Source: Liolophura sinensis
Lineage: Eukaryota; Mollusca; Polyplacophora; Chitonida; Chitonidae
DNA length: 64,000 bases
Direction of reading: 5' to 3'
NCBI RefSeq assembly: GCF_032854445.1
Contig: NC_088295.1
Coordinates: forward strand, 83,868,644-83,932,643
Part shown: positions 1 through 64,000 of the stretch, one piece after another
Numbering within the stretch: position 1 is the stretch's first letter
Layout: every line of letters starts with the position of its first letter
Translations under genes and position numbers: made by a program
The notes under the pieces: generated by a model
Database searches by the model: none
Told to the model about the DNA's origin: nothing
Seen by the model: only the letters and a program-made list of their open reading frames with translations

Positions 1-3000
1 CTCTAGTACAACTCAAGTTGAGTCGCGTCTTCATTTCGCATACACGCGCGTTTAGGATAAGACGCAAGAGGCAGTTTGAGTTTAGTTAGGTCTTAAGCCC
101 CCATGTATGCCGGGCTTAACAGGACGTACTTTCAAATCTTGTGGACGTGGCGCAATTTTTTTCTGAGGAACTCCTTTTTCACTTGAAGTGAAAAAAGAAA
201 AACAAATTAAGTAGGCGCTGTATGTAAGAAAAACAAATTGGAATAAATTACATCAAATGAAAAAGATGTTCCTCAGAAAACTAAGCGTGGTCGACCAGAT
301 TTGTCCACATATTGCGAAAGCGAGATGTTCGGTGAAAAATCCAGTCAACTACAATATTGACAGCAACAGTCGATATATATCCCTATTTATAATAGTTTAT
401 ACTGATACACATATATTGTTATTAGTTGACGAACTTTGTGGAAATGGATGTTAATGGACGCGTTGACTTATTGTTTTTTGTGCTGAAACGTAAACCTATA
501 TATACATTACTTCTTTAGAAAATCACACAGTTTCCATTTCACTTTGTAAACGTAGGAAAGCTGGTCCAAGTCTTCAGCATTGGTTGTCATAGGATGGCCT
601 CTGGTATAAAATTGGTATACTGCTATTGTGAAATCTTTCAAACAGGAAAATATGACGGTTAGGATGAACAGACAGACCGTGTTTGTCAGGATATTTTGGA
701 TACATGCTCTAAATCCCTGGGGTATAATTCGTCCTATTCCAGATCATCCGTTGTGACGAAGGAGACAGATGTTTATCCTTTGCCACTGTGTGTGACGGGA
801 AGCCATGTCATCAACCTGTATGTCGTGAGTAAAGAAAGAAACAGAATTGTAACACTCCGGAGAAATCCAACAATTTCCCCAAAATCAACTCTCTTCTCGC
901 ATCGATTTTTATAGCGTGAGACTCTTTATGCCAAGTATGATATCCGGTCGCCGACAGCGTGGTTGGTGTGGTAATGCTGGTTTTCTCCTTCACGCCAGCG
1001 CCTTGTCGATTACGGTAATCTGCAGACACATTCTGTCACGAAGGCCGCCTTCGGTTACAAGATAATTGTGCAATTATTGTATCCACAGAAGGCTACTATT
1101 GGTCATTTCGGGCATGATGCAACTCAAGATGTATAGAGACACTTTGAGGCCTTAGATCTACTTTGAAAAAAAGAATGTAAGAAATAAACCGCAAAACACT
1201 TTTATCTATTTTTTTTGTCATGAACAGTTAACTTTGTAACTACACGTTTATGTTCCACGAACAATTACTTCATGCAGGCTTCTATGTTTCCTTTAACCAA
1301 TACATTGCTGGCTACATGTGGAGTGTATATGGTCAGTTATATGTGTATAGGGTCAAACTGGTACAACCAAGATTCCACAATCCAACCCGGCCTTAGTAAT
1401 AGGGTACTTTGGCCTCGCTGAAAAGAATATTTGATATGTAGTAAAGAGCTTTAGAAGAATCTGGGCTGCAAATTGCAAAGGCTATTAGTGACCAACTGCA
1501 AAAAACTGTTTATACAGAAAACCAAATCGCATTGCTCAGATAATGTCAGATTTTACGCTAATCTTCAAACAAGATTTAAGAACAAAGCTATAAACTTCAA
1601 AGGTGGTTTTAGCCCGTAATGAAATTTTGCGCAATCCAATAACATTGTTAATGAACAGTGTCGCCACAGCGGACAATCCAGATACCGTCGATATGTCACT
1701 CAGCTAAGATCGAGTCCTCTTGACAGTGACTGGGTGACGTTATCTAGGTCGGCGACAAGATTAAACTATTGATTTGTTTAAACTTCTTCTCAGCGTTAAT
1801 ATTGAACGGTCTTTTTTAAGCTTTTTTCTAACCATACAGAACAAAGGCAGTTTATTTCTGTCTTTAATAATGATGCTCAAGTACATGTGTGTAATGTACA
1901 ATTCTATAAAGTATGAGGTGCTGAAGGTGAATTCTTTAGCCCTATTCTTTATTTTAATCTCTTTATTCACTTCACACAATGCAAGCGATTAACCTACCAA
2001 CATATAAACTTTTTACAATTCAAGAAACTTTAACTAAACCAGCAATCCACAGGGTTACCTCCGAGAAAATCTAATTTCTGCTCAGGGTGGACGAGAGTTC
2101 GAATTCAGAATGCCCCGGGGCGGTTTTACCCTAAGAAGGTGTGATAAGGACTCAGTTAGTTATGGTCGTTTTGTTCGAATTTGTGAACGACTTAAAAGGT
2201 ATTCGTGGCATGTTGCATAATCAATTGTTCATATGCACATCTCTAATTATATGCTGGGCTACACGTTTCAGTCTCTTCTCAGTGTTTGCTACCGAGGCAG
2301 ACAGGCCGGTGTCGGGCACGCCTGCGCAGATGGTACTTTGATGCGACTGTCCTGAGCTGCGCTGTTTTCAAGTATGGCGGTTGCAGGGGAAACCGGAACC
2401 GCTTCATCAGCCAACACGCCTGCGAGAGGAAGTGTCTTCTACCTGCCAAGTCTTAACGCTGCGGAATCTCAAGTTTTGTGTCCTTCTTGAAATGTTACCC
2501 TCTTTGTAACCGTGGACAGTTTAAATCCCAGGAAGAGCTTGAAGAAACAGATCACCAAGAACTCATATCCAGAGAAAATGTGAATTCACAGCAATGGGAA
2601 GGCAAAGACAGAAATCTTGAAAAAATGTCACGATTATATGTTGGGGCAGGAAGTGATTAAAGAAAAAATACAACTCGCTTTATCAAGCTGATATAGCCTG
2701 GAGCATATGATTTCGCCTTAATCGTAAGTCCTGTCTCTGAGTATAGATCGGGTGATGAAGACCGTAGCATGCACATGGCAAGCAAACTAGACCATAACTG
2801 GTAGTGTAGTGTAGTTTCATCATTCTCAACGAAACAAATGATTGTGTTTTAAAACATGCCGGGAAAAAATTGATACATGTACTAAAACACATAATTTCCT
2901 TGTTCATATCTTTGATGAGTAAAATCTGTTTTTCATCTGCCTCAAGAAATGACAATCAAACATCCTCTGTATAATTCTATAGCATTTGATATTGTAGCGA

Positions 3001-3266
3001 TCTGGGTTGTAGCTCTACATCCAAGAAACAAAATGAGGAATACTGGTATGGTGTAGAATTTATTATAAGTTTGTTTTGTGTCTTAATAGGATTACGGAAA
3101 GTACTAAATGTCTACCTTTATCGTTGGTAATTTATTCCGCGAAAAGATCTTAAGATTACAGCCATGAACAGTGCTGGCAGTTTGCCCGGATTCTGTTTGT
3201 TCCCGGAGTGTGTAAATCTGTTTTCATTCCTGCTTTACACAACTGATTACAACAGTAGAGGCTGAC
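1..3266. other. No recognisable gene or repeat
   Basis: AT-rich sequence with only short stop-limited open frames. None has a domain, a compositional bias towards coding, or convincing splice sites in phase. I see no SINE copy or tandem repeat here. Confidence 0.5.
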
Positions 3267-3593
3267 ATGTCTGATTACCGTGCACAATGTCGGACCTATC
3301 CTACTCCAGGGGAATTAGACTTACCGCTAAGCGCCATCTACCGGGGAGTGTTTGACGAGAATTCTGGGAAAGCGGAAATCGATCGTGTGTCCTGTGGCAG
3401 CTCACCCTCTGTATTCTCTCACAATTCCGTTTCATTCGAGAGATTGGGTCCTAGTCACGAGATGGGCTTTCCCGGTCTGCCAGAACTAAGGCTGTTCATG
3501 CTTCTAAGCCTCTTAGTCTTTGTAGTTTCTTTCACAATGATTTCATTAAGTTTTCATTCTGATCAGGTCACAGGATTTTCTGCTTGTCTGTAG
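3267..3593 (+). CDS. Speculative first coding exon, type II membrane protein
   Basis: An open frame of 108 codons starting at 3267. About 70 mostly polar residues are followed by one strongly hydrophobic stretch (roughly residues 74-96, LRLFMLLSLLVFVVSFTMIS), as in a signal-anchor protein with a cytosolic N terminus. A plausible splice acceptor (CAG at 3253-3255, after a pyrimidine-rich tract) lies 11 bases before the ATG. A weak donor (CAG|GTCACA near 3566) could end the exon before the in-frame stop. I recognise no family, and I could not find a following exon in phase, so this may be a chance open frame. Confidence 0.25.
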   Translation: MSDYRAQCRTYPTPGELDLPLSAIYRGVFDENSGKAEIDRVSCGSSPSVFSHNSVSFERLGPSHEMGFPGLPELRLFMLLSLLVFVVSFTMISLSFHSDQVTGFSACL

Positions 3594-4379
3594 TGAAATG
3601 TCATGTATTGATTACCCAGTGCGGACGATGAAACACAGAGTAAATCCTGTGTTATGTCGTGCATGCATACTCTGACAATTTTCCATTTCATATGCAGTAT
3701 TCCAGGTAGTTTTACGAAGATGATACTTAAAATCTTATTTAAATTGGCAAGACACAAATGTGTTAAACATGCAAAAACACTCTGACATTTACATTGTAAA
3801 TCTATAATGCCTATGCAAGCACAAGTTTTACATCATAATAATTTTTGAATAAGGTAAAAGTTAAACAGTGGTTAAACAGGGCAAAAATTCCGTAACTTAT
3901 GAATATGGCCAGAATATTTTATCGTGTCTTTCTTTCATTCGCCTAGAACATTCCATGTACCTTTCCAAAATCATTGAAAACCGTTTTCTACTCTTGCATG
4001 ATTCCGTCTTAATTCCGTACTTTATATACTTTCTTAGTTCTGTGGTGGTTTGTGCTAAACGTCGTTTTGAAAACTGGCCTTGCGATTTTTGATCCAGAAC
4101 GCACATTTTAGTTGACGGCTGGTGTCCGACTGTTTCGACGCACAGATTGGATGAGGTAATTTTTTTTTTCAGCTTTCATCCAAATGCACTGAGTCACTTT
4201 CCCACACATCAAACACATCAGTTCCCTATAGCAAGTTTGTTTTGTTCCTCATTGCTTTAAAAGTTGGACAAAAAGAAATGTGGAACGACCAGATCAGATT
4301 TAAGAGTTCTAAAATGGTATTTTGGGCTTCTTCACTTAGCACCCAAATACTTCAGATGAACACAGAGTGGTTCGAAGCC

Positions 4380-4830
4380 AGTGTAGAGTGACTAATGTCG
4401 TGGCTAGATGGTGTCATGGCTACTGATATAACTGGTGTTTCGACTTGTACAACATAACTGTTGTCGTGGCTGGTGTGATGGCTGGTGTGATGGCTGGTGT
4501 GATGGCTGGTATCGTGGCGGGTGTTTCGACTGTTCAACGAAACTAGTATCATGGTGGCTGGTATCATGACTAGTGTTTCAACTGTTGTCGTGGCTATGTC
4601 GTGGCTGTTGTCGTGACTGGTGTCTGGACTTGTGTCATGATGGGTGTTTCGACTGTTGTGGCTATTGTCGTGAGTGTTGTCATGGCTGGTATCATGGCTG
4701 GAGGCAGTAAGTGGTGTCGTGACTGGTGTCATGATTGTTGTCTTGACTGTTGTCTTGATTGAGGATCATGACTGGCGTCGTGACTGGCTTAGTGATTGTT
4801 GTCGTGACTAGTGTCGTTATTAATGTCAGG
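4380..4830. repeat. Degenerate 12-bp minisatellite
   Basis: Many imperfect copies of a 12-base unit like GTGTCGTGACTG, with variants GTGTGATGGCTG and GTATCATGGCTG. A reverse-strand frame of 126 codons rich in T, S, H, N and D exists only because the period is a multiple of three. Confidence 0.75.
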
Positions 4831-4906
4831 TAGATTTTGTCTTGCGTGATGCCTCATTGAACTAGCCCTATCAACCTGACTGCACTGGGAATGTCCTGTC
4901 GTATAA

Positions 4907-4982
4907 TTTATTTATTTGATTGACGTTTTACTTACTCAAAAGTATTTCACTTGTCCGAAGGTGGTTAGCATTATGGTTGGTA
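4907..4982 (-). repeat. SINE-A fragment, diverged
   Basis: Reverse copy of the 3' end of the common SINE of this window: a TTTATTTATTTGATTG tail, a diverged ACGTTTTAC-like core, then GCATTATGGTTGG. Truncated and old. Confidence 0.55.
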
Positions 4983-5280
4983 TCCAGCCATGTAAAGTGG
5001 TATAACTTCACTAATTCAGGTGTTGAAGGCACAGATGAAGCCGGAATTAGCTAAATGTATCGTTTAGATGAAAGGTTGACTTGCTGAATCAACGAATATT
5101 AATTTAGTAATAAATAGAACGCTTGATTAATTACTTTTGAAGGGATTTGACCCATTACCTAAAATCCATAACAAAATGTAGAGATTCTGCCTAGTTACGA
5201 AATGGTTTCAATGGAACTAGGACGTACGTGACTGTCACTGATGGAATCAGATATAAACTGACGATAATTTGTATCTCAGA

Positions 5281-5300
5281 TTCTTTTTTTTTTTTTTTTA
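5281..5300. repeat. Poly(T) tract
   Basis: A near-pure run of T residues, about 18 bases, with no recognisable SINE attached. Confidence 0.6.
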
Positions 5301-5953
5301 GTCCGCTGTACATGTGGACGGGGAAAGGGTAGGCTTCAATTCCATACTGTGACATTGAAAATGCTTATTATCTCCATTGGACTCCAGAATGTCTGACATG
5401 TGTTGGTGGTTTGACATACAGTGATTTGGATTTCAGACGGGCGAATAACTTGATTAGGAAGATAGCGTTGTGATTGGAATATTAACCAGCGCCAGCCATC
5501 CACCATTAGCTTCGGGAGAGGCGGGTGAGAAAACTGTTCATTAACGATTACACGTAAAATTATATTTCGTGTTTGAGTTTTTGGTGCAACACATTTTTAA
5601 TTGGGAAAAAAATGGAATATGAGATAACTGGCCCATATGTAAATGTGCAATAATAGATGCGATAATAATAATGACTTGGTTTTATCTTGAAAAAGTTTAT
5701 TCTTTATTTATTGTTGATTGTGTTGCATTTTAAATCCCACTTTCGTTAAAACAACAGCGATGTTCCACTGTGGCAATTTCATGACCTTGAACCTTCATCT
5801 TTTACATGATTTCCAACTCTAAAACCAAACTGTTGAAAGTACTGCTATGTGTGAGGACAGGAGTTGGTTTCACGGCTGCAGTGTCAAGTTCTTTGGGAAA
5901 ATTTGTCTCTGTTAAAAAACACTGAACATATCACAAACATACTAATGCATAAC

Positions 5954-6200
5954 AGTTGGTTAGCGCGCTAGAGCAACGTAATGATCCAGCCTCTCACCAA
6001 TGCGGTCATTGTGAGTTCAAGTCCAGCTCATGCTGGCTTCCTCTCCGGTCGTGCGTGGGAAGGTCTGTCAGCAACCTGCGGACGTCGTGAGATTCTCGGG
6101 GCTCTGCCTGCTTTCCTTCAACCATAATGCTGGCCGCCGTCGTATAAGTGAAATATTCTTGAGTACGGCGTAAAATACCAATCAAATAAATAAATAAATA
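5954..6200 (+). mobile_element. SINE-A, near full length
   Basis: Sense copy of the dominant SINE. The tRNA-like head (GTTGGTTAGCGCGC, an A-box-like motif) and a B-box-like GAGTTCAAGTCC near 6012-6023 are followed by the conserved body, CCATAATGCTGGCCGCCGTC, GTGAAATATTCTTGAGTACG, and a CAATCAAATAAATAAATA tail. I found no clean target-site duplication. Confidence 0.85.
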
Positions 6201-7229
6201 TTGCATATCAAGGCTTGAAATGTCATGAAATGAGGAAAGGGAAGAATGTGTGTTGTTCAGTACAATTTATAATCGTTAAATATATTTTCTTTTCACTGGT
6301 CACGATATAATTGTTCACGGCATTAAAACAGATATTCCGAAATGGTGGTACCTGGTTTTTTAAACTATGTTTTGTTGTTGATACTGCATATATAGCTTCA
6401 AACACTTTATATATTCCATCGTACCCGCAATGTATTTCCGAGTGTATCTGGTTGATCTTTGGCTGGAATAGCACTAATCAGAATTGATAGATCTGTATCG
6501 CAACACCAGTGACAGCCGACGGGAACACGGTGAAGAACAAAGAGGCCACACAGAAAAAGCTGTACATATCTGTGTAGTTTACTTCAAGCCTTTTCCGAGG
6601 TGTGTCCTTAACATCTCATCAAAGCGTACGATGCTCTTCAATGGTAAGTTATGACCGGAGGATATTTGATTTTATTTGCTTCTCAAGCGTCACAAACCAC
6701 GGTAAAATATTTATCTACCGCAAGCAAAAGCACTAATGATCTCAGACGCCAATCTGCCACCATTCTTTTCCGATCTACACAAATTAATATTTCGCGGAGA
6801 CTTATCGATGATGACAGTGGATTGCCGATGGCTTCTCAGTGACGATCGGACCTATTCCACCAATGTGCCTCTGACCAGATTGACTGTCCTCAACCCCCAT
6901 TCTATTACCTTCCCCAGGTGATTCAATTAATCAACTCCAGGCATTTCTTCCCGGCAGACAATGGCATTTCCACGTGATCTAAAGATTAAATACCAAGTAT
7001 ATACTAACTTTCTATCAATGTATACCAACGCCGCATGCAAGGTCGCTTGTTTCGATTCCTTACAGCGCGATGATTTGGCTAGAGCAATTCTACTGCGCCC
7101 CCGCCCACTATCTGCCATAATTGAGTTCAAAACATGTATTAAGACATATGGTTGACCAATCAATGCGACTCTTTCCACAACCTCTAGAATGGCGCTTTTA
7201 TTAGGCGCTAACACAGCAGGCTGAACGGC

Positions 7230-7236
7230 TATATAA
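7230..7236 (+). promoter_or_regulatory. TATA box for SLC45 gene
   Basis: TATATAA about 300 bases before the SLC45 start codon. If used, transcription would start near 7260 and give a 5' leader of roughly 270 bases. No other good TATA motif is nearby. Confidence 0.5.
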
Positions 7237-7531
7237 CCAGTCACCGTTCACTGTCTCTGTTCAGCTTGATCGACCTGTGACGAGCCGGCGCTCAGCGCAG
7301 AGGAACAGCCAACAGCTGACTGTTGACAGGAACTTCGGACGAGCTTCTGTCACGGGATGAACGTGGCGTAGCACTGTTCACGAGCGGAGTTGTGCTTCAG
7401 AGTTTGATGACTATTTACCGCATTGCGTGCAAAGGTGTGATGAGACGGAGATTTGTACAGACAGCATCTTAAACGGCCCTTCGTCCCCGTGAAGAGACAT
7501 ACAGAGGTAAGACAGAGGTAACGCTAACATC

Positions 7532-10500
7532 ATGTCTCTAGGAATTCTCACCTCCACACTGCGGGCTCTGAAGAACCTGAGAGACCACCCGACCGTGACT
7601 TACATCGGGATAAATCTTGCAGGTTTGGTCAAATACAACCAGGATTTGTCCCACCTAGGCCAAAAGAAGTCCCGTTTCCAGCTGGTGAGAATCAGCGCGG
7701 CAGTCTGTGGCATCGAGCTGTGTTATGCGGCAGAGACAGCCTTCGTCAGCCCAATTCTCCTCAGCCTAGGTGTTCCTGTGTCTCTCATGACATTAATCTG
7801 GTGCTTGAGTCCACTTCTCGGATTTTTCTTGGTTCCAGTTTTGGGTTCAGTCAGTGACAGATGTCGTTCGAGCTTGGGTAGACGAAGACCGTTTATTCTG
7901 ATTTTGTCCGCTGGAATTATTGTGGGTTTGATACTCGTACCCAATGGTAAACGTTTGGGATCGTTTTTAGGAGATGAGCAAAATAACAATACCCATTCTA
8001 CGGTAGATCATAATAAACAAAATGTAACGTATGTTTACAACTGGGCTCTTGCCCATTCCAGCTACAGCTTATACCCTCAAAGCCAGAGTCAGGACACTGA
8101 TTCCAGTTCGAAACACTACAACAAATTGTCTTCACGGAACTTGGCTGGGATAGCTTTGACAATAATAGGTGTGGCAATGTTGGATTTTAACTGTGATGCC
8201 TGTCAGTCGCCGTGTCGGGCTTACCTTTTGGACATAAGCCTGCCGGAGGACCACTCCCCTGGACTGACCACCTTTACAGTCATGGCAGGACTCGGGGGCT
8301 GCCTGGGCTACATCATGGGTGGCATCGACTGGAACGCTGTGGGCGTGAGTCGCCGATTCGGAGGACATGTACAGGTTGTCTTTCTCGTAGTGCTCGTCGC
8401 TTATGTTATATGTGTTCTACTAACGGTCTCTAGTTTCAAGGAAATTCCCTTGGACGAGTTGGGATACGACCAAGAAAAGCGACAGAAGAAGAAGAAAAAA
8501 TTGGGAAGTTCGAAGTACCGGAAATTTACGAACGAGGATGATTCCGATGAAGAAGGGACGAGTTCCCCTGGGGTGGGGACAGAGAGGGTGGGTTCGCCCA
8601 GTGAGTCTGATAGGGGTCTAGATATGGACGGACAGAACGCTATCTCGTACGGGAGTCTAGATCTGCTAAATAAACCCGCTATCGGCAGCAGCGAGAAAGC
8701 TTTGACAGGCGGATTACACGCCAACCAGTCCCTTGCAAACAGCATGGGAAATGGTGTCAAAACTGACAGTGATTCGGTTGTCTGCGAACAACAGGCTCCT
8801 CTGGAAATATCCACGGATGTAACACTTAAAACATATCTGCTCTCCATTCTGCGGATGCCGAAATCGATATTTATACTGTGCTTAACGAATCTGTTTTGTT
8901 GGATGTCTTTAGTTTGTTACTCTCTGTACTTCACGGATTTCGTTGGACAGGCGGTGTTTGGGGGCGACCCCAAGGCGGATCGGGGCACGGCCAGTTATGA
9001 ACTTTACCATGCTGGGGTCAGAATGGGGTCGTTCGGCATGTCACTGTACTCGCTGTCCTGTGCCATCTACTCCTTGTGTATTGATTATCTGGTGAAGAGA
9101 TTCAGTAAGTAAATACTTATAGTTATTTATAGTTCATTTGCCGCAGTAGTTGTGATACTTACCGTAAATCATTTACCTGGTCATTAGGCTTGACATTTCG
9201 TGCACTGTTGTACAGACGCGCAAAATGTAAGCAGACGTACCTGACCTTCTGCATTTCTTAAGGAGCTATCGAGTTACTTCATTGGGTTCTTAATGTCGCC
9301 ATCAATCAAGATAGACAACCGGCATTTCATTTCACGTAATCTCGCTTAGGACCCTTCTCCAGAGCAAATTTCATTGCACATGTATGCCTTTGCGATGTGC
9401 ATTGTTCCATGTACAAGGTATTGTTACAGTAATTACGGTTACATGCAAAGTTGTTAATCCAACGGATGTTTGTACGCAGCTCACTTGAAATGATCCACAC
9501 GTTTCTTTCACGCTGTGTGCACCTTGCAGTGACGATTTACGGCTCCCTATGGCAGGCAGACATATACATGCGCGCTGAAACCGTGGTGTCGACATTGAGC
9601 GTGATGCCGTAATTTTGAATAATTCTAGACCAGTGACGTCTAAGAAATTGCATTAAACATCATTTTTTTTTACTTAATTCTGCTTGAATACCATACTGGT
9701 AGAGGATGTGTAAATTGTTATAATGTAAGCATTGACATGAACAGTTAGATAAAATCATAACTCAGGTAAATTGACAAGAGGCCAGATTTCACCGATTACG
9801 TTATCATTTGCCAACTATCACTCTGTCGTCGCTGTTCCGGTATTATTCTACATGTTGGTTTCTTTTTATATTGAAAGGGTTGAGGAACAGTATAACTTTA
9901 AAGTCCATAACAACAACGTGACTCTTATATTTAAGATATCAAGATCGATGCCGTCATTATGTACTACGCAGTCAGGCAAATGTACCACAGTTCTCACATC
10001 TCGCTCATTGAAATTTACTTTGGCTCCTTCGGCTATCTTCAAAGAAATATCTGGTTTAATACAAGTTAAAGCAAAGTTCATGAAGAGAACCAATGGTGCG
10101 AGGATCTAATGACATGGCCAAGTTGGTCTGTTGGAATTGCATTCCTGTCGTCCCAGAGAGCTACTCATCGTGAGCGCGGCAATAACAGACATGCGTTCAC
10201 TTGTCCAGCTACAGTTTACACAGCTATAGAAAGCTACATCAACCCCGGTACTGAACAACCTCTTATACTGACCAGACTGTTTGTTTAGGTTCGATGGCTA
10301 ATAACGTTCATAGGCGAAGATATTGGAAAGATGGCGGCTTGGGTTGGTTGGAGTGATTGTAACATTGTCTAAGAATAACCTGGTTCGATGGGCATGTGAC
10401 AGGATCGGCATGACTGTTATATAGAGCTGTCTCAGTACGCTTATACATGGCCTTGGATAGCGTGCCACCTCCCATCCCTTACCTGGCTAATTGCTCAGAC

Positions 10501-13500
10501 CTAACAGTTCGTTTTAACAAGGTTAGCCGCAATACAGCAGACGCCGAAACTCGCGTGAGTGGTCCTCATTTCACACCATACACCTTATTATGGATTGCTG
10601 CGGTTGCTTATCTGAGCTTATTTCCAGGGCCCACAAGCAGGCCTAGTTACCTGCCACAGACGACAATGATTTACTATTCCATCTGGAAGCCACGAGGACT
10701 ACTGCGTGATCCCAGCTGTGTGACACTATTACTTCGAATATGCTAGACACCTGACATTTGCCAGCTTTTGTGGAAATCTGTCTTAAAGAGAATCGTCATC
10801 ATAGTCAGACCTGGCTCAGTAGGCTCATAGCATTCCCACCCACACATCCATTACTTACTTACAATGTCCAGGAAAGAGCCTGCGAACTCTCGTTATTTCT
10901 TTTCTCCTCAAGTATCTGCCAGATGCCTGATAATATCCATCCATGCAGTAATTATAATATACATTTGCTAATGAAGGGGATGGTGATCGCATTCGTTCGG
11001 CTTCAAGAAACGATTCCCCTAAACAAAAGCTCAATGTACATTATATTGAGTAATTCAAAGAATTATTAACAAGTTAACATCTATACAAGAAACTTGCTGG
11101 AAATAACGGGTTAAACAATACAAGGTCTTAAATGGTTTCAAATTTTGGGTGAATTCTCTTTCCTACATTTAAACATCGAAGTCAATCTGAAAACAAGTTT
11201 TTAATGCCATCTGGCTTCGAACGCGTTTAATACATCGCTAAGTGAGACAACAAGTCATTATTTTGAATCTTGACAGCCAGGTCTTCTACTGGCACCGTTT
11301 TGATTTTTGGAAATGACAAGTCTGTTAATTTGTGTACCGTGACATGTTTTTTGCAACAAAATCGAAAAAAATGTTTTAAGGGTAGAACTATAAATTTAAC
11401 TAACGAGAAGATGACTTTCACACACATAACCCAAAACTAGCTGGGACGCTACATTACCAGGGCCCGGTGGACATTCAACTTCAAAACATGGCAGACCTTG
11501 GTGCAACCGGTTCAGTTCAGAAGTTTAAACGACTGGATTACTCTTAAAAGATAGTTTTCCGATATCTACACTTCGGATGTCCCAGGGAATCAGTGCATAC
11601 CAAATGTAAGGACGGGTTGGAGCTGTTATCTTGGGGGAAATTGCCCTCTTGGACCTAGGTTATACCGAAGCTGGGGATTATGTTATCGAAGTATCTAAGG
11701 TAACTTTGTGCTAACACACACAATGACTTCTCAAAGACGTCCACGTGAAATGACTCCTTTACAGATGAAGGTAATGGTGCTAAGGAATGGCGTGTGCTGT
11801 AGCCACCAATCCTCATATCTGACAGCTGTGATCTTTCCTTTTTCAGACACTCATTGATAACCGCAAGACTTCTTTCCTGTATTCCGTTTGGAGATGTCAC
11901 AAGGCTTTAAAATATGGTCTAGTACACACAGCTTCACAACGATTAGGATAGCGCATTAAGAAATTTGACAGGCACCTGTAAAACCTTTCAAGTTTTTGAA
12001 TGAGAAGTGGCCAGCCAAATTCTAAGGTCTAGAAATACTCTAGAAATAAGTTCAGGTAATGAAAACATGAAAAACTCCTACTATGTGATCGTGTCATAAA
12101 TTATCAAGCTTAGTGTCCTGCTAATTTTCCCTAATATCTTACTAGGAGGTATACATTTTACATAAAAGTAGGATGGATCTAGTTCACGGTATGGCATGAA
12201 GGGTGTTGTTTTTGGTGAAGTGGTTATAAAATTCAACTGAAGCGACTGACATACCGGTAGTAATAATCCGCGCCCCCTGTCGGAAAAGTTATGTTAGTCC
12301 TCAATCAATGGGCAACATACAAGAGTTACTTTAGTATGATGTCTTTACATTCATGTTATTCTACCAGGGACTGAAAAGTTGTTATGTTTGAAATACTAGT
12401 GAAACCCCAAGCATCGATACATACATACAAACATACATACATACATACATACATGCATACATGCACACATGCACACATGCATACATACATACATACATAC
12501 ATACATACATACATACATACATACATACATACATACATACATACATGCACACATGCACACATACATACATACATACATACATACATACATACATACATCA
12601 CGTCATAATCTGAACGAGTCTATTCGCAAAATTAAAAGGCCTGAAAGCCTACTTTAAGGCATAAACAAACAAGTCTTGCTTTGTATAGTAATGACCAAAT
12701 ACATGGATGATCATGGCGACAAGTTGGAGCTATACGCAATCTTGGTTTGATTTTGTTGGACAGCTCAAAAGAATCCAACCAGATACTGATAGTTTGCTAA
12801 TTGTTGTATTATTCTCTCAATAAAGCCCTTTGAAGTTAATTTCTGTTATCAGCATTCTGATGCCTTTCTCATGTCCTAACTCTGTCCGATCGACAGTGTG
12901 TACAATTCCTCATTCAACCTAGCCGTCAGCCAAGACTCGAGTGTAAAATCTGAATGCTTGGATTCGGAAAAACTATTTAATGAACCTGGGCAGAATCGAA
13001 GAAAGAGACATTTGCCTATCTAATGACACAGTGTGGGCCTCCAAACGCCTTAATGAGAGTGTATACGGATGGGTGACAGTTTGGCGGACGTGCCAAAGCC
13101 ATTTGCTTATCGGGTAAGAGTCCACCTGACAACAGCTCCCAATAAATTCCATTCTCCGATAATTCGGCTTGGAGGCGGACGATGATGTCTCGGACCGAGG
13201 AACTCTCCTGTGCCACACGTCATTTAGCTGTTCACGCAGATTTAAAAGTCGGAAACATAAAAGCAAACTGGTTCCGCCGTGTATCCGGGCACTCTGGGCT
13301 GGGGGAAATAGCTTGTACTCTATCGGGATTGATTTTCACTCTAATTGGAAGCGGTAAGCATTAATTCACAACCGTCCTGTCACCGTTGTAGCGTTGCCAT
13401 TCTTCAAAATCACTTGAAGGATTAGCTCCTTGTAGGCATTATTTTCTCCTTCAAACTTTTTTGTGACCCGGCATGAATGTCTATTCGCCAAATTAAAACG

Positions 13501-16500
13501 CTGAAGGCATGCTTTAATGAGCAAGTCCTGGCAGTGACAACTCACGCGGGAACGACTCATCCTCTTTCGTGAAGATGCCTAGGGAATCAGGGAGTCCTAG
13601 CAATAGATCTGACCGAAGTCCTAGTGGTTGGTGACAGGAAGACGGCCTCAAGCCCTGTCGAACAGCTCAATACTGGGTTATCAAGAGTAAAGAGAAAATC
13701 AAGGGTCCGCTGAGTAGGCCATCGCTAACTATCCACTATTCATCAGTCTCCTATCCGATGTTGCTTCAGTGCCTGCTCATAAAGCTTTTCGACGTCTCGC
13801 TGATTTGCGGCTCCGTAACTTGTTATCATTGTAAATCAACACGGTTTGACGTGATGTCTAAATGACGTGCTACAAGCAATCCCATTATCGGCCTCTCTTT
13901 CCAGTAATTACACACATGTTTAATTGCTTCCTAGCTTTATAATGATCCAATAGTTTTGGTGTAGTCGTTAAACTGGACTGATGTTGCCTGGATTGTTTCA
14001 CGTTGATACTTCGATTAACAAACTACTAAAATGTTTTCTCACGCCATTTCTACTCCATTTTAAGGTCATTTCCCCAAATCCCTGACACCTTTGCCACGGA
14101 CAAAGGTTGGTGATCTCAGAAAAATCTGAATTTGTTTGATTCAAATTCTTCGACAGAAGCTATTTACGCAGTTTACTCTTTGAGAAGGAAAGCCAAATAC
14201 CTTCTGAAAGGAGATCTGCTGCTCAGAAAATTGACAAACGAAGCGTGATTGCACTCTTTCTAATCATCTTGGTTACTGGAGTGCAAGAAGGATTTTTGAT
14301 CTATGGTGTTATAACGCTGTCAATTAGTTTAACTGATATATGCATCTCATTAGTAAATGACTTGATCATTGTGATATTTGGCACAAATATTCAATGCATA
14401 GTGCACGCTTAAATAGGGATTCAGAAAACATTTTTTTCAGTGTGGCCAAACTGGTGGAAAGTTCATTAAGACAGGCTTTCAGCCGGAATTAATTATTAAA
14501 TGATGTGGAAAACATGCCTGAAGGAGCGACCAATTGGGAAGCAAGTGAGAAATAGGAAATTATCAGTTTTAAGGATGAAATAAAAAATGAAAAAGACAAC
14601 GAGAATTGTCACTGGACGAAACCATCTCTTCATAGATAACTGATGCAAATACTTAATCAGGCTAACTGTTATCGGATCAATGGAACCAATTCATGTAAAA
14701 ATGATGAAAAGCTTTTAGCTGTGCTTTTTTTCATTCTTACGCTTATGTACCTGCACCCCATGAAGTTCTGCTATTTTTTGTCAATTTATGTAATTTATAT
14801 ACCCGTTATGGTATGGAATATTACGCCTTGCCTGCATTTTCCCATTTGTTATGACAAGATTGATTAACGCTGACGTGTTGTTTTCGCGGAAACCTTTTCC
14901 ACACTCACTAGTCACAGCAATTCACGATAACCCTAGGTTCCGAAAGCTTAAACGAAGTAATCCATTAGTTGAAATATAATTTAAAACATAATTTGTTTAA
15001 ATCAGTGTATAGTGAATGGAACGCTGAAACACATTTTCAATAACGTAATCTTCCAGAACCACAATCTAAGCACTGACTCAAGTAAAAAAATATGTAAATA
15101 AATTTCAAAACATTTATAAACAAATCTTGTAAAAGACATTGTTCTCGTCTGTAGCATGTTAAGTTTCTGTATAGAAATGTAGAATTCGTTGCCAACCCCC
15201 TGTGGTGTTGGACTTGTGTAAGAGGCCAAAGCTTCCCACTACGTGAGTTTGGACAATTTCATATATGATATAACAAAAAAATCTAAATTCCAAGGTTTCC
15301 AACTTGCTGTCCCGATACCTGTACTCACATCATAGCTTTTTCACTTTTTCGTCAACACTGTCCATTTTCGTATGTATTTTCTATCATTTATGTATATATT
15401 TAATGAATTTGCTGCCCCGAATCATGAATTATGCAACTTTTACAATGGTGGTCAAGTTTATAGACAAAAGAAACCGAACAGGTAGACACAGCCCAAAAGA
15501 AAGCAGCACACTTCTACAATCGTCCCCACAACACAGCTCATGCGATGCTAGCTCGGCTCAAACACGAGGCTTCAGCGCTTATCTCAAGATTAGTTTCTGT
15601 TTCCTGTAATCTTGTCTCGTCTTAAATGTTTCCATTGTTCCAATGTTTCCCCTTAATCCTACATTCATAAAATGTAGGATGTCAACATTTAACATTTTGT
15701 GAACTCGCCTTGCTGGCGTAACTGGTCAGTGTTATGCCTTCAATGATCAAAGCATGCTCCAAGTTCGAAATATGCTTGGGGTCTTACGTCGTATTTAACA
15801 ATTTTCAGTCATATAAGGATCAGGAGTCAATGGGTATTGCAAGTGGCATGTCAATCTTTGATACGCATGATCTTAAGTAAAGCAATGGCTTTGGGAAGGT
15901 AGTACATGTAGCTTGCTTGTCTAAAGGCTGTGCACCTAATACTAAACAGTTTTGTAAGATATAGTAACCATTTACATTTACATGCCCTTCACTTCATCAA
16001 GCTGATTTCACACACATCGCTTTGTTTGCAAACCAACTTTAGATCTGTGAAGGGGATATGCCTGGCTTCAGTGCATACGCCTTCTCTTCTTGTTGATCTC
16101 TTCTTTGGTGTTTGGAAAGCCTTGTCCAGGTTAAGGGATGTGAATTATTAATAGGCATCTGGTGAAGAGGATGCGTTTAGTTATCACATGCCGTGGCCAA
16201 TGCATCAGGTGAGGCTTGAGACTGATTTACCATTGCTACGTGATAAACAAGCCTGGAAATACCTTTTAAGTTGGTGCAAGACATAATGACAAATTTTCCA
16301 GCCGTTCACGTTATTAAAAGTTACAATGTAATTTGCATGGCAGTTTTATCTTGTACTAAATGGTGCAGGACATTGTCCTTGCTAAGCTGCTTTTTGCCAG
16401 GCTTGGATAAACATTTTATTATTTTTTTGAACGACACCATTCATTCGTAATGTCAAGCTGCAGGATGACTTGAATGAATGATAATGGCTTAACACCACAT

Positions 16501-17735
16501 TGGCAATATTTCTATCGTGGCGAATTACGTTTTGACTTTGTAATGAGAATGTATGATGATAATTCGATGTCTATCTATATGTACCATCCTTATTTTGGTA
16601 CTTGGTCACTAATCTGTCGATCTAACTGACCGTATCTTTCTGTTTTTCACAGAGGCGAAACGTGTTTACATCTGTAGTCAGCTGGTCTACACTGTCGGCA
16701 TGGTCCTGATGTCAGTGGTCCGTAACAAAGTGGCCGTCTTACTCCTTTCTCCCTCCGCGGGGATTATGTACGCCACACTCTTCACTATGCCCTATTTGCT
16801 CGTTGCACATTATCACACTAATGGCAAGGTGGGTACCTAGAAGATTTTGTTGTTATGTATTTGTGTAAATACAGACCACGGCCTGATTCCACAAAACCCC
16901 TTCTGATTTTTAAGTCAACAGCATGAAAACTTTTCTACGATGCTTGGTCTTTGGCACTTGTGCAGGGATTATATACTAGTATTATTTCCGTAGGGTCTGT
17001 TATTTGGGCGGATTGACATAGCTTTGGTTTTTAATTTTTTTAGCTAAAGTACAAACGGTAGAAAACATATATCAACGAGATCCTTTTGAGGTTAAGGTTT
17101 TCTAAAGGACGTACATGTCAGCATCTAAACTTTGCTAAAATGATTTGTCTCATAAAGTGGGTTTTTATATTTATTTTTTTACTTATTTATGTATTTATTT
17201 ATTTATTCCATTGTTGCTTAACGCCCTACTCACGAATTTGAACACGCCATACTCAAGAAAAACAGTTTTATGGGTGGATCTAGTAAATTGCATGAGATTC
17301 CCGATGTAAACCATAGGTATTTGACAAATTAAAGTCGGTTTATATCCCAAGAGTGACATATCGTGAGTAAAATCCCAATAATAAACCGTGAAGATGATCA
17401 ATATTTTTGTACATAGCGATGGTAAACAGGTGCCTTCCGTTAGAATACTATACTGTGTTCCGATCTGACCTTCGTCATGCTTTTTCTTTGCTTTTCTTTT
17501 GGCACAGTTTGCGGAGCTGAAGCCCCAAGAGTCTCCGTCTCGACAGGTGCGCGGGCTGGGCACGGACGTGGCCTTGGTCAGTAGTATGGTTTTCCTGGCA
17601 CAATTCCTTCTCTCTCTTTGTATGGGGAGTATCGTTCACGCAGCAGGGTCTACCGTTGTTGTTGTCGCCACGGCGGCCATTTTGAGTTTCTTTGGAGCTG
17701 TCACCGCAACACAAGTAGTTTATCTCGACCTGTAA
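7532..17735 (+). CDS. SLC45-family sugar/proton cotransporter, complete
   Basis: Exons 7532-9104, 16653-16828 and 17508-17735 join in phase to 658 codons plus TAA. SLC45 proteins are major-facilitator, sucrose-transporter-like proton symporters. Visible features: about 12 membrane segments (roughly 52-75, 84-108, 120-138, 203-218, 244-265, 280-301, 446-468, 495-517, two in exon 2, two in exon 3); the family motif GRRRPF at 116-121; a DFNCDACQSPCRAYLLDI motif; and YFTDF in segment 7. A polar loop between segments 6 and 7 (about 302-440) has a lysine run and serine/acidic stretches, and NVT and NNT glycosylation sites lie in the loop after segment 3. The first in-frame ATG is used. The length and long loop suggest the SLC45A1/A4 side of the family, but I cannot fix the orthologue. 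The exon 1 donor is TTCA|GTAAGT and intron 1 is 7.5 kb. The protein ends shortly after segment 12. Confidence 0.92.
9738..9885 (+). repeat. Dispersed repeat X, copy 1
   Basis: Shares ACATGAACAGTTAGATAAAA, CTCAGGTAAATTGACAAGAG, GATTTCACCGATTACG and CATTTGCCAACTATC with four copies between 22.9 and 25.1 kb. No coding capacity, terminal inverted repeats or tRNA boxes are obvious. Family unknown. Confidence 0.6.
12417..12597. repeat. (ACAT)n microsatellite
   Basis: About 180 bases of ACAT/ATAC tetranucleotide, interrupted twice by blocks of ATGCACAC. Open frames on both strands (MYVC... and HTYI...) are artefacts of the repeat. Confidence 0.97.
12618..12656 (+). repeat. Short repeated segment, copy 1 of 2
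   Basis: GTCTATTCGC, an AAATTAAAA-like core, then CTGAA and CTTTAA recur at 13479-13516 in the same orientation with a few mismatches. Probably fragments of an old dispersed element. Confidence 0.35.
13479..13516 (+). repeat. Short repeated segment, copy 2 of 2
   Basis: Partner of 12618-12656, sharing GTCTATTCGC, CAAATTAAAA and CTGAAGGCATGCTTTAA-like sequence. Confidence 0.35.
16471..16520 (-). repeat. SINE-C-like 3' fragment
   Basis: AATGAATGATAATGGCTTAA, then CCACATTGGCAATATTTCTA. The reverse complement resembles the SINE tail at 46325-46383 (an ATATTG...ATGTGGC...TTAA core and an ATTC-type tail). Diverged. Confidence 0.45.
17175..17240 (-). repeat. SINE-like tail, diverged
   Basis: TTATTTATTTATTCCATTGT, TGCTTAACGCCCTACTCACG: a reverse copy of a variant SINE 3' end of the TTGTTTAACGCC type, in intron 2 of the SLC45 gene. 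Confidence 0.4.
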
Positions 17736-19143
17736 ATGACCAACGATTCTACATGCAGGATATACTATTGAGGGCCGTGAAGAATAAACTGTAAACCCCG
17801 ATCGCCATTCCTAAAGTGAGAATTTGACGAGTGGTAAAAACAGCAGAAGCAAATTCATTGTTACGGGTACGTTTCTGGCAGAATCCACGAATACTGTCAT
17901 GTAATTGCGCAAACTCCTACCCAAAGCGTTGAATCTCACCACGGCGTTTATACAGCCCTTGACATGATATGATTAGCAATGGTACCAAAGCTTGAGAAAC
18001 CCAGTGATGCATGTGTGTTTGACTGTTTGCTAGGCTTTTCCCATAATCGCTTTCCCTGTGGAAGATGAATGTAACGGGTGGCAGATGAGGCGCTTAGGTA
18101 TCGATCATTGGGGTAGGCTTATGAGTGAAGAGGGGGACGGGACGACGTTTTGAAGGATAGGAAGAGGGAGACAGGGTAGTGGTATGAAGGCTATGACACA
18201 GGCCTGAGACAAATCAGCGTACACCTCAACACTTCATTATTTATTGTACCAGCCACATCGATTGCTCTAGACTGTATTGTGTACGGAATTAAGTCGTGTG
18301 CATTAGAACTCCATGAATAATTGAGATGCTTTGAGGTTGGTAATAAAGCAGATTAGAAACAGCATATTGTGAAGCCAACTTATGAAGAACTGTTAATTTA
18401 TCATGTTCTTTGAATTTGATCCCGTGTAACCAATGCCTTCGAAAGCGTCGGTATCAAAGGGCTCGTTCGGTTATACGTCTGTAGTTCAAAGGTGGTAACG
18501 TATTTATCTTGCGCCGTAAGAGAATATCTGGGTTTTATTAATTACAAAGTGCATCCCGACAATGTCATAGCGAAAATACACTTTCTCTGGAAAACACATC
18601 TTGTGGAGCGCCGAACACGCTGAGCTATGCCCACATCACCGGGCGATATATATAAGATGATGTATACGACTTGGCACTGCCTCGGTTGCCAATTCTCTGT
18701 CATTATCAATCAACCTTTATTAACCATCGCTATAGTAACCGGATTACGAAACACACAGGGCATTTTCTTTTTTGTTACGAGACAAACGTTCTCCGGGAAC
18801 ACAAAAGAGGCTCTCCGTTGGCCTTAAGTAAGTAAAACACTCGTACCTTCACACAATACACTGACAGAGATGCAGGCTGAGGTTACGGAAAATGTTCGAG
18901 TTGGTTGCCACCGCAACATATTAGGACAGATATTGACTGAAACTCTGCGTTTACATTTAACTTGTCTTGGCTTATCTTAAGATTTCTGTTTGTCGCACTG
19001 TTCTCTGAATGTGACAGTGTTTTTGACGAAGATTAAAGGAATGTTTACCTGTTACCAGGTAAAATTTGGATATTCAAAAATTATAGATGCTAGCGCATAC
19101 TACTTCAGGGGGATATTATGTCGGCATGACCTTAACAAATGTA

Positions 19144-19262
19144 TTTTATTTGATTGGTGTTTTACGCCGTACTCAAGAATATTTCAATTATACGACAGCG
19201 GCCAGCATTATGGTGGGAGGAAACCGGCGGGGGAAACCCACGACCATCCGCAGGTTGCTGGA
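19144..19262 (-). mobile_element. SINE-A, 5'-truncated, with 13-bp target duplication
   Basis: The SINE body in reverse (TTTGATTGGTGTTTTACGCC, then GGCCAGCATTATGGTGGGAG) is flanked by identical CTTAACAAATGTA at 19131-19143 and 19263-19275. The head is missing, as expected for incomplete reverse transcription by a LINE partner. The perfect duplication indicates a fairly recent insertion. Confidence 0.9.
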
Positions 19263-21811
19263 CTTAACAAATGTATGTTCAGTACATCCAATTCACTCTG
19301 GAAAAGGTGGGTCTCAGCAGTAACGGTGACATTTTACACCAGTTGGTTGACTTTTGTCTTTAATAACCAATCAAAAAATTAAAATCAGTACAGAAAGTAA
19401 GACATTAAGAAGGACTTGCGCAAAGATTGAAGCAGTTTCCAAATATCTCGGTGTGACACAAGGAAAGCTTGAGGCGCCTAAATGTAGCCTAATTACACGT
19501 ATCATGGAAAATCGTTTACCATGCAGGTTGTCGTTAATCAAAATAAGCACCTCAGTTGTGCTTTGATTGAAACTGTTCATATATCCAAAGTCGCGATATT
19601 ATTCAAAACGAAGCCAGAAATTCTGGGATTCTAGAAAAATACTGACTGTAAATTTTAAATGATTTATAGGGTTTGTCTTTGATAGAATATTCTTGACATA
19701 CTAGTTCTGGTAACGTTGACTGAAATCCTCACACAACACAGGACGCACCATATGCTAGAAGGAGAAATAGGTGTGGCACACAGTTGCACAGGCTGCTTAG
19801 ATATATTGCTATCCAATTAAAGACCATTAACAATGTCAATATTAAAACTTTATTTCTTGTAAAGGCTATGGGAAGTAAAGGAAACGGGTTTCTTTGGGGA
19901 ATGTTTTCTACATCTTGAAAATGAATACATCTTGAAAGAAAGGTGTCCTACGAAATTATAAAAATCTACTTGAAATGTACCTTGTAGGTAACTGTGACTA
20001 GTACGTGTACAGAAATGGTGTTTTTATCTGCAGTGGTTATGACAGACTCGCTGTGCAAGCAATAACCTTCATTCGGAAGAGACGTGGTTATTTTTTATCA
20101 AACAGAAATATGTATCTGTACTGGAGTAAATAGTGACAGAAAGTGATATCTACGAAGGATATCACGGTATTCGGTCCATCCGATCTCAACTACAGCTCTT
20201 CCGTGAAAATCGACAATTTTCTCATAAAAGAAGCCTTCACGGTTCTCCACTCTAAAAGGATATCAAATGTCTATAGATGTTTATAGGTTTGACTGTTTGG
20301 AGGGCTTCTGTTACGACAAATCGATGACCAGATGTACAGATCAGTCACGAGGTATCAGCGATGTGGTACATCCGGGCCCGTAAGCTCCGACAGAACGCCC
20401 TCTTCTACTAATGCTATAACAGCGGATCAACCACTGGTGTAATCAGTCAATTTGGAGTAACGGGTTTTTAACACATCCATGGAATCCGCCTGAAAAAAAC
20501 TATTGGTCATAAGCTGTTGCTGATTCGAAGAGCTGGGTATTTTAGACTGCTCGTATCTCAGCTTGGTTATCGTGCCGTGTAATGCTCACCACGGCGATAA
20601 CAAGCAGAGGTGACAGCGCCCGCTGGTAACAAACCCAAAATAGATTTCTGTGGAATACTGTTTTCAATAAAATCTCCTCAGGCGTTCACAAATACTGGAA
20701 TCTCACACGGAGCAAAACACATTCCGAATATAAAGTATTCTGACGCATAACAGACTGAGGTTCATTGGCAGTTCGATCACAGACGCATCGTGATCTATTT
20801 ATAATGTGTCTGTCTGTTACGTGTTTGTCAAAAACCAAAAACCAAAAAAAAAACCAGACAAAGCTTCAAGTGTGTGAGAAGAGACGTAACAAATGGTGTA
20901 ACAAATGATTGCACTCCAAGCTATTTTTCTGTGCATTCCCCACGCTGTTTTCAACAATACCTACCGATACACTTGCGATATAACAAATATGGGATAAGAC
21001 ACATACCGTAATTATTCATTTCACGCATTTTCGTGATTTCTGTTCAACGCCATTCTCCATTTTTTTTTCACTTGTACGTTGGTAATCAGTCATGGTTTTA
21101 GGATACAGGCGCGCCTGGGGTAAGTTACTAATGATGAAATTTTCCTACGTGCTTGTGACTTAGGATGTAGATATGCAAACCATGTTGATGGATGATTTTT
21201 TAACGCACTTCATTCTACTCAAATAGCGTTTTCGGCCGCAATCGGGGAATTTAATTTACCGATCGCTTGTCTCACTGTGTTCCACAGGCACAGTTGACAC
21301 CTGTGTCATTTAGAGACTTCTTAAGTTCATAAACGTTTAGCTCGGAAAATTTTCTCCATTGTATGTCTACTCTAAATGATTTTTTGTGAACTTTTTTTCA
21401 GACGCTCATGTTATAGTAAATGTGATCCTGCAATAGTTGTTTGACATACTGACAGGTCACATGATACAGTAGGACTTTCTTCCCCTTTAGCCAAAAAAGA
21501 GTTCGAGCTCGAAACTCCCCTATTGTCACTAAGGCCCCACAACCAGAGAGAGAGAGCAGGAATCCGGAAATCATGCTAGACTAGGTTTTGACCTGCACAT
21601 CCTTACTCTTAGCGACAGAAAGACAAGCATCTTTCAAAACTCAACCACAACTAGTTCCCTAGACGAAAAATGAACAGCTCCTGACATGTCAGTCATGTGT
21701 TCTTATAAGGAATATTTAATGTACATTAAAGCCACGCCGGCTTTCCAGCTGCAGGGTTACTTTTGGTGACAGAGAAAGTGAATGACCAAAGAAAATGAGC
21801 AATATAACTAC

Positions 21812-22822
21812 ACAACAAACCACCACTCGAAGCCGTCAATGCGTGCCAAAAGGCCACTCATAACCATGGAAACATGACAAACCACGACTAGAGGCCATAA
21901 ATACATGACAATCCATCACTAAAGACCATGAATCACACCCCTAGCTATAGATACATGCCAAGCAACCACCCCAATGTGTGGATACATGACGTACAACCAG
22001 TGCAAGCCTGGGATACATTCCAAACAACTTTTCGAAGCCATAGATACATGCCAAATAACCACTCCAAGCCAGGGATATATGCCAAACAACCACTCCGAGC
22101 CAGGGATACATACCCAGCAACCACCTCAATCCCGGGATACATGTCAAGCAACCGCCCCAAGCCATGAATAGAGGCTAATCGATCACTCATGGATTCAACC
22201 ACTCCAAGGCTGGGATACATGATAAACAACCACTTCAAGCCAGGGATACATGCCAAGCAGCCACCTCAAACCATAGACACATGTCAAGCAACCACTAAAG
22301 CCATGGATACCTGACAAACAACCCTTCCAAGCCAGGGATACATGCCAAGCCACCACATCAAGCCATGGATACATAACAAACAGCCATTCCAAGCCAGGGA
22401 TACATACCAACCAACCATTCCAAGCCAGGGATACATGCCAAACAGCCACTCCAAACCTGTGATACATGCCAAACAACCACTCCGAGCCAGGGATACATGC
22501 CTAGCAACCACCTCAATCCTGGGATACATGCCACGCAGCCATCTCAGGCCAAAGATACATAACAAACAACCACTCCAAGACAGGGTACGTGACAAACAAC
22601 CACTTCAAGCCATAGATGCATGCTAAGCACCCACCTCAAGCCAGGGATACATGCCAATCGATCACTCCAATTCATGGATACTTGACAAACAACTACTCCA
22701 AGGCAGGGATGCATGACGATCACTCCAATTCATGGATACCTGACAAACAACTCCTCCAAGGCAGGGATACATGGCAGACAACTTACCCAAGTCAGGGATA
22801 CATGCCAAACAACCAATCCTAA
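21812..22822. repeat. 31-bp minisatellite, about 32 copies
   Basis: Imperfect tandem copies of a 31-base unit with core GGGATACATGCCAAACAACC followed by ACTCCAAGCCA. Because 31 is not a multiple of three, open frames of 70-100 codons on both strands cycle through three translations of the unit; none is likely to be a gene. Confidence 0.92.
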
Positions 22823-22917
22823 CCTCGTAATATCAGCGGGTATTATATACTTCACTCAGTGTTAGTAAAGAATGAGGGGATACTACGGGGCATGTAATTT
22901 GCTACTGTTTAATCATT

Positions 22918-23060
22918 TGCATGAAACGTTAGAATTAAGCCCTCACTGAGGTAAATTTACCAGAGGCCGTATTTCACCGGTTAGGGGTGACCATTTTCCA
23001 CTTATACTGTCACTGTCAAGACTGCTTTGGTTTAATTCTCTATGCTCTAAATCTTTCATA
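22918..23060 (+). repeat. Dispersed repeat X, copy 2
   Basis: GCATGAAACGTTAGAATTAA, CACTGAGGTAAATTTACCAG, TATTTCACCGGTTAG, then a GACCATTTTCCACTTA variant. Same family as 9738, 24467, 24647 and 24899. Confidence 0.6.
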
Positions 23061-23934
23061 TAATCAGTGTGGCACTCTTGTCTCGGCTGTAACACCAGAA
23101 TTCTCAAGTAAACCGGTTCTCAGCATTGATAAAATCCACACAGCCCTATAATACCTGAACTGTAACACAATGCTATCACTTCAGGGTATCATTACGCCAA
23201 GAGTGGAAAAGAAAATTAAGTTCAAATGTAGTTCTTAGGGTAAAAACGGATGACGAAAAAAAAATACCAGTTCACTGGTGCAATTTGCTTTCGGATATCC
23301 ACGTTATAGGGTCGAGCGCTGAAAATCAATAACTATGGTTTCTTTCTATCTGACGAACCTCTTCGATGGCGTCCCATTTGAATAATCACAGGCTATAAAT
23401 AAATTCAAGCAAACAATTTACGAGTTTTCCTGGTCAGTGTTTTTTTAAGAATTCAAGAGGCCATACAACGCCATACATCACGCGAAGGGCGTCACTCGGC
23501 ACCCGATGTTGGAGGACAAAAGCTGATCGGGTGAACTCGTATGTCATCGGAACACAGGCAAGGTGGCGTGTCACGGCTACGGGGCTACTAGCATGTGTTA
23601 GACAGGGTAAGTTATCAGCGGCCAGCACCTGATCGCCCGGGACCCTGGAGACTAGCCCCTTCAATCACACAGGGCACTGCATATAAGGGTGGGGAGAAGG
23701 GTGGACAGACTGACCAATCCGGTTATCCGGTTACTGCTGATCAACAGACCTGGGCTCATTTCATCAAGTCAAAACTACAATACAATGTTGTAGAGCTTGT
23801 TCTTGGGCCTTAGAAAGTAAAATTTTGACCCTCACTCATACATGTTACCATGAAATAAATGTCCAAATTTCAACTTCCATTGAGATTAATTAAGCATTTG
23901 TGACGGTGTTATTTATTTAAATGAGGTTTTATTT

Positions 23935-23990
23935 ACTTCTTTATTGGATTGTTGTTTAACCGCATTCTCAAAAAGATTTCACATTTATAG
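23935..23990 (-). repeat. SINE-like tail, diverged
   Basis: TTATTGGATTGTTGTTTAAC then CGCATTCTC and AGATTTCACATTTATA: a reverse fragment of the SINE 3' end with diverged positions. Confidence 0.45.
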
Positions 23991-24050
23991 GTTGAGAAAA
24001 TTGAAGCTAGGAGGCGTGCATGTGGCTACTTTGTAAGCTTACTTCTTACA

Positions 24051-24428
24051 ACGCATGCGTCACTCTCTACCTTTCGCTTTACATCACTGCCATCAATAGA
24101 CAAGCTTGACCTTTGGAGCTTGTGTGAAACATGTAGGCTTGTTTAGACTTAGCCTCATGACTTGTCTCCTCCCGCGGAACTATTTCATCAGCGTTCATCA
24201 ATAAAATTGTCTTAGGTTTTGGTTAGAATCATGTTGTACATACTCTAGATAAAGAGAGTGCATGTGTATAAAGTATTATTAGAGACCAAGGTTGAGACGG
24301 ATTGTTTGTGTTTTCTGAGATCACTTCCTGTCTCATCAACGTGACCTCGACGTTGTTCAAGATTTCTGTACAAAAGTTACTAGTGGTGGCAGTAATGTGA
24401 AGCGAAAGGTAGAGAGCGGCGCATGCGC
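24051..24428. mobile_element. MITE-like element with 49-bp inverted repeats
   Basis: Arms at 24051-24099 and 24380-24428 are about 85% complementary. They share GCATGCG, a CTCTCTACCTTTCGCTT block (reversed as AAGCGAAAGGTAGAGAG) and CACTGCCA. The 280-bp interior has no open frame. Target duplications are not clear, so the exact ends are uncertain. It could be a MITE or simply an inverted duplication. Confidence 0.55.
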
Positions 24429-24466
24429 TGTGGAGGAGCAGGCCTATGTCTTTTAAGCATACACAT

Positions 24467-24600
24467 GAACAGTGTGAATAAAATGCTAACTGAGGTAAGT
24501 TGACAAGAGGCCGGATTTCACCGGTTATATCTGTGAATATTGATCGTCTAGTTTTACTGTTTGTGCAATAGGCCTATCTTTCATATTGTACCTAGTTCTT
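24467..24600 (+). repeat. Dispersed repeat X, copy 3
   Basis: ACATGAACAGTGTGAATAAA, CTAACTGAGGTAAGTTGACA, AGAGGCCGGATTTCACCGGT: among the copies closest to the apparent consensus. First of three copies in direct orientation within 600 bases. Confidence 0.65.
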
Positions 24601-24646
24601 CTTAAGACCTGGTGATGAGGGCGTCTACGTTGCTAATTTTTAAGTA

Positions 24647-24790
24647 TATACATGAACAGGCAGAATAAAATGCTGAAATAAGTTGACAAGAGGGCAGGTT
24701 TCAGTGGAAATACGTATGACCATTTGCCAACTATCACACCGTTGTAACTGACCTGGTTTTACTGTCTGTGCTGTACGTCTTTAATTATAT
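24647..24790 (+). repeat. Dispersed repeat X, copy 4
   Basis: ACATGAACAGGCAGAATAAA, AAGTTGACAAGAGGGCAGG, then GACCATTTGCCAACTATCAC. It starts about 180 bases after copy 3. Confidence 0.65.
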
Positions 24791-24898
24791 TGATAATGTG
24801 CGAAGTGAAAAGATTTGAGAAGGAAGATCGGCTAGTGGCTGACTGCATTTTCTCACCTGCCATGATACTATGGGACGTGTAATTTGCTGTTTAAGTAT

Positions 24899-25045
24899 TT
24901 ACATGAACTGTTAAAATAAAACCCTAACTGAGGTAGATTGACAAGAGGTATTTCATCGGTTACGTGTGATCATTTGCCAACTATCGTACCGACGTCGCTG
25001 CTCTTGGTTTACTCCCTACATTGTAAACCTTTTATACTGGCTAGA
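24899..25045 (+). repeat. Dispersed repeat X, copy 5
   Basis: ACATGAACTGTTAAAATAAA, CTAACTGAGGTAGATTGACA, then GATCATTTGCCAACTATCGT. It starts about 250 bases after copy 4. Confidence 0.65.
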
Positions 25046-25999
25046 ACAGGAGAATACGATCTAGATAGGCCTACTGTTAACCCTATAGGCCTACTGCATC
25101 AGCTAGGAAAGGCGTCAACCAAGTACTCTATTATATCTTTCCCACCTTCAAGAAAATGACCACAATGTACGCTAATGTGAGTTATTAGATGAGTTTTGGG
25201 TTGTCGAGGGTCTAATTTAGGGATTTCGAAGTGCTTCATGCTATGTTATGGCCTAGATTGAGATGTGATCAAATTTGTGAACATGTTTAAAAAATCCACC
25301 TTGTCTTGACTTTCATTTCCGAGTCGTGATTATGTGTCTTAGAATTAATTCCCAAGAATAAACAAGAAGTCAAGAGCTATCACCAGGGCGACATAGATAG
25401 GAAGGGAACACGATAGCGTTGATATTTATAGCACAGCCACCAAGATATGGACAAAATTTGGCACAAAGATGCAAGATATACCAAAAAGAATTGGTATGAT
25501 ATCCCATAATATCTCACTAACAAAACCAAGGGCCTTCGGCAGGTGCCTGATAAAATTTCTGATTTAAGGCCGCAACGCTATGAATAGGGGAATTGGGAAT
25601 TCAACCGGCCTAACTCTTTGTGGGTTCTTAGTGACAGTACGATTTTAATGATGCTTACAAATGTGGCCACTGGCGCAGTCCAACGTTCGTTGAAGACCAC
25701 TTGCCTTTCACCAACATATCGGTGTGCATATCGTTGGTACATATGTAGGGAAAATGATCCTCGGCGTTTCAGTGAAAAATTCTTGAATGTGCCATTAAGC
25801 AAGAAATAAAATAAATAAACAAACTGATCGATCAAAGGGTCAATAAAAAACTAGATTGGAACAACCCGACCTTATTGGTCAAGAATCTGAATGTGTGCCA
25901 GCGCGTGAACCACCTAAGCCAGAGGGGCCTCTCGTTACACATTTTTCTGGACATCATAATAATTCGTTGTCAAGATGTAGTACATCGTATGTATAAGGT

Positions 26000-26370
26000 G
26001 CATACACATTCAGATACTGTCACAGAGATAGATGAACTGCCATTAATTGTTGTATATATAGATGCACCAGTATAGACAGAGATGAATGGCCATTATTGTG
26101 TATGTGGATACCACTGTAGACAAAAGTGAATTGTCATTCTTGTCTATATATATATATAGATATACATGTACCATTGTAGACACAGGTGAAAAGCCATTCT
26201 TGTCTTTATACAGATATACCATTATAGATACAAGTGAATTGCCATTTCTCGTCTACGTGTATATACAGATACACCATTATAGATACAAGTGAACTGTCAT
26301 TCTTGTCTATAGATATACCATTGTAGACACAGGTTAATTGCCACCGTTGTGTACATGTATTGATATACCG
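26000..26370 (+). repeat. Tandem repeat, about 47-bp unit, 7 copies
   Basis: Units contain GTGAATTGCCATT-like and TTGTCTATA-like blocks, then ATACCATTGTAGACACA. Spacing between the GCCATT blocks is 45-61 bases because an internal TA run has expanded in some copies. Confidence 0.7.
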
Positions 26371-26924
26371 TTAAAGAACTTGTATTGATTTTGTCCTTAG
26401 GGCCAGCAGGATATAGGATGCCCTTTCCTATAGTCTTTCCGGCAATATACACTCGCTTATCTTACCATAGCCACAAGCCATTCTTGGTGAAATGCGGCGA
26501 GGTACAGTCTAAATAAATCCTAGGTATACTATTTAAATCTCAATATAATGTATTCCAAATAGATGATAGGCTTGCCAAAGGTGGTATTTATATGGTACCT
26601 GGAGACGATTAAAAGCATATATAAAAACGCTTAAACATTATACTAACAGGTACCTGTATAGTTTGTTTAACATTTTCGGTCGTTGCATTAGCCCAAACAT
26701 CTGTCAAAACTTGATACAGTAGGCCTATAGGCCAACAGATGGTAAAACGACACAATTACAAAGTCTGTTAGTTTATACAGTCTCCCCTGAAGTCCCTTAA
26801 ATTTCGGAATTTCTCAACCTGATTGTATAAACAGGCTCTCCTAAAGTTCCTTAAATCTCTCAGCTTGATCATATGCGATTTCCGATGAAATGAGAAATCA
26901 TACATGCGTATTAAGCTGGTCAGA

Positions 26925-27039
26925 CTGTGGATGGTCGTCGTTTTCCCCCTTCCCGAGTTTCTACCAACCATAACGCTGGCCGTCAAAGCTGGCCTATAGG
27001 TGAAATATTCTTGAGTATAGTGTAAATAAAATAAATACT
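26925..27039 (+). repeat. SINE-A, 5'-truncated, diverged
   Basis: GGATGGTCGTCG, CCAACCATAACGCTGGCCGT, GTGAAATATTCTTGAGTATA and an AAATAAAATAAATA tail. Confidence 0.7.
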
Positions 27040-27625
27040 ACGCCCGCTATTGACACAATACATGCAAATAAATAGACATCATATAGGCCTACATGTATAG
27101 GTCTACATGTACCAAAAGCAATTTGATAGATTTTCAACTCAGTTGCCCGTTACTTCGTTTTGTAATTGTTTCAGACCAATTGGGATATTTCATGAGACAA
27201 AGAGCCCCATCCGTTTCTCCCCTGGTAGCCCAGGTTCCCTCGCCCATCATTCATTCCTAGATAGATAGTCTTAGTGACCGGTACATATACATGAACAGAT
27301 TGCGCAATTTGCGTTTTGCAATTTACAAGCATCAGTCTCTGAAAGGCGAATGGGAAATGGTCCCACGACTAGCCTTATATATGAATTCCACTCTTCAGAT
27401 ATGTTAACTGATATTATCAAACAATCAAATTTCTACAAACGTCACGTGGGCTAAACAAACATCTTTTAGCAACAGCTCCTCATTCCAAGAGAACCCAGAT
27501 TGGCGTGTCAAGCATACAAGGGGAGATAATTCTTGACTATACTGCTCAGTGGCGTGATCTCCCCAGCCGCGAAGCAACCTTTGATACACACGTCAAGATT
27601 AGGGCATAGAAACTAATGCACTCAC

Positions 27626-43009
<15,384 letters not shown>

Positions 43010-44159
43010 CGGTCGAGTCTGTGAAAACCTGATGAAAAGAAAACACAGGCTTTATTCAAAGAAATTCATAATTCAGTGTAACATTTTTAAATAGTCTTTT
43101 GATTATGTACTAAAAATTAATTTATGAAGTTTTGGGAATGGGTGACTAGATTTCTGATTAAAACTTGGTATTAGGGTCTGACCGAATATGAAGAAAGCAG
43201 TTGGTTGGGTTTACCTATAACATTCAGGCTAATCCACAGCAGTGTCCGTGCACAGAAACAGAGACCTGATATGCAAAAATTTTGACATGAAAGAGATACA
43301 TGGCACATATGCCTGCAGCCTCTTAAATCTTGCCGATTTCTGTTTGTGGTTAAAAATGAAGAAGATTTTGTCCTGTTATACCCAAAGGGAAGGCAACTTG
43401 TGCTTGAAGAGGGTCCCTAAGATTATACAACTCTTGAAACCAACCCTTGCATTTAGGGGAATATTAAGCCACTGAACATTTTGTATGGTGCTAGTCTTAT
43501 AATTTCGTGGCATTTCTTTTTAAACCTCAAATCCTGCTCCTAGAAAGTATCAGTTTGGTGCAGGGTGTTGTTCAAATTATTTTCCTGGAATGAAAGTATA
43601 TAACTTTGGGAGTCCACTCTCACAGAGGGATGTACCATTTGGTCTGTATTTATATTGATAGATGTTTAGGTGAATGAGCCTATGTATGAATCTGCATCTA
43701 TCTGCATTAAAACTTACAGTGTACAGTGAATGTAAACATCTGTGTGACATAATTTATATATTACATGTCCTCAAGTGTAGTTCACTTGAAACATTTACTC
43801 CATTTTCTCTGTATGCAAAGTATGATACAATTTATCAGTATTTTTGAACATTGGTTCACATCGACGGTAATACTAAAAATACACGTTTTGCCTGATGAAG
43901 AATGGTGTAATGATGTTATTAAAACTTGATACAATTGGATAAATTTTATATTCACTTGTGATAATGGAATCTTTTTAATGTGTAAAGTGATACAGCTCCT
44001 GAAATACAAGTAGGTCATAATCCCATTACACCATACAAATCTGCTGACCCACAGATGGGTTGAATTCTATTACATGCACTTGGTCCATGTAAAACTTAGC
44101 TCTCATTGAATACATTGGCATTTAATCATGTTCTCATCAACTGCCAGTTGTAGTTCAAT

Positions 44160-44225
44160 AATAAAAATCACTAAATACTATCACTTATGATAAATTGTCA
44201 GAACAAATGCTTTCATGTGAATAAA
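44160..44225 (+). terminator. Tandem AGPS poly(A) signals
   Basis: AATAAA at 44160-44165 and again at 44220-44225, the first canonical closely spaced pair I noticed downstream of the AGPS stop. Use is inferred. Confidence 0.4.
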
Positions 44226-44567
44226 AATTATTCTGAAAATCTTTCTTTAGGATGTAATTTGTTATGTTTGTTCTGTGTTGTAGCTTTGACATGGAAAAAG
44301 AAAAACATTTCTTTCATACCGTTCCAATCTGAGCTCAGCAGTACATCATAATATATATAAACTTTTATATTGCTGTCATGTGGCAATAAGACATGTCATA
44401 CATATGCAGGTATTAAGTATCTAGGTCAACTGCAATGGCCTAAGATTGTTGTTGATTGGTCTAAAATGCATAACCTCTGCAGAGGGAGTGAACGAGAACA
44501 GCAGCAAAAGCTGCATGAAATGTGCCGTTTTTGCCTCATTTTCTTCACTCTTGGGGGTAGAATAGAC

Positions 44568-44687
44568 TTTAACACCTTTGTCTTGGTGTTTGTTGTGTAA
44601 CCTGATACTGCTGAAACTTGCTTTGTACTGAGTCAAATCAAGTCAACAAGATCAGGTTACAACAAACACCAAGACAAAGGTGTTAAA
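44568..44687. repeat. 37-bp inverted repeat with 44-base loop
   Basis: Left arm 44568-44606 begins TTTAACACCTTTGTCTTGGT. Right arm 44651-44687 is its exact complement apart from a two-base TG insertion in the left arm. A transcript on either strand would fold into a long stable hairpin. Confidence 0.9.
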
Positions 44688-45237
44688 CACTTAATCTAAA
44701 AAACCAGAAGATGCCCTCATGATGAACAACCCTTCATGCAAGGTCATTACCATCCAGAAGATCCAGGTGTCAGCCAGAGCACAATGATTGACTGGGATTT
44801 TACACTGTACCTAAAAACATTTTGCTTGTAAGATGGCAGCCCAATTGAACGCCTATGGGTAGAAGAAACTGAGTAGAGAGCAGACAATTTTCCCAATGTT
44901 GCCATTGTCACCACAGTTTATACTCCTGCCATTTGGTGGAGAGTAGTAATAATTTCTCACACGTTCTCAACATGTGCGTCCTGCCATTAAACACGCGGGT
45001 TGAGATTTGAAAATAATGCACAATTTTGACGAAAAAATGACGCAGTGTTTGTTTATCTCAACAGATTCTCAACCTGCATGAAACCATGGTTACACTGCGG
45101 TTAGTGAGGTATGCGCAGATAATGCTGATCAAAGTATAAATTCAGGTTTTGGAAAACTAATTGATTATAGATCAATAGCTGGAACAAAAACAGAAGTCCA
45201 AGTTAAGAGCTCAAAACTCTTTGAAGAGTAGTTAAGT

Positions 45238-45243
45238 TTTATT
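45238..45243 (-). terminator. PSMA2 poly(A) signal
   Basis: AATAAA on the minus strand, 346 bases beyond the PSMA2 stop codon. Confidence 0.45.
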
Positions 45244-45588
45244 TTCTTAAATCTGATATTGATTTTCTTTTTAATGACTTATTCATATTGTTCTTAAATA
45301 ACCTCTCATGTTGATAACTGGATGGCGACAAACGGGATGGTGTCATTGTGTGAAAAGACAACAAATGAAGCAGTTCTTGTGTTTGGTCATCTATGACACA
45401 GTTATCTCCCTTTCGAGCACTGATTTCAGAAGACTCCTTGATCTTGCCTGCTCAATCTGTGCCTACGTTGAAAGGTACAACCTCACAGCTTGCTTGTCAA
45501 TGTAAATTTCATCACATTTCCAGCACTTATACAAGTTTTACTGAGAGTTGTTAAGTCCTTGTTTCCATCTTATGCTGCTGAGTCCTCC

Positions 45589-48500
45589 CTATGCCACTGA
45601 TGCTAGGTAGTCCTTCACTTCTGATGGTTGTAACCGTTTGAAGCCTTCATGATTACAGATCCCTATCTCAATGTTATCCTCTGTCATTTGGCCCTCAAAA
45701 CTCTCCTTCAGGGTTAGGATAGCTGTGTGAACGGCATCTTCCAGCTCCAGGGAATCGCTGTACCTGAGAAAGTACAGCGTTAGCATGATTAATATAAATG
45801 TTTTTTGTTCGTGTGGAGATTCCACTGAATTTGGTCCAACCATCTGTATTCAGAGAGCACTAGTGAATTACCTTCATGCAACTGTGAGCTTGGTTCTGAT
45901 ACAATTTTCAATGTCTAATTTCCAGCGGTGACATTTACTTAATATCCACATTCTGGGGAAAGTGAACAGGGAACTGTAAATGGGCAAGGATGAAAAACCA
46001 CTCTTCGATCAAAACTGACAGATTTCTTAATTTGTTTTGCTTTATATTGAGAATTGCTGCATAAGTCTGTTCCATAGATACAGGTATTTTATGAGCATAT
46101 GAGAGTATGTAAAGAGATGTCTACATTGATATACTTTACCTTTTTTCCAAAAAAGTTTTTCCATTGACAAAGTTCTTTCCTAGAGCAGTAGCCTTCCAGG
46201 CAAAATAGGCACCCTATATGAACAAATACAAAAACTTGTAGACGGTAGCACATTGGTTTAAAACACATTGCAGAGTACTGTATGCTCCGCAGAAATAATT
46301 CCACTTCCACTTCTAACTACAGGTCTCGCCACAATATGGCTGAAATATTGCTGATGTGGCATTAAACCATAATCATTCATTCATTCTAACTACAGGTATT
46401 GAACACAATCAGAAACCTATACATCCACAAATTCCCTTCCACATGCATAAGAAGTCACTTGGCGAAGATCTGCCAGCTATCTATGGACAGTAACAGGTAA
46501 ATCCAGTTTCCTACAACCACAATGGCCACCACTGTAAAAGTGAAATACTCTTGAACATGGCAGAAAAAACATCAATCAAATGAATCAATAAATAAAATTG
46601 GCATATGAATATCAAAGGTCTGGGCTTGATATTTCATTATTTGACCATTCAGATCTGACAATAGTTAACACTGTCCAACTATACTGGATTTCGCATGAGC
46701 TTAACCCTTGGCATGTTTCAGAAATTAACATACCGAAGGATCACACTGGTACAAGTATGGCTTCTCCTCATCGTCATCCCAGCCAGCTATCAACAGAGAC
46801 AAGCCAAATGGGCGAACTCCACTGAAAAGGCAAAACCACGCACCATTTTATACTCATGTGACAGCACCCAAAAACCAAACTCCACATTTTTAATGTAAAC
46901 AGCATAGCAACACTACGGATGAGCCACAAATACTATGAATGCATACAATAATGTACAAATATTTGCATGTCGTCATGTACAGAAGAACTTTTAACAATAC
47001 CTGACGAAGCATGTACAGCACCTTACCCAGATTGTGTGTATTCCTGCATGACATTGGCCAACCTCTGTACCAGCTGAGCTGTGGGAATTTGTTCCTGATA
47101 AGTTAAGAAGTATTGCTGTGCCAGCTTCCTTCCATTCCTCACCAGAACCCTAGAAAGAAAACAATCAACAAGAAATGTTCACGGCAGTCTTTTTTATTTA
47201 TTTATCAATAGATTGATAATTGTTAAATGACCATCTTTCTTCAAAAGAATCGTAACGAACACCAATCCATGTATATATTCTTTTATTCCTTTTACAGTAG
47301 AGTCTCTGTATACCGACTGTACTCGGGACCGAACAAAAATGTTGGTTTAGACAAGATGTCGGTGTATTAAACATGGGCATGTAGCCTACAAAAACAACAT
47401 GTGTATTGTACATACATATATACGTTTAATTAAACTTTAAAGCTTTCTCCTGGATTAATGGGCCTGACACAGGAAAGGATTTCGATCTGGCAAGGTTGTT
47501 GATTTTATCAATTTTACAAGCATTCTTAAATCGCCTTGTCTCACCACTGGAATTCTCGTATTCGTCCAAATAATACTGTTTTCTTTTTACGATGTAACTC
47601 ACAGTTGAACAGCCAACTGAAAACTTGTGAGCTAATTGAGTTTGTGTGGACATAGGGAATGTTTCGTAACCTTGGATAAGTTGAACTTTATCATTCAAGT
47701 TCATTTCCACACAGCAACGCTTCGCTGGTCTACTGGCCATGGCCGGATGCTGTCAGGACAATGGCAGGGGAAATTGTGACGGCAACTGTTGTTTGAGGCA
47801 TTTTTATTTAGTCACTGAGCTACTCAGTGTCAGACTCATCTTTCACTCATTTAGTGACTAAACTCTGATTTCCGAAGGAGGGATGGTACAGTATCAAGAC
47901 AGGAGATGATCACCTGTTGAAGTGGGAGAGTTCACATAAGCAAATTATCTCCCTTCCCCTCCCTTCAACCAGGTTGAAGCCAAACTTGAACTCTGTCGGA
48001 CATTGTGTGACACGCTGTGTCGGATTAGACAAGAGAGACTAACGCTCACTGGGAATATTTGTACTACAAACCACAGTCAGTGTTCAGAAAAGACAAGAGT
48101 CGGTTTACTGTCAAATGGAGCAGTAAACGGACCACGAAATGTTGTCGGTTTTGACATGTCAGTTAATAAAGGTGTCGGTATTGAGAGAGTCCACTGTAGT
48201 AATTTTAATGCAAACATTCATGTGTAGACTTCGTATACATAAAGACAGCATTCTGAGTGCAAAAAATACCAGAAATTATACTATGGTTAACCAACTTTAA
48301 TCAAAGTGGACAGTTAATTCAGTAACATACCTGTAATCTGGTCCCATTCCACTGTACACCATGCCTATGTTTTTGGTGATCATTTCTATCTTGTGTATGC
48401 TGTGTTCATCATACAGCACAGATTTCTGCTTTTTTTCTGTCGCTAGAACAACCCCATTTGTTGCTGAAGAAAAGAAACACATCCATTAAAGCTGTATCAG

Positions 48501-51500
48501 TTTTAACAAGAGTTCAGGTGAACACAACACATGCCCTGACAAAAGCATTTGTTTGAATTGTATAAAAGAACATCAGCAGCATTGTGGCGAGTATAACCCT
48601 GAGGTGGAATTTTCATCGCAGGTGGACAAAGGTGTTTAGCTCAAATCCCAATTTCATGCCGAAAACAGCTGAAGTTGTCATTTCTATTTATGTAGTATAT
48701 ATAAGGGAAATGGGTATTTGGTTACCATGACAACCTTGAAGATGGACAAATGTGACACATCGTCATCTATGCATCCACCCAAAATTAAAAGTCTATGTGG
48801 AAAACTGTTGCAGATATATCCTGGACACCAGGTTATATCTGTTTATATAGTATCAGAAGTCCATTATCCAGCAGTATGCAACTTCCCTATAGCTAGTCTC
48901 CACGGCACCTTACTCTTTTCTCTGATCTCTGACACATTATGTGACGTATCTGTGCAGCCATGTATTTTTTTCTTTGCATTGTGCAGCAAACGTTTGAGAA
49001 ATGGTTGATGAATGGTGGGAAAAACTGTTTCAATCGCTGTTGTGTTGAAATGACTTTAAAAAATTACTAAACCGAGAGTTTTATAAAAGGATAACAATGT
49101 CTTTGATAGTAACTTTTTTAGTGTTGCTTGGAATTATAAACATAGTCAATGGGTTCTTAACTGCATAGCAACAATGATTACTGAAATCCTAGTTTTCTAA
49201 ATACAGAGTTTCAGTTTCAACGTGTGGCCAGTTCTTGTAGGAGCCATTTGCATTAGCTTTCCCATGATTCAGTTCACAATTTCCACCCAAGAGGTTGGCA
49301 TGTTTCTCCACCGGGTGGCTCAAGCTTCTACAGACGACGTAATGTGTAATGTGCCGCGGAGACTATAGCTACATTGAAGTGCATACTTCTAGGTAATGAA
49401 CTTCTGACGGTACATAAAGGGAAAATGGCGATCTGGTAACCATGACAACAGCAGAAATGAACAAATGTGAGTTGCAACACATGGTCATCTGTGTATGTTT
49501 GTATTCACAAAAAATTAAAGCTCTATGCAGGAAACAGTTGGAGTTGTAGCCCAAACATGAAATCATATCTATCTGTATAATATATATAACGAAAATGGCT
49601 ATCTGGTTACCATGTCACTCGCCAAATGGAAAAGTGTGAGTCGAGATATATTGTCATCTGTGTATCCATGCATCCACCAAAAATTACAACTCTATGTGGA
49701 AAACTGTTGAAGTTACAGCTCAGACACCAAATCATAACTATCCATATTGTATATATAAAGAAAATGGCTATCTGGTTACCATGACAACTGCGGAAATGGA
49801 CAAATGTGAGTCACTACACATTGTCATCTGTGTATGTATGTATCCATCAAAAATTACAACTCTTTGTGGAAAACTGTTGGGAGTTATAGCCTGAACACGA
49901 AATCATATCTATTTAAATAGTATACAAAGGGAAATAGTAATCTGGTAACCATGACAACTGTGTAAATTGTAACAAATGTGAGTCATGACACATCATCATC
50001 TGTGTATATGTATCCACCAAAAATTAAAACTCTACAAAGAAAAATGTTGGAATTATAGCCAGGACACGAATACGGATGGACGGACAGATTGACAAAATTG
50101 CTATAACATAATACACTGACATAAAAAGTGATGTCACTGAATATCATTTCTACACAATCCATCTTACATGACACTGTATTCAAAACAAATGTACCAATAA
50201 GCAATCTGTAAAGTAACAATTATAATGTATTTTAAAACAAAAGTCTTGTTCATTTACGTAACATTTCATGAAGATAACCATATGCAGTTGTTCACCATTC
50301 AGATTATTCAGTGAGGTGAGAGATTTAATAGAAAGATATAGGGAAATGTCAATAATAATTAGAAATTATACTATCTTAGGCAAGAGAACAATCTACATAG
50401 CATACTCAATTTGTGAATGTTAAGACGACGTACTTTTAGAAGTCTGTCAAGCAGAGTTTTCAACATTATTTAGACAATGTTTTCACAGCCATGTATGCGC
50501 AAGTCAAAGGGAAAGTTCCCAGATATCAACATCTTGAATATCATTACATTAAAAACAATACAAAACCACTCCTTTGACGAAGTTAAACCCGGCAAGAGTA
50601 ACCTTTGGCTACTCTATCTATGGAGGCATGCGAAAATGAAGCAGTACTGAAACTGAAAGCAGATTTTTCTCACCTTTTATACCCACCGAGGGAGCTCCTG
50701 CAGCTACTGCTGCCAAAGCATACTCTATCTGCACCAGCTTCCCAGAAGGACTGCAAAATAAGAACAGAAACATAAATTAATGATATATAGATGCAAAACA
50801 TCAATCCGACAGGCATTAATGTTGTGTGAAGGCACATCTATTTTGATGTCGATATGGCTTATTTGGCCTAAAAAAAAGGAAAGAAAACAAGTATTAACTT
50901 ATCTGATAAGTGTTTAACGAAGCACTTAAAGAGCTACTACAATGTGATTTTTTTTTTTTTTTTTTTTTTGATTGGTGTTTTACGCCGTGCTCAAGAATAT
51001 TTCACAATGTGAAGATATCTGTGTCTTAAAAGCAAGGTTAAATGATAAGAACAGAAAAAGTCTGAACTTCTTTCCTAAATTATACAAAAATTGCAATTTA
51101 TTAAAACCATCTGTCATTAGTTTTGGAGGATGACACAGATACAAAAGTTTTCCGTTGTTTCCAATTTTGCCTGGTGTGACGTCATGCAAGATACCTGGCA
51201 TCACCCATCGATGATGTATCGCAAAAAAATGACGTCATACTTTCAAATGTGCATTCCAGCATAACTGCCTTACCCGACGTCATGTCTATCTGATTTATTG
51301 TCACATAAGGAATATCATCTCGCCACATCAGGAGAATTTTACAGAAACTGACGAAGATTTTGTTTTTTGAAACCTCTTCACTTTTGGGGGTTAAATACTG
51401 TTAGCTCCGTTCCCTATGGTATCCTTTGTATCATTTCACTATTTCCACCTAGCTCCAGTTAGGACTGCAGTTACACCTTAAAGAGGACAACTTTTCTCAC

Positions 51501-52331
51501 TTAAAGCTGCATTTTACCCAGTCATATAAACATTATAAACATTAATCACAGGGTAGTTCAAACACCTGACGCCAAGGGCAATATATTTCATGCTGTGATT
51601 GTTGTTGTTGGCGTCAGAATCCACTCACGCCAAAAAGTGTCAGTTGGCTGCCACTCCTGAAAGCGTCAGTGCGTAGTCTGATTCAACCAATGAAATCAAC
51701 ATGGTTGGCCAGTATTAAATGTTGATTTTCATCGCCTGATGCAGACTACTCACCGACACATTCAAGGGTGATAGCCAACTGCACCTGCTACTTTTCGATT
51801 CTGGCACCAATGACAACCCCAACGCGATGACGTTCAAGGAGATTTTAAGCTCAGGTTGCTGTCATATGGTAAAGTGAGGTCATTTCATTGAGGAACCAGC
51901 TTTTCAGAGTAAACATCAGGGCAGGCGCTCGTCGAGTCATTGACTAACAAAAGCATCAACCTAGTCTTTACCACTGCCCATTGTACATAGTTCACCAGAT
52001 TCTGTTTTTCTGCTTAGCATGTTTCATATTTCGATTTTTTTGGTCCCAAAGACTGACTAGTGAGCAATAGACAAGTACATGTCTACTCCAGAGATGCTTT
52101 GTCATTAGGTATCGGAAACCGGGGTCTTGGTAATTCAGAAGCAACATCAATGTCACGTTCCTTCATTTCGCTGATTCCAATTCAGTGCTTATGTTTGGGT
52201 TAACTAAACACAGAACACACTTAAGGCTGTTCATCTGCAATAGGAACAATAATTATTTTCATTAAAACAAGACTAATAAATAAAATATATCACCTGAATG
52301 TTGTCAGCGAAAAACTGTAGCGTTCCGACAT
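45589..52331 (-). CDS. PSMA2: 20S proteasome subunit alpha type-2, complete
   Basis: Seven minus-strand exons join in phase to 235 residues (human 234): 52294-52331, 50674-50750, 48331-48463, 47027-47149, 46734-46821, 46140-46213, 45589-45763 (stop TAG). PSMA2 is one of seven alpha subunits forming the outer rings of the 20S core; alpha subunits lack the catalytic threonine and gate substrate entry. The N terminus [20 protein letters not shown] is the alpha-subunit signature. Other near-identical stretches are [33 protein letters not shown] and [17 protein letters not shown]. The only length changes are one residue fewer at the N terminus and about two more in the [13 protein letters not shown] segment. 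Donors and acceptors are canonical. It is divergent from MRPL32 and convergent with AGPS. Confidence 0.97.
46325..46383 (+). mobile_element. SINE-C 3' end with 14-bp target duplication
   Basis: A 59-base insert (CACAATATGGCTGAAATATT, GCTGATGTGGCATTAAACCA, then an ATTC-type tail), flanked by identical TTCTAACTACAGGT at 46311-46324 and 46384-46397. The tail differs from SINE-A and resembles a family seen in gastropods and other molluscs. Extreme 5' truncation. Confidence 0.85.
46462..46596 (+). repeat. SINE-A, 5'-truncated, diverged, PSMA2 intron
   Basis: AAGATCTGCCAGCTA, TTTCCTACAACCACAATGGC, GTGAAATACTCTTGAACATG, ATCAATCAAATGAATCAATA. Confidence 0.65.
47295..48196 (-). mobile_element. Tigger/pogo-like DNA transposon, internally deleted
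   Basis: A 902-bp element in a PSMA2 intron with CAGT...ACTG ends. The inverted termini CAGTAGAGTCTCTGTATACC and CAGTGGACTCTCTCAATACC (the latter on the minus strand) agree at most positions over about 23 bases, and a TA dinucleotide flanks each end (47293-47294, 48197-48198) as expected for Tc1/mariner-type insertion. It encodes only the start of a transposase. Confidence 0.85.
47426..47740 (-). pseudogene. Truncated Tigger-like transposase, DNA-binding part only
   Basis: A 104-codon minus-strand frame. Residues about 12-60 fit the N-terminal helix-turn-helix of CENP-B/Tigger proteins ([28 protein letters not shown]). The following stretch ends in [16 protein letters not shown], matching the VSGPLLQEKA motif of the second DNA-binding half. 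The frame stops there, and the DDE catalytic domain of about 350 residues is absent, so it cannot transpose itself. Whether it is expressed as a DNA-binding fragment is unknown. Confidence 0.8.
48699..48829 (+). repeat. 170-bp repeat, isolated copy
   Basis: GGTTACCATGACAACC, GATGGACAAATGTGA, TGGAAAACTGTTG and CCAAAATTAAAA-like blocks match the tandem array 580 bases downstream. Confidence 0.7.
49412..50070 (+). repeat. 170-bp tandem array, four copies, PSMA2 intron
   Basis: ATCTGGTTACCATGACAAC-type blocks start at about 49431, 49602, 49769 and 49941. Each is followed by AAATGTGAGTC, TCATCTGTGTAT and AAAATTACAACTCTATGTGG. Copies are perhaps 75-85% alike. Confidence 0.8.
50948..51003 (-). mobile_element. 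Very short SINE-A stub with poly(A) tail
   Basis: About 22 T residues, then GATTGGTGTTTTACGCCGTG and CTCAAGAATATTTC, flanked by identical ACAATGTGA at 50939-50947 and 51004-51012. Only about 35 bases of SINE body were copied. The tail is a homopolymer instead of the usual AAAT repeats. Confidence 0.8.
51610..51806. repeat. Fold-back inverted repeat in PSMA2 intron 1
   Basis: Arms 51610-51702 and 51717-51806 are roughly 70-75% complementary with a loop of about 14 bases. Shared blocks include CAGTTGGCT (reversed as AGCCAACTG), GTAGTCTG (CAGACTAC), AAATCAACAT (ATGTTGATTT) and CAGAATC (GATTCTG). Weaker pairing continues outward to about 51570 and 51850. Confidence 0.75.
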
Positions 52332-52430
52332 CTTGTTTCACCATGTAACTTATAACTGTGGATTTCATTGGCTGGTGAATTTCTATCGACCAATGACAGC
52401 AGCTAAAACAGAACGGCGAGTTGAGAGAAG
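52332..52430. promoter_or_regulatory. Bidirectional promoter of PSMA2 and MRPL32
   Basis: Only 99 bases separate the two divergent start codons. They hold a CCAAT box on the minus strand (ATTGG, 52367-52371) and one on the plus strand (CCAAT, 52390-52394), about 20 bases apart. There is no TATA box. Paired CCAAT motifs (NF-Y sites) are common in bidirectional housekeeping promoters. The 5' UTRs must be short or overlapping. Confidence 0.75.
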
Positions 52431-55400
52431 ATGTCGGCATCCACGCGTTTTCTTGAAGCGCTGCTAAGACTAGAAACATCCTTTTTTCGTTGGATAGGTG
52501 TAAATGGTGAGACACTTTTTAAAACTTAAACCGTGAATTCTGATGCAAATTATGTCTCATAAACTGACATGGTAGATAGCCTATTTCTTATATGCGAACA
52601 GCACGTGGTCTTCATCAACTGCAACTCCACTCTAGTGTCTTGACAACTACCACTAGGCCTGCTTACCGGAAGAGTTGCATCGATGCTTTAATTTAGCTGA
52701 GGCAAAGCAGCTTGATTTTATATGAAAGGCCTTTCATTTACCCACGGATCCTCGATTCAACAGGCCAAGTCATAGTACAACATGTGTAAGGTATATAAGG
52801 TCAGAAACAACGTTTCAGCGATTTTAGAAATAAAGCATTTTCCGTTAGTTTGTTTTACGCTCATCTGCACGTCTTGTCCAGCGTCCACAGTGTAGGCAGA
52901 ATCCATCAAAACTGTTTTTTCTGACTTTGTCCTTCTGTACGCCTATATATACACTACACATAGCCCTATGGGCGTTTGACTGAAACTGTGGGATCGATAC
53001 GAGGGCCAGTTATTTAACGAAGGAATAGAGTGCAAGACGACAAAAAATGAGGGGGATGTAGGAGCGATCGCAAATTAATTTGAGGTTGTTTCAGTATATT
53101 TATATCTGACATTCACAAGTGCTTCAAAGAGGTAAAGATCAGAATGGATGATGGAAGATGTTTTAGTTTAGTTTGCAGCTTTTTCAGTTTAGCTTGATGG
53201 TTTTTTTATTTTTGCTGCTTGTTTGGTCATATTGTATGTATCTGTAATACTGATCCTGAAGCTGACAAACTGGCTACTATACAATTTCAATACGCAGTTT
53301 TCGAGTTACTCCATTACGACAACAGAATGACGTCTCGATGCAAAAAGACGTCGCCACTTCACAGCACAGTAGGGCTACTTGCCTATCTTTTAACATGGCA
53401 GTGATCGTGTTTAGATCAAAGTATCCGCAGAAAATCATTTCTTGTGTAATATTGGGGGAACGCTAAGTCACCCCTGAACACAGTTCAAAAGATCAGTGTA
53501 ATCCTTTCAATTACTTCTCTATATTCTGTGTACCACCCCATGTTAAAATTACCAGATTGGCCCTACCGAGCCGTGAAGTGACGACGTCATATCATAAAGG
53601 GACGTCACTCTGTCGTCTTAATGTCATATCTTGAAATGTGTATTCAAGGCAGCATCTACTGCATTTCTGTTGAAATTCCGTTATAGCCATATTGCTTGTA
53701 GATGCAAGATGCAACAAAAATAGACCCTGTACAGATAGCTTTGATATACATGTACCACTACAATATTTTCAGCTTCATGCAAGTTCTGACCTCTTCAGTG
53801 GTTAGAGGGCCCGCCTCAAAGTCGGGAGACCCGGGATCAAAACTGGGTCGGGTCATTCCAGAGGCTTAAAAAAAAATGGTACTTTTTGCTGCCTCGCTTG
53901 GCATTTACCGACGAAAGGTTAGAGCAAGGAAGTAGAACTGGTTGGCCCAGCCTTAGTGTAATGTATACATGACACTCCAGTGGCGGCAACAAGGAGACAC
54001 AGTATATCTGCACACCCCAAGCACACATATATACATATACTTACAAGTTTTGTACTGTAAGACCATGTTTTTATACAGGATTACTTCACAAACCGATATT
54101 AAACTTCAGTACTTGTAGTGGTAAGAAGAAGATTTCTTGGGACATGGACATATATGATGCCAAGGGAGCCTTTTTACTAGAAACATATTGTGTTTAGAAC
54201 CCTTGTCATATGAGTTTGTTAATGGGGATGAAGACAGAAGTGGGGCCTCCGTGGCTCAGCTGAGCAGCATAATGACCCAGAAGCCTCTCACCAATGCAGT
54301 CGCTGCGAGTTCAAGTCCAGCTCATGCTGTCTTCCTCTCTGGCTGTAAGTGGAAAGGTCTGCCAGCAACCTGTGAATGGTTGTGGGTTTCCCCAGGCTCT
54401 GCCCGGTTTCCTCCCTCCATAATGGTGGCCATCGTCATATAAGTGAAATATTCTTGAGTACGGCATAAAACACCAATCAAATAAATAAATAATTGAAGAC
54501 AGAAGCTTTTTGTGTCTGTTCCACAGGTCATTCACCAGCATTAGTTTGTAACACAATCCAGACTCCTGAAGTGACCAGACATCACAACCATGACAGGCAA
54601 GGGTCATCTGTCATAGAGAGTATATTTGACAGCCGCCTCTGGGCAGTGCCCAAATTCAGACGGTCATTAGAAAGACGTATGACCAGAAGGATGGGAGGAG
54701 AGAAGCATTTTGAGACCTATGGTCAGCCAAAGAACAACATTGTAGCCTGTTTGGAATGTGGCCATTGGCATGAGAAGCACACAATATGTGGTAAGCTGAT
54801 TGAACAGTATGATGACTTTGAATGCAAGGTAAAGCATTGCCTCACCCCAGCTGTTAAGCCCTTGACCAATTCTATCAGATCCCATGTTTAAATCCAGTGT
54901 ATGCAGAGTGGATGTGTCAACTGAGGCCTTGTGAGACAATGCTGGGACTCACTAGACCCAAATCAGTAACATCTTGATTCATGTTGAGGCCCTGTGGGGT
55001 TAAACACAGTGCTCTATGTGGGGTTAAACACAGTGCTCTATGTGAGGTTAAACACAGTGCTCTATGTGGGGTTAAACACAGTGCTCTATGTGGGGTTAAA
55101 CACAGTGCTCTATGTGGGGTTAAACATAGTGCTCTATGTGGGGTTAAACACAGTGCTCTATGTGGGGTTAAACACAGTGCTCTATGTGGGGTTAAACACA
55201 GTGCTCTATGTGGGGTTAAACACAGTGCTCTATGTGGGGTTAAACACAGTGCTCTATGTGGGGTTAAACACAGTGCTCTATGTGGGGTTAAACACAGTGC
55301 TCTATGTGGGGTTAAACACAGTGCTCTATGTGGGGTTAAACACAGTGCTCTATCGGGAGCTTATACAAGATGAACAAAATAAACTGAAGTTGCCACCTGG

Positions 55401-56148
55401 ATTTACTTGATCACATTAGTGCCAAAGATATCATTTTGGTCCTTTGCAAAGGCCATTGTCTTTACAGAGGAACAATCCAATTGTTTCTAAAACCGTGAAG
55501 GGTGCATTCTAGTACATAAATTAGTGTTAACTGTATTAAATGTAAGAATTTTCCTTGAGTAATTTTCATTTCCAACGTGAAAATACAGCTCCAAAGTATG
55601 GAATTTGCACCTTGTTCCATTGTCTGACACATGATTTTAACCTATAGAGACAACTTGAGATAAGTCTGCATGACAGTCACATTGTGAGATCAGTTGTTCT
55701 CTAGGTTTAATTTTACCCATTTTGATTCTGCAATTTGTGAAAAAGAGATTTGTCATCAGGCTTTAAGGTAATTCTGTGTTATTTGTTCAGAAACATGTTT
55801 TTGGTAAAAATGTTCCTCTTTGGTAACATCAATATTTGTGAGGGCTTTAGTGATGATGAATAACAAATAAAACACACAAATCAGAGCTTACTGTTATGAT
55901 GTCTGACTGATCCTCTTATCTCCACAGGACATTGTTATGCCAAAGTCAGAGAGGAAACCAAACATATGCAAGAGGCAATGGGAGAGGAAGCAAATTTCTA
56001 TGCCCCACAAAAAGAAGTTGCATTTCTCTATGAAGGAGAGAAAGATGAAAACAGTCAGGAAAAATTTGTTGTGCATTTGAAAAAGAGAAGACCAGAATGG
56101 TTCTCCAAATCACTGACTTCAAAACAACCTTCATCTGACCCCTCATGA
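52431..56148 (+). CDS. MRPL32: Mitochondrial ribosomal protein bL32m, complete
   Basis: Exons 52431-52497 (or to 52506), 54527-54790 and 55928-56148 join in phase to 183 or 186 residues (human 188). Two donors, ATAG|GTGTAA and AATG|GTGAGA, keep the same phase; the second fits the consensus better. It is a structural protein of the mitochondrial large ribosomal subunit. In yeast and mammals the precursor is matured by the m-AAA protease. Visible features: a basic, hydroxylated N terminus (MSASTRFLEALLRLE) suited to a mitochondrial presequence; the conserved SIFDSRLWAVPKFRRSLE block; a zinc ribbon with C97, C100, C110 and C113 (CLECG and CGHC); and a C-terminal KKRRPEWF matching the family's RPSWF ending. 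The exon 2 donor TGTG|GTAAGC is chosen because it restores CGHCYAKV. Intron 1 holds two SINEs and intron 2 a 24-bp array. Confidence 0.93.
53788..54012 (+). mobile_element. SINE-B, tRNA-headed, MRPL32 intron 1
   Basis: The head CCTCTTCAGTGGTTAGAGGG (A-box-like) and GGGATCAAAACTGGGTCGGG (B-box-like) are followed by CTGCCTCGCTTGGCATTTAC, GACGAAAGGTTAGAGCAAGG, GAACTGGTTGGCCCAG and CTCCAGTGGCGGCAAC. I recall this body from bivalve repeat sequences. It is distinct from SINE-A and has no clear tail. Confidence 0.7.
54241..54493 (+). mobile_element. SINE-A, full length, with 12-bp target duplication
   Basis: The best full copy. Head TGGGGCCTCCGTGGCTCAGC (A box), GAGTTCAAGTCCAGCTCATG (B box, about 54308), body, TTCTTGAGTACGGCATAAAA, CAATCAAATAAATAAATA. 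It is flanked by identical TGAAGACAGAAG at 54229-54240 and 54494-54505, the right copy lying 21 bases before MRPL32 exon 2. Confidence 0.95.
54994..55353 (+). repeat. 24-bp minisatellite, 15 copies, MRPL32 intron 2
   Basis: Exactly 360 bases of GTGGGGTTAAACACAGTGCT plus CTAT, with only two or three substitutions in the whole array. Open frames of 130 and 138 codons (KHSALCGV and LNTVLYVG periods) are repeat artefacts within the intron. Confidence 0.95.
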
Positions 56149-56360
56149 AAAGTCTGACCCTCACGAAAAGTACAAGACAACAAGAGGACTGACTTTACAG
56201 ATGTATGCCTTGTGACTTATTTCCCAGCGGTATGCAGTGAAGAGGAGAAAATGGTGTTACAAGACTGGTTAATGAGAAAAGGGAAAATGCTATAAAGTGT
56301 TCTTGGATTTCTTATTTATTTTTGCCTTATTTTTTGTTGATTTATCCTAACCTGAAAACG

Positions 56361-56700
56361 TTTAAGTTTTAGAGCAGAACAGTTAGTATATTTCACAATG
56401 TGGTGAAATGTTTAAGTTTTAGAGCAGAACAGTTAGTATATTCCACATTGTGGTGAAATGTTTAAGTTTTAGAGCAGAACAGTTAGTATATTCCACAATG
56501 TGGTGAAATGTTTAAGTTTTAGAGCAGAACAGTTAGTATATTTCACAATGTGGTGAAATGTTTAAGTTTTAGAGCAGAACAGTTAGTATATTCCACAACG
56601 TGGTGAAATGTTTAAGTTTTAGAGCAGAACAGTTAGTATATTCCACAACGTGGTGAAATGTTTAAGTTTTAGAGCAGAACAGTTAGTATATTCCACTATG
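56361..56700 (+). repeat. 50-bp tandem repeat, seven copies, MRPL32 3' UTR
   Basis: TTTAAGTTTTAGAGCAGAAC begins at 56361, 56411, 56461, 56511, 56561, 56611 and 56661. Units end in CCACAATGTGG (or CCACATTGTGG, CCACAACGTGG), an 11-base near-palindrome. The array lies between the stop codon and the first poly(A)-like signal. Confidence 0.93.
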
Positions 56701-56800
56701 TGATAACCTGTTAATGAGCAATTCCTTCAGGAGAAATTGTAAGCAAATGCATGAACCAGTCGTATTTTGTGTCTTATAATATCACGGGAACAGTCATATT

Positions 56801-56968
56801 ATTAAAGTACAGTTGTATCTTGATAATGCTTTAATGATACATGCTGTAAAATGTTTGAAAAAATGTGTAAAAAAAAGTTGTTTTTCCCTCCAAAATTTGT
56901 TTCACCCACTTTAACTTATTGCATTAATCATGTTTTAAACGTAGTACGAATGATATTGAGTTAATAAA
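56801..56968 (+). terminator. MRPL32 poly(A) signals
   Basis: ATTAAA at 56801-56806 and AATAAA at 56963-56968. Either would place the 50-bp array inside the 3' UTR. Confidence 0.4.
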
Positions 56969-57139
56969 TAAGCCCAGAATAATAATTCTGGGCTCGTCAG
57001 GCATAATTTTTGAGAACTTAATTGTGTTATTGATATGATTGTCATGCTGATAATTAAAGACTAGAAATTTGATTGACTTTTTCTAGATTAAATTTAAAAA
57101 AAAAAGAGGCACTTGGTCGTGGAAGAAACCAAATGCTTT

Positions 57140-57290
57140 ATATGTGGCTGCACGCTCTACAGGTGAAAATGGTGAGCACCACACGCTGGGAATATGGTCA
57201 GTCACTAATTTTCAAAGGTTCATCCACCTATAGGAAACTGACCGTCGTTCAGAAAAGGTTGGTTGATACCTGAACACTTTACAAACATCT
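57140..57290 (+). repeat. Dispersed repeat Z, copy 1
   Basis: CAGGTGAAAATGGTGAGCAC, CACACGC, TAGGAAACTGACCGTCGTTC, AGAAAAGGTTGGTTGATA, TTTACAAACATCTCT. It gives the uninterrupted sequence at the position where copy 2 carries a MITE. Confidence 0.65.
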
Positions 57291-57399
57291 CTATGTGGAA
57301 TGGAACCAGTTACCCATTTTTTGTCTAGAGTGACTTTCTCGTATGCTGCTCAGCGATAGATCATTAGCGTAAGGGAATTAATGGGTCATTCCGCATGGT

Positions 57400-57822
57400 A
57401 AAGGGTTCAGCCCCAACCTGCGGTAGAGAATTGAAGAAGTTTACCAGACTCCACTCTTCAAGTTTCCGTGACCTTGATGGCAATCAGTGGACAAAGGCAA
57501 CCCGAGGACTTTGGGGGTAGACGTGCATGAAGTTCAGCTAAGGATATCACTGCAGGTAAAGATGTGAGCACCACACGCGAGAAAGAAAGATTGCCAAACG
57601 TTCATACAACTGTAGGAAACTGGGGCCACTTTCACAAAACTTCGTAAGTCATGTTTCTGCGTATCCTTTTTCGTAAAAGGGTTATACTGCCATAAGCCGA
57701 CGTCATTTGAGAGAAATGTTACGAAAACCTTATTTGCGAAGTTCTGTGAAAGTGGCCCCTGACCGCCGTCGTCAATTAAAAATGTTTGCTAATACGTGAC
57801 AATTTACAAACACTTCCGTTTC
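57400..57822 (+). repeat. Dispersed repeat Z, copy 2, interrupted by MITE
   Basis: Contains GTGACCTTGATGGCAATCAG, TGGACAAAGGCAACCC, AGGTAAAGATGTGAGCACCA, TAGGAAACTG, then the insertion 57623-57758, then ACCGCCGTCGTC and TTTACAAACACTTCC. Confidence 0.65.
57623..57758. mobile_element. 136-bp MITE nested in repeat Z, 3-bp target duplication
   Basis: Terminal inverted repeats of about 23 bases, GGGCCACTTTCACAAAACTT on the left and GGGCCACTTTCACAGAACTT (minus strand) on the right. CTG flanks both ends (57620-57622 and 57759-57761). Removing the element and one CTG restores the sequence seen in copy 1 of repeat Z. It has no open frame and so depends on another transposase. Confidence 0.88.
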
Positions 57823-58052
57823 GAATAGAGCTGTTTAACCTTAACGATGGTCATTGTTGCGATTAGGTGGAAAGCTCTTGTTTCGCATTTGTATAGCAAT
57901 TAGAACTTCTTTTCCCAGTCCACCCATTCAGTGAACAGTTTTGAATTTATGTTGGCTGAATGCATTTAACGCTGACTTCATGTGTATGTCAAAAAGAAAG
58001 GCATTGGTGGGTTGTTACGCAGCGTGGGAAATAAGCTTCTTCCATTGGCTGG

Positions 58053-58195
58053 GAGTTCGAATCGGGAAGTATGTCAGCAATCTGCGGATGGTCTTTGGTT
58101 TCCCCTGTACTCTGCCTGATTTCCTTCAACTGTGTTGACTGTAGTTGTGTAAGTGTCATAAATGGGACAGTCGTAAAACACATATCAGATAAATA
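58053..58195 (+). repeat. SINE-A-related, diverged
   Basis: GAGTTCGAATCGGGAAGTAT (B-box-like), CAGCAATCTGCGGATGGTCT, CGTAAAACACATATCAGATA, AATAATA. The middle is strongly diverged. Confidence 0.6.
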
Positions 58196-58204
58196 ATACA
58201 TACA

Positions 58205-58475
58205 TTGGCTGGGACGTATCATGATCTGGTCTGGGCTCAATGCAAACCTCTGGTATGAAATTTACCAGGCGCCACTGTGACTCTGTGACCTTGGTTGCAA
58301 TCAGTGGACAAAGGCACCCCCAGGACTGTTTGTGTGGTCTTGTGTGACGTTCAGCTGTGGAGGTCCCTCTGCAGGTGAAGATGTGAAGGAGATGGTCAAT
58401 CACGCATAACAACCATAATCAAGAAAAGGTTGGCTGATATGTGGTCGTTCTACAAATATTTCTTTCGAATGGAAT
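58205..58475 (+). repeat. Dispersed repeat Z, copy 3
   Basis: CTGTGACCTTGGTTGCAATC, AGTGGACAAAGGCACCCCCA, TGCAGGTGAAGATGTGAAGG, AAGAAAAGGTTGGCTGATAT. It directly follows a SINE. Confidence 0.6.
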
Positions 58476-58860
58476 TAGTTACTATTTATTCTACATTAGG
58501 CATACATGTTCCTATCATTGGCTGCGCTAGCCCAAGTCGAATTGATAATTGTTTCCGGGTAATCCTGTTACTTACCAGTGATACAATTCCTGCTTTGCAA
58601 CAGTGTTTTAAGACGATGTGCACTGTAGTGTCCGACTTACTTTTAGGCGAGAGACTTTCCCATTGCAGTGTAGAGTGTTTAGGGAGTTTAATCCTCCAGT
58701 CTGGACCGACATAAGGCTTGCAACCAACTTAGTCCTTGTTCGTTTTTCACCTAGCACAAGGGGATAGCTGGTGCGATATATGGAAAACGGTGTTACATTT
58801 TAGGTGACAGTCGGTAACTCATGCATACAAGAACTAAGTAGTTTTATTTGAAGAGGGGTC

Positions 58861-59088
58861 AAGGTGGCCGAGGTGGTTAGCGGGCCAGCACGGCGGAGTA
58901 ACCCAGGAGGCTCCCGCCAATGTCGCCGCTGTGAGTCCAGCTCATGCTGGCTTCCTCTCCAAGCATACGTGGTGGGATGGTGGTGGCTTTCCCCCGGACT
59001 CTACCCGGCTGCCTCCGACCATAATGCTGACCGCCGTCGTATAAATGAAATATTCGTGAGTAACTTTGCGACGTAAAACTCCAATCAA

Positions 59089-59094
<6 letters not shown>
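58861..59094 (+). mobile_element. SINE-A, near full length
   Basis: Head AAGGTGGCCGAGGTGGTTAG, body GTCCAGCTCATGCTGGCTTC, CCGACCATAATGCTGACCGC, GTAAAACTCCAATCAAATAC. The tail has turned into the AT microsatellite that follows. Confidence 0.88.

Positions 59095-59176
<82 letters not shown>
59092..59176. repeat. (AT)n(GT)n microsatellite
   Basis: About 35 AT units followed by six or seven GT units, starting in the SINE tail. Confidence 0.97.
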
Positions 59177-60644
59177 AGCAGGGGACAGGCTTTAGAGTTT
59201 AGGTTGTAGGTATTGGGATTTCTTACTTAAAACATTTCCATTGTATAGCCTGTCCAAACAAGGTTAAACGTATCAGTTATACAGTTTGACGTACGTTGCT
59301 TCGTCGTTCCAATATATGGGCAGTCTGCAAAATGTCTGAAAGATTTCAATTTCCTAAGCGAACTTAAAACCTCAGGGGCCGATTCCACAAAGCTCTTAAA
59401 AATGCGTAGTTTGGGGTTTTTGAAGTAGAAATTTAGACACTTTTGTCTTCCGTTAATAATGATGAGGTGGACAAAATTTTGTTGTTTTCATGCAGCTTTT
59501 TGATCAAGTGGATATATATCACACGCATAATATAGGTATACGAGAACCGAGGAAGATCCTCAGAGAAATCAGCGCAGGTCGCCAAGGAGCTGATAAACGT
59601 GATCTGATGCCGCATCAAAACGAGTGGAAAAAAAATGAATCTGAACAGGCGATCTCTTAATGGATACACGAAAAAGTACCATATGACGTAGAACTAGAAG
59701 AAAGCAAATTTTATATTACCTAACACCTATATTCTTTATTCATTTGTCCGGCAGTGGTCGGAAATATTCAGAGATGACGTCATCGATGAACATATACTGG
59801 GAATGCGGGACGAGCTTAGCGCTCCCAGTTCGGGCTTCGTTCCCCTCAACATATAGTTGATTTGACATATATTTTATGCCACATCATAGGCCCTATATTT
59901 TCCGCCCGCCCAACATTGCTCGCATTAATAAACAAGACAATCCCTACATCATGTTGTTGTATGGTACAGACCGAGAACTCTGCCAACAGAACACCCCTTT
60001 TAGTTCTTAATAAAAGTGTTTGATAGGTGTGTATATACTTTTTCCCCGCTGTATTTTGCATACCACATGAATCATGGTATATTATTTCTATCACAAGAAT
60101 TTGACTAAAACAGACAACAATTAAAGGACATGAATGCTCTAACTCTGTTCGGTTAGCGCATGTATTTTGTCTTCGCGAATAATTTCAAGAATGAACTGAA
60201 AATGCGTTTGAAAACAACGCTGGTGTCTGCGCACACTGTGATCCACTTGCTACGTTACGTATAAAAACATTAACACCCATGTACAACTATTAACATAAAA
60301 AGCATCTGATTGTCTTTTTCAGCCGTTGGCTTGTTTTCTTAATCCGTATACATGTATTTTCGCCTAGATATGTATGGAATAAATTCTCAGGTACCTACGA
60401 AATGGCCTAATCTAGTGCACCCAATTTATCTCCAAGTAAATGCGTGTATGATGTATATCGAAATCTATTGGTTCGCCTGTTTAGCTGCCCTGTATGTCTT
60501 TAAATACAAGCTACTCAAATAAGCAGGAATACATCGTATTTCTTGAAGAATAGTGTTAAACTATTGAATCATTTATTGTGCCATTAAACTCAGCATTCTG
60601 GTTTCATTTTCTTCTGTATTTATTGCTTGTCATTGAATTATTGC

Positions 60645-60712
60645 GGATTGTTGTTTAAAGCTATACAGAAGAATTTTTCATTTATTTGACGGTGGTCAGC
60701 TTTTAGTGATTA
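60645..60712 (-). repeat. SINE-like tail fragment
   Basis: TTGCGGATTGTTGTTTAAAG, CAGAAGAATTTTTCATTTAT, GACGGTGGTCAGC: a reverse, old copy of the TTGTTTAA-type SINE end. Confidence 0.5.
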
Positions 60713-61963
60713 TGACGTCAGTTTTTAAGTCTTAATAATTTTATTCAACATAGCCGTAAAATGTTATTTACATGAAACATACACACGCACAAAAGAAAAT
60801 ACATATCAAACTATTGGTGCTCAGGGTACTGAAAAGTTTTGTTGAACCACTATCGATTACGTCGTCGCAAGCTTTACATTACGATGTACATGTATATATG
60901 TAGAACGGAATCTATTATATATATCACTTCTACAAATATGATCGTATTAAAATGGTTTTACAGGCCGACAAGCGCAGCTTACGGTGCCTGTACAATACTA
61001 ATTTAAAGGGTAACTATAAACTTCATCAAACTTTTAAAATCGTTGGTGCAGATGCAGTCGGTATATACGCCAACGATGTCACGTTTCTATGTTTGCTCGG
61101 ATTGGTTTGTTTCATGGTCCATTCGGCGAATTGCATTTTGAATGTAAAAGTCTTCCATACTCAGTGTAGTAAGTGGGAAAGCTCTGATGTCATTGGTCAC
61201 AACGTTTACGGTCAGAAATGTTAACCATAGAATCCAGCGTTCCAGATGCATTTTACTCAGTTAAATAAATTCTATATAAAGAAAATCAAACAAATCGAAG
61301 TATTTCCAGTGTTAAATGGCTTTTCATCTGACATAGACTTTATGATATATTGCTTTTCTTTGCCATATAGATTTCATCGATGAATTGATTTCCATAAAAT
61401 TATTCTTTTCCATCGGTTTTATCTTACTCTGCAAAGTGAAATTGCATCGATGTTTTACGATTCACTATACTGGTATATAAGTATTCTTCGTCCATTAATG
61501 CTAATTTAAGTCTTGCCCTGTACAGGTGAATGTACTGTATTGAGATTTGTGAGTAAACAAGGTTAATGTAACATGATATGGCCGTGTGATTGCCCAATAA
61601 TAGCTTTAGAAGACCGAGGAAGCACAGAGGTTAAGGGAGCATTGGTCCGTTATCAGAAAGACCTCGGGTATACGGAGTGATGGTTAAACTCTCCCACCCT
61701 AATACCGTTGTTCGTAAGCAAATACAGTTCAATTATGCCGTGTTCAGCACTCTATAGGGACAAGTCGCTTAGCATAAATTAACAATATACAATAGATTGA
61801 AGAATACTTATACGTAGGCTTACACGAAAAAGTGACAATAAGAAGAACAACACCTGGTGACAGATTGGTGACATCTTGTGCACAGGTGTAAGACGGCTAC
61901 AGGTATTTTCCGCATTCGTAAGTAACGACAGTTTTGATTGGCTGTTCGATATGCCCCCGCCCG

Positions 61964-62063
61964 TGCCTCAGCCTCCATGACCCAAGATGAGAATGAGGGC
62001 CGCCTGGCGGTAACGTGTCTTCCTTCTTTCGACAGGACATCTGAGGACGAGCGTAAAGCTAAG
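61964..62063 (+). other. Possible 5' UTR exon of secreted-peptide gene
   Basis: A donor AAG|GTGAGA at 62063/62064 could splice to the acceptor TATATTTTCAG at 62391-62401. A CCAAT-type motif (GATTGGCTG) lies upstream at about 61937. The frame through this stretch does not continue usefully into the next exon, so it would be untranslated. Start position unknown. Confidence 0.3.
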
Positions 62064-62160
62064 GTGAGACCAGGTATAATAACTTTACCGTATCCTCAAT
62101 TTGCTTCAGGAAAAATCCAGTACAGGAAAAGAAGTTTTATGTGTAATTATTTCACAGCTT

Positions 62161-62250
62161 TTTGTGTAATAAACCTGAAGTCTTAGCTATTAGTGTAATA
62201 AACCTGAAGCCTTAGCTATTAGTGTAATGAACATGAAGCCTTAGCTATTA
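62161..62250 (+). repeat. Short tandem repeat, about 30 bp, three copies
   Basis: TGTAATAAACCTGAAG(T/C)C followed by TTAGCTATTAG, three times with a few substitutions. Confidence 0.8.
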
Positions 62251-62409
62251 TTTACATTAGAAACGTGCGTCTTCATCACATTACTTGAACATATCAAAAG
62301 ATTCATTAATTTCTGATGAGGATTAGATTTAACTATATATAACTTAATCCCACTGGTGTAGTATGATTTTTGACAATTTGACGTTTATTTTATATTTTCA
62401 GCCCTCGCC

Positions 62410-62705
62410 ATGTTTCGTCTCGCCCTACTTGTTACCCTTGCTGCTTTAGCAGCTTTGTCCGGTACGTAATCAGTTTATTGAACACAAGACACACTGTATA
62501 TATGTATATATATGAAAAGACCTGAAGTGAAGTAAAAGAGATAAGATATAGTACCTGTACATATCATTAGCATTTGTTTCGTACACTCATGATTTCCTCA
62601 CTTTGAATTTATTTAACTTTTCCTTCAGAAAACAAAACTGTATTATTGTAAGCTCATGACATCTTTCTTCATCTTTTTCAGTGACTGCGACTCCATGCTT
62701 CAGAT
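62410..62705 (+). CDS. Putative small secreted peptide, 5' exons only
   Basis: Exon 62410-62461 (17 codons plus one base) begins MFRLALLVTLAALAALS, a textbook signal peptide: one basic residue, then an Ala/Leu-rich core. Exon 62682-62705 is a 24-base microexon joined in phase (GTACGT donor, TTTTTCAG acceptor, GTAAGT donor), adding VTATPCFR. A mature part with more cysteines would be expected downstream, but I found no convincing third exon. One weak option after TAAAACAACAG at 63229 would add about 24 codons to a stop. Read-through of the second donor would give CKYAPLS and a stop. Family unknown; it may continue beyond the window. Confidence 0.4.
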
Positions 62706-64000
62706 GTAAGTATGCACCTCTGTCTTAAATCTAAGACATTCATTAACCTATGGAAGCGAATCTCACTCTGTGACATGTCATTATTGGGATATATACGGGA
62801 ATAAATCATTGAGCAGACATCCTTGAAAGATTTTCAACGAGGTTTAAATGAGGTTTTGCGTTTATCATTTTGTATTTATTTATTTATTTGATTGGTGTTT
62901 TACGCCGTACTCAAGAATATTTCACTTATACGACGGCGGCCAGCATTATGGTGGGAGGAAACCGGGCAGAGCCCGGACGATACCCACGACCATCCGCAGG
63001 TTTCTGACAGACCTTCCCACATTACTTAGATGTGAGCCTTGAGCATACACTACTTCACACTAATTCACATTTTGTGCGCAGAACTTTCGTTACACTGCAT
63101 GAAAAGGCTTAGTCGTATAGCAAAGACTTCCGAGGAATGAATTTCCGTGAACAGTCAGTGTAGTGCGTTGTATATATGCGTACTGAAGGTTAAGTCATGC
63201 AGGCATAACTCTTAATAATAAAACAACAGACACTACACCCAGTCGGTTGAAGTTATACTGCCATCCAAAGATGAACAGCTGGCATTTGGCACATGGTGGC
63301 TAGAAGGAAACGTGAAATACATAAGGTAGAGTGGTATGCAGTATCCAAAAATATACATTTATTATCTATATTTATAAGGTGAAATGCCAGGATTTCCGTA
63401 TGATATCTCACTGACTAAAGTTATATTTGTTATTACACACCCCGACGCCATGACGTCACAAAGAAATATTTTGTTTTATGACCTTCCAATTCAAGCTTTG
63501 CAGAATGACGTCATACTACAAGTTCAGTCAACTTTAACATTTCTTACGTCACACAACAAGACACGACGTCATACAAGATGTCATGTGCGACGTCTTTGCT
63601 AAAAACATTGCTTAAACTTGTTCAAATAGACAAAATCATGATATTGTCAAAATATAAATAATAAATAGAATATTGCACAGGGAAGGTTGAATATCATAAA
63701 TACTTTTCTCGTGAAAGGTGGAAATGATAACCTTCTCCACGCTTCGCGGCTCGTGGGTTATCATTTTCATCTCTCACTCTAAAAATATTTATGACCTGTC
63801 CTCTATATATTCTTAATTACTGGCTAAATTTCATTTTAAGGGTCGGGCCCTGCGTGACACTTGTGACGCTTGTCTTGCATATCATTCTTAAATATGACCC
63901 TTTCATGAATAAGTGACATCGCAAGTTATAAATATGGAAGAGTTTAAGCTACTGGAATGGCGGGGGTGGGGGTGGGGTGAGATATAGTGTATATGTAGTA
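62706..64000 (+). other. Downstream of the putative peptide exons
   Basis: Holds one SINE-A copy, a cluster of TGACGTCA-like palindromes at about 63450-63595, and a G-rich run at 63961-63979. No further exon can be supported. Confidence 0.45.
62871..63022 (-). mobile_element. SINE-A, 5'-truncated, well preserved
   Basis: TGTATTTATTTATTTATTTG, GATTGGTGTTTTACGCCGTA, CTCAAGAATATTTCACTTAT, ACGACGGCGGCCAGCATTAT, GGTGGGAGGAAACCGGGCAG: close to the apparent family consensus. Target duplication not visible. Confidence 0.88.

Follow-up and report, generated by a model that had tools for sequence, protein, structure and literature searches.

A predicted 99-bp bidirectional promoter between the PSMA2 and MRPL32 genes of the chiton Liolophura sinensis, a divergent pair probably inherited from an ancestor shared with vertebrates

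In the accessible text of two reports (PMC3121118, PMC3091781), the motifs given as enriched in human bidirectional promoters include NF-Y and CCAAT. In mouse, the mitoribosomal gene Mrps12 lies with Sarsm (Sars2) in a shared promoter regulated through CCAAT boxes and NF-Y, according to the same portions of these reports (PMC3121118, PMC3091781), and MRPL32 of L. sinensis, judged by sequence, occupies a comparable position. The partners differ: Sarsm is another mitochondrial-translation gene, whereas the partner of MRPL32 is the proteasome gene PSMA2. The title of the original study refers to an array of CCAAT boxes, and the available part of PMC3091781 describes the Sarsm–Mrps12 promoter as asymmetric and reports its NF-Y dependence; in contrast, the PSMA2–MRPL32 interval contains one pair of CCAAT boxes in mirror symmetry, for which NF-Y dependence is predicted. 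PRR11–SKA2, placed under NF-Y in the accessible part of PMC5372550, is likewise a head-to-head pair, as is PSMA2–MRPL32 with its putative NF-Y control, but its genes are cell-cycle-related and were studied in lung cancer cells, unlike the pair described here. As a predicted shared promoter, PSMA2–MRPL32 adds a further good case to an established type and does not define a type of its own. In the literature passages covered, outside supplementary tables, we found no discussion of this promoter, nor any paper on divergent pairs of a proteasome and a mitoribosome gene (Table S5 of PMC2871058 and Table S3 of PMC12672016 possibly include it).

The window—the whole 64,000-nucleotide stretch of DNA that was analysed—contains both genes. 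The PSMA2 (proteasome subunit alpha-2) gene was modelled from open reading frames and splice sites at 45589..52331 on the minus strand. Exons 1–4 (52294-52331, 50674-50750, 48331-48463 and 47027-47149) were defined by open reading frames and splice sites, together with Pfam and PDB searches on the joined exons, and exons 5–7 (about 46734-46820, about 46139-46213 and 45589-45763) by reading the open frames by eye. The joined exons 1–4 match human proteasome alpha-2 in the PDB (E 3e-64) and exceed the Pfam cut-off for PF00227 and PF10584. The 21 PF00227 matches across the genome fall in 13 loci, among which the PSMA2 locus is the only alpha-2 and no second PSMA2 copy was found. The MRPL32 (mitochondrial bL32m) gene, identified from open reading frames, splice sites, Pfam and a homology search, spans 52431..56148 on the plus strand, with exons at 52431-52506 (or -52497), 54527-54790 and 55928-56148. 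Its product matches mitoribosomal bL32m (E 1.1e-27), exceeds the Pfam cut-off for PF01783 and carries cysteines in a CxxC...CxxC arrangement, which we take to be a zinc ribbon. Exon 1 has two possible donors, TAG/GTGTAA (end 52497) and ATG/GTGAGA (end 52506), both in frame. The initial annotation had ended this exon at 52497, in agreement with the former; we took the latter, 52506, as the end, although the sequence favours neither of the two. A genome search for MRPL32 gave three exon matches, all inside the window, and no extra copy was found. The genome search with PF01783 gave no match, missing even the known MRPL32 exon, and the four PF10584 matches do not include PSMA2; therefore, family searches in this genome miss split domains. 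No broken frame was seen in either gene.

PSMA2 and MRPL32 are divergent, with the ATG of the former at 52331 (start codon 52329..52331, minus strand, context AACAAGATGTCGG) and that of the latter at 52431 (start codon 52431..52433, plus strand, context GAGAAGATGTCGG). The start codons are exactly 99 bp apart, as the initial annotation had it, and the genes thereby form a head-to-head pair (divergent, within 1 kb). The interval between them, 52332..52430, is the predicted bidirectional promoter; it has a GC content of 41%, and the segment matches once in the genome. In both genes, an in-frame TGA lies nine bases upstream of the ATG, and no acceptor-like site was found from -38 to -2 of either ATG, where the pyrimidine fraction before any AG is 0.25-0.55. 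The upstream stop codon and the absence of a pyrimidine-rich stretch before AG support both start codons. PSMA5 in the same genome is a contrasting case, with its ATG following TTCTTATTCTGTCTGTAG. As far as the DNA alone can indicate, neither gene bears signs of a separate upstream promoter reached through a 5′UTR intron. The upstream ATGs, which overlap the CCAAT boxes, share the frame of neither PSMA2 nor MRPL32; this suggests that the 5′UTRs of both genes would be very short.

The two CCAAT boxes lie on opposite strands and are separated by 18 bases. The box on the PSMA2 strand (ATTGG on the plus strand; 52367..52371, context AGCCAATGA) is 40 bases before the PSMA2 ATG, and that on the MRPL32 strand (52390..52394, plus strand, context GACCAATGA) is 41 bases before the MRPL32 ATG. 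The opposite-strand box is at -63 from one gene and at -64 from the other, and the centre of the pair (52380.5) is offset by no more than 0.5 bp from the point midway between the starts (52381); thus, the geometry is nearly identical from each gene. RRCCAATSR is the NF-Y-type CCAAT consensus, and both boxes are sites of this type, one per strand, among 12 such sites in the 64 kb. At least two CCAAT motifs are present in 2.6% of 99-mers drawn from a local first-order Markov model and in 1.5% of all the 99-mers that the window contains, a divergent CCAAT pair 10–30 bp apart in 0.24% of random sequences of this length and of the local composition, and two RRCCAATSR-type sites in 0.025% of 99-mers by chance, all of these tests having been picked post hoc with the boxes already seen. 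The CCAAT pair is beyond local chance, as tested after the fact. The mirror symmetry is confined to the boxes: dyad symmetry across the full 99 bp was rejected as not significant, with 34 matches against a shuffle mean of 25.3 (P 0.11, a value that applies to the zero offset only). An offset of one base gives 38 matches. TATAAA was not found in 52332-52430. A palindromic TTATAA at 52350..52355 is located about 76–81 bases before the MRPL32 ATG. On the minus strand, TATAAG can be read at this place, only 23 bases upstream of the PSMA2 ATG; it is badly placed as a PSMA2 TATA box, because the start site would fall inside the coding sequence. The two CCAAT boxes and the lack of a TATA box reported for this interval earlier are both confirmed, and the short shared promoter proposed with them is backed, at the level of predicted anatomy, by the 99-bp length, the CCAAT box on each strand and the lack of signs of a 5′UTR intron.

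How old is the linkage? We take human PSMA2 and MRPL32 to be head-to-head. The same two genes are adjacent in vertebrates, as here, according to the available text of PMC8709867 and PMC7201762. In birds, the order STK17A, HECW1, MRPL32, PSMA2, C7orf25 is kept on one side of COA1, and in the rodent section one flank consists of PSMA2, MRPL32 and HECW1 throughout gene orders O1 to O5 (PMC8709867, accessible part). The human probe cg18001059, in a CpG island of chr7, is assigned to both PSMA2 and MRPL32 in the corresponding part of PMC7201762, whereas the L. sinensis interval has the 41% GC content given above. In a simple model with 20-30 thousand genes, any one given gene would be the divergent neighbour with a probability of about 2e-5, a figure to be multiplied by a few, since several gene pairs per window are open to notice. 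Because chance recurrence is so rare, the pairing is likely due to common ancestry with vertebrates. The initial annotation had dated the linkage to before the split of molluscs and vertebrates, a putative date; vertebrate adjacency and the recurrence estimate indirectly favour the ancestral linkage itself. A larger conserved block around the pair lacks support. C7orf25 (DUF1308), the vertebrate neighbour of PSMA2, is here on contig C11, away from the pair, and LANCL-like genes lie on C11 as well as on C1, in the latter case at a distance of about 52 Mb. Flanking-gene conservation was thus not found for C7orf25, the only flank gene with a clear answer, and is not required of a pair; the HECW_N and Coa1 models gave no matches here and likewise none in any control genome, and are therefore uninformative.

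Together, we consider it rather probable that a compact bidirectional promoter is common to these two housekeeping genes and that the pair was inherited from an ancestor shared with vertebrates. It is improbable that the divergent neighbours arose independently in vertebrates and here through a tendency of housekeeping genes with open promoters to pair: the unlinked C7orf25 would fit such an origin, but under random neighbours an identical partner, identically oriented, would recur with a chance of only about 2e-5. Also in keeping with independent pairing, PSMA7 has a candidate divergent neighbour about 1.1 kb upstream, a Tmemb_18A exon (PF09771, E 1.4e-7) whose gene is presumably CNEP1R1 and whose start exon was not found; human PSMA7, we assume, has a different partner. 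This was the one of six antisense ORFs upstream of PSMA7, PSMB2, PSMB1, PSMB7 and PSMA3 (two) to exceed the Pfam cut-off, and, since the six were hand-picked, the fraction gives no base rate for divergent neighbours. The available part of PMC3403606 reports widespread re-pairing and lists the proteasome pathway as enriched among bidirectional genes in four of the eight species surveyed, both in favour of independent pairing. Least probable of all is that the locus is organised by YY1/TISU promoter-translation elements, one at either start codon, rather than by the CCAAT pair. Both start codons share the 10-mer AAGATGTCGG, but a T follows the ATG in PSMA2 and MRPL32 where the TISU consensus, SAASATGGCGGC, has G. 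Across the genome, SAASATGNCGGC is found at 1155 places versus 323 for the reversed control, and the first 100 of the 1155 places listed, all on C1, comprise 60 G, 16 A, 12 C and 12 T. Since G dominates in these 100 and T is found in only 12, the T form gives no sign of membership in the TISU class, and we rejected TISU/YY1 as the main explanation, even though TISU serves mRNAs with very short 5′UTRs and the PSMD8 promoter requires it for transcription (PMC2518114, accessible part).

That the ancient linkage was kept by selection for joint regulation of the proteasome and the mitoribosome through one NF-Y switch is unlikely, albeit less so than independent pairing. The near-equal geometry from each gene (CCAAT at -40/-41, opposite box at -63/-64) is consistent with it, as is the higher frequency of functionally related genes among conserved divergent pairs described in the available text of PMC2871058, while the corresponding part of PMC3403606 argues that preservation is not driven by co-regulation. 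Furthermore, among the 13 proteasome loci identified (PSMA1-7, PSMB1-5 and PSMB7; PSMB6 was not found among them), the start exon is recognisable in seven; CCAAT lies no more than 150 bp from the ATG in only three of these seven, and two have a CCAAT pair. PSMA7 carries ATTGG-N18-CCAAT, with the 18-base spacing of the PSMA2–MRPL32 interval. Genome-wide, this spacing occurs at 784 places, whereas the spacings N8-N38 have a mean of 588 places each and the controls give 429 and 398. The 50 of the 784 matches listed form 39 sequence groups, including one family of eight, and as they group into families, much of the excess can be put down to repeats; a small true excess may remain, as the mean of 588 includes repeats. 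A proteasome-wide CCAAT code was accordingly rejected, on the three of seven genes with CCAAT and on an excess largely attributable to repeats. Still more doubtful is the stronger proposal that the 99-bp promoter with its mirror-symmetric CCAAT boxes has held the pair together since the bilaterian ancestor, as a minimal two-way switch fixing the ratio of protein destruction to mitochondrial protein synthesis.

How would a compact promoter common to both genes operate? NF-Y would bind to one or both CCAAT boxes and open a single nucleosome-free region, on the flanks of which two pre-initiation complexes would assemble and fire outwards. Productive start sites would be placed in the stretches that separate the boxes from the start codons, because the ATGs overlapping the boxes match the frame of neither gene; the predicted 5′UTR is at most about 12 bases long in PSMA2 and at most about 35 in MRPL32. 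A rearrangement separating the two genes would break at least one promoter, which would suffice to explain the persistence of the pair. Coordinated output of proteasome and mitoribosome may be a consequence of this arrangement and need not be its cause.

Two published statements weigh against an ancestral pair: in the accessible text of PMC3403606, bidirectional linkages are described as having been broken up and reshuffled from invertebrates to vertebrates, and in that of PMC2871058, short divergent pairs show no enrichment in fishes and non-vertebrate animals. If the PSMA2–MRPL32 pair is ancestral, it would be an exception to the former statement, and its 99-bp bidirectional promoter would be old enough for comparison between phyla. 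Such a comparison could show which features—the CCAAT pair, its spacing or the short 5′UTRs—outlast sequence turnover.

PSMA2 begins on the minus strand with exon 1 at 52331-52294 (ATGTCGGAACGCTACAGTTTTTCGCTGACAACATTCAG, then the donor GTGATA), which codes for 12 residues matching the proteasome alpha-2 start. The gene has seven exons and extends to 45589. A search with the first four, joined together, gave E 3e-64 against human alpha-2; the remaining three (exons 5-7) come from a by-eye reading of open frames. MRPL32 starts on the plus strand at 52431 (ATGTCGGCATCC), and its three exons extend to 56148. It matches mitoribosomal bL32m with E 1.1e-27, and the alignment with one bL32m chain begins at residue 14, within exon 1. 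The Pfam results agree with both identities. The exon reading and the protein and Pfam matches thus confirm the head-to-head arrangement described in the initial annotation, with 99 bp between the start codons. In both genes, an in-frame TGA lies at -9 upstream of the ATG, and no pyrimidine-rich stretch precedes any AG from -38 to -2 (0.25-0.55 pyrimidine in 20 bases); therefore, no 5′UTR intron is apparent in either. In the same genome, PSMA5 has a clear acceptor immediately before its ATG. As far as can be read from the sequence, 99 bp is the real distance between the two coding sequences.

The gap (52332-52430; 41% GC) contains one CCAAT box per strand; the initial annotation had noted two inverted CCAAT boxes here. 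They point outward and are spaced 18 bases apart, placing the own-strand box at -40 for PSMA2 and -41 for MRPL32, and the opposite-strand box at -63 and -64, respectively. Chance tests picked after the boxes had been seen put the expected share of local Markov 99-mers with at least two CCAAT at 2.6%, and the share with a divergent pair at 0.24%; in the window itself, 1.5% of all 99-mers hold at least two, and its 64 kb include two instances of the divergent arrangement at 10-30 bp. A TTATAA at 52350 is misplaced for a TATA box of PSMA2 and distant from the MRPL32 start. Each CCAAT box runs into an ATG (CCAATGA) that is out of frame with its gene and open beyond the true start, and a further out-of-frame ATG lies at -13 of PSMA2. 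Because overlapping upstream ORFs would be present in any transcript initiated before the boxes, we predict that transcription starts between each gene and its own box, with 5′UTRs of about 12 bases or fewer for PSMA2 and 35 or fewer for MRPL32.

The start context common to both genes, AAGATGTCGG, resembles the TISU consensus. TISU is a start-codon element of mRNAs with very short 5′UTRs that also binds YY1, and the PSMD8 promoter is reported to require it (PMC2518114). In the host genome, SAASATGNCGGC occurs 1155 times versus 323 for the reversed control. Among the first 100 of the 1155 places listed, the variable position is G in 60, A in 16, C in 12 and T in 12; as G prevails there, the T form of PSMA2 and MRPL32 was not counted as TISU. 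The 3.6-fold excess, together with the 60 of 100 listed places reading ATGG, points to YY1/TISU-type sites as a possible genuine class here.

Is the arrangement peculiar to this pair? In the 609-Mb host assembly (632 contigs; window at C1:83868644-83932643), the promoter segment matched once and MRPL32 matched at three exons, all within the window; the 21 PF00227 matches resolve into 13 loci, with alpha-2 represented once, by the window's PSMA2. Because family searches miss split domains, we state only that no second copy of PSMA2 or MRPL32 was found in this assembly. We located the 13 proteasome subunit loci and examined the upstream DNA of the 12 outside the window. A recognisable start exon is present in seven of the 13, including PSMA2; in the others, the start is hidden by 5′UTR introns or non-conserved first exons. 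Three of the seven have CCAAT within 150 bp of the ATG (PSMA2, PSMA7 and PSMB2), and two have a divergent pair (PSMA2 and PSMA7), with N18 in both. PSMA7, on contig C5, carries ATTGG-N18-CCAAT at -94/-71, the same arrangement as in the PSMA2-MRPL32 gap; genome-wide, the N18 spacing showed no convincing enrichment after repeats were considered. About 1.1 kb upstream of PSMA7 lies an antisense Tmemb_18A-family exon, presumably CNEP1R1, although the start exon of that gene was not found. Since PSMA7 has both this exon and a CCAAT pair, PSMA2-MRPL32 may not be the only case of divergent pairing or of a CCAAT pair in this genome.

The window has other features. The last MRPL32 intron contains 15 copies of a 24-bp tandem repeat (54993-55353, 98% match), whose near identity suggests recent expansion. 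A dispersed repeat, roughly translating to a 25-residue stretch, has several copies in the window, among them 54311-54440 and 39486-39827, and also occurs near PSMA6. The 57-bp tandem array at 31735-33809 (about 37 copies), with several frames open on both strands, is likely a repeat artefact rather than a gene. An open frame of 533 codons at 7511-9112 matches the major facilitator family (PF07690, E 2.1e-13).

How old is the linkage? The initial annotation placed the divergent pair before the mollusc-vertebrate split. We take the human genes to be head-to-head as well. In birds, the order STK17A, HECW1, MRPL32, PSMA2, C7orf25 is described as conserved, and the rodent section of the same paper shows PSMA2, MRPL32 and HECW1 together on one flank in each of the gene orders O1 to O5 (PMC8709867). 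Another paper assigns a human chromosome 7 CpG-island probe to PSMA2 and MRPL32 alike (PMC7201762). Under a simple neighbour model, a specified gene would become the divergent partner by chance with a probability of about 2e-5, and shared ancestry is therefore by far the simplest reading. C7orf25 lies on contig C11 here, not beside the pair, which counts against a larger preserved block. Ancestral linkage of the two genes is thus indirectly supported by vertebrate adjacency and the chance estimate. Two scans of collections comprising prokaryotes and viruses returned no relatives.

About 11% of human genes and 32% of those in fly are reported to be bidirectional, with the proteasome pathway enriched among bidirectional genes in four of eight species and pairs shuffled between invertebrates and vertebrates (PMC3403606); a later paper reports 66 human pairs retained in fly and 50 in worm (PMC12672016). 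Human bidirectional promoters are described as enriched in NF-Y and CCAAT motifs, as exemplified by Mrps12/Sarsm (PMC3121118), and another paper describes most bidirectional regions as GC-rich and without CCAAT. PSMA2-MRPL32 matches the bidirectional class, as a pair that is poor in GC and carries CCAAT. The pair may coordinate the proteasome with the mitoribosome. On its sequence, this is a well-defined head-to-head pair with bidirectional-promoter anatomy, and it is probably very old; the mechanism would be an ordinary one, NF-Y-type and CCAAT-based with one common open region, and indivisibility can account for the persistence of the pair.
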